The translations under genes were made by a program, and so were the position numbers. Positions 1-64,000 of a stretch of 64,000 nt of DNA are shown piece by piece (position 1 is the first letter of the stretch; the number at the start of each line of letters is the position of its first letter). The notes beneath the pieces were generated by a model that saw nothing but the letters and a program-made list of their open reading frames with translations, did not search any database and was not told the origin of the DNA. Source of the stretch: Spirochaetia bacterium (GTDB lineage Bacteria; Spirochaetota; Leptospiria; Turneriellales; JAOUOS01); contig JAOUOT010000005.1 in NCBI GenBank assembly GCA_029880265.1, forward strand, positions 1-64,000, written 5' to 3'.

Positions 1-2
1 TT

Positions 3-368
3 TTAGATAAACTGACCGATATGCTTTTCATCTTCGAAAAAGGTAAAAAAATCAGGGTTATACCGGGGTTGTGCAGCGACTATATATTTACAGAAAAAAA
101 ATCCGCGCCCAAAAAGACCAAAGAGATTAAACCTGAAAAAATAAAAAAGAGAACCAAATTGTCATATCATGATCAGAAAAGAAAAGATGTTATCGAAAAA
201 GAAATTCCTGATTTAGAAAAAGAGATAGAATTGCTGCGCGAGAAACTCGCATCGGGCGAAACCGATTTTAAGCTTCTTGATGAATGGGGCCGGCGGCATA
301 ACGAAAAAGAGAAACTTCTTTTTGAACTATTGGCAGAGCTAGATACCATAGAATCGACAATCGCCTGA
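3..368 (+). CDS. uup: ABC-F family ATPase (Uup-like), C-terminal fragment
   Basis: Only the last 121 residues are in the window; the frame is open to the left edge. The first residues, LDKLTDMLFIFEKG, match the segment after the second ABC cassette of ABC-F proteins, where an FLD motif is followed by the closing strand. Next comes a Lys-rich linker and a roughly 70-residue charged coiled coil (KLSYHDQKRKDVIEKEIPDL onward), as in the Uup C-terminal domain. ABC-F proteins are soluble twin-cassette ATPases that act on ribosomes; Uup is also linked to DNA transposon excision. No ATP motif is present in this part, so the Uup subtype rests on the tail alone. The ATG at 21 is internal, not the start. 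Confidence 0.8.
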   Translation, partial: LDKLTDMLFIFEKGKKIRVIPGLCSDYIFTEKKSAPKKTKEIKPEKIKKRTKLSYHDQKRKDVIEKEIPDLEKEIELLREKLASGETDFKLLDEWGRRHNEKEKLLFELLAELDTIESTIA

Positions 369-409
369 CCGTTTTGGCAGCAAAACTTAATCGTAAGTAA
401 AAATATATT

Positions 410-808
410 TTAGTATTCGATAATTAACTGCAGCCCGCAGTCTGCGCAGGTTTTGACATTGTGCCCATTATCAAAACCGCAGGCCGGGCATTTGCCCTGT
501 TCTTCAAGTTCTTTCGATTTTTTAAATTCAGGATGCAGAGAAATAAAATAGTCGTCAATGACTAAAAGACCATTTTTAACCTGATCTTCGGGAACAATTA
601 AAATATACTTCAAGGCGCAAGAACCATTTTTGCACCCCGGCGACAAATTTATTTCATGAAGAATATTTTTATCGGTTAATTTATCGGCGATTTCTCGAAT
701 AGTTTTCAGGCTATCTTCTCTGATGGCAACCCATTTGATTGATGAATTATCTTTTATATCAACTTGCGTTAATTCGCTTTCATGATTGTGTGTACATTTT
801 TGGTTCAT
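410..808 (-). CDS. small zinc-ribbon protein, DUF2007-like
   Basis: A 132-residue cytoplasmic protein. Residues about 25-95 read like the DUF2007 putative signal-transducing fold: an IREDSLKTIREIADKL helix, a strand, then ILIVPEDQVKNGLLVIDDYF. The C-terminus carries a two-pair cysteine motif, CPACG followed 13 residues later by CADCG, typical of a small zinc ribbon. A further CKNGSC motif lies mid-protein, and the N-terminus has a short C/H cluster (CTHNHE). It converges with the ABC-F gene with a 41-bp gap. No function is assigned; the family call is from pattern only. Confidence 0.6.
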   Translation of the reverse strand: MNQKCTHNHESELTQVDIKDNSSIKWVAIREDSLKTIREIADKLTDKNILHEINLSPGCKNGSCALKYILIVPEDQVKNGLLVIDDYFISLHPEFKKSKELEEQGKCPACGFDNGHNVKTCADCGLQLIIEY

Positions 809-1109
809 TATTTTTACCTGTTAATATGTATATTATCAATATCGTCTAAAATTTACTATCCAAAACAAATGACGTTTCGTACCTGTAAATGCTTTTTTGA
901 ATTTGAATTTTAGTTTAACTTTTTGCGCCCGCTTGTACTCTGCGAGATGGGCGGTCAATTCGTTTGAGATATTTGGGCGAACCCATGCAGAAGGCATGGC
1001 CTGACGCATATCGCGTCGACTTCGACATAGCTGTCAGAAAGTCAATGTTGCATGCGCTTGTTCTACGTAATTTTTTTAGATAAAATAAAGAAACGTTATC
1101 ATATTTTCT
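809..1109. other. 301-bp intergenic region with a GC-rich hairpin cluster
   Basis: The stretch 921-1060 is visibly more GC-rich than its surroundings and holds three consecutive inverted repeats: CGCCC/GGGCG at 926-930 and 949-953, CCATGC/GCATGG at 983-988 and 994-999, and GACGC/GCGTC at 1003-1007 and 1013-1017. On the minus strand an uninterrupted 57-codon frame runs from ATG at 1009 to TGA at 836, but no ribosome site supports it. It could be a REP-like element, a small RNA or a gene remnant. Nothing else is recognisable here. Confidence 0.4.
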
Positions 1110-1325
1110 TTAAAACAAATCTTCTTTTTTTATTGTTAAGCCTTTCAAAAGCCGGCTTGAAAGCGAATCTTCCCTTGCTTTTTGCCATTTCGGTTCCTGA
1201 GATTTGTCAAGGCATTCGTTATACCAAACTTGCATGGTTTTATCGCGCGGGTAGTTTGGGTATTTAACGTCGTCAACGGAAAACGCAGATTTTTTTTTGC
1301 CGACAGTTTTTATCGAAGAAGCCAT
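1110..1325 (-). CDS. small hypothetical protein, probably from a leaderless mRNA
   Basis: A 71-residue basic, soluble protein rich in Lys, Ser and Trp, with no recognised domain and no membrane segment or signal peptide. The case for a real gene is its promoter: a perfect TTGACA-17-TATAAT lies immediately upstream (1331-1359, minus strand), with only 5 bases between the -10 box and the ATG. Both overlapping frames on the plus strand lack any such support. Function unknown. Confidence 0.5.
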   Translation of the reverse strand: MASSIKTVGKKKSAFSVDDVKYPNYPRDKTMQVWYNECLDKSQEPKWQKAREDSLSSRLLKGLTIKKEDLF

Positions 1326-1330
1326 ATTTT

Positions 1331-1359
1331 ATTATACAGTTATAATAATGCGATGTCAA
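1331..1359 (-). promoter_or_regulatory. perfect-consensus sigma70-type promoter
   Basis: On the minus strand the -35 box TTGACA is at 1359-1354 and the -10 box TATAAT at 1336-1331, separated by exactly 17 bases. The start codon of the downstream small gene begins at 1325. Transcription would therefore begin at or next to the A of the ATG. Confidence 0.75.
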
Positions 1360-1426
1360 GAAAAAAGGATTTTTTTTTGAATGAAAAATATCGGGTGTAA
1401 ATCATATAAAAAGTACATATGTCCTA

Positions 1427-1455
1427 TTTACATTCGTTTGAAAAATGTCTATAAA
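1427..1455 (+). promoter_or_regulatory. promoter of the TonB-dependent receptor gene
   Basis: TTTACA at 1427-1432 and TATAAA at 1450-1455 are separated by 17 bases. The predicted transcription start, about 7 bases after the -10 box, falls on the ATG at 1462. This implies either a leaderless message or a real start at the downstream ATG at 1504. Confidence 0.55.
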
Positions 1456-1461
1456 TAGGGT

Positions 1462-3900
1462 ATGAAAAAGAACAAGTTATGCAATTTAAATGCAATAAAA
1501 AAGATGCGCCTTTCTTTTTTATTGGCGCTTGTTTTGCCGTTATCTTTTTTAAACGCGCAAAGTTCAATTATTTTCAGCGGCAGAGTATACGATTCAGTCA
1601 ATAAAAACCCCGTTGAATTTGCCACGGTGGCCATCGTTGAGTCGTCCCAAAAAACGAAAACCGATCAAAGCGGAGCTTTTCAAATCATTCTTGGTAAACC
1701 CGCAGCATACACGGCGATTGTAAGCGTAAACGGAATGCAGCCTGAAAAATCTGTTATTAATATTACAGAGAATACGCAAAAAGATTTTTATCTGAAACCC
1801 CTTAAAATACAGGCAGAAACCATAACCATTAAAGACGAAAAGATACGCCAGAAAACCGGCAGACAAACGCTTAGTAAAGAGAGAATTAAAGAAATTCCCG
1901 GCTCTATGAACGATTCGATTTCTGCCTTAAATTCATTGGCGGGCGTCGAAAGATACGGAGGCATTTTCGGATATCTTGTCATGAGAGGCGCAAACAGTTA
2001 TTATAACCGCTACACAATCGACGGAATTCCCGTCGTGATGCCGCAGCATTTTCTCGGAATTCATTCGGTTCTTCATAACGACTTTATTGAAGATATCGAC
2101 ATATACGCCTCTTTGCCGCCCGTCAGCATTAAAAACGGCTCAGGACCCCTCATTCAAATTAATACCATTGACGATTCAGAAAAATCTGGGATAGCTTTTG
2201 AACTTGGCATACTTTCGGCCAATATCATGATTGAATCGCCGCTTAACGAAAATGTCGATGAAGTCAAAAAGAAAAAAGGTTATTTTACGGCAGCCGCGCG
2301 TATCGGATATTTGTCGGTTTTACTTCCCCCGATTATTAAACTGATTACGGGCGACGATTATTCAAGCATACCCGATTATTACGATTACCAAAGTAAAATA
2401 AAATATAATTTTACAAATTCGCATTCGCTGACCCTGCTCTTTTTTGGCGCGGGCGATAAATGGAATATCGTGCCTGAAGTTGAAGGCGACGACAAAACAA
2501 CAGCCCTTGAAGAAGGGGCCGATCCGTTTTCGCTTGATATGCATGTTTATCAAGACTTTCAATTTCATACGCAGTCTTTTAAATACGCGTATTTGAGTTC
2601 TTATAAATTGAAAAATGAGTTTTTATTTTTTTCTACCTTTAACAGAAACGACAGAACCATACTTGTCGACAACCCAAACGCGGTAAGCTGGCTTGAAAAT
2701 ATGCACATTGTATCAAAGCCGAATATTTACGGTTTAAAAAATAATTTAACGCTAAGACCAATAAAAGAACATTTATATTTTAAAGCGGGCGCAGAGGCAA
2801 ATTTTTATGATTTCTCGGCGTCGGGTACAGGCATCATGCCGAAAGAAGTTCCATCGGCCGGATTTCTTATCTTAGACATAGGCAATGAAAATCTTTTTAC
2901 GCCCGTAGAAATAGACGTAAAAACAAAGAATACAATTTTAAGCGTTTACGCCGAAAGCGAAATAAAATGGAAAGGTCTTTCATTTGTTCCGGGTATTCGC
3001 GCCGACTATTTTGTCGAGGCAAAAAAAGAAGCGTTAAACCCCCGCGGCATATTAAGCTATAATCTAAAAAACGATACCGAATTTTCTTTCGGCATGGGCA
3101 GGTACGAAAGTTTTCTTCATGAAAACGTAAACTATTTTTCGGCCGCGCCCATGATATTTGACGCGAAAGAAAACGTTACAACAGAAAAATCAATTCAGCG
3201 AACAGCCGGCATAAAGCATAAGTTCACAGACGAATATTCTGTCAAAGCCGAAGGATACTATAATTATTACTACGATCTTGCCGAAGGCGCGGCCATTGTA
3301 AAAGACGGGGTCGAAACCTACGGGCAATCATCGGGCGAAACAAAAAATTATGGGGTTGAACTTACCATGAAAAAAGAGGCGGCTGCAGAAAATAATATTT
3401 TATACGGATGGTTAAGCTATACCTATAATGCGGGAAAGCATAAAACAAACCTGCCGTTATCGTCAGACCCTTACGGCGATAAGTGGCTCAATAACGAATT
3501 TGCCAGAAAGCATACCCTTAAACTGATTGCCGGTTATAAATCGGGAGAACATAAAATCGGCGCAAGGTTTCAGCTTTATTCTTCAAACCCGTATACTCCC
3601 ATTGTGGGCGACGACGGCGACCCCGGCGGTATAGGAAGATATGCTCCCGTTTACGGCGAAAGATTCAGTAAGTATTATCCCGTAAACCACTCTCTCGATA
3701 TTCGCTATACCAAAACAAAAAAATATGGCTGGGGGTCTTTTGCCTATTATGTTGAATTCTTAAATATTTACAACAACAAGCCCTTAATCATGCAAGATTA
3801 CAGGTACAACCAGCCGTACCAAAGCGGCGTAAATCCGGCGTTAAGCGCGGGGGCCGGTCCTTTTTTCGCGGGTAATTTCGGGTTAGAGATTCGTTTTTAA
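1462..3900 (+). CDS. TonB-dependent outer-membrane receptor
   Basis: An 812-residue outer-membrane receptor that would import a ligand using energy from TonB. A signal peptide ends near ALVLPLSFLNAQ. Residues about 38-115 form a CarboxypepD_reg-like beta-sandwich (SGRVYDSVNKNPVEFATVAI). The plug domain follows at about 125-240, with LNSLAGVERYGG, a VMRGANSYYNRYTIDGIPV segment and the DIDIYASLPP region. The rest alternates short strands typical of a 22-strand barrel and ends in Phe (LEIRF), the usual barrel-assembly signal. The ligand cannot be told from sequence. Start: ATG 1462 sits at the predicted transcription start; ATG 1504 would leave a shorter, cleaner signal peptide and is a good alternative. 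No tonB or exbBD is nearby. Confidence 0.85.
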   Translation: MKKNKLCNLNAIKKMRLSFLLALVLPLSFLNAQSSIIFSGRVYDSVNKNPVEFATVAIVESSQKTKTDQSGAFQIILGKPAAYTAIVSVNGMQPEKSVINITENTQKDFYLKPLKIQAETITIKDEKIRQKTGRQTLSKERIKEIPGSMNDSISALNSLAGVERYGGIFGYLVMRGANSYYNRYTIDGIPVVMPQHFLGIHSVLHNDFIEDIDIYASLPPVSIKNGSGPLIQINTIDDSEKSGIAFELGILSANIMIESPLNENVDEVKKKKGYFTAAARIGYLSVLLPPIIKLITGDDYSSIPDYYDYQSKIKYNFTNSHSLTLLFFGAGDKWNIVPEVEGDDKTTALEEGADPFSLDMHVYQDFQFHTQSFKYAYLSSYKLKNEFLFFSTFNRNDRTILVDNPNAVSWLENMHIVSKPNIYGLKNNLTLRPIKEHLYFKAGAEANFYDFSASGTGIMPKEVPSAGFLILDIGNENLFTPVEIDVKTKNTILSVYAESEIKWKGLSFVPGIRADYFVEAKKEALNPRGILSYNLKNDTEFSFGMGRYESFLHENVNYFSAAPMIFDAKENVTTEKSIQRTAGIKHKFTDEYSVKAEGYYNYYYDLAEGAAIVKDGVETYGQSSGETKNYGVELTMKKEAAAENNILYGWLSYTYNAGKHKTNLPLSSDPYGDKWLNNEFARKHTLKLIAGYKSGEHKIGARFQLYSSNPYTPIVGDDGDPGGIGRYAPVYGERFSKYYPVNHSLDIRYTKTKKYGWGSFAYYVEFLNIYNNKPLIMQDYRYNQPYQSGVNPALSAGAGPFFAGNFGLEIRF

Positions 3901-3909
3901 TTCAATTAG

Positions 3910-3954
3910 GGCGTCTTTAGTTTTTCTTTTTTCTGGCGGTAAAATAAAGACGCC
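3910..3954. terminator. inverted repeat between converging genes, possible terminator
   Basis: GGCGTCTTTA at 3910-3919 pairs perfectly with TAAAGACGCC at 3945-3954, around a 25-base loop rich in T. It lies between the receptor and cmoB and overlaps the last codons of cmoB. The T-tract is inside the loop rather than after the stem, so this is not a classical intrinsic terminator. Confidence 0.3.
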
Positions 3955-4891
3955 TTGGCCTTAGAAAGCCTTCTGTTGTTTTCGAAGAATCTTTTTTATC
4001 GATAAAGTCGATAAAGCTTTTGCCGGGGGCCCACTTTGTTTCTCGCTGTTCTTTTTCTTCCATTAAGAGATTATAGCGGCATTGAACGTCAGAAAATCCG
4101 GCTCTAATAAGCCAGTTTTCAAGACAAGTCTCGCTGGGCACAAACCAGACTCCCGATACGCCGGCGTATTTTTTACCGGGAAAAAACGCGATAGAATCTG
4201 CGCTGTCATAGCCTAACGATTCTACTAAAATCTGGCCGCCTGGCTTTAACGCGTCAAAAGATTTCTTAAGCGCATCAAGAGGATCTTTATGATGATAAAC
4301 AATCCCCATGCAAAAGATAATATCAAAAAATTCGTTAAAATAATTCAGCTCTTCAAAACCAAAAGGCTCGTAATAAAGCGATTTTTCGTTGGCGTAACTT
4401 TGCAGAAATTTGAAAGTGAGCCAAAATCTTATCGTAGGGTCAACGCCTAAAACCAATTTTGGCGAATAATGAGCCGCCCTGAACATATAATATCCGCTGT
4501 TGGCGCCGATGTCGCATATTGTTTTATCGCGCATATCGTCTATAAAGGGCAAAAAACGCTCCCATTTTAAATCGCTTCGCCATTCAGCGTCTATATCAAT
4601 GCCGAAAAGAGAAAACGGTCCCTTTCTCCACGGAACAAATAATTTTAAAAGCTTGTAAAGATTTTCTGCGGCTTTTGGCGAAAGCTCGTCTTTGCTCCCT
4701 ATTTTTACTACAGAATTTTTATAATCTTTTACGGCGGTTTTCAGAAGGGACAGATTGTTCAAAGCGTCGATAAAAACTTTATACCGATTATCTTTAATCT
4801 TATCATATTTCTGTTTTAATATCTGGCCAAGAGCTTCTAGGTTTGTTTGACTTAAATAAGACTTTAAATAATCAAGGCTGTTTTCAATCAT
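3917..4891 (-). CDS. cmoB: tRNA U34 carboxymethyltransferase CmoB
   Basis: CmoB transfers a carboxymethyl group from carboxy-S-adenosylmethionine to 5-hydroxyuridine at wobble position 34 of tRNA, giving cmo5U. At 324 residues it matches the family length. The diagnostic WRKGPFSLFGIDIDAEWRSD stretch is at about 88-107, followed by the cofactor motif DIGANSGYYMFR at about 127-138 and FCMGIVYHHKDPLDAL. It starts on the base after the cmoA stop codon, so the two genes are translationally coupled; CmoA makes the cofactor. The pair is best known from proteobacteria and is less expected in a spirochaete. Confidence 0.93.
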   Translation of the reverse strand: MIENSLDYLKSYLSQTNLEALGQILKQKYDKIKDNRYKVFIDALNNLSLLKTAVKDYKNSVVKIGSKDELSPKAAENLYKLLKLFVPWRKGPFSLFGIDIDAEWRSDLKWERFLPFIDDMRDKTICDIGANSGYYMFRAAHYSPKLVLGVDPTIRFWLTFKFLQSYANEKSLYYEPFGFEELNYFNEFFDIIFCMGIVYHHKDPLDALKKSFDALKPGGQILVESLGYDSADSIAFFPGKKYAGVSGVWFVPSETCLENWLIRAGFSDVQCRYNLLMEEKEQRETKWAPGKSFIDFIDKKDSSKTTEGFLRPRRLYFTARKKKN

Positions 4892-5614
4892 TTATTTAAC
4901 GGCCAGTATAGAGACAAAATTGCACCACTTGAAAAAAACCGATATCTTCGTAAAACCAGATTCTTCTAAGAGAAGGATGTTTTCTTCAACCGTCAATGGC
5001 TGCAAAAAATCTTTCAGGGCCCTATCTTTTTGCTTAATTTCAATATCAGAATAATTATTTTTAATCTTAAAATTATAATATTCTTTAGAATAAGCATTTG
5101 AAAAAAAAGGCTCTGTGTTTGTTATTTTTTCTGATAATATTAAAAAACCTTTGGGCTTTAGGGTTTGATAAAGATTCGATAAAAATATTTTTCTCTGATC
5201 TTTTTCTATAAACTGAAGAACATAATTTATAATAAACATATTCGCGGCCCTGTATTTAAAGTCTAAGATGTCGCTGACATAAAAGTCGTACTTTTGAGAA
5301 GGTGAAAGTTTTCTCTTTTTCTTTTGAGCTTTATGAATCATGGGCTCTGAACTGTCTATGCCCGTATAGGCAAAAGGGCTTTCGCCCATGCTTTTTTTTA
5401 ATACATTCAAGAAGTTTCCCGTTGAGCATCCTAAATCATAAATTACGGGATTTTTATAATTCGCCTCTTTCGCGAAGCCTGCGCTTAAAGAAAGAACTTC
5501 TTTATAAAAAGGTATTGACCTATTGAGCATGTCGTCAAAGACTTTTGCCACAATCGGCGAAAAAGAAAAGGGCTTAATTTGTTTATAAGGGTTTTGATAA
5601 ATCTTATCGCGCAT
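4892..5614 (-). CDS. cmoA: carboxy-S-adenosyl-L-methionine synthase CmoA
   Basis: CmoA converts SAM and prephenate to carboxy-SAM, the cofactor used by CmoB. It is 240 residues, close to the usual 247. The methyltransferase-fold glycine motif is DLGCSTGNFL near residue 60, followed by YTGIDSSEPMIHKA. The region INYVLQFIEKDQR resembles the family's NFTLQF(I/L) active-site loop. It heads a two-gene operon with zero spacing to cmoB. No clear Shine-Dalgarno sequence precedes the ATG. Confidence 0.9.
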   Translation of the reverse strand: MRDKIYQNPYKQIKPFSFSPIVAKVFDDMLNRSIPFYKEVLSLSAGFAKEANYKNPVIYDLGCSTGNFLNVLKKSMGESPFAYTGIDSSEPMIHKAQKKKRKLSPSQKYDFYVSDILDFKYRAANMFIINYVLQFIEKDQRKIFLSNLYQTLKPKGFLILSEKITNTEPFFSNAYSKEYYNFKIKNNYSDIEIKQKDRALKDFLQPLTVEENILLLEESGFTKISVFFKWCNFVSILAVK

Positions 5615-5802
5615 AGATTATTTATCTAAGATTTATTTTTTTATAATACGGCAACTAAAAAACATATTAAAACCGGCGTTTTCTCTATTATTTCATAATA
5701 AATTAAAAGACATCGCGGCGCATTTTCATAATATTATTATCCTTAAAATACAATCTTGATAGACGACATAAATTAAATATTGGTAATGACATTTGGTCCA
5801 TC

Positions 5803-7575
5803 ATGAAAAACGATAAAGATGACAAAATTAAAGAGAAAATAGACGATAAAGAGATAATTCTTAAGCTTGAAGATTCTATAGAAAAACTATCTGAAGAAAT
5901 TATAGAATATTATAAATCAAATGAACACCTATCTAGCGTAAAAGAAGAGCTTGAAAAATTCAACGAGGCTTTGCAAGAATCAGAACAACGATGGAAGCTT
6001 CTCGTAGAAAATTCACCCGATATTATTATTGCCATAAATTCAGATTTAAAAATAGTATTTATCAATAAAACAATCTCAAAGACGCCGCCTGAAAAAATTA
6101 TAGGCGAAACTATTTTAATCTTCGTGCCGACGATGTTTCATAAAAAAACCGTAAAAAATATAAAAACCGTTTTTAAAACCGGAAATTCTGAACTATTTGA
6201 AACTCCCGCAATCACAAAAAACGGAAAACCCTTTTTTGTTTCTGTACGCATGAGCCTGGTCAAACATAAGAAAGAAAAATTTATATTAATGATTGTAACA
6301 GATATCACAGAACTTAGAGAAGCGCAAAAAACAAATAAAAAAAACAACGACCTGTTAAAAAAAATAAATAATATACAAACAGAATTTATAAGACATGCAG
6401 ATAAAAAGGCTTTTTTTCAAAATTTACTTCAGCATATCTTAGAAGCTGCAGAAAGCGAGTTTGGCTTTATTGGCGAAATTTTTTACGATGAAAAAAACAA
6501 ACCTTATCTGAAAGCTTATTCAGTAAGCGATATCGCGTGGAACAAAGCCAGCCGCGATTTTTATGAAAAATACAAAGACACCGGTTTTATATTCAATAAA
6601 CTGAACAATTTATACGGATATACACTAAAAACCGGCAAAATGGTTATTTCAAACGATCCGGCTAGCGATAAAAAAAGCGGCGGACTTCCTAAGGGACATC
6701 CCCCTATAAAATCTTTTTTGGGCATACCATTATACAGAGGAAAAGAATTCATAGGTATGGCCGGGTTTGCCAACAGAAAAAAAGGCTACTCAAAGGAATT
6801 CGTAGATTATCTAAAACCCTTTGTATCGGTATGCGAAACTCTAATAGAGGCCAATAGAGAAAACCGAATGCGGGTTGAAGCCGAGAAAAAACTTAAAAAA
6901 TCTGAAAAACAGCTTCGAAATTTAGCCCGAAGAGCGCAGACAGAAAGGGAAAAAGAGGCCCTGCGCATAGCAAGAAATATTCACGACGATTTAGGGCAGA
7001 TACTTTCTCTTTTGCGTTTTGACTTATCATGGGTTCAAAGCATGCTAAACGAAAGCCAGCAAAACATTTCTCTTAAGATAGACGACTCTATTGAACGAGT
7101 CGATCACGCGGTAAAAACGGTACAGCAAATCACTACCGATCTAAGGCCTACAATGCTTGATACTCTCGGCCTAAAAGACGCTTTAATATGGCAAAGCGAA
7201 AGCTTTAGCGAAAGAACAAAAATTGACTGCAAGATATCTTTTAAACCCGAAAATATAAAAATTAATAACGATATTTCTGTGGAACTTTTTCGCGTTTATC
7301 AAGAGGCCCTTACAAATATCGCGCGCCACGCCAGGGCGACAAAAGTCATTTCTCATTTTTTTCTAGATAACAATATGCTGACGTTTTCTATAAAAGATAA
7401 CGGAGTCGGTATTGACGAAGAAAAACTCGAGAATCCAAATTCATGCGGACTTATAGGCATGCGCGAGAGAATTTTATCATGGCGCGGAAACATGAATATA
7501 ACCGGAACAAAAGACAAAGGAACAAAAATTTTTATTGAAATTCCGTTAGAAAATATAAATATGGGTATACAGTAA
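5803..7575 (+). CDS. cytoplasmic PAS-GAF sensor histidine kinase (NarL-type HisKA_3)
   Basis: A 590-residue soluble kinase with no membrane segment. In order: an N-terminal coiled coil (1-60), a PAS domain (about 63-175, starting RWKLLVENSPDIIIAI), a GAF domain (about 195-350, with GIPLYRGKEFIGMAGF), a second coiled coil, a HisKA_3 dimerisation helix with the phospho-acceptor H394 in ARNIHDDLGQ, and an HATPase_c domain (EALTNIARHA N-box, DNGVGI G-box). This type normally phosphorylates a NarL/FixJ response regulator. No such regulator is adjacent, so the partner is elsewhere. The input signal is unknown. The gene is followed after 23 bases by the CHAP-type gene. Confidence 0.9.
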   Translation: MKNDKDDKIKEKIDDKEIILKLEDSIEKLSEEIIEYYKSNEHLSSVKEELEKFNEALQESEQRWKLLVENSPDIIIAINSDLKIVFINKTISKTPPEKIIGETILIFVPTMFHKKTVKNIKTVFKTGNSELFETPAITKNGKPFFVSVRMSLVKHKKEKFILMIVTDITELREAQKTNKKNNDLLKKINNIQTEFIRHADKKAFFQNLLQHILEAAESEFGFIGEIFYDEKNKPYLKAYSVSDIAWNKASRDFYEKYKDTGFIFNKLNNLYGYTLKTGKMVISNDPASDKKSGGLPKGHPPIKSFLGIPLYRGKEFIGMAGFANRKKGYSKEFVDYLKPFVSVCETLIEANRENRMRVEAEKKLKKSEKQLRNLARRAQTEREKEALRIARNIHDDLGQILSLLRFDLSWVQSMLNESQQNISLKIDDSIERVDHAVKTVQQITTDLRPTMLDTLGLKDALIWQSESFSERTKIDCKISFKPENIKINNDISVELFRVYQEALTNIARHARATKVISHFFLDNNMLTFSIKDNGVGIDEEKLENPNSCGLIGMRERILSWRGNMNITGTKDKGTKIFIEIPLENINMGIQ

Positions 7576-7598
7576 AATAAAAGATAGAAGAGGCGATT

Positions 7599-8462
7599 AT
7601 GACAAAAAGATATTTTTTTCATTTAATATGGTTTTTACCGGCTTTTATGCTTTTTTCTACATGCTTTCTTTGGGCCTTTGATAAAAACTCGCAGGTAGAA
7701 ATGCTTTTTGACGTTCCCGAAGAGGGCTCAGCCGTAAGCGTAGATTCTGACGAAGCCTATGAAAAAATGGCTCCCGTTGACGATTTTGGTATTGTTAAAA
7801 AAGAAAGATCGGTCATAATGATTGAAGATAAACCTAAAATTTCGCATAGAAAACTCAATATTGACGCATCTGAGCTTTTAGGCGAATCTCAAGGCGAATC
7901 GTTCGCCGTTAAAGCCGCCAAACAAGCCGAAGAATTCTTAAATAAAAATATTAAATCTGTGAATATTAAGGGCAAAACATACAGAATTGATAAAGACTGC
8001 GCTTATTTTGTAAGAGCCGCTTATTGGCTGGCGTCTGATAAGCAGCTAGATTTGTACGAAGACGCCATTTTATCGGGAGCGGTGCCCAGAAATATCGGCT
8101 CGGGCGTTCGACTTTTGGCCTATTATATGAAGAATAAGCATACCTATGAATCTAGAAAAGCCCGCGTAGGCGATATTATCGTATTTGATAATACTTACGA
8201 TAAGAACAAAAACCGAAAAAGAGACGATTATTATACCCATGTAGGTATTGTCACCAAAATTAGAAACGACGGCACCATTGAATTCGTTCACGGCAATATA
8301 AGCCGCACCATAAAAAAAGGATATATTAATTTTAAATATCCGAGCAAGTCTCGCATAAAAGACGTGAAAATAAATTCTTATATTAGACCAAAATACCGGT
8401 GGGAAAGAGACTCATCCAGAAGTTTAGCGGGTCATTTAGTAAGGGCCTTTGGCGGTTTTTAA
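7599..8462 (+). CDS. exported CHAP/NlpC-type cysteine hydrolase
   Basis: A 287-residue protein with a signal peptide or anchor (hydrophobic residues 8-26), an acidic linker and a C-terminal papain-like amidase fold. The likely catalytic Cys is C134 in DKDCAYFV, the His is H214 in THVGIV, and a third polar position is H231 in VHGN. The Asp/Asn-rich loop 196-210 before the His looks like a metal-binding loop. Such domains cleave peptide or amide bonds in peptidoglycan. A purine-rich ribosome site (AGAGG) precedes the ATG. CHAP versus NlpC/P60 cannot be settled by eye. Confidence 0.72.
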   Translation: MTKRYFFHLIWFLPAFMLFSTCFLWAFDKNSQVEMLFDVPEEGSAVSVDSDEAYEKMAPVDDFGIVKKERSVIMIEDKPKISHRKLNIDASELLGESQGESFAVKAAKQAEEFLNKNIKSVNIKGKTYRIDKDCAYFVRAAYWLASDKQLDLYEDAILSGAVPRNIGSGVRLLAYYMKNKHTYESRKARVGDIIVFDNTYDKNKNRKRDDYYTHVGIVTKIRNDGTIEFVHGNISRTIKKGYINFKYPSKSRIKDVKINSYIRPKYRWERDSSRSLAGHLVRAFGGF

Positions 8463-8468
8463 CGGCCG

Positions 8469-9050
8469 TTAAGTTATTTCAAGATCAAAGTCTTTTGCCA
8501 GCGAACCGCCAAGATCAATCTCATGCGTTTTGCCCATAAGATAAATTTCGACCGTAATTCTTTTTTTGCGGGCGTTTACTTTCTTGATTACGGCTTCTTT
8601 TCCTTTCAGGGGGCCCTCCAGTATTTTTATCTTTGTTCCCGATTTTACAAACTTTGAAAAATTAATCGTTTCGCTTTCCTGCGTCAGCTCAAAGATATAA
8701 GCGATTTCTTCGGTCTTTACCGGCAGTACCTCTTTTTTCTCAGATATTTTTGTATCGGCGATTCCTAAAAATTTTGTTATGGATGTTTTTAAGCCGGTTG
8801 TTCGACACCTTCTTAATACTTCAAGGGCCTTTTCATAATCAATTTTTTCTTCAAAAGAAATGAAAATATATCCGGGAAACAAAGGCTTTTTCTCTTTTTT
8901 TATTTTACCTCCTTTTCTAATTTCAAGTTCTCGTTTGGGTATAAAAGTTTTAATCTCGGGAAATTCTTTTTTGAGTTTTTCTCTTGCATCTTCTTCATTG
9001 CCCCCGTATGCTTGAACGGCATACCACCAGTTATTATTTTGAACAGACAT
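8469..9050 (-). CDS. NusG paralogue (LoaP/RfaH-type processive antiterminator)
   Basis: A 193-residue two-domain protein. The NGN domain (about 7-95) opens with WWYAVQAYGGNEEDAREKL and has the PLFPGYIFIS strand that contacts RNA polymerase. The C-terminal KOW domain (about 140-182) has GTKIKILEGPLKGKEAVIKK and ends in a VEIYLMGKTHEIDLG strand reminiscent of LoaP. The general NusG normally sits beside secE and ribosomal protein genes; here the context is trpF-mutS, so this is more likely a specialised paralogue that helps transcription through selected long operons. Its ATG is 3 bases after the mutS stop, so it is the last gene of that operon. Confidence 0.8.
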   Translation of the reverse strand: MSVQNNNWWYAVQAYGGNEEDAREKLKKEFPEIKTFIPKRELEIRKGGKIKKEKKPLFPGYIFISFEEKIDYEKALEVLRRCRTTGLKTSITKFLGIADTKISEKKEVLPVKTEEIAYIFELTQESETINFSKFVKSGTKIKILEGPLKGKEAVIKKVNARKKRITVEIYLMGKTHEIDLGGSLAKDFDLEIT

Positions 9051-9053
9051 ATT

Positions 9054-11573
9054 TTATGAGAACATCGAGAGTTGATCTATATTTTTGGGCCTTTTCACCA
9101 TACTTTTCTTTGCCGTCTTTTCTGTCTGAAAGACAGGTTCCTGCTTCCAAAGCCCGTCGGTCTCAAGCTCTTTTAAAAGCTCGACGGCGCGATTTGTGAT
9201 TTCTTCGGGAAGACCGGCCATTTCGGCCACATGAATGCCGTATGATTTGTCGGCCTTGCCCTCGATTATTTTTCTTAAGAATACAACCTTGTCATGTTCT
9301 TCTAAAACAGAAACGGTAAGACCAATGATGCCTTTGTCGGGCTCTATCATCTCGGCAAGCTCGGCATAATGCGTTGCAAAAAGCGTTTTCGGGCGCCCTA
9401 AATCTTCGCGGTTTAAATATTCAATCATCGCGCGGGCAATGCTTATGCCGTCAAAGGTAGAAGTTCCGCGCCCTACTTCGTCTAATAAAATCAAAGATTT
9501 TTCGGTAAAGTTTTGAAAGATGCGCGCGCATTCAGACATCTCAACATAAAAGGTGCTTTCGCCTTTGAACAACCTGTCAAAGGCGCCTATTCTGGTAAAC
9601 ACCCTGTCTGCAAGAGGCAGCTGCGCAAAAGCCGCCGGCACGAAAGAGCCCGCCTGCGCCATAATTTGAATGAGACCCGTTTGTCTTATAAAAGTCGATT
9701 TGCCCGACATGTTCGGGCCGGTTAAAACCGCTAGGTGCCTACCGCTATTGTTTAATTCAATATCATTGGGAACAAATATTTCTTCGCGAAAAATTTCTTC
9801 AACCACGGGATGCCTTGACTCTTTTAATAAGAGAGCGCCGGTTTCAACAATTTCAGGGCGGATGTATTTTTGCAAAACAGCGGCTTCTGCAAAAGAGAAG
9901 AAAACGTCTAACATAGAAAGTCGCTCTGCCCATACTCTAAGAATATCGGTGTTTTCAATGGCTTTTTGAACCAGCCCTTCAAAAATTGATTTTTGAAGAG
10001 CAAGAATATCGTCTTTGGCGTTTAAGATTTTATTTTCAAGATCTTTTAATTCGTCGCAGGTGAATCTTTCTGCGTTGACAAGGGTCTGTCTTCTTACGTA
10101 ACTTTGCGGAGCTTTATCAGATAATCCCCTCGAAATTTCAATATAATAGCCTATTACTTTGTTATATTTTATTTTTAAGGTAGAAATTTTATACTTTTCT
10201 TTTTCTCTGTTTTCAAATTCTTTCAATATAAGATGGGCCGATTCGCTGGTTTTAAAAAGATCGTCTAAAATATCAGAATATCCCGGCTTTAAAAATCGTC
10301 TTTCATCTAAAACAGGAGGAAGATTTTCTGTAAAAAGAGCGGCGTCAAACTCGCTTAATAGATCATCAGGAAATTCGTTTTGCAAATCATAGTTTTTATT
10401 TATCCATTTAGGCAGATTCGTTTCTTTTGATAATGAATCTTGTATCTGCCGAATTGATTTCATGGTTTCAAGAAGCGCGCCTAAGTGCCTTACGCGGGGT
10501 TCATGATAAAGAGCGTTTATGATTCTAAAAAGGTCATGGCAGTCTTTTAACAGACTTCTTATGACTTTTCTGGTTTCTGATTTTTCGCAGGCAAAATAAA
10601 CACAGTCGTGCCTCTCTTTTATTTCATTCATATCAAAAGACGGCGCCGATAAAAACTCGTCTAACTTTCTTCTGCCCGCCGAGGTAACCGTTTTATCAAG
10701 AACGCCGGCAAGAGAAGCCTTTCTTGTTCTGTTTTGGTCGGTTAATATTTCAAGGGTTTTTAGGGCCGAATCGTCAAGAACCATTTTTTTCAACTGATTT
10801 TCATTTCGCAGCGCTTTCCAGTTAATATTTACTTTAGGCGCAATTTCTTTCATGTACCGGTAAAAAGAGGCCAAAAGCGTTTTATCTTCAGGGTTTAACT
10901 CAAACGGATCAATATTTTTAACCTGAAACATTTCTCTTAAGATTTCATCGGTATTTTTTTCGCTTAAATTATAATTTCGACGCGTTAACGCTATGCTATG
11001 AAATTCCATAGCGGGTATTTCTGCCAGCGTTACGGCCTCTTTTGCGCCTCTCGATTCTAGAAACCCTTCTATATCGCCTGCCGGTTTTTTTTGCAGCCAT
11101 AACTCGCCTGTAGAGACATCGGCCAGTAAGATAGAAATTTCGTCTTTTGAGGCGTTTAATACCGCAATCAGCCTTTTTTCATGCGCCGATAGCAAATCTT
11201 CTTCAAAAATGCTTCCCGGCGTAATTACGCGCACAACGTCTCTTTTTACTATTTTTCCGGCGGCGTTTTTAGGGTCTTCAACCTGCTCGCAAACGGCTAT
11301 GTTCTTTCCCGATTCTAATATTTTATGAACATAATTATGCATGGCATGATACGGTATGCCGCACATGGGAACCTTATCTTGCCTTTTGGTAAGGGCTATA
11401 TCAAGAACTCTTGCCGCGTAAACGGCGTCGTCTAAAAACATCTCGTAAAAATCGCCCATTCTAAAAAAGAGTATATCGTCTGCAAACCTTCGTTTTATCT
11501 CAAGGTACTGCCTCATCATCGGGGTAGATACCTCGGGCATTTCTACAGATTTATTTTCGGTATCTTCGCTCAT
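9054..11573 (-). CDS. mutS: DNA mismatch repair protein MutS
   Basis: MutS recognises base mismatches and small loops and starts mismatch repair. It is 839 residues with the full domain set. The mismatch-reading motif is GDFYEMF, giving F42-x-E44. The connector, lever and clamp regions follow. The ATPase has a Walker A at 619-627 (GPNMSGKST), an ST(F)YVEMSE signature and a Walker B ILLDEVGRGTS near 696-706. The C-terminus ends in a QLSMF motif, like the beta-clamp-binding peptides seen in other MutS proteins. It overlaps trpF by 4 bases (ATGA), so it is translationally coupled. No mutL is present. Confidence 0.97.
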   Translation of the reverse strand: MSEDTENKSVEMPEVSTPMMRQYLEIKRRFADDILFFRMGDFYEMFLDDAVYAARVLDIALTKRQDKVPMCGIPYHAMHNYVHKILESGKNIAVCEQVEDPKNAAGKIVKRDVVRVITPGSIFEEDLLSAHEKRLIAVLNASKDEISILLADVSTGELWLQKKPAGDIEGFLESRGAKEAVTLAEIPAMEFHSIALTRRNYNLSEKNTDEILREMFQVKNIDPFELNPEDKTLLASFYRYMKEIAPKVNINWKALRNENQLKKMVLDDSALKTLEILTDQNRTRKASLAGVLDKTVTSAGRRKLDEFLSAPSFDMNEIKERHDCVYFACEKSETRKVIRSLLKDCHDLFRIINALYHEPRVRHLGALLETMKSIRQIQDSLSKETNLPKWINKNYDLQNEFPDDLLSEFDAALFTENLPPVLDERRFLKPGYSDILDDLFKTSESAHLILKEFENREKEKYKISTLKIKYNKVIGYYIEISRGLSDKAPQSYVRRQTLVNAERFTCDELKDLENKILNAKDDILALQKSIFEGLVQKAIENTDILRVWAERLSMLDVFFSFAEAAVLQKYIRPEIVETGALLLKESRHPVVEEIFREEIFVPNDIELNNSGRHLAVLTGPNMSGKSTFIRQTGLIQIMAQAGSFVPAAFAQLPLADRVFTRIGAFDRLFKGESTFYVEMSECARIFQNFTEKSLILLDEVGRGTSTFDGISIARAMIEYLNREDLGRPKTLFATHYAELAEMIEPDKGIIGLTVSVLEEHDKVVFLRKIIEGKADKSYGIHVAEMAGLPEEITNRAVELLKELETDGLWKQEPVFQTEKTAKKSMVKRPKNIDQLSMFS

Positions 11574-12229
11574 CTTCTTTGTTTAGATTTTACCAGTTTA
11601 ATAAAATTTATCATCTTTTCGGTGTCTTTTATGCCGTAAGATTTTTCAACGCCGCTGGCGGTATCGACCCCTAACGGGTTTACTTTTTCAAGAGCCTCTG
11701 AAACATTTTCTAAATTGATGCCCCCCGCGAGTAGAAAAGGCATATTTATGTTAACTAAGAAATTCCAGTTAAACGTTTTTCCCGAGCCTCCGGGTATAAT
11801 TTTTGTTTTATCTATCTGAATGCCCGCTGAATCGAAGATTACAAAAGAAAAAATATCAAATTTTTTTATAATCTCGGGCGCAATCTCTTCTTTAACGGCA
11901 ACCGACGGAATAATGTTTTCAACGTCAATTTTCTGAATTATAGAGTCAAATGATTTATGATCTGAAGGCAATTGAACATATAAATTTTTTGTTTTGAGTT
12001 TTTGCCGGCAAGAAAGAATATAATCTTCTTCGTCAAAACCGAATACCAGAACAAATTTTGCATCAGGCAGTAAATTTATTATATTTTGAGCTTTTTCTAT
12101 ATCGGCGCATCGCTTGCTTAAAGGATGCAAAACAATTCCTAAATAATCGGCGCCTTTTTCATAGGCGTCTTTGGCGTCTTTTAAGTTTGTTAACCCGCAA
12201 ATTTTTACCAGAAAACCATTTTTTTTCAT
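11570..12229 (-). CDS. trpF: phosphoribosylanthranilate isomerase TrpF
   Basis: TrpF catalyses the Amadori rearrangement of phosphoribosylanthranilate in tryptophan synthesis. It is 219 residues, of the usual size. The start KICGLTNLKDAKDAYEKGAD and LGIVLHPLSKR are diagnostic of the TIM barrel; the catalytic Cys is C11 within KICG, and the late phosphate-binding segments LLAGGINLENV and GVDTASGVEKSYGIKD are intact. No other trp gene is nearby. It heads a trpF-mutS-nusG-like operon. Confidence 0.95.
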   Translation of the reverse strand: MKKNGFLVKICGLTNLKDAKDAYEKGADYLGIVLHPLSKRCADIEKAQNIINLLPDAKFVLVFGFDEEDYILSCRQKLKTKNLYVQLPSDHKSFDSIIQKIDVENIIPSVAVKEEIAPEIIKKFDIFSFVIFDSAGIQIDKTKIIPGGSGKTFNWNFLVNINMPFLLAGGINLENVSEALEKVNPLGVDTASGVEKSYGIKDTEKMINFIKLVKSKQRR

Positions 12230-12302
12230 GACAATAATAAATATTCAAGTGAAATTCGCTATATATATTTATCGTTTCGGTCAGACCTCGCCGAAGTTCT
12301 AT

Positions 12303-13553
12303 TTAAGTTAAGAGTACAGGAAGTTCAACTTCAAAGTTTACCATCAGTTCTTTTTTGCCTTCCATGTCGACATAATCATTTAACTGCGAAACAGAAATTT
12401 TGCCTTTATGTTTTTGAATTATCTTGTTTACCATCGTTAACCCTAAACCATAATCAAGCGTTCCGTAGCGTTCGTCAAGATATTTTGATAGACGAAAAAA
12501 AGGCTCAAATATAATTCTTTCATAACCTGCGGGTATTCCCTCGCCGTCGACAGCCGATTTTGACGGAGAATTTAAGAATGAGACAGTTAATTTATTTTTT
12601 GCGACGGTCATTAGAATAATGATAGAAGTATCAGCCTCTGAAAAGCGCAGCCCATTTAGTATCACTTCTTTGACCGCCTTTTTTAATTGTTCTTTATTGA
12701 CGTTCACCTTTTGACCGCTAAGAGGAAAGTTAGGATCGCTTATTTTCACCTTATGATTTTTTATTTTTATAAGTTCGTCAAGATCGACAATGACCTCTTT
12801 AAGAAGCTCGTAAATTTCAAGAGGGCTTACAGGAACAAGCCTGAAGTCTTTACGAATCAACTCGTCAATTTCGCTGATTACTTTTAGCGCCTTTTCGGCC
12901 ATTTGAGTATTTGAGATGATAAGATCCATTAAATTTGCTTCAATTGTATATTTATCGCCTTCTTTATGTATCTGCTTGGTCAATAATGAAAGTAAAGAAA
13001 TTAACGTGCCGATACCCGCCCCCTGGGTAAAGCTTGTCTTCAAACTTGCGAACAGATTTTTATCATATTTATCAAAGCCTTTTTTGCTTGAAATTTCTTT
13101 TCTAAGAAGGTTCCAGTCTAATTGTCTGGCAAGCCGCACTTCTTGTTCTTTTTCTACGGCTTTTTCCATTTTTTTTAGGCCGGCTAATTCAAAAGCTTTT
13201 TCTACTTTAAGAAGAAGTTCTTCTGAATTGACGGGCTTATTAATATAGTCATAAACGCCCTGCTTCATGATTGATACGACGGTTTCAACGTCTCTATCGG
13301 CGGTTTGAACAATAACAATGGGTTCATTGCCGGTTTTTTTCATTTCCTGGATAAGGTCAAAGCCCGACATCTTCGGCATGTTTAAGTCAATAATGGCAAT
13401 AGGGTAAAAATATTCTTTATACCTTTCTAAAGCTTCTTCTCCGTTTGCGGCTAAAACCGGAGTATAATTATTTTTTGATAATATATTTGATATAATTTTT
13501 GCCGATACAGGATCGTCTTCAGCAATTAAGATTTTACTTTTCTCTGGTTTCAT
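12303..13553 (-). CDS. response-regulator receiver fused to a histidine-kinase-like ATPase
   Basis: A 416-residue soluble protein. The receiver domain (5-120) has the acid pair D13-D14, phospho-acceptor D56 in IIDLNMPKMSG, and Lys in YINKPVN. A helical middle (about 130-275) lacks an obvious H-box. The C-terminal domain (about 280-412) is an HATPase fold with LNGLRFSEADT as N-box, a degenerate G1, and YGLGLTMVNKII as G2. It may be an atypical kinase controlled by its own receiver. Its ATG overlaps the stop of the upstream TPR gene by 4 bases. Confidence 0.82.
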   Translation of the reverse strand: MKPEKSKILIAEDDPVSAKIISNILSKNNYTPVLAANGEEALERYKEYFYPIAIIDLNMPKMSGFDLIQEMKKTGNEPIVIVQTADRDVETVVSIMKQGVYDYINKPVNSEELLLKVEKAFELAGLKKMEKAVEKEQEVRLARQLDWNLLRKEISSKKGFDKYDKNLFASLKTSFTQGAGIGTLISLLSLLTKQIHKEGDKYTIEANLMDLIISNTQMAEKALKVISEIDELIRKDFRLVPVSPLEIYELLKEVIVDLDELIKIKNHKVKISDPNFPLSGQKVNVNKEQLKKAVKEVILNGLRFSEADTSIIILMTVAKNKLTVSFLNSPSKSAVDGEGIPAGYERIIFEPFFRLSKYLDERYGTLDYGLGLTMVNKIIQKHKGKISVSQLNDYVDMEGKKELMVNFEVELPVLLT

Positions 13554-14413
13554 TGTAAATCAAAAATAATATTCGGAATTTTTTTAAGCGAACCGTCTTG
13601 CATAAGAGGGTAAAGATGCGTCATATCTTTGGCTGTTATCACAATTTCTCCCCATAATTTCATGCATTTATCTAGCACGTCAAGGGCTTCATTTTTCTTG
13701 TTTACGCCCGTTAAAGCTTTGCTTAAAATAAAAAGCGCCTCAGGATCAGTTTCTCCCCATTGAGAAAAATGCTTATTAATATATTCAATTGCCCTGTCGT
13801 ACTCTTTATAAAAGAGACAGCATTCTGCGATTAAGTCATGATATGGAAAATCTTTATCTTGTTTTGCGGCATGCAAAAATAAGAGAAGCGATCTGCCATA
13901 ATAACTGCTATAAAAATACAAATTAGCCAATTCCATATACAAAAAGTATAAAGCAGGATCATTTTTTTTTCTTGTTTTTCGGGCGACTCTCAAGGTCTTT
14001 TTTAAGATACCGATAGCTTCTTTACCCCTGTGATTATCTCTTAAAAGCTGAGAAAATGTTAAAGCATACTGCACATTAGCCGGAAAAAGGCAAACCGATC
14101 GTAAATATAACCTCGAAGCCTTATCGGTTAAGCCGATATTTTTATAAAAATTTCCCGCAATAAAGTTTATTTTTGCGCTTAACGGATTTTCGTTTAGCAG
14201 CTGCTCCATATAATGTTTTGCCGCTTCAATATTGCCAACCTGTACCAGGCACTGTATTTTCATTTGAGCAATATTGGTTTTTAGGTGTTCATTTTCAACT
14301 GTTTTTTCAAGAGAAGATAGAAGATTAAATGATCGAGTATAATCTTCATCGTGAAAAAGCTCCTGAGCTTCTCGCAGTCTTTTAAAAACTTTTCTTCTTT
14401 CAGAGATAGGCAT
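13550..14413 (-). CDS. TPR-repeat protein coupled to the receiver-ATPase gene
   Basis: A 287-residue, all-helical protein with about seven tetratricopeptide-type repeats, for example the segment with INFIAGNFYKNIGLTDKASR and the later DPEALFILSKALTGVNKKNE. It has no signal peptide, so it is probably cytoplasmic. The 4-base ATGA overlap with the downstream receiver-ATPase gene suggests the two proteins work together, with the TPR protein as scaffold or input. A 30-bp inverted repeat lies 68 bp upstream of the start. Confidence 0.75.
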   Translation of the reverse strand: MPISERRKVFKRLREAQELFHDEDYTRSFNLLSSLEKTVENEHLKTNIAQMKIQCLVQVGNIEAAKHYMEQLLNENPLSAKINFIAGNFYKNIGLTDKASRLYLRSVCLFPANVQYALTFSQLLRDNHRGKEAIGILKKTLRVARKTRKKNDPALYFLYMELANLYFYSSYYGRSLLLFLHAAKQDKDFPYHDLIAECCLFYKEYDRAIEYINKHFSQWGETDPEALFILSKALTGVNKKNEALDVLDKCMKLWGEIVITAKDMTHLYPLMQDGSLKKIPNIIFDLQ

Positions 14414-14670
14414 TCATACCCTCGCACACACATTGTTTATATTTTTGATTATATATCAATGCTCTTATCTCTGCCAATAAATTGTTCATAATTATATAAT
14501 ATTGAACAATTATTTTTATTTTTTATGATGTCAACTTTATTTTTTACTTAAAGACCGTCTCGGGGGCCGAAAATATATAACTTGTGGTATACGATTATTA
14601 AGGTAAGGCGTCAGTTTCTTCAGCCTGTACTCTTGTCTAAAACCATTCATCGCATGCTAGCTGTTAATTC
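14414..14670. other. intergenic region between divergent transcription units
   Basis: This separates the minus-strand TPR gene from the plus-strand RDD gene. It holds the 30-bp inverted repeat at 14481-14510 and, at about 14545-14665, a less AT-rich stretch with no credible reading frame or hairpin. The RDD promoter and leader repeat follow at 14671-14750. Confidence 0.5.
14481..14510. repeat. 30-bp interrupted palindrome, candidate operator
   Basis: ATTGTTCA at 14481-14488 and TGAACAAT at 14503-14510 are exact inverted arms. The centre contains a second palindrome, ATTATATAAT, at 14491-14500. Two-fold symmetry of this size upstream of a two-gene operon is typical of a dimeric regulator's binding site. 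It contains TATAAT-like boxes on both strands. Confidence 0.5.
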
Positions 14671-14699
14671 TTGACATTTTGTTAATAATAAAATATATA
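14671..14699 (+). promoter_or_regulatory. sigma70-type promoter of the RDD gene
   Basis: TTGACA at 14671-14676 and TATATA at 14694-14699, spaced 17 bases. The predicted start of transcription is near 14706. This places the TTG at 14679 inside the promoter, so that codon cannot be the start of the RDD protein. Confidence 0.65.
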
Positions 14700-14742
14700 C
14701 CTTTGGTTAATTATTTTTTTATAAGAAGTAATCAACCAAAGG
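14700..14742 (+). promoter_or_regulatory. leader inverted repeat covering transcription start and ribosome site
   Basis: The 14-base arm at 14700-14713 pairs with 14729-14742 at 13 of 14 positions (CCTTTGGTT with AACCAAAGG is perfect). The upstream arm spans the predicted transcription start and the downstream arm ends in the AAAGGAG ribosome site. It could be an operator at the promoter or, for a message starting slightly earlier, a hairpin hiding the ribosome site. Confidence 0.5.
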
Positions 14743-14750
14743 AGTTTCTT

Positions 14751-15278
14751 GTGGAAAAAAGAATTGGTTTTGGGAAAAGACTTTTAGCGTATCTCATTGA
14801 TATTGTTCTGGTCTTGGCTTTGTCAATGGTTTTAGGCCCTATTATTGGCGGCGTTTTAGGCGGCGCAGCGGGAGCCGCCGGTTCAGGGGGCGGCGCAGAC
14901 GCGGCAGTAGCAGGCGGTATCATGGGCACAATCATAGGCGCAGTAGCGGCCTCTGCTTTTATAATGGTCTTTTATTTCATAATAGAAGGCTTCGTAGGCG
15001 CAACTTTAGGAAAAATGATTTTAGGAATCAAAATTGGAACCGCCGACGGAAAAAACGGAAGTACTGGGCTGTATTTGACGCGTTATGCGATTAAGAATAT
15101 CGGTTCTCTGGTAGCTGTAATCGGATTGATTGTGTCTGTTGAAATTATTGGCACTATAGGCAGCTTACTAGGGCTTGTTATTCTGCTTGGTTGTTTCATG
15201 GCTCTTTCAAGCGGCAAACAAGCGCTGCATGATATTGCGGCAAAAACAGCCGTTTATAAAAAAGTAGATTTAGCTTAA
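14751..15278 (+). CDS. RDD-family membrane protein
   Basis: A 175-residue inner-membrane protein. The RDD signature is at the N-terminus: KRLLAYLIDIVLVLAL (Arg in the first helix and Asp in the same helix), and the later LGKMILGIKI segment is also typical of the family. There are three or four membrane helices, with a Gly/Ala-rich loop at about 38-60. GTG 14751 is chosen as start because GGAG sits 6 bases upstream and because the longer frame would begin inside the promoter. The function of RDD proteins is mostly unclear; some act in ion transport. It precedes a DUF898-M48 pair by 86 bp. Confidence 0.82.
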   Translation: MEKRIGFGKRLLAYLIDIVLVLALSMVLGPIIGGVLGGAAGAAGSGGGADAAVAGGIMGTIIGAVAASAFIMVFYFIIEGFVGATLGKMILGIKIGTADGKNGSTGLYLTRYAIKNIGSLVAVIGLIVSVEIIGTIGSLLGLVILLGCFMALSSGKQALHDIAAKTAVYKKVDLA

Positions 15279-15364
15279 GATTATGCATAACTTAAGGACG
15301 TAATAATTTTAAAAGAAAACCGACTATAATCGTGTTTTACGTCCTTTATATTTAAAGTAACATT

Positions 15365-16609
15365 ATGGATCAGAAAAGCAGAATACAGTTTGACGGAACA
15401 GGAGGAAAGCTGTTTAAGCTGTCTCTTGTCAATATATTACTCAGCATACTTACTTTAGGAATTTATTATTTCTGGGCAAAAGTAAAAATTCAAAAATTTA
15501 TTTATGCGGGAACAAAGGTCTACGGCGAGAGATTTGATTATCACGCAACGGGAAAAGAAAAATTTATCGCGTTTCTAAAGGCTCTTCCTGTTTTAGCGGG
15601 CATCGCCGGAATATACTACGGTTCGCAGCAATTAATGAATTATTTTAATGTACCCATTGAATATTCACAGTCTATATTGATTATTTTCTTTTATCTTATA
15701 TTTATTTTAATAGGCCCCTTGTTAATTGTGGCCAAGTCAAGATTCACTTTAAGCAGAAGCTCATGGAACAATGTTCATTTTAAATTCAGAGGTAAAGTTA
15801 AGCCTCTATATAAAATCATGCTGAAAGGGATATTTTTGTCTATTATTACAATAGGCCTATATTCTCCCTGGTTTATCTGTGAATTGCAAAAATATATGAC
15901 CGAAAATTCGAATTTCGGAAATATGCCTTTCAAATATACGGGCAAAGGCAAAGAACTTATAAAGTATTTTATATTGATATTTATCATGACAATTATTTTT
16001 ATAGGAATTATGGCAAATATCATAATTACAACAAGAGAAATTACAAAAAAAAATCTTCAAGACATAGAAGCTATGCAAAAAGAAAAGTTAGAAACACAAA
16101 TATCAATTCACAATGTTGACAATAAAAAATTCCCCAAAGAAAATAACGATTTGAAAAAAGACGATCCTGAAATTACCGAAGACGAAGAACCGACAATTGC
16201 AGAAGATTTTGAAGAAGAAAGCGATTTTCCCTTCAACCCTTATGTTTTAGCGGCCCTTCCCTTTTTATATTTAGCCTTTATAATTTATACTTTTTATTTA
16301 AAGACAAAGTTATATAAATATCATTGGGAAAACACTCATATTCAAGATAAGCCGATAAAATGTACAATAAAATTCGGGGAATATCTGGGCAATATTATTG
16401 CGGCCAATATTATTTTGGCCATTTCTTTTGGCATTGCAGCTCCCTGGGCATATATAATGGTAAAAAAATATGAATTAGAGACAATTTATTTACCCGAGAA
16501 TATCGATTTTCAAGCCATACAGGCGGCTCCAGCTGAAGGGTCGGCTTTTGCCGAAGCTTTCGAAGAAGCAGGCGATTTTTTAGATACCCTGGCAGATTTC
16601 ATTGGATAA
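15365..16609 (+). CDS. DUF898 (YjgN-family) multi-pass membrane protein
   Basis: A 414-residue inner-membrane protein with three copies of the DUF898 unit. Each has a helix ending in G-x-x-x-x-W (TLGIYYFWAKVKIQKFI near 35, TIGLYSPWFICELQKYM near 162, FGIAAPWAYIMVKKYEL near 365), and the first two go on to a YH(A/T)GK- or YTGKGKE-type segment. A very acidic insertion at about 250-290 (EDEEPTIAEDFEEE) separates the second and third units. DUF898 genes are often followed by an M48 peptidase gene, as here, where the next start codon overlaps this stop. Function unknown. Confidence 0.85.
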   Translation: MDQKSRIQFDGTGGKLFKLSLVNILLSILTLGIYYFWAKVKIQKFIYAGTKVYGERFDYHATGKEKFIAFLKALPVLAGIAGIYYGSQQLMNYFNVPIEYSQSILIIFFYLIFILIGPLLIVAKSRFTLSRSSWNNVHFKFRGKVKPLYKIMLKGIFLSIITIGLYSPWFICELQKYMTENSNFGNMPFKYTGKGKELIKYFILIFIMTIIFIGIMANIIITTREITKKNLQDIEAMQKEKLETQISIHNVDNKKFPKENNDLKKDDPEITEDEEPTIAEDFEEESDFPFNPYVLAALPFLYLAFIIYTFYLKTKLYKYHWENTHIQDKPIKCTIKFGEYLGNIIAANIILAISFGIAAPWAYIMVKKYELETIYLPENIDFQAIQAAPAEGSAFAEAFEEAGDFLDTLADFIG

Positions 16610-17762
16610 TACAGAAAACAATCAGGCCCATTACTACGATGGCCAAACCGTTTCGCCAGAAAAAGGCGTTTTAAGAGTTGATTTTGACGGAATTAAATTT
16701 ATTTCGGACGATTTAATAAAAGAATATATTTTCAAATTTGAAGAAATTGAGAATATTGTTCAATATCCCGATTCTTGCCATATCGAATTAATGACGGAAT
16801 CTTTAAGCGTTTCTAAAAAAATTAAAATCTATAACGCCGAACTTAAAAAACAAATAGAAACGCTTTGGCTGAAAAATAAACAAAGCGGTAAAGAGAAAAT
16901 CGCTTACAAACTGCATAATTTAAATTTTAAGAAAATATTTCTGATTTCATTAATTGTAATTCCCGCGTTTTCGGCGTCCATATTGTTTTTATTTTTTAAC
17001 GCATTCAGAATAATTCCGAAAAGTTACGACGTGTATATAGGAAATTCTGTATATGAAAAAATTGTAACTCAGTTAAGGCTAAAAGAATGTCAAAACACTG
17101 AATTAAAAGAAGCGGTTTACGATATTTTAAAGAGAATTCCTAAAGACCAAGATATTTTTCAATATTCAATTTTAATCGCAGACTCTGATATGGTTAACGC
17201 TTTGGCCCTGCCTGGGGGTAAAATGATTGTCTTTCATGAATTAATTGAGAAAAGCGATTCTCCCGAAGAATTGGCGGGAGTTTTGGCGCATGAAATCTCT
17301 CATATAGAAAAAAGACACGGCGTTCAGCAAATGATAAGAACGCTTGGCTTTTCTTTTTTGGTTTCTATTTTTATAGGCGGATTTGCCGAAGGCTTTGAAA
17401 CAATCGAAACAGCGGCAGAAATTGGGGCGACTTTGTTATTCTTCAAGTATTCCCGCAATTTTGAAGAAGAAGCCGACAAGACGGCACTGCAAAAACTTAT
17501 AAAAGGGCATATAAATCCCGAAGGATTCCTTCTCTTTTTTGAAAAACTGGATAAACTTGAAAAAGAGACTCTTGAGAAAATTGCAGATACCGAAGAAGAT
17601 AAAGAAACTTTTTATAGAGTGAGCGACTGGATTAGCACTCATCCCGCTTCAAAAGACAGAATAAAAAACATCAAAAGCGCATTACCGTCTGAGAAACCGG
17701 CTAATATGCCTTTTTCGAGCGCCAACTCATGGAGCGCTCTCAAACTAAAATGTAAAGAATAA
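16602..17762 (+). CDS. M48-family membrane zinc metalloprotease
   Basis: A 386-residue protein. A cytoplasmic beta-rich N-terminal domain (1-100) is followed by one membrane helix (about 110-133) and an M48 peptidase domain. Zinc ligands are H230 and H234 in HEISH and probably E290 in EEEADKTA; the upstream NALALPGG strand is the usual M48 substrate-edge motif. The protein probably acts in envelope quality control, as HtpX- and BepA-type enzymes do. Translation begins at TTG 16602, overlapping the DUF898 stop by 8 bases; no other in-frame start lies upstream of the domain. Confidence 0.9.
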   Translation: MDNTENNQAHYYDGQTVSPEKGVLRVDFDGIKFISDDLIKEYIFKFEEIENIVQYPDSCHIELMTESLSVSKKIKIYNAELKKQIETLWLKNKQSGKEKIAYKLHNLNFKKIFLISLIVIPAFSASILFLFFNAFRIIPKSYDVYIGNSVYEKIVTQLRLKECQNTELKEAVYDILKRIPKDQDIFQYSILIADSDMVNALALPGGKMIVFHELIEKSDSPEELAGVLAHEISHIEKRHGVQQMIRTLGFSFLVSIFIGGFAEGFETIETAAEIGATLLFFKYSRNFEEEADKTALQKLIKGHINPEGFLLFFEKLDKLEKETLEKIADTEEDKETFYRVSDWISTHPASKDRIKNIKSALPSEKPANMPFSSANSWSALKLKCKE

Positions 17763-17801
17763 AAATGTTTAAACGTAATCTAAAATAGATAAACTGATTT
17801 C

Positions 17802-18347
17802 TTATTTTGAAATCATGCCCTCTAAATCTTTAATGGTTTTTTCTGAATAACCGATATGCTTTATAAGAATTTTTCTTTTCGAATCTATTGCGTATAGACC
17901 CGGCAAAACTGCTTCGCCGTCAGGCTTAATAATGCCGTAAGCCTTGCCGATTCGCTTATAGGTATCAAATAAAATTGGCATATTTGCGTTTAATGAATTT
18001 ATAAATTCAACAACTTTTTCGGTTGAATATTGGTCAGAATTATCAAGAGATATTAAAAAAACGTTAAACCCTTTTTTTGAATATTTGTCATATAAGGCCT
18101 GTAATTCGGGAATTTCTTTTTTACACGGTTTGCACGTCACAGAGAAAAAAGCAAAGACAGTAATATCTCCTTTTTTTAATTGTTTTGCATAATTTCTTAG
18201 GTTGAATGTTTTTCCTTTTGCGTCTTTTAATATAATAGGCGGAGCCTTATCGCCGATTTTAAGAGCCGCGACAGGCATGCTTATTGCGAAAAATAGTATC
18301 ATTGCTAACGAAGCTGTTAATTTATTTTTTTTAATTTCTCTAATCAT
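17802..18347 (-). CDS. TlpA-like periplasmic thiol-disulfide protein
   Basis: A 181-residue exported thioredoxin-fold protein. A signal peptide or N-terminal anchor covers residues 10-29. The redoxin domain begins IGDKAPPIILKDAKG and has the active site C72-K-P-C75 in FFSVTCKPCKKEIPEL; the cis-Pro region is near GIIKPDGEAVLPG. Family members reduce or exchange disulfides in periplasmic proteins, for example in cytochrome c assembly. It is transcribed alone, divergently from rpmA, and shares an upstream region with a TTGACA/TGTCAA palindrome (18401-18417). Confidence 0.85.
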   Translation of the reverse strand: MIREIKKNKLTASLAMILFFAISMPVAALKIGDKAPPIILKDAKGKTFNLRNYAKQLKKGDITVFAFFSVTCKPCKKEIPELQALYDKYSKKGFNVFLISLDNSDQYSTEKVVEFINSLNANMPILFDTYKRIGKAYGIIKPDGEAVLPGLYAIDSKRKILIKHIGYSEKTIKDLEGMISK

Positions 18348-18400
18348 TTGTTATTCCCTAATTTAATAATTTTATTATTTTAATAAGACATTTATTTGAA

Positions 18401-18444
18401 TTGACATATGCTGTCAATAAAACTCTGGGGACAGATTGAATCTG
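18401..18444. repeat. two short palindromes in the TlpA-rpmA divergent region
   Basis: TTGACA (18401-18406) is mirrored by TGTCAA (18412-18417), so a -35-like hexamer exists on both strands. CAGATT (18432-18437) is mirrored by AATCTG (18439-18444). A third, looser inverted pair (AAGAAC 18504-18509, GTTCTT 18523-18528) lies in the rpmA leader. These are possible regulator or RNA-hairpin sites; none is proven. Confidence 0.35.
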
Positions 18445-18571
18445 CCGCACCGGATATTTGCAGACATTTAATACTCGTAAATCAGAAGCGCGCCAGAAAG
18501 ATAAAGAACTTGTTAGCAATTTGTTCTTGACGCCTTGTTTAATTTTTAATTTAGGTTATTAGAGGTTCAAT

Positions 18572-18826
18572 ATGGCACACAAGAAAGGCGGCGGTTCATC
18601 TAAAAACGGAAGAGATTCCCATTCAAAACGATTGGGCGTAAAAGCGTTTGGCGGTCAATTAGTGACAAGCGGTTCTATACTTGTCAGACAGCGCGGCACG
18701 GTTTTTATGCCCGGCAAAAATGTGATGAAGGGCCGCGACGACTCTCTATTTGCGACTACTCAAGGGCAAGTCAAATTTGAATGGGTAAATAAAAAGAAAA
18801 AAAGAATTTCTGTTTATCCTGCCTAA
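18572..18826 (+). CDS. rpmA: 50S ribosomal protein L27
   Basis: L27 is a small basic protein at the peptidyl-transferase side of the large subunit. It is 84 residues, with the canonical start [30 protein letters not shown] and IRQRGT-type core. The N-terminal tail starts directly with AHKKGG, so no Firmicutes-type prepeptide is cleaved. GAGG precedes the ATG. In many genomes rplU (L21) lies just upstream of rpmA; here the 224 bases upstream hold no L21 gene. obg follows after 6 bases. Confidence 0.97.
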
Positions 18827-18832
18827 AATCAT

Positions 18833-19816
18833 TTGCATAAATTTATCGATGAGATAGCCATTCGCGTAAAAGCCGGAGACGGAGGCGCGGGGTGTGTATC
18901 ATACCGCAGAGAAAAATATATTCCCAGAGGCGGCCCCGACGGCGGCGACGGCGGGCATGGAGGGAACGTATACATCAAAGCCGACCAAAATATTCTCAAT
19001 TTAAGTCATCTTAGAAAAGATATTCTCTATCATGCCCAAAACGGCAGGGGGGGAACCGGTCAAAATAAGAGCGGCAAAAAAGGAGAAGATATAATCATAA
19101 AAGTTCCTATCGGAACCCAAATTTTTAACGAAACGTCTGATAATATTATTCATGATTTCTTAGATGAAGAAATATACTGCGCGGCGGAAGGCGCAAGAGG
19201 CGGCAAAGGAAACGCCTTTTTTAAAAGCGCGACAAACCAGTCGCCTCGCTTTGCCCAACCGGGAGAAAAAACCGAAGAAATAAAAATAAATTTATCTCTT
19301 AAATTAATAGCCGACGCGGGTCTTGTGGGCATGCCAAATGCGGGAAAGTCTACGCTGCTTAAAACGCTTACAAGGGCAAACCCTAAAGTGGGCAATTATC
19401 CGTTTACTACGCTTACCCCAAATCTGGGGGTTTTAGAAATTGACAATAAAAAGCGCATATTTATTGCCGATATTCCGGGTATTATTGAAGGAGCCTCGCG
19501 GGGGCACGGCCTGGGCCTTTCTTTTTTAAAGCATATTGAAAGAGTGAAGGTTTTAATCTTTGTTTTAGATGTAAGCGCCGCTCATGTCGAAGAAGAATTA
19601 AAGATACTAAGGCATGAACTTGAAGAGTATAACCCTCAGCTTCTCAAACGGCCCTATATCGTGGCTTTTAATAAAGTTGATTTGCTTGCAGATAAAGAAT
19701 TTCTCAATGAATGGGTAATGTCCTTTGAAAAAGAAGGAATACATCCGCTGCCTATTTCGGCGACAAAAAAAGAAGGCATTCACGATTTAATAGAAGAAAT
19801 AAAAAAGAAATTATGA
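18833..19816 (+). CDS. obg: GTPase Obg (CgtA)
   Basis: Obg is an essential ribosome-associated GTPase acting in 50S maturation. The 327-residue protein has the glycine-rich Obg fold (1-155: KAGDGGAGCVSYRREKYIPR, RGGPDGGDGGHGG) and a G domain with G1 GMPNAGKS at 166-173, the FTTLTPNLG switch, G3 DIPGI, and G4 NKVD. It ends right after the G domain, so the variable OCT domain is missing. The start is TTG 18833, giving the usual HKFIDE beginning. Its stop overlaps the next gene by 4 bases. Confidence 0.97.
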   Translation: MHKFIDEIAIRVKAGDGGAGCVSYRREKYIPRGGPDGGDGGHGGNVYIKADQNILNLSHLRKDILYHAQNGRGGTGQNKSGKKGEDIIIKVPIGTQIFNETSDNIIHDFLDEEIYCAAEGARGGKGNAFFKSATNQSPRFAQPGEKTEEIKINLSLKLIADAGLVGMPNAGKSTLLKTLTRANPKVGNYPFTTLTPNLGVLEIDNKKRIFIADIPGIIEGASRGHGLGLSFLKHIERVKVLIFVLDVSAAHVEEELKILRHELEEYNPQLLKRPYIVAFNKVDLLADKEFLNEWVMSFEKEGIHPLPISATKKEGIHDLIEEIKKKL

Positions 19817-21291
19817 TTAAAACCGGAAGATTTTTTTCAACGCTATTGCCCGGCCTTGCGGGAAGCTATGCTTCTATTGAAAAATGCGGTATTTATGAAA
19901 TTGAAAACTCTGTTTTAATAAAAGAGAAATCCTTTCGTCGTATTTTTACCTATCGGCCCTTAATACTTCCTTCATTTATATTTAGAATAACCGAAATTAA
20001 CGACGTTGCAAAAAATATAATTAATCCCGTGAAAACAGGCCTTGACTATCCGCCGCTGACGCGGTACAAAAGAGACGAGCTTAAAATTGAAATAAGCCCC
20101 GCAGAAGTTCGCTTTGAAAAAGACGCTGAACTAATATTTGTAATTGAAGATAATATTGTTGTAAAAAACATTCCCGCTACAGGCGCGTTAAAAATGAATT
20201 TGCCCGATGAGTTCATATCGGCCCTTAACAAAAACAAGTCGGGCCGCATTCTTTTTACTCAAAATAATTTCTCATTTCTTTTAGAAGAGTGGCAGAGCCG
20301 TTATAGCCTGAAGAATGTCGATGACGATTATTCACAAAACTCAAATATCTTTGACGATTTTTTTCAAGCAGAGAAAGACGCCGGCATAACTTATCGAAAA
20401 GAATTAATTAATTCAAGAAAAAGAAAAGGTTATTTGTCGGTAAAAGATCTCTTAGACCCCGAAAACGGCTTTGAAAGATTAATCGACGATATTCTGTCGC
20501 AAAAGTTTGCAAAAGGATGGATTAAAAACAGACAGAAAATGGCCAAACTTTTAGATATTATCAGAGTTTCAAAAAGCGACGAAGAAGAAAAAATTATGCA
20601 GGCCCTTTTTATCAATGATTTGCCTTTTTATTTACAGGTTACCGAAGAGTTATTTCAAGACTGTCTTCTGCCATATATGAGCCGCAAAGAGGTTTCAGCG
20701 ATCTTAGCCGCAGCGCCCGATGAAATTTTAATTTCAATATTCAGAGAAGCCGAACATAAACGCCTTTTTTATCGAAATTTAATATCAAAAAACAGATACA
20801 AAGACCTTGAGTCTCTTTATAAACGAAATAAAATTGACATCGCAGAGTCTGAAAACCCAAAGAAAACCGCATTATGGGAACATATTGAAAATGATTATCG
20901 CCTTCGTAAAGAAAGGTTCTTAAATATCGACGATGAAGAGCATGATATTTTTGTAAGACAACATCCTGAGGCTAAAGTAAAACGGGCAGAAAGCCCTCTG
21001 GCGCAAAAGCCTATAGGCTACTATCTAAATTCTAATTCATTTATCAGGACCGTAGAATTTCAAAAAAATAATCTCGCCCTTAATATAAAACGCGCCTTTT
21101 ACAGCCTGGTTGTATTGATTGAAAAAAGAAAAGGCCTTTTTTTTGAATATTCTTTTCATTCGGTTAAAGAAGGAATTTTAATAATAAGAAATATTGAAAG
21201 AAAGCCGCGTTTTATTTTGTCAGCGGGGGTTGATTCTGAAAGAAATCTTCATGAATCTTTTTCCTATATCGCCAGAGAAGCGTATGCCTAA
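19813..21291 (+). CDS. unknown protein with a FliG-like helical segment
   Basis: A 492-residue soluble protein that I cannot name. The N-terminal 170 residues look beta-rich. Residues about 240-335 (KMAKLLDIIR, then EEEKIMQALFINDL, then LLPYMSRKEVSAILAA and a RNLISKNRYKDLE end) follow the helix order and spacing of the FliG middle and C-terminal domains (VAxILN, EILxAL, LxDRxIQxLL, LKNMSKRA). A charged helical linker precedes a beta-rich C-terminal 80 residues. It starts inside the obg stop (ATGA) and overlaps the cyclo-ligase gene, so it is cotranscribed with them. A role as a motor-associated FliG paralogue is only an inference. Confidence 0.65.
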   Translation: MIKTGRFFSTLLPGLAGSYASIEKCGIYEIENSVLIKEKSFRRIFTYRPLILPSFIFRITEINDVAKNIINPVKTGLDYPPLTRYKRDELKIEISPAEVRFEKDAELIFVIEDNIVVKNIPATGALKMNLPDEFISALNKNKSGRILFTQNNFSFLLEEWQSRYSLKNVDDDYSQNSNIFDDFFQAEKDAGITYRKELINSRKRKGYLSVKDLLDPENGFERLIDDILSQKFAKGWIKNRQKMAKLLDIIRVSKSDEEEKIMQALFINDLPFYLQVTEELFQDCLLPYMSRKEVSAILAAAPDEILISIFREAEHKRLFYRNLISKNRYKDLESLYKRNKIDIAESENPKKTALWEHIENDYRLRKERFLNIDDEEHDIFVRQHPEAKVKRAESPLAQKPIGYYLNSNSFIRTVEFQKNNLALNIKRAFYSLVVLIEKRKGLFFEYSFHSVKEGILIIRNIERKPRFILSAGVDSERNLHESFSYIAREAYA

Positions 21292-21844
21292 AAGACAGAG
21301 AACGCCTATAGAAATTCAGAGAATAAAGACTCGTTTGAGAAAAATATATTTCAAACGGTTTAAGCGTTTTACGAAAAAGTCAGAAACAAAAGATATTCTC
21401 AATACGATTCATGAGAATATGAGAAATAATATTAACGATTTGCTTTTGTCTTTTGAAAAATCAATTCAAGATAAAAAAATAATGGCCTATGAACCCTTTT
21501 CTACAGAGCCTCCGGTTTTAAATATTCTGGAAACTTTAAATCTTAATGTCTACTATCCTAAAATTGAGGGAAGCATATTAAAAGCCGTATCTTCTAACAA
21601 ATCAGAAGAAAGAAATATTAGCGAAATGGATATTATTATCGTACCGGGACTTTTTGTAACAAAAGAAGGATGCAGATTAGGACGCGGCAAAGGATACTAT
21701 GATAGAACGCTGAAACTTGCTCCTCATATAAAAACCATATTCTTATGTTACTCATGGCAAATTTTAAGAGCTCTGCCCATAGAAGAGCATGATATTCGCA
21801 TAAAAATAATCTGCTCAGAAAAAGATTGGTTTTTATGTATTTAA
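21284..21844 (+). CDS. 5-formyltetrahydrofolate cyclo-ligase
   Basis: Converts 5-formyl-THF to 5,10-methenyl-THF using ATP, recycling folate. The 186-residue product has the diagnostic RLGRGKGYYDR loop near residues 132-142, preceded by MDIIIVPGLFVTKEG. The N-terminal basic helix (PKRQRTPIEIQRIKTRLRK) fits the ATP/Arg region. ATG 21284 is chosen: GAGAAG lies just upstream and the start overlaps the stop of the preceding gene by 8 bases. An earlier in-frame ATG at 21194 would overlap that gene by about 100 bases. Confidence 0.88.
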   Translation: MPKRQRTPIEIQRIKTRLRKIYFKRFKRFTKKSETKDILNTIHENMRNNINDLLLSFEKSIQDKKIMAYEPFSTEPPVLNILETLNLNVYYPKIEGSILKAVSSNKSEERNISEMDIIIVPGLFVTKEGCRLGRGKGYYDRTLKLAPHIKTIFLCYSWQILRALPIEEHDIRIKIICSEKDWFLCI

Positions 21845-21921
21845 GTATATAAAAATTGCTTTCTTTTCAGTGCTTGTATATAATAGAGGTTAAATAAACG
21901 AAGGAAATTATCAAAAAAGAA

Positions 21922-22275
21922 ATGGAAAAACGAAAAGTCTCAAGAGTGCCTTTTCAAGTAAAGGCATATATCTTAGAAGAACATGAAGAAATTGAAGTAG
22001 AAGTTGAAAATTTAAGTTTAAAGGGTATTTTATTAAAATCAGAAAAAAGCTGGCCTGCGAATACCGAGTTAAGCTTGAAAATATGCCTAACCGAAGCTCA
22101 AGATGAAGAAAATACTATCAGGTTAAACGGTAAAGTCAAAAGATATGATAACAATAACGCCGCAATTATATTTAATGAAATTGATATAGACTCTTTCTCG
22201 CTTCTGCGTCAGGTTGTATCTGTAAATGACGGCGATCCTGAAAAAATATTAAAAGAATTTCTTGATATTTCTTAA
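21922..22275 (+). CDS. PilZ-domain c-di-GMP receptor protein
   Basis: A 117-residue single-domain PilZ protein. The ligand-binding motifs are both present: RKVSR at 3-7 (RxxxR) and NLSLKG near residues 31-36 ([D/N]xSxxG). A NGKVKRYDNNNAAIIF strand completes the six-stranded barrel. It should bind c-di-GMP and regulate a partner, such as the flagellar motor or a secreted polysaccharide. It stands 46 bp upstream of a small ABC transporter and 77 bp after the cyclo-ligase. Confidence 0.85.
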   Translation: MEKRKVSRVPFQVKAYILEEHEEIEVEVENLSLKGILLKSEKSWPANTELSLKICLTEAQDEENTIRLNGKVKRYDNNNAAIIFNEIDIDSFSLLRQVVSVNDGDPEKILKEFLDIS

Positions 22276-22317
22276 AAAAGACTTGTCATAACGGCTAAAA
22301 CCTGATCTATTAACCTT

Positions 22318-22824
22318 GTGAGCAAGGTACTATTAATTTTGATTAACCGTACGAAGTTAAACTCATTTTTCCTTTTACTATTGTATATAACAGCGGCCTT
22401 TCAACTCAGTTTATACTATTTTTTTAAAGTTTCCGGAGATTATCATAATATTCTTTTAGAAACGGGACATTTAACGGCAATAATCGGATTTTTTATCGGC
22501 ATAGCAGGCGTACAATTTATTATTACAAAAACTCATGCCTATGACATGGGCAACCTTGAAATGTTGGGATATTCACGACCGGCCTATATGATATATTATA
22601 TCGCGGTTTCTTTTATATTAATAATAGTCGGTACGCTTTTCGGCTTATTGGCTTTTTATATTTTTGAAAATATTTTTAATTCACAAAATACTATCTCTAA
22701 AATAGATTTTTCGTATTTTAAGATATTCAAGAATATGCTTCTTCTTTTCTTAACCGCATCGACTTTATTTTATTTATTTCACTCGCGAAAAGATCCTATG
22801 CTTCTGGTGAAAGAAAGACAATGA
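22318..22824 (+). CDS. minimal FtsX-like ABC permease
   Basis: A 168-residue protein with four predicted membrane helices (about 17-36, 47-71, 87-118, 132-155). Between helices 2 and 3 is the FtsX-domain coupling segment (THAYDMGNLEMLGYSRPAYM, matching the usual REIGxLRAxGAS), and it ends DPMLLVKER, matching the FtsX/MacB terminal DPxxAL. The usual large periplasmic domain is absent. GTG start with no clear ribosome site. The stop overlaps the ATPase gene by 4 bases, so the two form one transporter. FtsX-type systems usually perform mechanotransmission or lipoprotein release. Confidence 0.7.
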   Translation: MSKVLLILINRTKLNSFFLLLLYITAAFQLSLYYFFKVSGDYHNILLETGHLTAIIGFFIGIAGVQFIITKTHAYDMGNLEMLGYSRPAYMIYYIAVSFILIIVGTLFGLLAFYIFENIFNSQNTISKIDFSYFKIFKNMLLLFLTASTLFYLFHSRKDPMLLVKERQ

Positions 22825-23504
22825 TTAGAATTAATGACGTTCAGATCTCTTATAAAGATAAAAATGACATTGTAAACGCCGTTAAAGGGGTTTCGTTTGA
22901 TATTAACGAAGGAGAATACTTAGCGTTAATTGGTCCCGCCGGCAGCGGAAAGAGCACTTTGCTGGCGGCAATCGCTGGTATGCTGATACCAGATAAGGGC
23001 GATATCGTCATCAATAAATATAAATTAAAAAAGATATCAAGAACCAAACGAGCCTTGGTAAGAGCCCGTCAATACGGAATTATTTTACAGTTTTCAGAAA
23101 TGGTTAATCGTTTTACAGTCGCCGAAAACCTATATTTTTCATGGTATGCCGCAAACAGAGGCGTCAGCGAAACCGATTTTCATGACCGTTTAAATCGTCT
23201 TACAGACAGACTTGACATGAAAAACCTTCTTGATAGTTTTCCCGCAAAATTATCAGGAGGTCAAATGCAAAAAGCTGCCATCGCCAGAGCTTTTATAAAA
23301 AATTCGCCCATCATATTGGCAGATGAGCCTTCGGGCGATTTAGATCCGGCTAATATTGAAAAAGTTAAAGAACTCTTTTTAGAAGAAAACGCCGAAGGAA
23401 AAACCATTTTTCTGGTGACGCATGATATGAAGCTGGCGTTTGACGCGAAAACAATATACGAGATGAAAGACGGCCGCTTGTGCGACTTAATCAAGCATGA
23501 TTAG
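22821..23504 (+). CDS. ABC transporter ATPase (LolD/MacB/FtsE type)
   Basis: A 227-residue ATPase with Walker A GPAGSGKST at 38-46, Q-loop near LQFSEMVNRFTVAENL, signature LSGGQ at 144-148, Walker B IILADEPSGDLD and the switch His in LVTHD. The NRFTVAEN and DEPSGDLD forms are typical of the LolD/MacB class that pairs with FtsX-fold permeases, matching the upstream gene with its 4-base overlap. Its stop overlaps the convergent amidase gene by 4 bases. Confidence 0.92.
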   Translation: MIRINDVQISYKDKNDIVNAVKGVSFDINEGEYLALIGPAGSGKSTLLAAIAGMLIPDKGDIVINKYKLKKISRTKRALVRARQYGIILQFSEMVNRFTVAENLYFSWYAANRGVSETDFHDRLNRLTDRLDMKNLLDSFPAKLSGGQMQKAAIARAFIKNSPIILADEPSGDLDPANIEKVKELFLEENAEGKTIFLVTHDMKLAFDAKTIYEMKDGRLCDLIKHD

Positions 23505-24943
23505 TAAATGGGCGAAGTTACTTTTTTAAAATAATTTTCTTCATTATAATTTTCATATTTTTCAAAGTTTATGGGTTTGCCCTTAGGCAATAACTCATCT
23601 TTTGAGCCGCTATCTTGCTGCAGCGAATAAACAAGAGAATAAATTCCTACCGCTAACGCTTCGGCATAAACTTGTTTATGATTGACAAGTCTTTCTCTGT
23701 CGTAAGAATTATCTAGAAACCCTAATTCTAGATACGCTGAAATTGCGTTTAAATATGTCGGCACCGACCAGGTCGATAAGTAAGGATTCAATATTTTAGG
23801 AGCTGTCTTTTTTGAGTTTACCTTATTTACAATCATTCCGTTTCGAATGTACCTTAAAAGTTCCTGCGAAGCGTATAGGTTATCGCCCCCATAACCCTCT
23901 TCGCCTTCTGTGCGCCGCCATCTCTCGGGTATGTCTTTTTCTCTCTCCCAAAAAGGACCCTCGGGCGTAAAGTTTAACAGATCAAAAGAATAAGGCGAAT
24001 TCGGCGGATGTTTTTTTGCCGTTTCAACCCAGTCTTCTTTATCGGCATATATCCATTGCATCATATTATGGCGATAACCCCTAAACTTTCTTTTATCGGC
24101 CGAAAGCCCGTCTTTTTTTGACCAGTAACCGGTAAAATAAATCCATGCATCGCATAAGAACCATTGAAAATGAGTTCTTGAATCGTTGCTTACCATCCAG
24201 TTAGCGTAAGGCGAGGCAAAAAACTTTCTTCTTATTTTTTGCCTTTTTGATACATTCTTTGTTCTTACATAATCAAGGGCCATTTTATAAGTATCATAAC
24301 CCGGCGTGATTACAGAGGCGATGGCTCCGTTTTTTTCTTTTCTGCCCGCGGTTAAATGAAGCGAAACAACAAGGTGCGGATTTAGAGCGTTAATTCTGCT
24401 GATGGTTCCCTTTTGCATTTCTCCCGTATAAATATCGGGAAAGTCATACAAGCGATACGGAGCGTTAATATCGGTTTTTTTTGACAGATATTCTTTTGAA
24501 TATCCTGGTATTCTTGATATATAAACTTTTATGGGTTTTTGATTCTCCCAGTTTATATTGCCGATATTTTTAGAATATTTTTTAAGAATTTGCTCAAATT
24601 CTTTTTGACCTTCGCTTGAATGGGTCAACTCGAGAATTTTATAAGTTTTTTCAGCTATTGAATAAACTTCTTCGGATTCAATGAGTCCTTTATTTTGCGC
24701 TCCCGGACGAAAATGATCCCTATATTCGCCCAATAAAGGATCATATTTATCGCCATAAACGCTTTTAGGCAATAAATCGCGTCCGCCGTGACCCGGGTCA
24801 AGAACTACGATATACGCATCGGGTTCATAACCTCCGTATAGCAAAAATCCCGCGGTAAAAAACAATAAAGGCCAGAGTATCTTCCGGCCTTTATTGCTGC
24901 GTTTCATATCTTTTTTTTGAAACGATTCGTTTTTGTTTATCAA
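23501..24943 (-). CDS. membrane-anchored N-acetylmuramoyl-L-alanine amidase (Amidase_3 type)
   Basis: A zinc hydrolase that would cleave the MurNAc-L-Ala bond in peptidoglycan. The 480-residue protein has an N-terminal membrane helix (about 21-40). The zinc ligands can be placed: H52 in VVLDPGHGGRD, a Glu in GLIESEEVYS (89-92), and H197 in LVVSLHLTAG; the catalytic Glu is in YLELGFLDN near residue 430. The gap between the third ligand and the last motif is over 220 residues, much longer than in AmiA-C; it is rich in Trp and Tyr. The gene follows an exported coiled-coil gene by 7 bases. Confidence 0.85.
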   Translation of the reverse strand: MINKNESFQKKDMKRSNKGRKILWPLLFFTAGFLLYGGYEPDAYIVVLDPGHGGRDLLPKSVYGDKYDPLLGEYRDHFRPGAQNKGLIESEEVYSIAEKTYKILELTHSSEGQKEFEQILKKYSKNIGNINWENQKPIKVYISRIPGYSKEYLSKKTDINAPYRLYDFPDIYTGEMQKGTISRINALNPHLVVSLHLTAGRKEKNGAIASVITPGYDTYKMALDYVRTKNVSKRQKIRRKFFASPYANWMVSNDSRTHFQWFLCDAWIYFTGYWSKKDGLSADKRKFRGYRHNMMQWIYADKEDWVETAKKHPPNSPYSFDLLNFTPEGPFWEREKDIPERWRRTEGEEGYGGDNLYASQELLRYIRNGMIVNKVNSKKTAPKILNPYLSTWSVPTYLNAISAYLELGFLDNSYDRERLVNHKQVYAEALAVGIYSLVYSLQQDSGSKDELLPKGKPINFEKYENYNEENYFKKVTSPIY

Positions 24944-24950
24944 GCTTATT

Positions 24951-25736
24951 TTAACCGCCTGAAACCATATTATTTGAGTCGGTCAAATCTCTTCGAAATT
25001 CGCTTCTAACCTGATTTTTTTCGTCTTCTGTCAGCTTAAGTCTGATTAGAATATGAATGCCATGTTCTTTGGCAAGTCGATAATGCACCAAAGCTTCTTC
25101 ATATCGTTTTTCATATTCAAAAGACTTTCCCTCGTCAAATTGAAGATATGCGATAATTAAGTGACCCTTGGTTTTATCGATAATTTTTCCCAAATTGACA
25201 TTGGTCCTATCAGCGATATCTTGACCCTCGCCTAATTCGGCGGCAACAAGCTCGCCCGCGCATCTTTCAAGTATTTCAGAAGCTCTCTCTTTGTATCTTT
25301 TGGTTAGACCTTCCATAAGAGTATCTAGGTCTTCTTTATTACGCTCAAGAGTAATATTTGATTCTAGATACTGTCTTTGGTACATTTCTTTCATACCTTG
25401 AACATAATTGCTTTGTATTTGATCAAACTTACTTTTTTCAGAACCATCGCCAAAATTAGCGACCATTGCCTTAATTCTTTTAATGCTATGAAAATTTTCT
25501 TCTTTAAGTTTTAATACGTTTTGCTTTGCGTGAAGTATGTCAAGATATGTTCCCGCTCTTTTTTCTTCTTCTAAAGCTTTTTCGCCTTTTTTCTGACCGC
25601 TTTTGGCTTCAGTCTTTTTTTGAGCAGTCTCTTTTTTCGTTTGCGCTTGCTGCGCCGTTAAGACCGCCGGAATTAATATCGCGACCATAAAAAAAACTAG
25701 TTTTGTCTTTTGAAACCTTCCTTGTTTCGTGTACAT
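24951..25736 (-). CDS. exported coiled-coil protein of unknown function
   Basis: A 261-residue protein with a signal peptide (hydrophobic 12-28, ending VLTAQQA). A Lys/Glu/Gln-rich low-complexity segment (31-62) follows, then a mostly helical body. The last 90 residues contain a TPR-like hairpin (DEGKSFEYEKRYEEALVHYR). It lies 7 bases upstream of the amidase gene, suggesting an envelope role, perhaps assisting cell-wall hydrolysis. An 18-bp palindrome (GTTTATT-GTTA-AATAAAC, 25780-25797) lies 44 bp before the start. No family is recognised. Confidence 0.7.
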   Translation of the reverse strand: MYTKQGRFQKTKLVFFMVAILIPAVLTAQQAQTKKETAQKKTEAKSGQKKGEKALEEEKRAGTYLDILHAKQNVLKLKEENFHSIKRIKAMVANFGDGSEKSKFDQIQSNYVQGMKEMYQRQYLESNITLERNKEDLDTLMEGLTKRYKERASEILERCAGELVAAELGEGQDIADRTNVNLGKIIDKTKGHLIIAYLQFDEGKSFEYEKRYEEALVHYRLAKEHGIHILIRLKLTEDEKNQVRSEFRRDLTDSNNMVSGG

Positions 25737-25779
25737 AATTGATCTCCTTACCTTTTAATATTGGCGTTTTTAGAAAACT

Positions 25780-25797
25780 GTTTATTGTTAAATAAAC
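25780..25797. repeat. 18-bp palindrome, candidate operator or hairpin
   Basis: GTTTATT (25780-25786) and AATAAAC (25791-25797) are exact inverted arms around GTTA. The repeat lies between the divergent coiled-coil and PQQ-OmpA genes, close to the start of the former. Confidence 0.4.
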
Positions 25798-25917
25798 TCA
25801 TTTTCAGAAAACATCCTCCTTTTGCTTATTTTTGGGTTCAATGTATTAAAAAAACGACAGAAAAGCAAGAATTTTTTACTCTTTATCATCTTAACATATC
25901 ACCGTTTATAATTTTAT

Positions 25918-25945
25918 TTGACGCCTTAAATGTTAAAAATATAAC
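25918..25945 (+). promoter_or_regulatory. promoter abutting the PQQ-OmpA start codon
   Basis: TTGACG at 25918-25923 and TATAAC at 25940-25945, spaced 16 bases. The predicted transcription start near 25952 is within 2 bases of the ATG at 25954, so the message would be essentially leaderless unless a downstream TTG is the true start. Confidence 0.5.
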
Positions 25946-25953
25946 ATTTATTC

Positions 25954-27861
25954 ATGTCAATTTTGTATAAAAAAAATAAAAAATTTACTTTATTGATTAA
26001 AATAATTTTTTTCATTTTCTTAGTACCTTCATATATTATCGGCAGCGAATGGCCCATATTTAAAGGCAACCGTTATTTTACGGGAAATAACGATGAAATT
26101 ATTGTAAAAAATAACGGCATAAAATGGCTTTTTTCGGCTGATTCAAAGGCGATTAATCCCATAGTTTCTGACGGCAGAGTTTTTTTTACCGATATAAAAA
26201 AAAATATTTACTCGCTTGACGAAGAAACGGGTAAACTAATTTGGAAAATTGATTTAACAAAAATAGCGTCGCAATTTATATCTTTCCGAAAAATCATGGG
26301 AAAGGCCAAATATCCCCTGGTTTATAAAAATTTTCTTGTTATTACAGACTCTATCGCCATCTACTGCATCGACAAATTTACGGGAAAAATATTATGGGCA
26401 AGAACAGGCCTTCAAAGCGGCGATTATTCTACGGCAAAAAATTCTATAAAAGTAGACGGAATTTACGCCGACCCTTTTTTGGCCAATGACGCTATTTTTT
26501 ACGGAACCAGAACGGCATTTTATTCGCGCAATATCGCAAACGGCAAATTAAACTGGGAAAATAAATCAATACAAAGTTTCAGCGGATTTCCGGCCGTATA
26601 TGAAAATTTTATCTTTGCGCAGTCTGTCGATTATAATAAAAAAGAATATAATTTATACTGCTTAAACAGACACACGGGCCAAATTCTATGGCAAAACCGG
26701 CTTGAAATGCCCTTTAAGATTTTTGCGCCGCTTGTTTATAAAGAAAAAGTTTTTATGCCTATTGACAGCAAATTATATTCCTTTGACTTAACGACGGGTA
26801 AACTTTTGAATACAAAAGACTATAAAGAGGTAATAACTTCAAATTTGGCTTTTACAGACGCAGAAATGCGCTTAACGCTTTCAAACCATAAAATTATTAC
26901 CATTAATTCTATAACCGAAAATATAAAAAATATTCAAGACCTTCCCAAACAGTCGTCCCCAAAATTTATAACCATACGCGACCAAATATATATAGCGTAT
27001 TCGCAAAAAAGAATATCAAAGAAAACCGGCAAATCTGAGTATTATACTACAATTAAAGCGATCTCTCTAGACGATAAAAAAAATTTATGGAGCTTTGAGC
27101 CTCTTACGCCGGGATCTTCTACTGAAATGGCGGCTGAAAACGGCGTTTTATTTGTATCGGCCGGCAATATATTGTACGCGCTAGGCGATAAAAATAAAGA
27201 TAATTATAAAACAATCGAAGACTATCAAAATCGGCGGGAAGACAAAATAATTAAACAGCCGCAAAAGAAACGAAAATTAAATCTTACTCTAAAGAAAGAA
27301 GATAACGAAAATAAAAATGTTGAAGCCGAAATTATTCAAAAGAAAGACGGCGAAATAATTTCGCGAGAAAAAAAAATATTAAAAGAAGGAGACAACAGCA
27401 TAGAAATTGTTGAAGGCGAAGAAGTAGAAATTATCGCTTCTGATAAAAATCACTTTCCTGAAAAAATCATAATTGAAAAAAACAAAGATAAAGCTACATT
27501 AAGTTTGAAAAAAATAAAAAAGAATAAAAATTATACGGCAGAGGGAGTTTATTTTGAAACAAATAAAGCTTACTTAAAAAAAGAGTCTCTTCCTATGCTT
27601 GAAAAAATAAAACTAATATTAAAAGAAAATTCAAAACTCAACCTTGAAATACAGGGGCACACAGATTCTACCGGCAAAAGAGAATACAATCTTGAGCTTT
27701 CAAGAAAAAGAGCAAACGCTGCGGCCGAATATCTTATTAAGAACGGCATTTCTGCCGAGCGTCTCAAAATTAAAGGGTTCGGCCCCGATAAACCAATCGC
27801 CGATAATAATACCGACCAGGGCCGCTCTAAAAACAGAAGAACTGACTTTATTTTTCATTAA
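25954..27861 (+). CDS. PQQ-type beta-propeller fused to an OmpA peptidoglycan-binding domain
   Basis: A 635-residue exported protein. After a signal peptide or anchor (11-29), residues about 30-410 form a BamB-like propeller with repeated blade motifs such as SLDEETGKLIWK, CIDKFTGKILWA, CLNRHTGQILWQ and SFDLTTGKLLN. A charged segment of about 100 residues follows, in which two beta stretches resemble a PEGA domain. The last 100 residues are an OmpA C-terminal domain: GVYFETNKAYL, LEIQGHTDSTG, LSRKRANAAAEYL and SKNRRTDF. It should sit in the periplasm bound to peptidoglycan. It is convergent with the GGDEF gene, overlapping it by 14 bases. Confidence 0.87.
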   Translation: MSILYKKNKKFTLLIKIIFFIFLVPSYIIGSEWPIFKGNRYFTGNNDEIIVKNNGIKWLFSADSKAINPIVSDGRVFFTDIKKNIYSLDEETGKLIWKIDLTKIASQFISFRKIMGKAKYPLVYKNFLVITDSIAIYCIDKFTGKILWARTGLQSGDYSTAKNSIKVDGIYADPFLANDAIFYGTRTAFYSRNIANGKLNWENKSIQSFSGFPAVYENFIFAQSVDYNKKEYNLYCLNRHTGQILWQNRLEMPFKIFAPLVYKEKVFMPIDSKLYSFDLTTGKLLNTKDYKEVITSNLAFTDAEMRLTLSNHKIITINSITENIKNIQDLPKQSSPKFITIRDQIYIAYSQKRISKKTGKSEYYTTIKAISLDDKKNLWSFEPLTPGSSTEMAAENGVLFVSAGNILYALGDKNKDNYKTIEDYQNRREDKIIKQPQKKRKLNLTLKKEDNENKNVEAEIIQKKDGEIISREKKILKEGDNSIEIVEGEEVEIIASDKNHFPEKIIIEKNKDKATLSLKKIKKNKNYTAEGVYFETNKAYLKKESLPMLEKIKLILKENSKLNLEIQGHTDSTGKREYNLELSRKRANAAAEYLIKNGISAERLKIKGFGPDKPIADNNTDQGRSKNRRTDFIFH

Positions 27862-29422
27862 ACGCAATAATGCGGTTTTTTCCCGAATCTTTCGCTGCAT
27901 ATAACGCTTTATCGGCCGCCGCAATTAATTTGTCTTCGCTAGAGGCCTGTTCGGGATATGAGGCCGCCCCTATGCTGGTTGTAACATATATTTTTTGACC
28001 GCAGATCGTTTCAAATGGTTCGTCAGATATTTTTTTTAATATTCTCTGCGCGGTAATATACATATTGTTTATTGAAGTATCGGGTAAAATTACAGAAAAT
28101 TCTTCGCCGCCATATCTGCAAAATCGGTCGACATTTCGAATTTCACAGCTTACTCTTTTGGCAAATTCGACGAGAACAAAATCGCCGGTTTGATGACCGT
28201 ATTTATCGTTAATCTTTTTAAAATTATCAAGATCAATCATTAAGATAGATACATGCGTTTTTTGGCGGTCGCTGCGAAGTATCTCGTCTTGAAGAAAGGC
28301 GTGAAAGGCCCTGTTATTATAAATTCCGGTAAGGTTATCAAGAGTAGCCAAATCTCTTAATTTTTTTTCTGATTCTTCTAACTTAGCCGTAACCACTTTT
28401 ATCAAATAATATAAAATTGAAAGAAGAATTAGAAAAAGAAATCCCGCAATAGAAAGTTCAAAATAAAGACTGTTTTGTAATTGCTTAACTTCTTGAGTTA
28501 TATCTTTTACCCCTACTAAACGAGCTACAACGTTTCCTTTTAAATCTTTTATGGGCATCATTAAGACTTTTTTATGAATATCATTATGCTCATAGGTTTT
28601 TATCAGGCCCGTGGTATTATCAATATTTTTCTTTAAGTATTTCAAGAAATGCTTATCTTTAATTTCTTTTGTCTCAATATTAAACACATGATTTTCAAAA
28701 ATATCCCAGTTGAATGTGCGGCCTAACATTCTCATACCGTCTTGCCAGTCTTCTTTTTTTAAATATTTTTTTTCGACAAGTACATACGCGTCAATTTCCA
28801 TAAATTTTTCAATCGCCTCAACCATATGTTTAACTTCAATTCCTAACTCAATGAAACCCTCTAGATAATTTGTTCTTTCGTTTAATACAGGGTCCACATA
28901 CCTTAAGGTCAATGTGCCAAGCGGGCCAAGTTCAATTCCCGATGCGGGTTTTTTTGTATTTTGGGCCTCAATAGCCGTCTGACGATTTATAATATCGCCG
29001 TATCTTTTTGGCTGATGAACCCTTAAAAAGCATTTTCTATCTGAGTTTATGAAATACATATGCGTAATTTCAAATTTATTTTTAATTTTATTGAAAAAGT
29101 CAACGTTCAAGCGAAAAAGGTTTTGGCGATTTGTGTCGGCAAACGCCTTTAGAACAGAGCGATTAAATTTGATAGACTGGGTAGAAACCCCTAAGGCATT
29201 TTTATGATCATATACAATTTCCTGAAAAAAATTATTTATAAGTCTAGAGTTTTGTATCGCGTCTTTTTCTATTTTTGCTTTTCGAAATTCCTGATGTTCA
29301 TATAAAAGATAGGCCAGTAAAAAAAATATAATTGTATTTAAGGGGCCTATTAAATAAACAATGAGATGCTTGTAGAATTGCCGGCTTCTTTTCTCTTTAA
29401 AAATTTCATCATAGTTACTCAT
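27848..29422 (-). CDS. membrane diguanylate cyclase with periplasmic sensor domain
   Basis: Makes c-di-GMP from two GTP. There is one membrane helix near the N-terminus, a roughly 270-residue periplasmic sensor of double-Cache appearance (THMYFINSDRKCFLRVHQ, RYVDPVLNERTNYLEGFIEL), a second helix, and a GGDEF domain with LDNLTGIYNNRAFHAFL, IDLDNFKKINDKYGH and the active loop RYGGEEF. No RxxD inhibition site is seen before GGEEF. ATG 29422 is used here, giving a 524-residue product; a TTG at 29461 would add 13 residues, and neither has a clear ribosome site. No EAL domain is fused. Confidence 0.9.
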   Translation of the reverse strand: MSNYDEIFKEKRSRQFYKHLIVYLIGPLNTIIFFLLAYLLYEHQEFRKAKIEKDAIQNSRLINNFFQEIVYDHKNALGVSTQSIKFNRSVLKAFADTNRQNLFRLNVDFFNKIKNKFEITHMYFINSDRKCFLRVHQPKRYGDIINRQTAIEAQNTKKPASGIELGPLGTLTLRYVDPVLNERTNYLEGFIELGIEVKHMVEAIEKFMEIDAYVLVEKKYLKKEDWQDGMRMLGRTFNWDIFENHVFNIETKEIKDKHFLKYLKKNIDNTTGLIKTYEHNDIHKKVLMMPIKDLKGNVVARLVGVKDITQEVKQLQNSLYFELSIAGFLFLILLSILYYLIKVVTAKLEESEKKLRDLATLDNLTGIYNNRAFHAFLQDEILRSDRQKTHVSILMIDLDNFKKINDKYGHQTGDFVLVEFAKRVSCEIRNVDRFCRYGGEEFSVILPDTSINNMYITAQRILKKISDEPFETICGQKIYVTTSIGAASYPEQASSEDKLIAAADKALYAAKDSGKNRIIAFNEK

Positions 29423-29634
29423 ATTGAAAAAAACAATTCTATAGGTCAGTTCTTTTGCCAAGTTTATTTCTGCAATTAATTTTTTATTAAAATGAATATG
29501 AGCGTGATCTACGATTTTTATACCCGCAAATCGCGGCCGCGCGTGCGAAAAACAGGCTAAAATATAAAACTTGTATGGATGTTATTTTTTTTTAGTTTGA
29601 CCTTAGACATCTGAAGAAGAAAAGCGAGATAAAA

Positions 29635-30405
29635 ATGAATTCTGTCGGCAAAAATCACGATATTGGGCGCGAACTCAAAAAGGCAAAAGAGATACAAAAA
29701 CTTCTTTTACCGCAGCATATTCCTGAAATTAACGGAGCGGATATCGCTTTTCAGTTTGAGCCCGTACACGAATTAAGCGGAGATTTTCTTGATTTCTACT
29801 ATAAAAAATCAGACGACCAGCTTGGTTTTTTTATCTGCGATGTTTCGGGGCATGGGGTACCCGCCGCGCTTTTAGCCGCAATGGTAAAAATGTCGCTTCA
29901 GCTTTGGGGCGAGCATATTTCAGAACCTGTGGGAACCTTGAAGAAAATTCATCGATCATTAAACGGCATGATGGGCGAACATTTTCTTACCGCAATAATG
30001 GGGTATATATGTCTAAAAACAGGAGCGCTTCTTTTAGCAAGAGCGGGACATCCGCCGGCAATGATCTTAAAACCAGACGGAGATATTCAAAAGATTGAGC
30101 CAGATGGAGGCATTATTCATGAGCAAGTTGACCCTTTTTTTGAAGAATATAAAGGAAAGCTTGAAAAAGACGATACCTTAATCATGTTTACAGACGGTCT
30201 CATTGAGGCTCCGTCAAAAGACGGTAAAATGCTTGATTATGACGGATTTGAGAAAATCATAAAAGAAAACAGGCGCGAAAATGTTAAAGAGATGGGAGAG
30301 AAAATCTTAAAAGAAACTTTTAATTTCGCGGGCGGTAAAGAAAAAATAAATGACGATTTATCTTTATTTATAATCAAATATCATGGAGCAAATATAAAGG
30401 GGTAA
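29635..30405 (+). CDS. PP2C-type serine phosphatase (SpoIIE/RsbU family)
   Basis: A 256-residue cytoplasmic phosphatase without a fused sensor. It opens with the RsbU-type helix [20 protein letters not shown], then the metal-binding SGDFLDFYY and [19 protein letters not shown], the [10 protein letters not shown] segment and the final [10 protein letters not shown]. Such enzymes dephosphorylate anti-anti-sigma proteins of the STAS type and so release a sigma factor. No STAS or anti-sigma gene is nearby. It sits 2 bases upstream of cysK, implying cotranscription. Confidence 0.9.
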
Positions 30406-30407
30406 AT

Positions 30408-31334
30408 ATGAATAAAGCAGACAGCATTGTAGATATAGTGGGAAATACGCCGCTAATTAAATTAAACAGAATTGTTGAAGGTATCGACGCAAAAATATAC
30501 GTAAAGCTAGAATCGCAAAATCCGCTTGCCAGCGTTAAAGATAGAATCGCTAAGAATATGATTGAGGCCGCCGAAAAATCGGGCAAAATAACCAAAGATA
30601 CAATTCTGTTAGAGCCTACAAGCGGCAATACCGGCATCGGTCTGGCGTTTATTAGCGCGGCAAAAGGATATAAATTAACGCTTACCATGCCCGATACCAT
30701 GAGCATTGAAAGAAGAAAACTTTTAAAAATATTCGGGGCCGAATTAATACTAACTCCCGGAGCTGAAGGCATGAAAGGAGCAATTACAAAAGCCCAAGAG
30801 TTAGCCGAAAGCGATTCAAAATATTTTATGCTTCAGCAGTTTGAAAACCCGGCAAACCCTGAAATTCATCGAAAAACAACAGCTGAAGAAATCTGGAGAG
30901 ATACCGAGGGTAAAATTGATATTTTTATAGCCGGCGTAGGCACCGGAGGCACTTTAACCGGAGTTTCTGAAGTTATTAAAGAGCGAAAGCCAGAGTTCAA
31001 ATCAATAGCGGTTGAGCCAATCGAGTCTCCGGTAATTTCAGGAGGCGGTCCGGGGCCCCATAAAATTCAAGGCATAGGCGCGGGCTTTATTCCCGAAACT
31101 TTAAATACGAAAATTATCGACGAAGTAATTCTGGTTAAACATGAAGACGCAGGCAAAACAGCAAGACTTCTTGCCGAAAAAGAAGGGATCTTAGGCGGAA
31201 TTTCTTCTGGAGCCAATGTTTTTGCGGCCATTGAAACGGCTAAAAAGCCCGAAAATAAAGGCAAAACAATAGTGACCGTTATTACCGACACAGGAGAGCG
31301 CTATCTAAGCACATGGCTTTTTGAACAGGAATAA
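30408..31334 (+). CDS. cysK: cysteine synthase (O-acetylserine sulfhydrylase)
   Basis: Forms cysteine from O-acetylserine and sulfide, using PLP. It is 308 residues. The PLP lysine is K44 in [12 protein letters not shown]; the substrate loop [11 protein letters not shown] is near 71; the phosphate-binding glycine loop is [10 protein letters not shown]; and ISSGAN lies near the C-terminus. The next gene encodes the enzyme that supplies O-acetylserine and starts 2 bases downstream. The GGGG ribosome site overlaps the end of the upstream phosphatase gene. Confidence 0.95.
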
Positions 31335-31336
31335 GC

Positions 31337-32299
31337 TTGAAAAAAAAAGATAATAAGAGTTTGTCAAATCGAATACCTGCCGACCCTGAAAATAAAATAT
31401 TTTTAAATGGGCTTGTCGAAAAGCTGACTCATGAAAATGAACTATTGGTACACCGTTCAGATTGGGATCCGCATTATCAACTTTTGCCTTCAAGAGATTC
31501 GATTTTTTCAATCATAGAAGAGTTAAAAGCGGCTCTTTTTCCCGGATATTTTGGATCTTCAGAGCTTCCTATACAAAATTTACATTTTCACGTAGGCGCG
31601 GCTTTAGACAACTTACAAAGAGAATTATCTGAGCAAATTAGAAGGGGTCTTTGCTTTACCTGCCATAAAGAAATTGACTGCGAAAAATGCGGTTCTTTTG
31701 CCTTTAGTCTGGCAAAAAAATTCTTAGAGGCATTGCCTGTCATTCAAAAACAAATCGCCAAAGACGTGATGGCCGCTTATAACGGCGATCCCGCCGCTAC
31801 ATCGCCTGGCGAAGCGATTTTCTGTTATCCGGGCATTTTAGCCATTGCAAGTTACAGACTAGCTAACGGTCTGCATAAATTAGGCGTGCCGCTGCTTCCG
31901 AGAATTATTACAGAAAACGCCCACAGTAAAACCGGAATAGACATACATCCGGGAGCCGAAATAGGCGATTCTTTTTTTATAGATCACGGCACCGGCGTCG
32001 TTATCGGCGAAACATGCATCATAGGAAAAAATGTACGAATCTATCAGGGGGTCACTCTAGGCGCAAAAAGTTTTCGATTAGACGATGAAGGCAATCCTGT
32101 TAAGGGTATTGAGAGGCACCCTATTATTGAAGACAATGTAATCATTTATTCGGGAGCCACTATACTCGGAAGAGTCGTTATAGGCCAAAATTCAATCATC
32201 GGCGGAAACGTCTGGATAACAACCGATGTACCTTCGGGCAGTAAAATTACGCAGGCCGCGGCTAAAGAAACGGTTTTCACCGGCGGAGCGGGCATATAG
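31337..32299 (+). CDS. cysE: serine O-acetyltransferase (EpsC-type)
   Basis: Acetylates serine from acetyl-CoA, the first step of cysteine synthesis. The 320-residue protein belongs to the long branch with a cysteine-rich insertion (CFTCHKEIDCEKC, near residue 112) before the left-handed beta-helix. The helix contains the catalytic segment GIDIHPGAEIGDSFFIDHG and then GETCIIGKNVRIYQGVTLGA. The TTG start lies 2 bases after cysK. The final residues end in Ile (GGAGI), as needed for docking in the CysK active site to form the cysteine synthase complex. Confidence 0.93.
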   Translation: MKKKDNKSLSNRIPADPENKIFLNGLVEKLTHENELLVHRSDWDPHYQLLPSRDSIFSIIEELKAALFPGYFGSSELPIQNLHFHVGAALDNLQRELSEQIRRGLCFTCHKEIDCEKCGSFAFSLAKKFLEALPVIQKQIAKDVMAAYNGDPAATSPGEAIFCYPGILAIASYRLANGLHKLGVPLLPRIITENAHSKTGIDIHPGAEIGDSFFIDHGTGVVIGETCIIGKNVRIYQGVTLGAKSFRLDDEGNPVKGIERHPIIEDNVIIYSGATILGRVVIGQNSIIGGNVWITTDVPSGSKITQAAAKETVFTGGAGI

Positions 32300-32302
32300 T
32301 TT

Positions 32303-32755
32303 TTATTTTAACTCATAAAAAATATCTCTTCTGAAGTATTTCTTTAAATAAAGGTCAAAAGAAAACCTTGTATTATTTTCTGTCCATTTTATTGTAATCT
32401 TCTTTCCTCCGCTTAAATCGGTTAGAATGATTTTTTCTTTCAAATTCTTAAATATTGTTTCTTTTTCGTTTGTAAGAAGCATTGCATTGTCTAAAAAATA
32501 TTCTTCTTTTATCTGAAAAAATTCAAAATATAAAGCGCACTCGCTGTTTTCTGCCATCGCGAAAAATATTTTTCTTTCGGTCTCATGCTTAATTTGCATT
32601 CTTGTTAAAGAGAATTCAGATTGACACGGCTTAAAATCTCCTTCTTGAATAAGAATTTTCTTGTCAAGTCTTGAAACGGTCTCTCTTTCTTCGACAATAT
32701 CCCAGGGCAAGGCGCATGAAAAAAAACAATAAAAAATCGCAAATATATTCTTCAT
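32303..32755 (-). CDS. small exported protein or lipoprotein, unknown
   Basis: A 150-residue protein with a short hydrophobic N-terminus (MKNIFAIFYCFFSCALPW). The FFSC sequence resembles the loose spirochaetal lipobox, with Cys14 as a possible lipid site. The remainder is mixed alpha/beta, with charged strands such as KKITIKWTENNTRFSFDLYL. It converges with cysE with a 3-base gap. No family recognised. Confidence 0.5.
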   Translation of the reverse strand: MKNIFAIFYCFFSCALPWDIVEERETVSRLDKKILIQEGDFKPCQSEFSLTRMQIKHETERKIFFAMAENSECALYFEFFQIKEEYFLDNAMLLTNEKETIFKNLKEKIILTDLSGGKKITIKWTENNTRFSFDLYLKKYFRRDIFYELK

Positions 32756-32884
32756 TTTCTCTAAACAGAATTAAATATTCTTTTTCTTCGTAAACCATAA
32801 AATACAATACTATTATTGGCAAATTCAAGTTGTTGACATTTCAAAAAGTATTTAAGAAGATGCGCAAGAATTGTGTAAAAGAAA

Positions 32885-34537
32885 ATGCAAACTTTTAAAA
32901 TTTTTTATTTATTTTTTATTTTTTTAACAGCTTCTTTTTTTTCGCAAATATTTTCTGTAAGCTGGGGCATTCTGCCCGTACGAACATTGACCATAGAGAA
33001 AGACGATACAAAGTTTGGGCCCGCGTTAACAGACGATAGAGAATTGAACTCTAAAGAAATTTCGCGAATTATGCATTTATATTTAAAAATGAGCGGTTTT
33101 AACGCGATTATAAACCAAAGATCGATAGAACATATTTTTAATAAGCTTAATTTCTCTTCAAATAAAAAAATAACAAATTCTGAATTAAAAAAATTAAGCC
33201 GCCATATTGACGCCGACCGGTTTTTACTCGCTAATATAAAGAAGAAAAAGGGCGCTTTTCAAATAGAATCTATGGTTTATTATGCGCATTCTGACAGGTT
33301 AACCGACCCGATAATTACCGAGCATAATAATTTATGGCAATTGATTGGCGCGCATTTGCAAAAAAGGTTTCCCAATATTCGGTTTCCTGAATTTGAAGAC
33401 ATTAGTTCAAAAAGACCCGTTATTTTTGCCTTAGACGCTTCGGGCGGTAATTATTATGAAATAAGAAATCTGATAAAATTGATTCCTAAAATAGAGGGCT
33501 CAACCTATACTGTCTGCGCTATAGACGGATATAAAAACTTTTCTTTTTTATCGCCTAAATATAATATAAGCGAAGCTTATCAATTCTTAAATAAGCTTCA
33601 GGTAAAAGGCGGCGCCGATTATCTTGAAGATTTTGAAAAGGTTTTAAATTGCGCGTTAAAATATAATACATACGCAGGCGGCAAAGAAAATAAGCCTGTA
33701 ACTATTTTTCTTGTAGGGGGCGTTTCTCAAAACGAAAGCGACAGGCGCAATATTAACGGGCTTCTTCGGCGTTTATCAAAAATATCAGATATTCTCATTT
33801 TAGGTTCGGGAAAGTCAAGTCTTGAAACTATTGAATTCTGGAAATCGGCCTCTGAAAACATTTCTCGAAACACATTATCTATCTATCAAGATATTACCTA
33901 TACCCATGAAGTCGGGTTATCAAGCGGCGAGGCCTGGCATGTTCACAAAAAGGCCTTTGAGATTTATGAAACCAGGAACATTGAAATTTCTGATAACGAT
34001 AAAGGTATACAAATACCTTCTCACAGACAAAGCGAATTTACGCCGCATAACTTGTTAAAAATATATAAAGACTTGTCAAAAAATGCCGTCGTAAGCTCTT
34101 CTGAGCTGTCGCTTAACATTGACCGCCTTATTTTAACAAGCCTAAACTCAAAAATGAATTATAAACGCGAAGAAAAATCCCAAAAAAACGCCCGCTTATT
34201 AATAGAAATAAACAACATTCCTTTTTGGATTTATATGCCCTATGAAAACGTTTATTCAAACTCAGGCGAAATAAAGCTGAACAAAGACGAATATTATTAC
34301 TTTCTTGTTAACTTAAAAAAATCTGAAAAGGGAATGCCTTTGGCGAATTTTAAGAATTTCGGATCAATTTATATAGACGCCTTCGATATACCGAAAACTT
34401 TAATTCTTGATATAGCCGAATATTTAAAAAATTCAAAACGATACTTGAATCAATCTTTAAGCGGCAGCTCTATTTACATACTTCGCGGGAAATTAAAACT
34501 TATGCGTTATTCAGAAAAAGATATTTTTGATCAATAA
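32885..34537 (+). CDS. exported protein with VWA-like domain
   Basis: A 550-residue protein with a signal peptide (1-25, ending FSVSW). Residues 28-165 resemble the nucleotide-binding-like fold of CsgG/lipoprotein families, with AINQRSIEHIFNKL-type helices and DADRFLLANIKKKKG. Residues about 178-320 look like a von Willebrand A domain: the strand PVIFALDASGG gives a partial MIDAS (D184-x-S186-x-G188), followed by a VTIFLVGGVSQNESD strand. The C-terminal 180 residues contain beta structure and a DIAEYLKNSKRY helix. It is probably cotranscribed with the lipoprotein gene 42 bp downstream. Function unknown. Confidence 0.6.
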   Translation: MQTFKIFYLFFIFLTASFFSQIFSVSWGILPVRTLTIEKDDTKFGPALTDDRELNSKEISRIMHLYLKMSGFNAIINQRSIEHIFNKLNFSSNKKITNSELKKLSRHIDADRFLLANIKKKKGAFQIESMVYYAHSDRLTDPIITEHNNLWQLIGAHLQKRFPNIRFPEFEDISSKRPVIFALDASGGNYYEIRNLIKLIPKIEGSTYTVCAIDGYKNFSFLSPKYNISEAYQFLNKLQVKGGADYLEDFEKVLNCALKYNTYAGGKENKPVTIFLVGGVSQNESDRRNINGLLRRLSKISDILILGSGKSSLETIEFWKSASENISRNTLSIYQDITYTHEVGLSSGEAWHVHKKAFEIYETRNIEISDNDKGIQIPSHRQSEFTPHNLLKIYKDLSKNAVVSSSELSLNIDRLILTSLNSKMNYKREEKSQKNARLLIEINNIPFWIYMPYENVYSNSGEIKLNKDEYYYFLVNLKKSEKGMPLANFKNFGSIYIDAFDIPKTLILDIAEYLKNSKRYLNQSLSGSSIYILRGKLKLMRYSEKDIFDQ

Positions 34538-34579
34538 AATACTTTTCAATATGTGTTTTCTTTATAATAAATCATTACG

Positions 34580-35032
34580 GTGAAAAAAAAATACAAAATA
34601 TTGTTTTTATTTTTAATATTGCTTCAATGCGGCAATAATATTCCGTATTCTAAAGAAACGCTGCTGAAAAGGCCCGTCGGCGTCTCTATCGTCGCAAAAT
34701 CGGGTCTTGCTTTTGATTTGTCATATCATGTTCAAAATGAAGAAGATACCTTTGACGGCTACAATGTTTATATTTCAAGAGATTCTATCAGCGATTCTGA
34801 AATTGAAACGCTGGTTCCCGCTTTAAATCTCTCAGGCTCTTTGCCTACGTTTCAACATTCAAAAGACGAGGTTGATTTCGTAAACAGCGTAACGCAGAAT
34901 ATTGCATTGTATAGCGACAGTATAACAAATTTTGAAAACGGCGTTACTTATTTCTTTCGCATAGCCGCTCATTCACGATACGGCTATTTATCAAAAGCTT
35001 CAAACGAAGTTTCTGCCGCAGCTTTTGAATAA
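34580..35032 (+). CDS. lipoprotein with a fibronectin-III-like domain
   Basis: A 150-residue protein. The signal peptide ends at a lipobox (LILLQCGN), so Cys14 or so would be lipidated. The rest looks like one fibronectin type III beta-sandwich: FDGYNVYISRDSISD, then a TYFFRIAAHSRYGYLSKASNEV end typical of FN3 strands F and G. Start is GTG 34580. It probably lies in the outer membrane or on the surface. It converges with fliN with an 8-base gap. Confidence 0.65.
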   Translation: MKKKYKILFLFLILLQCGNNIPYSKETLLKRPVGVSIVAKSGLAFDLSYHVQNEEDTFDGYNVYISRDSISDSEIETLVPALNLSGSLPTFQHSKDEVDFVNSVTQNIALYSDSITNFENGVTYFFRIAAHSRYGYLSKASNEVSAAAFE

Positions 35033-35040
35033 AAATTATT

Positions 35041-35397
35041 TTAACCTGTTATCGTCGCAAGTCTTTCTGACGGATCTGCAATCTCGGTTATACGGACGCC
35101 AAAATTTTCGTCAATGACCACAACCTCGCCTTTTGCGATAAGTTTACCGTTAACCAGTAAGTCGACTGGTTCGCCAGCGAGCTTATCAAGCTCAATAATA
35201 GAGCCTTCGCCAAGACTTAAAATATCTTTAACATATTTTTTGGTTCTTCCTAGCTCGACGGTCAATACCACCTGCACATCCATTAAAAGCTGCGCATTTG
35301 GACTCATACCGCCCGCCATTGACGAACCTCCCTTTGAAACCGCCGCCGGCGATTCTCCTGTATCGAACTGGTCTAAATTAAATACGTCATCTGCCAT
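35041..35397 (-). CDS. fliN: flagellar motor switch protein FliN
   Basis: FliN forms the lower C-ring of the flagellar motor and binds export substrates. It is 118 residues: a flexible N-terminus (1-40) then the SpoA/FliN domain, with [38 protein letters not shown] and [15 protein letters not shown]. The C-terminal 80 residues are nearly identical to the end of the upstream fliY product, pointing to duplication. The spacing from fliY is 40 bp. Confidence 0.93.
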
Positions 35398-35437
35398 AGA
35401 TTTTCCTTTTTATAGTTTCTTTATATTAATCATTATC

Positions 35438-36565
35438 TTATTTTGCAGTCAATTTCGCGAGTCTTTCTGCCGGCCCTATGATATCAGTTACGCGTACCCC
35501 AAAATTTTCGTCAATAACCACAACTTCTCCTTTCGCTATTAATTTCTTATTTATTAATAAATCGACCGGTTCGCCCGCAAGTTTATCAAGCTCAATAATA
35601 GAGCCTTCGCCAAGACTCAATATCTCTTTTACAAATTTTCTTGTTCTTCCCAATTCTACGGTCATACCCATTTGTATATCGAGTAATAAATCAATGTTTA
35701 CCGGCGCATGCTGAGCAGATTCTCCCACCGCCTGCAAACTGGGAAAAGAAACAGGGCTTATGGGCACATTCTGCTGCCCCGGTTGGTTTGACTGTCGGGG
35801 CTGAGGAACAAAGAAACCCGCTTGTTGGGTTTGTTGTTGCTGTTGTTTCTGAGGCTGCTGCGCCTGCCCCGACGATTCCATAGCAACTCCCGCCGTTTTG
35901 GCAAGGTTATTTGCCCATCTGGCCGCGGGTTCTCCGTCTAAAAAATGAATTAAGCGGCTGTCGGGATGGCCTTCAAGTTTTAAATTATACGTGATTTTTG
36001 CCGTAAGGTTTCCCTGAAAAGGAGGCAGCTCTGCCGAACCGCTGTACACAATTGCATCGGCGGGCCCCGGCGATAAGCTTTCGCCAAATTTATCGGTAAG
36101 CTTATTAGACAAAGAAGAAATTATAGTGTTTGCCAGCTCGCCTATCGTTGAAAGATGAGCTTCGTCCATTTCTGCCAGCTCTGCTTCGGCGCCCATCATT
36201 AGCGACGCTATTTTTTTGGCCTGCTCAGTGGGAAAAACCAAAGTAGACGTGGCCGACCCCATGCGTATTACGGCAATTATTGAGCCGATTTCAATTTCAT
36301 CTGAAACCGAAGTAGCGTTTATTTCTTCTATAGACGCCTGCGAAATATTAAAATCTTTACCAATCAGGGTTCCCGCTGAAGAAGACGCAGTCTGCATTGC
36401 ATCGTTAAATGCGCCAATGAGCAAAACCTTTCCCTGTTCGCTCATTGTTTCGCCTGTAGAAATAGTGGAACCGTTTTGTAAACTAATTCCCGTTTCTTCA
36501 ATAGGCTCGTCTGCCCCCATCAAAAGGGCGTCTATTTCTTCTTGCGATAGAGAACCTTCTCCCAT
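35438..36565 (-). CDS. fliY: flagellar motor switch protein FliY (CheC-like plus FliN)
   Basis: A 375-residue switch protein. It starts with the FliM/FliY-type peptide SLSQEEIDALLMG. Residues about 35-215 form a CheC-like phosphatase or scaffold fold (STIGELANTIISSLSNKL is one CheC-type helix). A Gln/Pro-rich linker (about 225-280, with runs of Q) separates it from a C-terminal FliN domain that closely matches the next gene. In other bacteria FliY dephosphorylates CheY-P. The CheC active-site signature (E-x(2)-N) is present once as ELANTI. No fliM lies between fliL and this gene. Confidence 0.88.
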   Translation of the reverse strand: MGEGSLSQEEIDALLMGADEPIEETGISLQNGSTISTGETMSEQGKVLLIGAFNDAMQTASSSAGTLIGKDFNISQASIEEINATSVSDEIEIGSIIAVIRMGSATSTLVFPTEQAKKIASLMMGAEAELAEMDEAHLSTIGELANTIISSLSNKLTDKFGESLSPGPADAIVYSGSAELPPFQGNLTAKITYNLKLEGHPDSRLIHFLDGEPAARWANNLAKTAGVAMESSGQAQQPQKQQQQQTQQAGFFVPQPRQSNQPGQQNVPISPVSFPSLQAVGESAQHAPVNIDLLLDIQMGMTVELGRTRKFVKEILSLGEGSIIELDKLAGEPVDLLINKKLIAKGEVVVIDENFGVRVTDIIGPAERLAKLTAK

Positions 36566-36740
36566 CTAAATCTCCTTAATCTTAACGCTTGTAAAATCGC
36601 AAACGCCTGCGGCAATTTTAGGTAAACATAAATCAATATGCGATATTGACAAGTTATTTTTCAGTATAAACTCCTCGGTATTTTTTCAGACGCCGCTATA
36701 ATTTACCGTTTTAGCTTCAACTCGCCTGCATGCCTTTATT

Positions 36741-37271
36741 TTAGCTTACTACCAATTCTTCAAAATAAACCTCTTCTATTTTGCCTTCGCTTAAAATCAT
36801 GTTGATTTGCGATTTAATTTCATCGGCCAGATTTAATTTTTGAAGAGGAGAAGCCAAATCTTCTTTCTTTTTTCCCCCAAGAATGATGTTAATAATATGC
36901 ATCATCTGGGTTTGTCTTTGAACCAATTCTGTTTCAAGTTTTTTATTTGTTCCGTCATAGCCAAAAGCAATCGCCACCTGAATAAAATGCGGCTCGTCGG
37001 TATCGGCCGTATTCACGCGGAATTCTTTTTTAAAAGGGAACGCCGCTAAAGGAGGCGGGGCCGGAGCTATAACTATATCCTGGGTTTCTCTATATGCTTC
37101 ATTTTTCACTCTGCCCGCTACAATATATGATATTAAGAACATAAGTAGCAGGGCCACAATGCCTCCCGCAACCCATAAAAGTATCGTAACAAGTTTAGAT
37201 CTTCCGGTTACGGCCGAGGCCAGCACCTCGTCGTCTTGTTCTTCGTCGTCAAGTATTTCATCATCGCCCAT
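36741..37271 (-). CDS. fliL: flagellar basal-body protein FliL
   Basis: FliL is a single-pass inner-membrane protein that surrounds the stator and raises torque. The 176-residue product has an acidic cytoplasmic tail (DDEILDDEEQDDEVL), one membrane helix (about 28-51), a Pro-rich linker (IAPAPPPLAAFP) and a periplasmic stomatin-like domain with FIQVAIAFGYDGTNKKLETEL and the terminal VEEVYFEELVV-type strand. It follows motB by 126 bp in the motor cluster. Confidence 0.9.
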   Translation of the reverse strand: MGDDEILDDEEQDDEVLASAVTGRSKLVTILLWVAGGIVALLLMFLISYIVAGRVKNEAYRETQDIVIAPAPPPLAAFPFKKEFRVNTADTDEPHFIQVAIAFGYDGTNKKLETELVQRQTQMMHIINIILGGKKKEDLASPLQKLNLADEIKSQINMILSEGKIEEVYFEELVVS

Positions 37272-37397
37272 TTTTTTACTCCTTTAAGTTGATATTCTAT
37301 AATTATTTAAATTCTTTCTTTTATTTTACAAATTCTTTTTTATGTCTTATTATATATAACGTCTTATTCTTTATATTTATTTAGATAATTTATTTTC

Positions 37398-38207
37398 TTA
37401 CTGGTAGCCTTCAGTGGTATATTCTACGCCCGGGATTTTTTTGCCCGGCAAGTCGCTGTCTTGATAATTTCTTTTATAGCTTTTTCCGGGAAGTATGACA
37501 ATATCAACTCTTCTGTTAATGGCCCTTGCTTCGGGCGTTGTTGACGAAACCAGCGGGCGATACTTTCCGTATGAAATAGCCGACATTTTTTCGGGCTCAA
37601 TATCTTCTACCTCATGAAAATATCTTAAAACATTGATAGACCTCTGGCCGGCAAGTTCCCAATTTGTTTCATATTTTTCGGCAGCCGGACCTCCTACTAC
37701 GGGAGTTTCGTCAGAATGCCCCTCTATTCTAATTAATGAAGGTATATGGCGCAGCAATTTTGATACTTTTGTTAAGATCCTTTTGGCCTCAGATGTCAAC
37801 CTTGCCGATCCCGGAGGAAAGTGGTCGCTGCCTATTAGGCTTATTACCAGACCTCTTTCGTCTTGCGTTACTTGTACTTTTTTAACCTTGACCTCGGGTT
37901 TGAATATTTCTGTGGCCATCTTTAAGGCTTTTGACAGATTTCTACCGGCTTCCTGCGCGGGCAGGGTTTCGAGACTCATGCCCATTTCTTCAAGTTCTCC
38001 TTTTGAAAGAGTTTGTCCTCCCTCAAACAGGCCCAATGACCCCCTAAAGGCCGATAAAATCAAGCGAAATTCCCGTCCCTCAATTTTTGCTACGGTAAAA
38101 AGCATCACGAAAAAGGTTAAAAGAAGCGTAACCATGTCGCCATAGGTTAGCATATAAAGAGGGGCGCCAGGCGGAGCTTCTTCTTGTTTTTTCTTTTTTT
38201 TTGCCAT
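37398..38207 (-). CDS. motB: flagellar motor stator protein MotB
   Basis: MotB anchors the stator to peptidoglycan and carries the ion-binding Asp. In this 269-residue protein the cytoplasmic KKKKKQ tail precedes the single helix LTYGDMVTLLLTFFVMLFTV, with the key Asp in YGDM. The plug follows, then an OmpA-type domain (RIEGHSDETPV, NWELAGQRSINVLRYF, NRRVDIVILP). It starts on the base after motA ends, and the two proteins form a MotA5-MotB2 channel. Confidence 0.95.
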   Translation of the reverse strand: MAKKKKKQEEAPPGAPLYMLTYGDMVTLLLTFFVMLFTVAKIEGREFRLILSAFRGSLGLFEGGQTLSKGELEEMGMSLETLPAQEAGRNLSKALKMATEIFKPEVKVKKVQVTQDERGLVISLIGSDHFPPGSARLTSEAKRILTKVSKLLRHIPSLIRIEGHSDETPVVGGPAAEKYETNWELAGQRSINVLRYFHEVEDIEPEKMSAISYGKYRPLVSSTTPEARAINRRVDIVILPGKSYKRNYQDSDLPGKKIPGVEYTTEGYQ

Positions 38208-38990
38208 TTATACGTCTGATTCTTGAGCTAATTCTTTTCTTAACTGAGGCTCTAAATAGCTGGCTAACTTTTCTTGCACAATACGCGGATTATCGCCCGC
38301 CTGAATAGACAACGTGCCTTCAATCATTACCTGCTTTACGATACTTTCTTCCTGAGTTCTTCCCTTTAACTTACTAGCCGTAGGTATCGCAAAAACGTTT
38401 GCAATTAAAGAACCGTAAAGTGTCGTTATCAAAGCGGCAGCCATACCTTTACCGATAAGCGTAGCGTCGCCCCCTAAGTTACCAAGCATTCCCACAAGAC
38501 CAATCAAGGTACCAAGCATCCCAAAAGCCGGCGCTAAAGCGGCGAGCGAATCAAACCATCCCCTTTGTTTACTGTGCCTTTCTTCCATGGCGTCTAAATC
38601 AATCTCCATAACGTTACGCACAATTTCGGGGTCGGTGCCGTCGACAACAAGCTGTAATGCTTTTTTCATGAATGGATCGTCAAGTTGTTCCATATCGTCT
38701 TCAAGAGCCAAAAGGCCGTCTCTTCTGGCTTTTTCTGAAAAACTTACAATTTGAACAATTTTTGCTTTTACGTCAAATTTTGGAATTTCGAATATTTTTT
38801 TATAAATGCCCCAAATTCCAAGAGTCATCGAAAGAGGGTTTGAAATAGCGACAGTCGCCATTGACCCCCCTAAAGTAATAAACATTGACGCCGGGTCAAT
38901 TATCTGAGCCGGACCTAATCCGGCGGAAATAACCCCGACGACAAGGCAGAAAACCGCTAATATTAAACCGCCAATTGATGCAAAATCCAT
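38208..38990 (-). CDS. motA: flagellar motor stator protein MotA
   Basis: The ion-conducting partner of MotB. The 260-residue protein has four membrane helices, with the cytoplasmic loop between helices 2 and 3 containing ARRDGLLALEDD (the conserved Arg and Glu that touch FliG), and helix 3 and 4 region LAALAPAFGMLGTLIGLVGML. It starts 2 bases after flbD and abuts motB. Whether H+ or Na+ drives it cannot be decided from this sequence. Confidence 0.96.
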   Translation of the reverse strand: MDFASIGGLILAVFCLVVGVISAGLGPAQIIDPASMFITLGGSMATVAISNPLSMTLGIWGIYKKIFEIPKFDVKAKIVQIVSFSEKARRDGLLALEDDMEQLDDPFMKKALQLVVDGTDPEIVRNVMEIDLDAMEERHSKQRGWFDSLAALAPAFGMLGTLIGLVGMLGNLGGDATLIGKGMAAALITTLYGSLIANVFAIPTASKLKGRTQEESIVKQVMIEGTLSIQAGDNPRIVQEKLASYLEPQLRKELAQESDV

Positions 38991-38992
38991 TT

Positions 38993-39193
38993 TTAATTTA
39001 TCCTATTTTTTTCTAAATATGTTCTTTTATTATGCTCTATTATACTGTCTATTATTTCGGCTATTTTTTCTTTAACAATTAGTTTTTTATCTGTTGTTAA
39101 CGTTATCACCGTATCGGGAGTTTCTTCTATCGTTTCAATTAAATTATGATTTACGTAAAACTCTTTGCCGTTTAGTCTTGAGACTTTTATCAT
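38993..39193 (-). CDS. flbD: flagellar FlbD-family small protein
   Basis: A 66-residue cytoplasmic protein of the FlbD (swarming motility SwrD) family: IKVSRLNGKEFYVNHNLIET, then EETPDTVITLTTDKKLIVKE. In other bacteria SwrD increases motor power, and it is commonly found directly before motA, as here (2-base gap). It follows the DUF115 gene by 33 bases on the same strand. Confidence 0.9.
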   Translation of the reverse strand: MIKVSRLNGKEFYVNHNLIETIEETPDTVITLTTDKKLIVKEKIAEIIDSIIEHNKRTYLEKNRIN

Positions 39194-39226
39194 ATCTTTT
39201 TATTTTCGGTATCTTTTCTTATTTTT

Positions 39227-40006
39227 TTAGACATTCAACGCTTTTGGCGCCCTTTTTTCTACCTTAGCCGAAACAATACCCAGCGGACTGTAGTCATAAA
39301 TTCGTAAAGGAAAGTTTATGGTATCAATTAACTTTTCTATATTTTTTTTTGTTTTATAAAATTCGTCTGATGTTCTAACCGGAAAGCCGTTTATTAGATA
39401 TGCATAGGAACTTTTTTTCAGCGACGCAATATATTCATGAGTTTCTCGGTTAAAAAATAAATTAAAAGCCTCATATTTAGCCGAGAACAACCTTGAGTAA
39501 ATCATATTATCTGCGTAAGCCAGGTCGACTCCTAATAAATAAATTTCAGGCGTTGATTTAAACTTAAGATTTTTTGCCGAATAAAGCGCCCACGAAAGCA
39601 TGGCCCCGGCGACGGTGCCTGGCGATACAAGAACGGTTGTTTTGAGGTCACTTTTTTTTAGATCGTATACAAATTGAAACAGGTAAATAGCGGTTTCTTC
39701 TTCAGAAAGATTTCTTTTGTTGGCGTGAATATAAAACGCAATACTTTCTTTTTTAAGCGTTTTCAAATATAAATGGTATCTCGCTTCTACCGTAAAAATA
39801 ATTCGTTTTGTATTCGGATAAATTTTAATAAACGAAGAAGCGACAGAATCTGACAATAAAAAAGTAGTTTCTTTTTCGGCTAATTCTGTTATCTCTTTTT
39901 CGCAAAAGTCTAGAGAGGGCCCCGCGCCTATGATACAATATCTGCCGTTTTGCATCGCGGGTAAAAGCTTTTCGAGATTAAAAATTTTATCGCGACGCGT
40001 CGTCAT
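39227..40006 (-). CDS. DUF115/MAF-like protein (short form)
   Basis: A 259-residue soluble protein. The DUF115 (6-hydroxymethylpterin diphosphokinase MptE-like) hallmark GAGPSLDFCEKEI is at about 28-40, with LLSDSVASSFIKIYPNT for the second conserved strand. In bacteria such domains occur in motility accessory factors (Maf), which modify flagellins with nonulosonic acids. Its place between AMMECR1 and flbD, with zero spacing upstream, supports a link to motility. It is much shorter than the second DUF115 protein in this window. Confidence 0.72.
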   Translation of the reverse strand: MTTRRDKIFNLEKLLPAMQNGRYCIIGAGPSLDFCEKEITELAEKETTFLLSDSVASSFIKIYPNTKRIIFTVEARYHLYLKTLKKESIAFYIHANKRNLSEEETAIYLFQFVYDLKKSDLKTTVLVSPGTVAGAMLSWALYSAKNLKFKSTPEIYLLGVDLAYADNMIYSRLFSAKYEAFNLFFNRETHEYIASLKKSSYAYLINGFPVRTSDEFYKTKKNIEKLIDTINFPLRIYDYSPLGIVSAKVEKRAPKALNV

Positions 40007-40564
40007 TTATGGTATTTCTTCGACAATATAGCGGAAAACTTTTAACTTCAAATTATCGAAATTTTCAGAAAGCCCCGCTTTTTTTTTAAGCTCTTTTAAA
40101 AAATCGTTTATATCGGGAAGGCTCTCCCATACCGAGGGTAAAAAAGTCGCTTTTTTATTTTCAGCCTCTATCAGTATACCGTGTATAATCGGCTGAACCT
40201 GTCTTATAAGCTCTTCTTCAGTATTAAAAATTATTTCTTCAAGAGGGCCCAGAATTGAAATATGAAAATCAAGCATGTTAAAATCTTGCATTGTAACCGG
40301 CGAAAATCTGTAATCATTAAACGCCGCGCTGTAGGCGTTATTAACTACGTCTAAAACAAGGGGGCGGCGCGCTTCTATTGAGCCTATACATCCGCATAAT
40401 TTTTTTTCTTTACGAATAGTGACAAACGAGGCCCTGTTTTCTGATAGAACCCCTGTATATTTTTTAACGTCAATCTTTAATCTTTTTCTTTCTTTTAACC
40501 CGTATAAAACAGAATCTTTCGCGAGATTAAGAAGAGCTCTTTTTTGAATTTCAGAAAGACTCAT
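40007..40564 (-). CDS. AMMECR1-domain protein
   Basis: A 185-residue soluble protein with the AMMECR1 fold: RASFVTIRKEKKLCGCIGSI (the conserved LRGCIG strand, here LCGCIG), VVNNAYSAAFNDYRF and ISILGPLEEI. Its biochemical role is unknown. It overlaps the Memo gene by 4 bases; this neighbour pair is known from many bacteria and archaea, often with a radical SAM protein, which is not present here. Confidence 0.88.
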   Translation of the reverse strand: MSLSEIQKRALLNLAKDSVLYGLKERKRLKIDVKKYTGVLSENRASFVTIRKEKKLCGCIGSIEARRPLVLDVVNNAYSAAFNDYRFSPVTMQDFNMLDFHISILGPLEEIIFNTEEELIRQVQPIIHGILIEAENKKATFLPSVWESLPDINDFLKELKKKAGLSENFDNLKLKVFRYIVEEIP

Positions 40565-41349
40565 GAATAAATATGATAGGCCCCATAGCCTACGACGTTT
40601 TTCTTATCGCCCGATGTATCTCCCGAGTTTAACAGCTTAACGGTTTTTATTTCAGAAGCGTACTCTTTTGAGCCGGTAAGAAGGCCTCTTATAGCGGCCG
40701 CGCCGCAGGCTCTATCTGAAGTTATTTTTTCTGACTCAAAATTTTCAATGAACAATGAAGTTTCGTTGTCTTTTTTTTGGGTCTCGTCATATTTTAAATA
40801 ATGACTTAAATCAGAGCTTACAATGAAAAAGACGTCTTTTTCTTTCCAGAACGCTTTTATGATTTTTGAGACTTCGTTATTTTTCAGGCCCCCTGTAACC
40901 ATGGGTATAATCTTAAAATCTTCAAGAAAATACTGCAAAAAAGGAATTTGAACCTCGACGCTGTGTTCCGCCGAATGGGCCTTATCTTCTATTGAAACTT
41001 CAGAATATTTTAAAAGCTCTTTTTTTATATCTTGATCTACCGGTACTTCGCCTAAAGGCGTAGCAAATTTTTCGGCCGAATGAAGCGCGATGCCGTAAAA
41101 AGAATGTCTGTGCGAGGGACCTATAATAAATATTTTTTTATAAAGATTTTTATTATTTTTTAGAAACGAATAGCCCTGCGCGGCCACAACGCCCGAATAC
41201 ATATAGCCCGCATGCGGAGATATTACCGCCTTTGGGATTTTTTTTATTTCTTCTGATTTCTCACAGTAACCATTGATTGCATTTTTTAATTCATCAGGAA
41301 CCCCGGGATAAAAAATACCCGCAACCGCCGGCTGTCTTGCGCCGTTCAT
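40561..41349 (-). CDS. Memo-family protein
   Basis: A 262-residue protein of the Memo/LigB-dioxygenase-like fold. All expected metal and active-site residues can be seen: His in SPHAGYMYSG, His in GPSHRHSFYG, His in EHSVEVQIPFLQ, DLSHYL, and the Cys of RACGAAAIRGLL. Human Memo binds copper; the bacterial role is unknown. It is the first gene of a run that continues through AMMECR1, DUF115 and flbD-motA-motB with little or no spacing. Confidence 0.88.
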   Translation of the reverse strand: MNGARQPAVAGIFYPGVPDELKNAINGYCEKSEEIKKIPKAVISPHAGYMYSGVVAAQGYSFLKNNKNLYKKIFIIGPSHRHSFYGIALHSAEKFATPLGEVPVDQDIKKELLKYSEVSIEDKAHSAEHSVEVQIPFLQYFLEDFKIIPMVTGGLKNNEVSKIIKAFWKEKDVFFIVSSDLSHYLKYDETQKKDNETSLFIENFESEKITSDRACGAAAIRGLLTGSKEYASEIKTVKLLNSGDTSGDKKNVVGYGAYHIYS

Positions 41350-41429
41350 TTATAGGTTATATATTAATGAATATAAGCAATTTTATCAATAAAAAATTTG
41401 TTGACGTATGAATTTTTATATAAGTTCAT

Positions 41430-41484
41430 GTAACAAATAAAAATAAGCTTTAAAAACGCTTGTTTTTAATATTTGAAATGTTAC
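41430..41484 (+). promoter_or_regulatory. leader hairpin upstream of the outer-membrane protein gene
   Basis: TTAAAAAC (41450-41457) and GTTTTTAA (41462-41469) form an exact 8-bp stem with a 4-base loop. It is nested in a larger pair, GTAACA (41430-41435) with TGTTAC (41479-41484), and the stem is followed at once by TTTTT. This could be an attenuator or mRNA-stabilising structure, 50 bp before the start codon. Confidence 0.4.
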
Positions 41485-41533
41485 TTTTTGATGTTTCAGG
41501 AAACTTTTAACGATTCTTTTTAAGGAGACTTTT

Positions 41534-42670
41534 ATGAATAAAGTAAAATATTTTCAAAAAAAAGGCGCTTTAGCTGTATTGCTTTTGGCTTTTTTTAGCG
41601 CCGGGCAGGTTTTTGCCGCGCAAAATTTCACTATTACAAACAGACAATACACTGTTCCAGGTACCGAGGCCGCTCTTAATTTACTTGTCGACGCGATGGA
41701 AGATCAGGTAAACGCCGATTTGGCCAATTTCGAACAAACAAAATTTTTAACGCCAATGGCAGACGCAACGGTCTTGTCTCATAAGGGTATTGGCGTCGAC
41801 TATGCGACAAACCCCGATATCTTTATGCTTGGCTTTGCGGTAAGCCCCGCAGCAAATCTCGGAGATTATACAATCAGCGACTTAAGAAACGGCAACGCTT
41901 ATCATAATACCGAAGGCGGCGGGCAAATACCTTTGGTAGGGCTAAGCGCTCAAATGGCCCTTATGGCCGGCGTTAATCTGGGATATTTTAAATTTCTGCC
42001 CGATCTCGGTATCATTGATTTAAAAAAACTGACGGTTTATGCCGATTTTTTTTCTCTTGATCTAGCCTCTACGATGACCAATCTGGGCATGAAACCAAAA
42101 GGCACCGAAATAAAAGAAGCAAAATTTTATAATATCGGGCTTCACGGCCAGTACCCACTTTTAAAAGGCAAATCTCTCAGCGTATTAAAATGGGGCGGGG
42201 CCTCTTTAACGTTTGGCTTTGAATATACCTCGTCTACTTTCGTTTTAACGACATCAATACCTACAGGTTCGCAAAACGACGGAACCTTTGAACTTACATG
42301 GGACGGCACTGCCGATCTGGGTTCTGATATAGGTCTTTTAAGCATACCCATTGAGGTATCTACCAATGTAAGGCTTTTTTATGTTCTATCGTTATTTGTA
42401 GGCGCAGGCGTCGACTTTAATATGGGCAAAGCTTCTACCATTGCCGAGGTCACGGCTCCTGTAACCGGTACTGAAGTTTCATCAGGCCTCACGGCTTTTA
42501 ACGCAGACGCCAACCTTGATATGAGCGAAGAGGTTTGGGCCACGCCGGTTGATTTAAGATTTTTTGGCGGCGTGCAGTTTAATTTGCCTATCTTAAAATT
42601 TTATGGCATGGGGGCCTATACCGTAAATGGCGGCTATCAACTCGCGTTCGGGGGCCGAATAGCTTATTGA
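41534..42670 (+). CDS. outer-membrane protein, possibly Lsa36-like
   Basis: A 378-residue exported protein. The signal peptide ends at GQVFAAQ. The body has alternating beta strands ending in Tyr (GGRIAY), consistent with a barrel or large beta domain in the outer membrane. The region DATVLSHKGIGVDYATNPD and the glycine-rich VGLSAQMALMAGVNLGYF are distinctive. A resemblance to leptospiral surface adhesins of the Lsa36 group is a tentative recollection and was not tested. The AAGGAG ribosome site 7 bases before the ATG is the strongest in the window, suggesting high expression. Confidence 0.6.
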   Translation: MNKVKYFQKKGALAVLLLAFFSAGQVFAAQNFTITNRQYTVPGTEAALNLLVDAMEDQVNADLANFEQTKFLTPMADATVLSHKGIGVDYATNPDIFMLGFAVSPAANLGDYTISDLRNGNAYHNTEGGGQIPLVGLSAQMALMAGVNLGYFKFLPDLGIIDLKKLTVYADFFSLDLASTMTNLGMKPKGTEIKEAKFYNIGLHGQYPLLKGKSLSVLKWGGASLTFGFEYTSSTFVLTTSIPTGSQNDGTFELTWDGTADLGSDIGLLSIPIEVSTNVRLFYVLSLFVGAGVDFNMGKASTIAEVTAPVTGTEVSSGLTAFNADANLDMSEEVWATPVDLRFFGGVQFNLPILKFYGMGAYTVNGGYQLAFGGRIAY

Positions 42671-42681
42671 TAAATATATTA

Positions 42682-42718
42682 AAGCCGATCAAATTTCGTG
42701 CAAGATAAAATTCGGCTT
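42682..42718 (+). promoter_or_regulatory. hairpin whose loop holds the GTG start codon
   Basis: AAGCCGA (42682-42688) and TCGGCTT (42712-42718) pair exactly, and AATTT/AAATT extends the stem inward. The GTG at 42698 that starts the beta-CASP hydrolase falls in the apical loop. No ribosome site precedes it. The structure could regulate translation initiation or act as a transcript end for the upstream gene. Confidence 0.35.
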
Positions 42719-44077
42719 CAGTTTATGGGCGCGGCCGGTTATGTAACCGGTTCGCGCGTTCTTATAGAAACCGAAAAAACCAGAGTTTACGTAGACGCGG
42801 GCCTTTATCAGGGCCCTAAATACATAGAAGAAAAAAACTTTCAATCTCTTGAAACAGACCCCTCAAAAATTGACGCCATTTTTATAACCCACGCGCATAT
42901 TGATCACTCGGGGCTTTTGCCTTTAATAGTAAAAAAAGGGTTTCGCGGCCCCATTTTCTGTACCCCTTCTACCATCAAACTTCTTGAGATTCTTCTGCCA
43001 GACGCCGGCCGCCTTCAGGAAGAAGAATATAAATTCTACAGTAAAAAGAGAATAGAGCGTTATGAATTAACCGGCCCCCTCTTTAGCGAAGAAGACGCTC
43101 ATAAAGCCTTAAGCTTTTTAAAACCCCTGCCCTTTGGCGAAAAGCTGAAATTTAGAGATATTACGGCAAAATTTTACTGGGCCGGTCATATCGTAGGCGC
43201 GGCATATTTAACTTTAAAAACGATGGGCAAAACGATACTCATAAGCGGCGATATAGGCCCGCGCGAAACCATTTTTCACCGCCAAAGAGAAAAAGCTCCG
43301 CAGGCAGATTATGTTATCATGGAATCAACCTATGGAAATCGTTTTCACGAAAAAAAAGACTATGAAACACAAATGAAAAAAGCGATTGATACGGTTACGC
43401 GCAAAAAAGGAATGCTTCTTATACCCTCGTTTGCCGTCGGCAGAACCCAGCTTGTTTTATATGTACTATACCGCCTAATAAAAGATAAGAAAGTAAAGCC
43501 AATTCAAATTTTCATAGACAGCCCCATGGCCGCCAGGGCGACAAGAGTTTATCTGGAACACCCAAATCAAATTAGAGAAGATATCATAAAAGGCGGATTT
43601 CTTGAATTCATGAAATCAAAGGCCGTACAAATGATAGAAAGCGTTTCTGAATCAAAAAACTTAAATTACTTTAACGGCCCGGGCGTTATTGTAAGCGCAA
43701 GCGGCATGTGCAGCGGCGGAAGAATCATGCACCATCTTTTCAGCCGCCTGTGGGACAGAAGAAACATGATCTTATTTTCGGGCTATCAGGCAAACGGCAC
43801 CCTTGGGCGAATTATTTTAGAAGGAGCTTCCCGCGTAAAGATCTTTAATAGAGAGCTGCCTATTCGTTGTCTGGTCGATAACATAAACGCTTTCTCTGCC
43901 CATGCCGATCAGGATGGTTTAACTTTGTGGGTTAAAGACTTATCTGAAAAGATGCCTGAAAAAATATTTTTACATCACGGCGAAGACGAAGCCAGAGAAA
44001 TGCTGAAAACCAGACTTGAAGAAGTAATAAAATCAAAAATTGAAATTCCACGAACTGAAGACGTATACTATTTGTAA
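42698..44077 (+). CDS. metallo-beta-lactamase/beta-CASP RNA-specificity hydrolase
   Basis: A 459-residue soluble hydrolase. Residues 1-200 are an MBL domain with GAAGYVTGSRVL and the metal motif THAHIDHSG; the beta-CASP domain follows (SFAVGRTQLVLYVLYRL, DSPMAARATRVY). The C-terminal part has SASGMCSGGRIMHHL, SGYQANGTLGRIIL and NAFSAHADQDGL, the RNA-specificity block of KH-less RNase J/CPSF-73 relatives. It probably cleaves or trims RNA. GTG start; starting at the next Met would lose the first beta strand. Confidence 0.9.
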   Translation: MQDKIRLQFMGAAGYVTGSRVLIETEKTRVYVDAGLYQGPKYIEEKNFQSLETDPSKIDAIFITHAHIDHSGLLPLIVKKGFRGPIFCTPSTIKLLEILLPDAGRLQEEEYKFYSKKRIERYELTGPLFSEEDAHKALSFLKPLPFGEKLKFRDITAKFYWAGHIVGAAYLTLKTMGKTILISGDIGPRETIFHRQREKAPQADYVIMESTYGNRFHEKKDYETQMKKAIDTVTRKKGMLLIPSFAVGRTQLVLYVLYRLIKDKKVKPIQIFIDSPMAARATRVYLEHPNQIREDIIKGGFLEFMKSKAVQMIESVSESKNLNYFNGPGVIVSASGMCSGGRIMHHLFSRLWDRRNMILFSGYQANGTLGRIILEGASRVKIFNRELPIRCLVDNINAFSAHADQDGLTLWVKDLSEKMPEKIFLHHGEDEAREMLKTRLEEVIKSKIEIPRTEDVYYL

Positions 44078-44098
44078 ATTACTCTGCCTGCAGCGCAA

Positions 44099-44121
44099 GC
44101 GCAGCTACCGAAGGGCTGCGC
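44099..44121. repeat. GC-rich hairpin between converging genes
   Basis: GCGCAGC (44099-44105) and GCTGCGC (44115-44121) form a perfect 7-bp stem around a 9-base loop, in an otherwise AT-rich genome. It lies between two converging genes and has no adjoining T-run, so it looks more like an extragenic palindrome than an intrinsic terminator. Confidence 0.45.
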
Positions 44122-44165
44122 ATCGAGAAGCTATAAAATTCTTCTTTATGCATAGGTCGATTCGA

Positions 44166-44912
44166 CTATTCTTTTCTGAAATGATAAACCATAAGCTGGG
44201 CCTTTTTTAAGCTCTTTGTTTCTGAATAATCGGCGCTTCTTTTTTGTAAAGCAAATTTCGACTCTTCTGCGGCGTTTATGATTTCTGAATCGTAAAATAT
44301 TTTTTGCCTGTGAATTTCTAAAAAACTTGAATTTCTTTCATTTTTTCTTTTATTAAAAAACTCTAAGGTAGAAATTATTTCATTTTTTGAAACGTCGTAA
44401 AAGTTGTGCCATAAAAATTCAATGCCATTATGATCTTCTTTAATCGTTTTTTCATGATAATATTTAAGAACATTATATTCGGTGCTTAGATCAAAAATAT
44501 AATACCCTCCCTTTTTTAGAACACGACGCGCTTCGGCAAAATGTTTTTTTATATTGCCTATATTAGTCAGATAATTTAATGAATCGTGAGTCGCATAGAT
44601 GGCAGAAAAACATTGGTCGGCGTAAGGCATAGACATCATATCAGCGTTTATCAGCGATTCTATTTTTTTTTCGCGGGCCCGTTGAAGCATTTCAAAAGAT
44701 AAGTCGAGCCCCGTTAAATTTAAAAACATCTTATTTAAGATTGAAAATAACTTTCCTGTTCCGCAGGCAATTTCGAGAATTCTGTCATGGCTGCCAACTC
44801 CAAGGGTTTTAAAATTGTTATATATATAATCGGCCCAAATTGCGTAAGGCACTTTTTTCATAGTAGCGTCGTACACTTTTGAAAAACTTGTATAGGGAAG
44901 CTGCTTTTCCAT
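44166..44912 (-). CDS. class I SAM-dependent methyltransferase
   Basis: A 248-residue soluble methyltransferase. The SAM-binding motif is LEIACGTGKLFSIL near residue 45, followed by LTGLDLSFEMLQRAREK and a MPYADQCFSAIYATHDSLNYL segment. The substrate is not evident; the DUF4-like SLNYLTN segment occurs in small-molecule and ubiquinone-type methyltransferases. It is monocistronic, converging with the beta-CASP gene. Confidence 0.85.
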   Translation of the reverse strand: MEKQLPYTSFSKVYDATMKKVPYAIWADYIYNNFKTLGVGSHDRILEIACGTGKLFSILNKMFLNLTGLDLSFEMLQRAREKKIESLINADMMSMPYADQCFSAIYATHDSLNYLTNIGNIKKHFAEARRVLKKGGYYIFDLSTEYNVLKYYHEKTIKEDHNGIEFLWHNFYDVSKNEIISTLEFFNKRKNERNSSFLEIHRQKIFYDSEIINAAEESKFALQKRSADYSETKSLKKAQLMVYHFRKE

Positions 44913-44974
44913 AACTTTATGCTTTTTGACGATAGTATTTTGAGATTTTCAAGGGTCAACAAATTAAAATTGCC

Positions 44975-45004
44975 TTGACAATGCCGGTTCGTTTTTATCA
45001 TAAT
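44975..45004 (+). promoter_or_regulatory. promoter of the hybrid kinase gene
   Basis: TTGACA at 44975-44980 and CATAAT at 44999-45004, spaced 18 bases. Transcription would start near 45011, giving a leader of about 60 bases before ATG 45073. Confidence 0.5.
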
Positions 45005-45072
45005 TCGGTTTATGAAAGTCTTTCATAGAAAAATTTTTTTGTGTCATAAAATAAATTCTTAAATAATTCATC

Positions 45073-47628
45073 ATGGATGAAATAAAAGGCCTTAAAACGG
45101 GCAAATACAAGTATTACGCGGCTATTTTCATGCCCGCTCTTATTTTAACGCTTTCAATTCCTTTTATTTTATTTGAAATAAATGTTCTGCGCCAGAGAAC
45201 TATATCTGAAATAGACGGCATAAAAAGAATAGATTCTGTATTTAATATTATGATAAATCTGCAAAAAATCAGAGGTTTAAGAGAAATTGCCGTTTATGAC
45301 GGCAATTTTGACAACGCGAATATTTTATCATTAGAAAATAAGATAATAAAGTTATTAGACGAGGCAGATTCAGAAACCAAAGAAGACTGGTTCTTTCAAA
45401 AAGAAGAAATTGAAAAATTTCAAAAAAACTTTATTTTGCTAAAAAACTTATCTGATACGCATAAAATATCATATTTTGACAGATATACCGAGCTTATAAG
45501 AGATTTACAGAACATAATAACCGCGATTTCATACAAGTCTGAGCTGACATTAGATTCTAAATTTGAGAGTCATTACTTAATAGATATTATTATTCACCAG
45601 GCCCCGTCTATTTCAGAAGCAATCGGCAGAGTAAGGGGCATAAGCGGCGGCTTAGCCGTAAAGAAAGACATCACCAATAAAGAGAAAATGAATATAAATT
45701 CTTTAGTCAACCTGCTGGAACTGGAAATACAAAAAATAAACGATTATCAGAAAATAATTACATATGAATATTACGATCATGTAAAAATATTTTCTGAAAT
45801 ATTTCCTATAACCGCGAAACTTCGGGGAGAGATATTCGACTACATTAATATTATAAAAACAGACGTTATCTTTTCTAATGAAAAGCGTAACGCCCTAAAG
45901 GCTAACGCGATATTTAAACAAGGAACCAATATCATATCTGTTGCCGAAAAATTGAACAAAGAATCTGTCAGACTTCTTATTGAGATGTTTTCTGACAGAA
46001 AAAATACTTTTACCGCTATAATGATTTATACGATCATGGGAACTCTAATGGCTGGCATGATTGCTCTTTATTTTACCGTCGGTTTTTATAGCAAAAATAA
46101 AAAACAATTTGACATGCTTCAGGTGCAAAATGTCGAACTTTGGCAGCTTAAAGAGAAAGCCGAATCGGCAAGCAAAGCAAAGAGCGATTTTTTGGCTAAT
46201 ATGAGCCATGAAATTAGAACGCCCATGAACGCGATTATCGGTTTTTCAGAAATTCTATCTGAGCATATTGACGACGAAGAGCTGCTTAGTTATGTATCGG
46301 CTATTTCAAACGCGGGAGACTCTCTTCTTACTATGATTAACGAAGTATTAGACTTATCTAGAGTTGAATCAGGGAAAATGGAACTGGAATTTTCTTCGGT
46401 TAACTTTGCCGAAGTTATAGCCGAAACAACACAGCTCTTCTCTCATAAAGCTAAAACCAAAGGCCTTGATTTAACCTTCGAGGTCAAAAATAACGTTCCT
46501 TCGGCTATCATAATGGATAAACTAAGAATAAAACAAATTCTTATTAATTTAATCAGTAACGCCGTTAAATTTACCAAAAAAGGTTATGTTAAAGTTTATT
46601 GCGAAGCGGTTTTTCCTGAAGAATCTGAAATTCTTGAAGAGCTGATTTTTTATGTAGAAGATACGGGAAAGGGAATTCCTGAAGACGAAATGGAAACTAT
46701 TTTTTTGCCGTTTGAACAGACCAAAAATCAAAATCACGCAGAGTACGGGGGCACCGGCCTAGGTTTGTCGATCATAAAAAAGATCATTGAGCAAATGGGG
46801 GGCAATATTAACGTTTATTCTTCTTTAGATAAAGGCAGCCGGTTTACCGTAACCTTAAAAAATATTGAAATCTCATCGCTTTTAACTGACGAAGACGGCG
46901 AAAAAAGCCTTGTCTCTGAAAATATTCTTTTTAAAGAACCCGGAAAAATACTAATCGTTGACGATATTAAAGCAAACCGGAACCTCTTAAAAGCCTTTTT
47001 ATCAGGCAGAGGATTTACCGTCATAGAGGCAGAAAACGGCAGAGAAGCTATTAATATTGTTGAAAATAAACCGCCAGATTTGATTTTACTAGATATAAAC
47101 ATGCCCGTATTAAACGGATATGATACGGCATCGTTTTTAAAAAGCCATAAAATTTTCAATAAAATACCTATTATAGCAATTACGGCATCGGCAACGCCTG
47201 AAAATTTGATAAAAATTAAAAAAATATGCGGCGCATTGCTTCAAAAACCGGTTAATAAATATGCCCTGTTAAAAGAAATGGCAAATTTTCTGCCTCATGA
47301 AGCTAGAATAAAAAAGTCGGCAAAACAAAAAGGTGTAATTTTAGACAAATCAAACATTAAACCAATGGAACCTGAAAAACTGAAACTTTTTCTCGCAGAA
47401 ATCAACACAATAATAATGCCCGAATGGCAGGTTTTAAGCAAAGATATTTTCATAGAAGATATCGAATTATGGCTGAAAAAGGCTTTTCAGACTGCCGAAA
47501 AATTCAATTGTATCCAGTTAGAAGACTGGTGTCATAAGATTTCTAATTCAATTCAAACATTTGATATAGAAGGTCTCAAAGCGCGTCTTCTTGACTTTCC
47601 TAAAATTATAAAGAAAATAGAAAGTTAA
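45073..47628 (+). CDS. membrane hybrid sensor histidine kinase with receiver and HPt-like tail
   Basis: An 851-residue hybrid kinase. Helix 1 is at about 17-38. The periplasmic sensor (40-310) is all helical, with repeated LQKIRG and RVRGISGG motifs as in NIT-type sensors. Helix 2 is at about 312-340. The HisKA acceptor is H379 in [11 protein letters not shown]; the ATPase has a [10 protein letters not shown]-box and [10 protein letters not shown]2. A receiver (625-745) carries D674 in LLDINMP. The last 85 residues are helical with a Cys-His-Lys motif ([17 protein letters not shown]) resembling an HPt domain. It is probably linked functionally to the response regulator 22 bp downstream. Confidence 0.92.
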
Positions 47629-47650
47629 ATATACCAAAAGGGTATAGCTA

Positions 47651-48700
47651 ATGAAAAAAACAGCAGCAAAGTCTCTTATACTAATCGTAGACGACGTGCC
47701 GGCAAATATACAGCTTTTGGGCAATTTCTTGCGAAAAGCAAATTATAATCTGGCTGTAGCGCAAAACGGCTTAGAAGCGCTCAGTATTGTCGATAAAAAA
47801 CATCCTGAATTAATTCTTTTAGACGTTATGATGCCCGAAATGAACGGCTATGAAACAATTACAAAGCTAAAAGAAAACAGCGAAACAAAAAATATTCCCA
47901 TAATTTTTTTAACCGCAAAAGGAGATACCGAAGACGTTGTGAAAGCCTTTGAATTAGGCGCTGTCGATTATATCATGAAACCTTTTCAGCCGCAGGAACT
48001 TTTGTCGCGAGTAAAAACGCAAATTGAACTCAGGAGACTTCAAAGCAATCTTGAGAATGAAGTAAAAATAAGAACCAATGAAGTTAAAAAAGCTCATGAA
48101 AAACTGGTAGAATCTCATATCGAAGTTATAAATCGTCTTACGTTGGCCGCTGAATTTAGAGATAAAGAAACAGGCAATCATGTGAAACGAATAAGCTATT
48201 ATTCTATGGAGCTGGGAATGGCATATGGCCTCAATAATGAAGAATGCGGGAATTTATTTGTAGCCTCCGGAATGCATGACGTAGGTAAAATTGGCATTCC
48301 TGATCATATTTTACTTAAAGAAGATAAGTTAACTTCTGAAGAAAGAGAAATAATGAAATCGCATACTACAATAGGGGCCCAAATTTTATCGGGCAGTAAT
48401 TCAAAATTATTACAAATGGCCGAAACCATCGCCTTAACTCATCATGAAAAATATGACGGTACAGGTTACCCAGAAAATCTGGCAGGCGATAAAATACCCA
48501 TAGAAGGCAGAATTGTGGCCATCTCAGACGTTTTTGACGCCCTTACCTCTGAAAGACCCTATAAAAAAGCATGGCCCGTTGATAACGCTGTATCATATCT
48601 GCTAGAAGAGAAAAACGGTCACTTTGACGGTCATCTTGTCGACTTATTTATAGATAAGTTGCCTAGCATGAGCGCGATATTTAAGAAATTTAAAGGATAA
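47651..48700 (+). CDS. response regulator with HD-GYP c-di-GMP phosphodiesterase domain
   Basis: A 349-residue protein. The receiver domain (8-125) has DD at 14-15, acceptor D58 in LLDVMMPEMNG and the KP switch near 110. A coiled coil (about 130-155) leads to the HD-GYP domain, with H209-D210 in MHDVGKIG and G272-Y273-P274 in KYDGTGYP. All catalytic residues seem intact, so it should hydrolyse c-di-GMP when phosphorylated. The upstream hybrid kinase is the likely partner. A ribosome site is not obvious; the gap to the kinase is 22 bases. Confidence 0.93.
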   Translation: MKKTAAKSLILIVDDVPANIQLLGNFLRKANYNLAVAQNGLEALSIVDKKHPELILLDVMMPEMNGYETITKLKENSETKNIPIIFLTAKGDTEDVVKAFELGAVDYIMKPFQPQELLSRVKTQIELRRLQSNLENEVKIRTNEVKKAHEKLVESHIEVINRLTLAAEFRDKETGNHVKRISYYSMELGMAYGLNNEECGNLFVASGMHDVGKIGIPDHILLKEDKLTSEEREIMKSHTTIGAQILSGSNSKLLQMAETIALTHHEKYDGTGYPENLAGDKIPIEGRIVAISDVFDALTSERPYKKAWPVDNAVSYLLEEKNGHFDGHLVDLFIDKLPSMSAIFKKFKG

Positions 48701-48725
48701 ACGTGTATAAATATAAGGAGAAACA

Positions 48726-49211
48726 ATGAGTAAAAATAAAAAAATAGCCATTTTAATGGGAAGCCAATCTGATTATGAAACGATGAAATCGGCCTCTGAT
48801 ATCTTAACTGATTTCGGCATAGAGCATGAAGTAAAAATTTTATCGGCCCACAGAACCCCTGAAGAGGTAAAAAACTATGTTGAAAGCGCGCCTGAAAAAG
48901 GCATATGTCTATTTATTGCCGGCGCAGGTATGGCCGCCCATTTAGCGGGCGTTATCGCTTCGCATACAACCCTGCCGGTTTTTGGCGTTCCTATGGAAAG
49001 CGGGGCCCTAAAGGGCTTTGACGCCCTTCTTTCGACAGTGCAGATGCCGGGAGGTATTCCCGTCGGCACATTGGGAATAGGATCTGCCGGGGCAAAAAAC
49101 GCCGCCTTGCTTGCCGTTTCTGTATTCAGCATCGATGATCAAGAGCTTGAGACAAAATTAAAGGCTTATAGAAAAAAACAGGCTGAAAAAGTTCTGTCGC
49201 AAAATAAATAA
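48726..49211 (+). CDS. purE: N5-carboxyaminoimidazole ribonucleotide mutase PurE
   Basis: Catalyses the conversion of N5-CAIR to CAIR in purine synthesis. The 161-residue protein has the signatures IAILMGSQSDYETMKSA, LSAHRTPEEV, the GAGMAAHLAGVIASHT loop and GVPMESGALKGFDALLSTVQ. It is class I by length. An AAGGAG site precedes the ATG. No purK or other pur gene is adjacent, although class I PurE needs PurK for its substrate. Confidence 0.96.
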   Translation: MSKNKKIAILMGSQSDYETMKSASDILTDFGIEHEVKILSAHRTPEEVKNYVESAPEKGICLFIAGAGMAAHLAGVIASHTTLPVFGVPMESGALKGFDALLSTVQMPGGIPVGTLGIGSAGAKNAALLAVSVFSIDDQELETKLKAYRKKQAEKVLSQNK

Positions 49212-49214
49212 TTT

Positions 49215-50948
49215 TTATCTATCGCTTAGTATTTCTAAAACAGATAAAAAACTCTTTGATTTTCGCTGCAGAAGCCGCCAGAATTTCTCTTGTTCTTTAA
49301 CCTGTTTTTGTAATAACCGGTTTTTCTTAGTTTCGTCGCCTGATAGTCTATTTGCGTTTAGGGCAAATTTTCTTCCTATTTTTTGAAGAAAAGAAAATTC
49401 ATTAATAGTATCATCATTAAAATTTTCATTTTGAATATCTTTATAAAACGTAGCGGCTTTTTTAGCGTCTAAAATTTCCGTTTTTTCTGAAGCCGAAGAT
49501 GTTATAAAATCGTTAAAAAAAACATTTTTTTTCTTAATTGCCTGAAAATCGCTCAGATTTATTTTTTTAACGTTTTCAATGGGCAAGCCTTCTTTAGTCA
49601 TATTATAAACGTTCATTTCTGTTCGGCCAATCGCTTCAGAAAACCATCCGCGATACAACGATAAAACATAATCTGCGGGGATTTTTCTATTTTGAAGAGA
49701 CGTTTCAAACGAGATATGACGTTTATGAAGAACCTTATTATTTATGTTTTCAATTGTCTCAAGTCTATGCGTAGAAGAAGAAAGCCATGCGTCTGAATGA
49801 TGGGTGCCCATCGAATGAATCTCTCTATAGCTGTAAGCCAAATCTTGACCGATAAAAATAATATTTTCAAAATTCATAAGCCGTAAAAGATCAAATAAAG
49901 ACGTAGCTACCGAGCCGCCGGATTGTATATCGCCTGTCGCGTTTTTCAAAAGAAGCTTTTCTTCTAAAAAATCACATCCCGGGGTAATGCTTCTAATATT
50001 ATCTTTATACTGAGCGGTTGTTCCCAGATAAAGAGGCCCTTTCCAGCGCGTTGTAACCTGCGGATTTGAAACTATATCGGCGTATAAAATAGGAAAATCA
50101 TTTTTCTTGCCCATGGGCAGTCCCAAAAAATGTCTTGTGGTATACGCTTGAGCGTCTAAGCTTATCACTAAATGGGGCTTTATTCCGCTACGATATAATA
50201 CGCGATATGCCGAGTCAACGCAGGCGACAAAAACATCGTTGCCGACAGTTTTTAAAATATCTAATGATTCTCTTAAGCTCGGCCCCGATGAAACTAAGAA
50301 CGCAGTATAGCCGTTGCCTTTTGAAAATAATTTTTTTACAGGATAGGCTCTTTGAAAATTAACAATTTGCGCAATAGAGTTGTAAATCCAACTGATTTCA
50401 AACTCAAGACGCGTTAATAGATCTGAAAATAACGACGAGAATGTCTGTTTAAAAATAATTTCGCATTCTTCATAGAATTTAGACGCTAATTTCTTTGAAG
50501 AGGCCAAAGAAAATATCCTGTGACCTTTTATATTTTCTGCCGAGAATATCTCAAGAAAATCATTGAGTTTTTCAATATTATGCGGGGTAATCACGGCAAT
50601 TTCATCGCGGCTTTTTATAAACTGGTTGGCCAGATATTCGGCTAAAACTAAATCAGCCTCGAATAATATGATGTACCCCCCATATTTTTCTTGCTGTCTG
50701 ATAAGAGCTTCGATTAAGGGAACAGACGCCATACCCATTAAAAGAACCAGAATTCCCTCTTTTATTATAAAATTCCCTAAGATCTTGTCGGCTTCGCGCT
50801 TACTGTCGCGCTTGCTCACTAAGGGCAAATATGACTCAGTTTTTATCTTTTCATCCCATATGCCGATTTGATATTGCCCATCAGAATAGTTGATTAGATA
50901 TTTGCCTAATGCGCCAGAAAGCTTATAAGAAACTATATTTTCAGGCAT
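49215..50948 (-). CDS. DUF115/MAF-type protein (long form), motility accessory factor-like
   Basis: About 577 residues. The central DUF115 domain has YTAFLVSSGPSLRESLDIL, VACVDSAYRVLYRSGIKPHL, VISLDAQAYT, SGGSVATSLFDLL and IIFIGQDLAYSYR. These match the flagellin-glycosylation Maf proteins and the spirochaetal DUF115 proteins. The C-terminal 130 residues are helical. ATG 50948 is preferred; a TTG at 50981 would add 11 residues. It is transcribed divergently from smc and may act on flagellar filament proteins, although no flagellin gene is nearby. Confidence 0.8.
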   Translation of the reverse strand: MPENIVSYKLSGALGKYLINYSDGQYQIGIWDEKIKTESYLPLVSKRDSKREADKILGNFIIKEGILVLLMGMASVPLIEALIRQQEKYGGYIILFEADLVLAEYLANQFIKSRDEIAVITPHNIEKLNDFLEIFSAENIKGHRIFSLASSKKLASKFYEECEIIFKQTFSSLFSDLLTRLEFEISWIYNSIAQIVNFQRAYPVKKLFSKGNGYTAFLVSSGPSLRESLDILKTVGNDVFVACVDSAYRVLYRSGIKPHLVISLDAQAYTTRHFLGLPMGKKNDFPILYADIVSNPQVTTRWKGPLYLGTTAQYKDNIRSITPGCDFLEEKLLLKNATGDIQSGGSVATSLFDLLRLMNFENIIFIGQDLAYSYREIHSMGTHHSDAWLSSSTHRLETIENINNKVLHKRHISFETSLQNRKIPADYVLSLYRGWFSEAIGRTEMNVYNMTKEGLPIENVKKINLSDFQAIKKKNVFFNDFITSSASEKTEILDAKKAATFYKDIQNENFNDDTINEFSFLQKIGRKFALNANRLSGDETKKNRLLQKQVKEQEKFWRLLQRKSKSFLSVLEILSDR

Positions 50949-51028
50949 AAGGCAATCTGCGCATATTTGACCCCATAGCAAGTAAATTTACCATGAAGAC
51001 TTTAAAAATAGAATGTTAAATATTGATT

Positions 51029-53778
51029 ATGTTTATAAAAGAACTGGAAATCACGGGTTTTAAATCTTTTGCCAACAAAGTAAAACTTAGTTTTGATCGG
51101 CAAATTTCGGCGATTGTGGGCCCTAACGGGTGCGGCAAGTCGAATGTCTTAGACGCCATGAAATGGGTTTTAGGAGAAAAATCAATAAAGTCAATGCGTG
51201 GTGAAAAATCTGAAGACGTCATTTTTTCAGGAACAGAAACCATTAAACCAAGCGGATACGCGTCTGTTTTATTTACGCTTGATAACAGCCAAAGAATGCT
51301 TGATGTCGATTCTGACGAAGTTAAAATAGGCAGAAACCTATACCGCGACGGGCAAAGTCAATATTTCTTAAACAGCGCAAAAGTCACAAGAAAAGAAATT
51401 GAGCACGCCCTTATGGATACAGGTCTTGGCAAATCAAGCTATTCTTTTATGGAACAGGGCAAAATGGATATGATCTTATCAAGCCGCCCCGAAGAAAGAA
51501 GAATTTTATTTGAAGAAGCGGCGGGCATATCAAAGTTCAAGAGTCAAAAAGAAGAAGCTTTAAGAAATCTTGAAAATACGCAAATAAATATAACCCGACT
51601 TAAAGACGTTCAGAAAGAACTTTACAGAGAATTAAAAATAAAAGAAGATCAGGCTAAAAAAACCAAAGTTTATAACGATTTAATGAATCAAAAAAAAGAA
51701 AACGAACTAAAAATTTATTTTTTATCTTTGAGCGAAAACGAAGAAAATCTCGAAAAATATAACGAAGCCCTGCAAAAAAAAATGGAAGAAAAAGAAAAAA
51801 TCTCTCAAAAGCTTTTGCTATATGAAGAAAGTATCAAGCAGCTAGATAAAGAGAAAGAAGAAAGAAAAAAAGAATTTCATCAAAAAGACACCGCAAACAG
51901 AATAAATAGAGAAAAAATTAATCAGTGGGAACAAGCCATACAGAACGAAGAAAAAAGGAAAAAAGACTTATTAAATAATCTTGAAATTCAAAAAGAGCAA
52001 ATTAAAAAAAATAAAATCAGATTTGAAAACTTAAAAAAAGAATTTGATTCGCAAAATCAGTTAACCCTGCAGCTTGACACAAAGCTTGAAAACGCTCAAA
52101 AAGCTCTTGCTTCAATGGCTGAAAATATAAAGAAAATCGAAAAAGAAATTACAGAAAACGAATTAAAACTAAAATCTTATAATGATGAACTGAAAGAAAA
52201 CAAGAAAACTTTAGAAGATTTGAGATTAGAATATGAAAAAGTCGTTAAAGACCTTCTTAAATCATTGAAAGAAGAAAAAGACAAATGGCTGTTTCATGAA
52301 AAAGAAAGACTAAACATAAAAAATAATGTTGTATCAGAAATTTTTCATATTATTGAAACATTAGCGGGCATACAAGAACTTTTAAATAAAAGAATATCGA
52401 CGCGGCTTTAGAAAATGTAAAAAAAGAAATTAGCCGAATCAAAAATAAAAATTGGGATAAGCTTCTAGAATCGGTCGCCGAATTCAGCGAGGGGTTAAAG
52501 CATCTTTTATTTGAAAAAGGGGGAATTCATTCGCAAAAAGAAGAGATTGACGAGAAAATATCGCTTACTGAAAGCAGAAATTCTCAATTAGAGACGCTTA
52601 AAGAAAAAACTCAGAAAAATATAGAGTGGCTTCGCGAAGATATCTCGAATAAATCGTCTCAAAAAGAATCTCTAGCCGGCGATATTAAAAGTTTTCATGT
52701 TCAAAAAGACGGTCTTATCGAACGAGAAAAAAAACTAAAAGAGCAGATAAAACATGAAGAGGGACAGCTTCAGTATTTTACAAAACAAGGCGAAAGAATT
52801 GAAGGCGAAGTATTACAACTTGAAAAGAATAAACACGAAATCATAAAAAAAATAGACGAGCTTAAAAAGGGAATTGAAAAAGATATCGCCGCAATATACG
52901 CCATCGAAAAAAAAATAACTTTAACCGATAAGAAGAAGACCGAACTTTACGCGCAAATTCATAATGAAAACAACAAAAACTCAAATCTTTTTAAATCGGT
53001 TGGCGACCTTGAAATCAAAATCGGAACCCTTATAGGCTCAAAAGAAGCGCTTCTTCAGGAAATTTATAACGATTATACTTTGACATACGGCGAAATAAAA
53101 GAAAAATTTGAACGTTCTAAAATAATACCCGAAAAAGAAAAAGAACTCTTAAAAAATTTAAAAAAAGAGATAGAAATTCTAGGCCCCATAAACCCTTTAG
53201 CGTTCGAAGAGTTGAAAAACATTACCGAACTTTACAACGCAAATGAGAATCAGATAAAAGATATTACGGCGGCGAAAGAAAACATAGTTAAAATACTGGA
53301 AGAAATAGACGAAAAATCCCGCGTTCTTTTTCTTGAATCTTTTGAAAAAATTCAACATAATTTTTCGGAAGTCTTTCAAAAGCTTTTTAACGGCGGCAAG
53401 GCGAAACTAAGCCTTCTTGAGCCTGAAAACCCTTTGACAAGCGGCATTGATATACAAGTTCAACCTCCCGGAAAAAGACCGCGTTCGCTAAGGCTTCTAT
53501 CAGGGGGAGAAAAGGCGCTAACCGCCATCGCCTTAATGTTTGGAATATACATGGTGCGTTCATCGCCATTTTGCGTTTTAGACGAAATTGACGCGCCTTT
53601 AGACGACCTTAACGTGGCAAGGTTTTTAAGTATATTAGACGAATTTAGAAATAATACGCAGTTTATTTTAATCACTCACAACAAAAAAACAATGGCAAAA
53701 GCAGAATCATTATTTGGGGTTACTATGGAAGAAGCTGGCATAAGCAAGGTATTATCGGTAGAGCTAAAATCCGCTTAA
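51029..53778 (+). pseudogene. smc: chromosome partition protein SMC, interrupted by a frameshift
   Basis: SMC compacts and separates chromosomes as an ATP-driven dimer. The first frame runs 51029-52411, with Walker A GPNGCGKS at about 31-38, a signature LMDTGLGKSSYSFM region and a long coiled coil. Near 52388-52393 the coding sense moves to the -1 frame, which is open without interruption from about 52390 to the stop at 53778, and ends with the ABC signature LLSGGEKALTAIAL and Walker B FCVLDEIDAPLDDLN. One missing base in the A-rich AAATAAAAG tract explains it. The intact protein would be about 917 residues with no recognisable hinge domain. SMC is usually important, so a sequencing error is likely. 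Confidence 0.85.
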
Positions 53779-53782
53779 TTGA

Positions 53783-55329
53783 CTACAGATTATTTAAATT
53801 GATTTGAAATATTTTTTTAAGCTCGACTTCATCGGGAACTTTTATCTTTTTTAATAATGAACTTTTTTTCAGGGCTTCGTCTGTAAGAGAGCCGTTGCTT
53901 ATCAGTACGGCGCCTTTCGTTTTGTTTTCGTTAACCTTATTCATAAGATTATTTAAGAATATATCGCTTATGCGAGCGTCGTCTGACCATCTTCTAAAGG
54001 CAAATAATACTCTATAATCAGGATCGGTTTTTTTCTTTACGATAAAATCGAATCCGTCGCCTTCTGCAGATTTCATTTTCTTTGCGATTAAATAATCGTG
54101 AAAGCCGATTACTTTTTCGCAGAATCGAACATACTTTGAAGAAGGAAGGTCTGCATATTGAATAAAAAGTCTATCTATAGATAACGGCGCGTATTCTTCT
54201 TTCAGCGTTATCTTAAAATCTGTTTTATTAAAATATTTAGCGCAATCGATTGTCTCTTTTGTTTTTAGACCCAAAATATGAAACAATAAATTATCGGGAA
54301 GAAGCCTCGCAACGGTTTCTTCAAACAAGTCATTCATATTCTTTTCAATTTCCTGCGGGAGTCCAAACTCTGAATCAAACCCCGTAAACTTACCGAGCGC
54401 TTCAATATCTTTGTAAGAAGAATTTATATTTTTAATTTCCTGGTATATTTTTCGGGCCTCTTCAAAAATAATCGACTTAATTAAAGACAACATTCTATAA
54501 TATGATATTTCAATCTTAGATTTTTCAGATAATTTTTTTTCGGTTAAAAGTTTCTTAAAAAAAGAAGCGATATCTTCTATGCTTTTATTATGATAGCATA
54601 TATAAACATAAAATCTGTACAAAAGAGTTATTACGCTTTCTGACTCTGTTTTAAATATAAATTTCTCTATTTTTTCTTTTCCCTCTTCAAAATTTTCTTT
54701 TTGCGACATTATGATAAAGTATAAATTAAAATCAAAATTCTCAGGATCTTCTTCCAGTAAATTTTTTATTATATCAAAAGCTTTTTCTGTTTCTCCCGAT
54801 TCAAAAAGCGCGGTCATAAAGGCCAACTGATATTTAGCCTCTTCAATTTTTAAATGCATGCTTTTCTTTAAGAATTCTTTAGCAATGCTAAATTCTTTTT
54901 GACCAAGGGCGATAAATCCCAAGTAACTATTTGCGCCTAATCGTCAGGATCAATTTTCAATAATTCAAGATAAGCCTCGAAAGCCTTTTCAAGCTCGTCT
55001 TGCTCATAATGCAAATCTGCTATTCTGCGATAGACGTCTTTAGCTTTTATTTCGCTGTTAAATTCTCCCCTTTGAATGGCCTCGCGGTAAGATTTAACGG
55101 CGTCTTGCGGTCTTTTTAATTTTTCATAACACTTACCCATAAAATAATGCGCTTTTGTAGAAGAATTATGTTTTTTTATTTCTAAATCTAAAAGGCTTCG
55201 CGCCGTTTCATAATCTTTGGCGTTTAACGCGCTTATGGCCCTTTCGATTCGATCAGGCGCCTTTTGAATCAAAAATAACGAAAAGATTAAAACTAATATT
55301 ATAAACGGGATAAAGAAATATATTGCCAT
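53783..55329 (-). pseudogene. TPR protein with Mrr-like nuclease domain, interrupted by a frameshift
   Basis: Two adjacent frames (54937-55329 and 53783-54922) are halves of one gene. The first has an N-terminal membrane helix (3-20) and TPRs and stops after LLKIDPDD. The second continues the same TPR exactly (GANSYLGFIALGQKEFSIAK), and its only start is a mid-repeat TTG. One lost base near 54937 restores about 514 residues. After the TPR and helical region, the last 150 residues resemble the Mrr/PD-(D/E)xK nuclease fold: GDGFDFIVKK, then VLFAFRRW. The usual Q-x-K is replaced by F-R-R, so the nuclease may be inactive. Membrane anchoring would place the TPRs in the cytoplasm. Confidence 0.7.
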
Positions 55330-55407
55330 TTAATAATAAATATCGGCTTTTTCAGATAGAAAACGCTTTTTCATTGTCGTTGCCGGCCTGTTTTTTCGTA
55401 TGGACGC

Positions 55408-56700
55408 ATGTATTTTTGCTATAAAAATGATGTTCTTTTTTGGTTAGAAGCCGATCTAAACAAATTATGTTTAGAAATAGAAACTCTTTTAGAAAATAAA
55501 TATAGATACAATGGGCCGTATTATGTATATCATGCCGACATACTTAGAAAAAGACTTCAGTTGACCGCGAAGACCCTTCCTAAAAGTCGTTTTTTTTATT
55601 CAGTTAAATCATTATCAAACATACATATATTAAAAATCATAAAAGAATATGAAAATTTCGGGTTAGACGTTGTTTCAGAAGGCGAAATATTAAGAGGTAT
55701 ACTGGCAGACTTTGAAGGCAAAGACATTGTTTTTGCGGGGGTCGGCAAAAAAAGAAGCGAAATTATTTTCGGCCTTGAAAAAAATATTAAATCTTTTCAT
55801 GTAGAATCTATAGAAGAGTTAAAAAAGATTGCAGAAATTGCTTTATCATTGGGCAAAACCGCCTCAGTGGCCTTGAGAGTTAATCCGAATATTGAAGCCG
55901 ATACTCATGAATATATAAAAACAGGCTTAGACGAAAATAAGTTCGGATTATCATCGAATGAATTTACTCTGGCTCTGGAAATTATTCGCGAATCTTCGTC
56001 GCTAAACTTAAACGGACTGCAAACCCACTTAGGATCTCAAATAAAAGACTCTAAGCCTTATAAAGACGCTTTAGCTCTTCTCGTGAATTTAGCGGGTATC
56101 GTTAAAGAGAAATTATCGAAACCTGTAGATTACTTGTCGCTTGGCGGCGGATTTGGCATTGACTATGAAAGTTCGTTAAAAGATATTACGGCAAACGATT
56201 TTTCTTTAAAAGAAATAGCCGATTATGAACTTTATAAAAATTCTGAATATCAAATCGATTTTGAACCGGGAAGATTCATCTCGGGCTATTCGGGAATACT
56301 GGTTTCAAAAGTATTATATTTAAAAGAAAAGAAAGATTTTATTATAGCCGTTGTCGATTCGGGAATGACAGACCTGATAAGACCGGCCTTATATAAGGCG
56401 AAACATCCGATATTGACCGTTAAAAAAAGAAACGAAGCGAAAGCGATTTACGATATCGCCGGCCCCATTTGCGAATCAAGCGATTATCTGGCCAAAAAAA
56501 TTGAACTTACCGAATTAAAGCAAAACGACCGCTTAGCGGTGCTGCACTGCGGCGCTTACGCTTCTACAATGGGCTCAAACTATAATTCAAGACCGCTTGC
56601 TCCCGAATTTTTAATTGAAGAAGACAAGGTTATTTTAATAAGAAAACCGCAGTCGTTAGACGAAATGCTTACTCTTGAAATAAGCGCAAATAAAGCTTAG
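55408..56700 (+). CDS. lysA: diaminopimelate decarboxylase
   Basis: Converts meso-diaminopimelate to lysine, the last step of that pathway, using PLP. The 430-residue protein is of usual size. The PLP lysine is K67 in FFYSVKSLSN; the substrate-side His is in LQTHLGSQI; GGGFGIDYE is the phosphate-binding loop; EPGRFISGYSG and CGAYASTMGSNYNSRPLAPE complete the site, with the catalytic Cys in the distinctive GPICESSDYLAK. The gene is divergent from the TPR gene (78 bp) and overlaps the next convergent gene by 4 bases. Confidence 0.95.
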   Translation: MYFCYKNDVLFWLEADLNKLCLEIETLLENKYRYNGPYYVYHADILRKRLQLTAKTLPKSRFFYSVKSLSNIHILKIIKEYENFGLDVVSEGEILRGILADFEGKDIVFAGVGKKRSEIIFGLEKNIKSFHVESIEELKKIAEIALSLGKTASVALRVNPNIEADTHEYIKTGLDENKFGLSSNEFTLALEIIRESSSLNLNGLQTHLGSQIKDSKPYKDALALLVNLAGIVKEKLSKPVDYLSLGGGFGIDYESSLKDITANDFSLKEIADYELYKNSEYQIDFEPGRFISGYSGILVSKVLYLKEKKDFIIAVVDSGMTDLIRPALYKAKHPILTVKKRNEAKAIYDIAGPICESSDYLAKKIELTELKQNDRLAVLHCGAYASTMGSNYNSRPLAPEFLIEEDKVILIRKPQSLDEMLTLEISANKA

Positions 56701-57374
56701 GTTTTAGATATCTCAAGATATTCTTTTATTTTGCCAATCATAGAAACAGGTATCTTAATATCTTCGTTTTTCATGCGATCAAGATACTTTTGAAACGATA
56801 AAGCGTGTCCCGAGGTTTTGGTCAATTCAACCAGTATATCGGTAAGCCTATCTTCTATTTTATTAAATAATAACTCATTTTTCATTACGGCCCTTTCGTA
56901 GGGTCTTAGAATTTTTTTATTAACTCCCCGGCAAATTGTTCTATAAAATACAAAACGGGAAATGATATCGTCTTCAAAATCTTCTTCTTCAATGGCTTTA
57001 TTTAATTTTCGCAAATTAAGAAAATCAACCACTTCAATATCAAAAGTCTTTCCGAAAATTTCATGCAAAAGAGTATTGATTAAAAGATATTCATAAAATC
57101 TTAATTTGGAACAATTTGAATAATCGGCCTCTTCTTCATGACCGCAGTCAAGGTACATTACCAGATCGACGTCTGATTTTTTATCGGCTATTCCAAAGTT
57201 TACGGAACCCAGAAGATCAAAGGCGATGCTGTCTCCCGAAGATTGAATGATTCGCGCCACTTTAGATATTTCTTTGGTTCTTCGAAACGATTCGCGATTA
57301 ATATATTGACGAAAATAATATTTTAAACCTAAAAAATGCTGAAAAACCGGATTATCAGGAAAAGGATTTGTCAT
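56697..57374 (-). CDS. nucleotidyltransferase-fold protein
   Basis: A 225-residue soluble protein. The polymerase-beta-type nucleotidyltransferase motif is visible as GSVNFGIADKKSDVDLV (G56-S57, D68-x-D70), and a third acidic residue may be in FDIEVVDFL. The C-terminal 70 residues are helical. This fits the MNT/antitoxin-like or small-substrate transferase family; the substrate is unknown. It is the last gene of a three- or four-gene minus-strand run and overlaps the phosphoesterase gene upstream by 4 bases. Confidence 0.75.
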   Translation of the reverse strand: MTNPFPDNPVFQHFLGLKYYFRQYINRESFRRTKEISKVARIIQSSGDSIAFDLLGSVNFGIADKKSDVDLVMYLDCGHEEEADYSNCSKLRFYEYLLINTLLHEIFGKTFDIEVVDFLNLRKLNKAIEEEDFEDDIISRFVFYRTICRGVNKKILRPYERAVMKNELLFNKIEDRLTDILVELTKTSGHALSFQKYLDRMKNEDIKIPVSMIGKIKEYLEISKT

Positions 57375-58390
57375 CTTAAAAATCCGCCCGCTTTATTAAT
57401 TTCTTTCTCATTAAGGATTTTTTGTTTTAAATTTAGATTTTCATCGGCTGTGACAACGGCAATATGCTTAATTTCCCGCCCTATAAGCCGGTAATAATCA
57501 ATCTTGTTAATCAAAATTTTCTCTTTTTTTTGAATCTCTATTCTGCAAAAATATCCTCCCTGCGAATATCCCTCTACCGAATCTACGCCCCCGAAATTTG
57601 ATGGATTCAAGCAAAGCGTTTTGCCTGTTTTTAATAAGCCGCAATCTTCATGCACATGCCCCGATAAAACCAAAGAAGGATGAAAATCGTCAATATATTC
57701 TCGAAGACCGAAAGAGCCTACGCTCCCATAGCCTGAAATTTTATCAAGAGTAGCGTACGCCGGATTATGAACAAGTAGAATGTCGGGTTTTTCGCTTTTC
57801 ATAAATTCAAACGGTTCGCTGTAAAGTATATCATTTTTTCGGTATTCGTTAAAATGAACAGATAAATTTTCGGGAATGCCCGACGTAACGATGGGAGCGC
57901 CTCCGTATCCTGAAATTTTTAAGCCGTTTATTATTCTTGATTTCTTATGCAAATCAAGATCGCGCAGAGCCGTATGCTGCAAATTCATATCATAATTTCC
58001 CGGAAGGCATATTACAGGGGCCTTTGCGTATTTAACAAATAAATCATTCAGGGTTTGATATTTTTCTCTCATATTTGTAGAAGCAATCTTAAAGAGAATG
58101 TTATACTCAACCGCGTCAATTAGCGCGTCTTTATCGAAATTTTCTGATTTTTCTAAAATATCAAGAGCCGCTTGTTTTGGCGTTACGTTTAATTTATTTT
58201 TGGTTATATATGAATAAAGCCTGTCTTGAAGTTCGACAAAATTATATAGTTTTTCTTCTGTATAAAACGCTTTATAAATTAAATCTCCCGATATTAAGTA
58301 TAAATCGGCTTTTGAGTTTTGTACAATATATCTAAGCTGCTTTAAATCGTCATGTACATCGGTAAAATATAAGATTTCAAGTTGATTCAC
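57371..58390 (-). CDS. calcineurin-like metallophosphoesterase
   Basis: A 339-residue soluble hydrolase. Metal-binding motifs are D11-x-H13 in YFTDVHDD, G35-D36 in LISGDL, GNYD in CLPGNYDM, and SGHVHED near the C-terminus; a VHNPAYA motif contains another His. An insertion of about 80 residues separates the second and third motifs. The substrate is unknown; cyclic nucleotide or nucleic-acid cleavage are possible. It abuts the site-2 protease gene (no gap) and overlaps the nucleotidyltransferase gene. Confidence 0.85.
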   Translation of the reverse strand: MNQLEILYFTDVHDDLKQLRYIVQNSKADLYLISGDLIYKAFYTEEKLYNFVELQDRLYSYITKNKLNVTPKQAALDILEKSENFDKDALIDAVEYNILFKIASTNMREKYQTLNDLFVKYAKAPVICLPGNYDMNLQHTALRDLDLHKKSRIINGLKISGYGGAPIVTSGIPENLSVHFNEYRKNDILYSEPFEFMKSEKPDILLVHNPAYATLDKISGYGSVGSFGLREYIDDFHPSLVLSGHVHEDCGLLKTGKTLCLNPSNFGGVDSVEGYSQGGYFCRIEIQKKEKILINKIDYYRLIGREIKHIAVVTADENLNLKQKILNEKEINKAGGFLR

Positions 58391-59374
58391 TTAGAATACC
58401 CGATAAACTTTATCTTTAGGCAAATCTGTATTATTTTCTACTCTGAATTCGTCATCTATATGATGAGGAACGGGAGTTCTGGGCCTTATCGCTTCGTCAT
58501 GAATATAAATAGGTACCGGCATAAAACATAGCGTCAGCATCAATACGCTAAGCAGCGCCATCTTTTTTCTTTTTAAATTCAATTTTTCTATATGATGCTC
58601 ATAAATAGGAGGATGCCTGAGGCCGACCATTATATATATCATCGCCGCAAAAAAAAGCCAACCGGCAAATTCAAAAGATAAGATAAAAATTATGACCATA
58701 AAGAGAAAAGACACATTCTTTTGTCTTTTACCAAAGAATGCATATGCAATATGACCGCCGTCAAGCTGTCCTATAGGAAAAAGATTAATAGCGGTTACTA
58801 AAAACCCAACCCAACCGGCAAAAACCATGGGATGCGAAACTAAGTAATCGGTCTCAGAAAAATTCGTAAAAAGTTTCGCTAAAATATCAATAATATAAGG
58901 CGTTCCGAAATGAAATTCAGCAGACTCAGAGACGACAGGAGAATTTTCAGCCAATAATAGTCCGATAATTGTTACCGGTATTGACAACAAAAAACTCATT
59001 GCCGGGCCCCAAAATGCGATATCAAACAATGAGGCTCTATCAGGCGGAAGGGTTCGCATTCTAATATAGGCTCCTAAAGTTCCAATTTGATTTAGAAAAG
59101 GAAAGGGAATAAAATAAGGCAAAGTTACTTCTACATTATTTCTTCTGGCAAACAAGTAATGACCCATTTCATGCGAAAATAATATAATCATAACAGGAAC
59201 GCTGTATGAAAGCGAAAGCAATATTTTCTTAATTTCGTTTTCTTCATTGATAAGGGCATACTGGGTAAATGTCGCCGAAAAGAACGTGACAATGAATAAA
59301 AGAATATGATTTCTCAACGTATTAAAAGGCGTTTCTTTGAAATATATTTTTAATTCTTTTATCATTTTTTTCAT
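58391..59374 (-). CDS. site-2 (M50) intramembrane zinc metalloprotease
   Basis: A 327-residue multi-pass inner-membrane protease. The zinc site is H68-E69-M-G-H72 in ILFSHEMGHYLFA, and the second metal motif is NLFPIGQLDGGH near residue 205. The VTLPYFIPFPFLNQIGTLGA segment between them is typical of the SREBP-type S2P branch rather than RseP, and there is no PDZ domain. It may cleave membrane-bound regulators; the substrate is not identifiable. It lies 48 bp after the PgpH-type gene. Confidence 0.92.
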   Translation of the reverse strand: MKKMIKELKIYFKETPFNTLRNHILLFIVTFFSATFTQYALINEENEIKKILLSLSYSVPVMIILFSHEMGHYLFARRNNVEVTLPYFIPFPFLNQIGTLGAYIRMRTLPPDRASLFDIAFWGPAMSFLLSIPVTIIGLLLAENSPVVSESAEFHFGTPYIIDILAKLFTNFSETDYLVSHPMVFAGWVGFLVTAINLFPIGQLDGGHIAYAFFGKRQKNVSFLFMVIIFILSFEFAGWLFFAAMIYIMVGLRHPPIYEHHIEKLNLKRKKMALLSVLMLTLCFMPVPIYIHDEAIRPRTPVPHHIDDEFRVENNTDLPKDKVYRVF

Positions 59375-59422
59375 TTTACTTCTGGCGGTTTTTTATTTAT
59401 AAATTATGAGTTACTAATATTT

Positions 59423-61771
59423 TTAGACTTTTTTCTTATTTTCAGGTTTCTTTTTAAGAGTCTTCTTTTTCGCTTTATCGTTTAATTTTTTCTCTAGATT
59501 TTTTGTTTCTTTCATAGTAGGATACTTTGGTCTAACATGAAAAGAACTCATAAGCGAATCTCTAAAAATTTTCTTAATTATATTTATATCTGATAAAGTC
59601 AAAGGCGATACGTTTAATTGATCTTCATTTATCTTGTTGCTTACAATCACTTCTACAAGATCTTCAATATCTTGAAGAGTCGGGTTCGTCAAAGTTCTTG
59701 AAGCGGCCTCAAGAGAATCTGCCAGCATAACCACGGCGGTTTCTTTTGATTGAGGCTTGGGTCCCGGATACTGAAACATCTTTCTTTCAAGGGGCGCTCC
59801 ATTTTTTTTAGATTTATTTTCTTCAAGAGCCTTATGATAAAAATACTGCATTGTGCTTGTACCGTGATGTTCGGGTATAAAACATACAATCTTATCGGGC
59901 AGTCTATATTCTTTCGCTTTTTTTATACCGTCGCATACGTGATCTATGATTATTTTAGCCGATTTCTGCGCGCCCGCCTTCTTAACTTTTTTTGATTCTA
60001 CATTTAAGTGCCGGTTTTCAGAGTAAAATTCAGGGTTTTCAAGTTTGCCGATATCGTGAAATAAACACCCTACTCGCGTCAAAAGAGCATCGCCTCCTAT
60101 TGCCGAAACCACTCTTTCAGACAAATTTGCCATCATCAAAGAATGGGTATACGTTGAAGGAGCCTCAGAAGCAAGCCGTCTTAGCAAAGGATGATTGATA
60201 TCTGAAAGTTCGCGCAGTCTAAATTTTGTGGGAATATTAAAAACCGATTCATACACCGGTAAAATTCCCAACGCAAGAATAACTCCTAAAAATGAATTTG
60301 TAACGGCTATTATAATTTTTTGATTTGTTTCGTGATTTAATTGATTAGAAAGCAAATCCATACCGACAACAATAGAGACGACCGCGAAGGCGGTAATAAA
60401 AACACCTTTAAAAAACTGAGTTCGTTTATCCATTTTTTGAGCCGAATATATACTTGCCATAACCGTAACAAACGAGATTAGAATGGTTGCCGCCTCGTAT
60501 CCTGATAAAAAATAAAGATAAAACGACAGATAAACGCCTACCGACATGGTAACTCTTGCTCCGTATAAGAGGCCCGTCAAGATTGCGGCGTATCCCAAGG
60601 GTACAAATAAAGCAAAATAAATTCCGCTTTCTTGAATAACCGCCAGTCTTGATATAATAAACGAAAAAACGATAACAGAAAAAATCAAAGAATGTAAAAT
60701 AACATGAGAAGATAAACCCCTGAATTTTACTTCTGAAAATCTAAAAATATAAAAAGATATGCCTAACGCTAAAAATAGCTGAATTAATAACATTCCCGAT
60801 ATGAATTTAAAATTTGTCTTGTTTTGATGTTTATTTAAGATTTGAACCTTTTCAAACCTGTCTAAATCGACGGGGTCTCCTGCCCTAACGATAATGAGCC
60901 CCTTTTTTAAAACGCTTGTTACAGGCTTTATGGCAGATAATCTTTTTTCAAGAAGCGCTCTTGTCTCGGCTTCGCTGTATGTCAAAAAAGGTTTTCTGTA
61001 ATAAAGCTGAAGCAACCGGTGTATTACAAGCTTTTTTGCATTTTCTGAAATCATATTTTGATAAAGAGCGTCTCCTAAATTAAAAAACTCTTTATAACTT
61101 TCATAAGAAAATAAATTGTCTTTTGAAATAATTTTGTCGGCAGACCATTCTGTTTCTTTTTGTTCAGACGGCGTATTTATGGTTCGAATAATGGCGCCGT
61201 TTTTTTTTAAAACTTCTATGTTCTCGGGCATATCGCCCGTTGTAATTCCGTATGAATCAAATATTAATGTCGCGTATTTTACGGCCCATTCGGTAATATA
61301 AAGACGATTTTCAACCTTTAAAGCTTCTTCGACATCGGCTTTGGTGATGGTTTTTGTTCTCTGAATATAAGGCAGCCTCTCGACAACTTTTTCATATGGG
61401 TTCTCTGAAGAAGCGCTTTGAGCTAGAATTGAAAATTCAACCTGTACTTCATCTACCACTTTTTTAAGAACTTGATAATCTCTGAAAAATACAAATTTCT
61501 TTTCAGATTTAACGGCGTTTCGGTTTTTCTCTGTTTCTACTTCTATTTCGTATCTAATATCTTGATATACTCTTACGTCTTCCTGGGCCACGTCGCCTAG
61601 CTGATATTGAATTTTTTTCCCTAAATATGGTATTGACAACAGATATGTTATAAGAAAAAGATTTACGCCAAAAAGCACGGCTAATATTTTCTTAATCGTA
61701 CTTGAAGATCTTTCTTTATTAAAAAAGTCTTCTAAGAATCGTAAAAAGTTACGCCATTTTTCGCTTATCAT
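59423..61771 (-). CDS. pgpH: 7TM-HD family phosphohydrolase (PgpH type)
   Basis: A 782-residue membrane protein. A helix at about 30-50 leads to an extracytoplasmic 7TMR-HDED domain (50-320) with the RAGDPVDLDRFEKV repeat, then about six or seven membrane helices (325-510) and a cytoplasmic HD domain (about 535-715) with APSTYTHSLMMANL, GCLFHDIGKLENPEFY and PEHHGT. This architecture is that of PgpH, which hydrolyses c-di-AMP. A Lys-rich tail (last 25 residues) may bind nucleic acid or membrane. It is the first gene of the minus-strand run towards the nucleotidyltransferase gene. Confidence 0.9.
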   Translation of the reverse strand: MISEKWRNFLRFLEDFFNKERSSSTIKKILAVLFGVNLFLITYLLSIPYLGKKIQYQLGDVAQEDVRVYQDIRYEIEVETEKNRNAVKSEKKFVFFRDYQVLKKVVDEVQVEFSILAQSASSENPYEKVVERLPYIQRTKTITKADVEEALKVENRLYITEWAVKYATLIFDSYGITTGDMPENIEVLKKNGAIIRTINTPSEQKETEWSADKIISKDNLFSYESYKEFFNLGDALYQNMISENAKKLVIHRLLQLYYRKPFLTYSEAETRALLEKRLSAIKPVTSVLKKGLIIVRAGDPVDLDRFEKVQILNKHQNKTNFKFISGMLLIQLFLALGISFYIFRFSEVKFRGLSSHVILHSLIFSVIVFSFIISRLAVIQESGIYFALFVPLGYAAILTGLLYGARVTMSVGVYLSFYLYFLSGYEAATILISFVTVMASIYSAQKMDKRTQFFKGVFITAFAVVSIVVGMDLLSNQLNHETNQKIIIAVTNSFLGVILALGILPVYESVFNIPTKFRLRELSDINHPLLRRLASEAPSTYTHSLMMANLSERVVSAIGGDALLTRVGCLFHDIGKLENPEFYSENRHLNVESKKVKKAGAQKSAKIIIDHVCDGIKKAKEYRLPDKIVCFIPEHHGTSTMQYFYHKALEENKSKKNGAPLERKMFQYPGPKPQSKETAVVMLADSLEAASRTLTNPTLQDIEDLVEVIVSNKINEDQLNVSPLTLSDINIIKKIFRDSLMSSFHVRPKYPTMKETKNLEKKLNDKAKKKTLKKKPENKKKV

Positions 61772-62102
61772 AATTGTTTTTTATTAATTTATAAAATATA
61801 AATTATATTACGAATAATATTATAAAGATTAAAATAATTATACAATATGTTATTATTTTCTGAACCAGATCTTGATAAATTAGGTTAAAAGTCATTAACA
61901 CAATATATTGTTCCAGAATCTATTTTTCTACTAATAAGTAAATAATTTTTTATTTTTATCCGGCGAGTATTTATCGGGGAGATAGCAATTTTCAGATATT
62001 ATAGACGCGATGGACGCATACCAAAAGACCGCAAAAAACGACATAACATTCATTGACGAAGCGTATTTTACCTGAAAACTATCCCTATGAGGTACATCAA
62101 TA
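61772..62102. other. 331-bp intergenic region before tRNA-Arg
   Basis: The first 150 bases are extremely AT-rich and contain a 12-bp palindrome ACAATATATTGT (61900-61911). From 61960 onward composition is more balanced. A 21-codon frame from ATG 62010 to TGA 62075 encodes a protein-like peptide (MDAYQKTAKNDITFIDEAYF) but has no ribosome site. No promoter for the tRNA could be assigned with confidence. Confidence 0.4.
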
Positions 62103-62175
62103 GCTCCCATAGCTCAGATGGATAGAGCGGTGCCCTCCTAAGGCATGCGGCCAGGTTCGAGTCCTGGTGGGAGCG
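62103..62175 (+). tRNA. tRNA-Arg (anticodon CCT)
   Basis: Full cloverleaf: acceptor GCTCCCA/TGGGAGC, D stem GCTC/GAGC, anticodon stem GTGCC/GGCAT, loop CTCCTAA with anticodon CCT, T stem CCAGG/CCTGG with TTCGAGT loop, and discriminator G. It reads the rare AGG codon. The CCA end is not encoded. It lies 9 bases upstream of the prfA start codon on the same strand. Confidence 0.95.
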
Positions 62176-62184
62176 AAAAAATAT

Positions 62185-63249
62185 ATGAGCGATAAATTAG
62201 AAGAAAAATTAACACGATTTAAAGAAATAGAAAGCCAGTTATCTGATCCGAAGATAATTTCTGATCCGCAAAAACTATCAAAGCTTTCTCAAGAAAGAGC
62301 GAGGTCTCTGCCTTTAATAGAAGTCATTGAAAAAAGCAAGTCGGTTGAGAACCAAATAAAAGAGATATCTGACCAGTTGAAATTTGAAAAAGACGAAGAG
62401 CTAATTGAGGTTTTAGACGAAGAACTGGCGTCTTTAGAAAAAGAAAAAGAAAAATTAACCATCAAAATAGAAGAATTAATGCTGCCTAGAGACCCTGACG
62501 CGGGTAAAAATGTCTTCTTAGAAATCAGAGCGGGAACCGGAGGCGACGAGGCCGCTTTATTTTCCAAAGACTTATTTCGAATGTATTCAAGGTATTTTGA
62601 CGAAAAAGGCGTAAAATACGAAATTATTTCAATGCAAGAAACCGGCTTGCAGGGTTTTAAAGAAATCATATTATTAGTCAAAGGAGAAGAGGCCCACGAA
62701 CTAATGCATTTAGAAGCGGGCGGTCATCGCGTACAAAGAATTCCCGAAACAGAATCGGGCGGCAGAGTGCATACGTCTGCCTGCACCGTGGCGGTTATTC
62801 CCGAGGTTTCAGAAAGCGAACTCAACATAAACCAGAACGATTTAAGAATTGACGTTTTTCGATCGTCGGGGCCGGGCGGGCAAAGCGTAAACACTACCGA
62901 CTCGGCGGTAAGAATCACTCATATTCCCACAGGCATTGTCGTCTCTTGCCAGGACGAAAAATCGCAGCATAAAAACAAAGCAAAAGCTCTTAAAATTTTA
63001 AGGGCGCGTATTGCCGAACAAGAAAAGATTTCTCAAATGTCTAAATTGCATGCAGAGAAAAAAGCGCAAATAGGAACCGGAGATCGTTCCGAAAAAATTC
63101 GAACTTATAATTTCCCTCAAAATCGTATGACCGATCATAGAATAGGCTATACCTCGCATAATCTTGACAGAGTGATGGAAGGCGACATAGAAGACTTGAT
63201 AGAGGCCCTTCATGAATGGGAAAAAAAACAAAAACTTGAAAACGCCTGA
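62185..63249 (+). CDS. prfA: peptide chain release factor 1
   Basis: RF1 ends translation at UAA and UAG. The 354-residue protein has an N-terminal helical region, the GAGxGGDEAA loop (RAGTGGDEAALF), HRVQRIPETESGGRVHTSAC, and the catalytic GGQ in SSGPGGQSVNTTDSAVR. The codon-recognition P-x-T type motif lies in the TGDRSEKIRTYNFPQNR neighbourhood. ATG 62185 is chosen because a GTG at 62167 would lie inside the upstream tRNA. After tRNA processing only about 9 bases of leader remain. Confidence 0.95.
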   Translation: MSDKLEEKLTRFKEIESQLSDPKIISDPQKLSKLSQERARSLPLIEVIEKSKSVENQIKEISDQLKFEKDEELIEVLDEELASLEKEKEKLTIKIEELMLPRDPDAGKNVFLEIRAGTGGDEAALFSKDLFRMYSRYFDEKGVKYEIISMQETGLQGFKEIILLVKGEEAHELMHLEAGGHRVQRIPETESGGRVHTSACTVAVIPEVSESELNINQNDLRIDVFRSSGPGGQSVNTTDSAVRITHIPTGIVVSCQDEKSQHKNKAKALKILRARIAEQEKISQMSKLHAEKKAQIGTGDRSEKIRTYNFPQNRMTDHRIGYTSHNLDRVMEGDIEDLIEALHEWEKKQKLENA

Positions 63250-63252
63250 TAA

Positions 63253-64000
63253 ATGGATTTTTTTTCATGGAAAAACGCTCTTAAAAAATCACATATTAAT
63301 TATTTTTATTTTGCGTTGATTCTTTTTTTACTGGGAATAGGCCTGAATATCATTCTGGCTTCTTCTTCTTTTTTGGCGCGACAACAATACGGCGACCCCT
63401 TTTTCTTCTTTAGAAAGCAGGCGGTATACGCCTTAATTTCGGTAATCTTTTTTATTGCAATTGTTCAAGTTCCCTATCGCATCTGGAAAACGGCGGCATG
63501 GCCGCTGTACTTTTTATCTATCGCAACGTTGTTTATAGTACTGTTCCCCCCTTTAGGGAAAAAAGTCGGCGGCGCTTTCAGGTGGCTTCAATTCGGATTT
63601 ATTACGGTTCAACCGTCTGATATAGCAAAGTTTTCAGTAATTTTACTTTTATCAAGAATATTTGCCAATTCAGAAGATTCCGACGCGGCCAAAACGGCGA
63701 CTGCTTTAATTATAATATTTCTTCCCGTCGCCCTTATCGCAATAGAGCCCGATTACGGCACAGCTTTGCATCTTGTTTTTGCGTCTTTTTTTCTGCTTCT
63801 TCTTACGGGATTTCCCGTTTATGTAATGGGAGTTATTTTCGTCACATTGTTGCCTGCCGCATATATCAGCGTCAGCAAAGTCGCCTATATATGGGAGCGG
63901 CTTGTAGCTTATATTGACCCTTACAAGTATCGCTTTGAAAGAGCGTATCAGCTTATTGCATCTTACCGCTCTTTTTTAGCCGGCGGCATGTGGGGTCAGG
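63253..64000 (+). CDS. FtsW/RodA/SpoVE-family peptidoglycan polymerase, N-terminal part
   Basis: SEDS-family glycosyltransferases polymerise lipid II with a cognate PBP during division (FtsW) or elongation (RodA). The window ends after 249 residues, with the frame still open. At least six membrane helices are visible. The family's GGAFRWLQFGFITVQPSDIAKF signature (split here as GGAFRWLQFGF and TVQPSDIAKF) and the catalytic-loop region EPDYGTAL are present, followed by DPYKYRFERAYQLIAS and FLAGGMWGQ. FtsW versus RodA cannot be decided. It begins 3 bases after prfA. Confidence 0.9.
   Translation, partial: MDFFSWKNALKKSHINYFYFALILFLLGIGLNIILASSSFLARQQYGDPFFFFRKQAVYALISVIFFIAIVQVPYRIWKTAAWPLYFLSIATLFIVLFPPLGKKVGGAFRWLQFGFITVQPSDIAKFSVILLLSRIFANSEDSDAAKTATALIIIFLPVALIAIEPDYGTALHLVFASFFLLLLTGFPVYVMGVIFVTLLPAAYISVSKVAYIWERLVAYIDPYKYRFERAYQLIASYRSFLAGGMWGQ

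Follow-up and report, generated by a model that had tools for sequence, protein, structure and literature searches.

The DNA analysed here, a stretch of 64,000 nucleotides that we call the window, carries three genes in succession on its plus strand. The first, at 14751–15278, encodes an RDD-family membrane protein of 175 amino acids (Pfam PF06271, E = 1.5e-18). It is followed by a gene for a DUF898 membrane protein (15365–16609; PF05987, E = 2.2e-74), which overlaps a gene for an M48 metallopeptidase (16602–17762; PF01435, E = 4.9e-27). The GTG start codon of the RDD gene at 14751 is supported by homologues, the match to which begins MEKRIGFG at an ATG. Six bases before this codon, the sequence reads as a ribosome-binding site, AAAGGAG (14738–14744). 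The RDD reading frame also extends upstream without a stop codon as far as a TTG at 14679, and this extension reads in frame across the hairpin described below; no ribosome site is visible by eye at that TTG.

The same strand carries a promoter-like sequence, read by eye and found by a promoter pattern scan, in which a −35 hexamer, TTGACA (14671–14676), is separated by a 17-base spacer from a −10 hexamer, TATATA (14694–14699). Because the consensus promoter scan accepts only T as the sixth base, it does not list the latter. The window contains two instances of the pattern TTGACA-N16-18-TATAWW, as compared to an expected 0.17. Counting six or seven bases onward from the −10 hexamer, transcription would be expected to start on G at 14705 or 14706.

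Between these elements lies an inverted repeat. The sequence-only reading had described it as 14-base arms with one mismatch, and it is indeed present: the repeat search gave CCTTTGGTTAATTA (14700–14713) and TAATCAACCAAAGG (14729–14742), which are complementary at 13 of 14 positions. These are the outer parts of longer arms of 20 nucleotides (14700–14719 and 14723–14742) that are 85% complementary (17/20) and separated by 3 nucleotides. Two of the three mismatches become G-U pairs in plus-strand RNA, and the third is A-C, which does not wobble in that sense. The left arm opens on the base directly after the −10 box, and the right arm terminates on the second G of AAAGGAG, so that the ribosome-site bases AAAGG make up the outer end of this arm. 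The expected transcription start thus falls within the left arm, five or six bases from its beginning. The left-arm motif recurs as an imperfect direct repeat (13/16; direct-repeat family D1) at 14674–14689 on the plus strand, within the promoter spacer. This copy is a possible third half-site, and it may be due to chance; motifs resembling the left arm with at most three mismatches number 17 in the window, as compared to an expectation of 21.

How unusual is this arrangement? We roughly called 1005 genes in 1.20 Mb of the organism's own genome and ranked the 362 that have a ribosome-site motif, the other 643 being set aside. For hairpins whose right arm overlaps the ribosome site, the RDD gene ranks first of the 362, with a score of 15.6; the next gene scores 10.3, and the distribution over the 362 genes has a mean of 4.55, a standard deviation of 1.68 and a 99.5% quantile of 9.7. 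A score of 15.6 was reached in none of 1500 shuffles of the gene's own 60 upstream bases; when upstream regions were sampled from the 362 genes and shuffled, 2 of 201,719 sequences reached it. The earlier claim that joint placement at a promoter edge and a ribosome site is uncommon is therefore borne out. Repeats as such are common: those scoring at least 11 number seven in the window and two to five in each of five first-order Markov-shuffled windows, and 50 were found in 337 kb of contig C37, many of them within genes. The strength of the repeat alone is not unusual; its place is the rare feature. When only intergenic repeats scoring at least 9 and having at least four G/C per arm are considered, the window holds just two, at 14700–14742 and 15294–15346, and they flank the RDD gene.

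Other measures rank the region lower. By plain folding energy, the RDD upstream region is 11th of 362, and by the mean unpairedness of AAGGAG it is 89th of 362, a modest position that arises because the last two bases of this motif stay free, outside the stem. In an earlier set of 113 genes, the RDD gene was third by the score of a repeat at any position in the 60 upstream bases and, when a shorter ribosome-site motif was scored, second of 113 for openness. Taken together, the repeat at 14700–14742 is a real, statistically unusual feature.

The predicted folding of the RNA depends strongly on where its 5′ end lies. The segment 14700–14765 folds with −20.6 kcal/mol (z = −5.13), and none of 200 shuffled sequences was equally stable; the fold of an RNA beginning at 14706 is ordinary (z = −1.35). 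In RNAs whose 5′ end lies at 14500–14700, the ribosome site is predicted to pair with the left arm with a probability of 0.71; this value falls to 0.57 for a start at 14701, 0.36 at 14702, 0.10 at 14704 and 0.00 from 14705 onward. In the same vein, the ribosome site is predicted to be unpaired with a probability of 0.21–0.27 for starts at 14500–14700 versus 0.67–0.71 for starts at 14705–14712. Because transcription is expected to start within the left arm, the adjacent promoter would yield RNA that lacks the base of the stem over the ribosome site, and masking by the hairpin would be limited to RNA begun upstream. The earlier suggestion that a folded RNA could mask the ribosome site thus holds, as a prediction, for RNA entering from upstream, and fails for RNA from the adjacent promoter, where the pairing is 0.00. 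Among 49 genes of the genome that have a promoter-like site with its −10 element within 75 bases of the start codon, four have the expected transcription start inside a left arm, and the RDD gene alone of those four has a hairpin score above 5.

We propose, with a probability of about 0.4, that the repeat functions as an RNA hairpin with the transcription start nested in its left arm, such that the choice of promoter decides whether the RDD gene is translated. RNA from the adjacent promoter would begin at about 14705 or 14706 and lack the CCTTT of the left arm; its ribosome site would be free of the hairpin, and it would be translated. RNA entering from upstream would contain both arms, form a stem of some 19 pairs in which AAAGG is sequestered, and be poorly translated. 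The arms, the promoter-like sequence, the ribosome site and the start codon are observed, as is the dependence of the predicted folding on the 5′ end. From them we infer the actual start of transcription, the existence of an upstream RNA and the reduction of RDD synthesis by masking.

Several facts weigh against this proposal. The genes at 8469–14413 are all on the minus strand, and none upstream points in the same direction as the RDD gene. A long RNA would therefore need a promoter within 14414–14670 or antisense read-through, and the consensus scan gives only weaker matches as plus-strand promoter candidates upstream (14471–14529). Further, masking would be only partial, because the final two bases of AAGGAG remain unpaired, and the third arm mismatch is A-C rather than a wobble pair. 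The 17 distant homologue loci described below, which have no like hairpin, also count against the proposal. The start codon also behaves contrary to a simple gate. In the same folding run, the GTG is predicted to be unpaired with a probability of 0.61–0.93 in long RNAs and 0.64 for a start at 14705, and of only 0.06–0.12 for starts at 14706–14712, where another structure engages it. Openness in the long RNAs and pairing in most of the short ones would blur the predicted difference between the two. On the minus strand of this intergenic region, the divergent TPR gene has a good promoter-like site at 14448–14477 (TTGGCA-18-TATAAT, 11/12).

A promoter-dependent gate has a precedent in phage T4. 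In PMC3014915, long early RNAs of gene e are described as folding and being poorly translated, and late promoters, situated a short way before the ribosome site, as yielding RNA from which the 5′ portion of the structure is missing; the T4 genes soc, 49 and I-TevI are named there as having further inhibitory structures. The RDD gene shares with gene e a hairpin over the ribosome site of long RNA, although in the RDD case it is only predicted, and its masking spans AAAGG and not the last two ribosome-site bases or the start codon. Unlike gene e, the RDD gene belongs to a bacterial chromosome and encodes a membrane protein, its promoter is of the sigma-70 type, and no upstream transcript of it is known. 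A comparable arrangement is the IS10/IS50-type protection of transposase genes, in which an inverted-repeat hairpin masks the start region solely in transcripts that originate outside. The searched passages of PMC5006887 contain no account of it, and for the RDD locus, at which no mobile element is seen, such protection from read-through is a lead only. The feature thus resembles a known kind of control, the mechanism would be simple, and we regard the case as one of modest interest.

The main rival to an RNA gate is a DNA operator, in which a repressor, as a dimer or tetramer, would occupy both arms (approximately −6 to +37) and block initiation at the RDD promoter. Palindromic operators between the −10 box and the ribosome site are known for TetR/MarR-like repressors, and the RDD repeat is like them in its symmetry and in its position relative to the promoter: the site begins directly after the −10 box, its near-perfect two-fold symmetry overlaps the promoter, and the spacer holds the third, imperfect copy of the motif. 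It differs from such operators in that its arms are further apart, no regulator is adjacent and the right arm terminates within the ribosome site. From centre to centre, the 14-base arms are separated by 29 bp, a long distance for one dimer. A Pfam scan of 24 neighbouring proteins in the first 32.8 kb of the 64-kb window, four of which match no family, found no DNA-binding regulator. Nor does a clear regulon emerge, since the half-site with at most two mismatches has 52 matches in the organism's own genome as compared to 38 for a reversed control. Three matches have one mismatch; two of these are in open frames, and one, at C37:279170, consists of a ribosome site followed by an ATG. Under an operator, moreover, it could only be by coincidence that an arm ends precisely at the ribosome site. 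Control by a distant regulator with this single target is possible, and we hold an operator in general to be rather unlikely. The sequence-only reading had invoked both actions at once, a protein blocking transcription and an RNA masking the ribosome site; the joint placement on which it drew is real, and the simple addition of the two actions does not stand.

It is also conceivable, though slightly less likely still, that the repeat has no function and is a chance palindrome in AT-rich intergenic DNA. Repeats of similar general strength occur about once per 7–9 kb, and no conservation could be demonstrated. The RDD protein, used as a query against 61 genomes, matched in its own genome only, and among 391 other genomes of the phylum it gave three remote partial matches and no usable ortholog. 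At 17 distant homologue loci from other phyla, the upstream sequence showed no comparable hairpin over the ribosome site. A DNA query comprising the promoter and hairpin had some match, at E values up to 1, in 245 of 296 genomes of the phylum. The best of these outside the organism's own genome (E = 3.3e-6) extends over 45 bases of the promoter and left arm; such outside matches are short pieces of AT-rich sequence and were counted as noise. Against chance stand the joint fit with promoter and ribosome site and the shuffling results, which give a probability of approximately 1e-5 per gene; for the set of 362 genes this amounts to about 0.4%, and for the whole genome to a few per cent by estimate.

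A role in messenger stability is much less probable. A 5′-terminal stem-loop at 14705–14737, with the ribosome site just after it, could protect the 5′ end of the RDD messenger and so stabilise it, and RNA from 14705 is indeed predicted to form the inner stem still, with its first base paired (pair probability 0.59). A start only one base later, at 14706, would largely abolish that stem (0.02), and stabilisation leaves unexplained the CCTTT/AAAGG base of the palindrome. Remaining classes were set aside: Rfam families gave only a chance-level match (13.8 bits versus a gathering score of 61), the terminator scan lists no intrinsic terminator at 14700–14742, where none is needed because the upstream gene is divergent, and a reading as an integron attC-like site was dropped after comparison by eye with the attC consensus.

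The repeat had also been suggested as a possible control of the DUF898 and M48 genes behind the RDD gene, a notion that we find unsupported; in relatives, the DUF898-M48 pair stands without an RDD gene. A DUF898 match is present in 9 of 18 genomes of the order, the organism's own included. Among the eight other genomes, an M48 match lies directly beside DUF898 in seven, and in the eighth, G016, the two matches fall on separate contigs. The RDD protein has no match in any of these eight, and other genes occupy its place in G001, G006 and G003. The intergenic repeat scan found a second plus-strand inverted repeat, AAGGACGTAA / TTACGTCCTT, at 15294–15346, inside the 86-base gap between RDD and DUF898. 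It has perfect 10-base arms and a 33-base loop containing TATAAT (15325–15330), and it is no terminator by the rule of the terminator scan. It is either a poor terminator of the RDD gene or a control site (operator) of the next gene, and in both cases DUF898-M48 could be independent of the hairpin at 14700.

The nearest detected homologues of the RDD protein are in records from Bacteroidota, Aminicenantes and SAR324, a distribution that suggests acquisition of the RDD gene. There is a broader possibility, which as a whole we consider quite unlikely: a gate like that of T4 gene e, placed on an ordinary membrane-protein gene, may limit translation to RNA from the dedicated promoter and thereby insulate the RDD gene, which was probably acquired, against stray transcripts, and the palindrome at 15294–15346 may be the matching control point for DUF898-M48. 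If this were true, a translational gate best known from phage genes would have been carried into an ordinary bacterial chromosome, and an acquired gene would be shielded from stray transcription by 43 bases of DNA and no protein. The gate would also have a signature for which genomes could be searched, namely, an expected transcription start inside the left arm of a hairpin together with a ribosome site in the right arm.

As to the function of the RDD protein itself, an RDD protein of Bacillus subtilis, SppI, is described in PMC7568657 as an inhibitor of the membrane protease SppA. Given this role and the closeness of the RDD and M48 genes (14751–17762), the RDD protein might, by analogy, act on the M48 product.

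Elsewhere in the same genome, two intergenic palindromes resemble the one at 14700, possibly by chance. Both of them, L080 (G000:C37:194010–194049) and L087 (334657–334693), begin with CCT right after a sequence ending in TATA, and both end in AGG.
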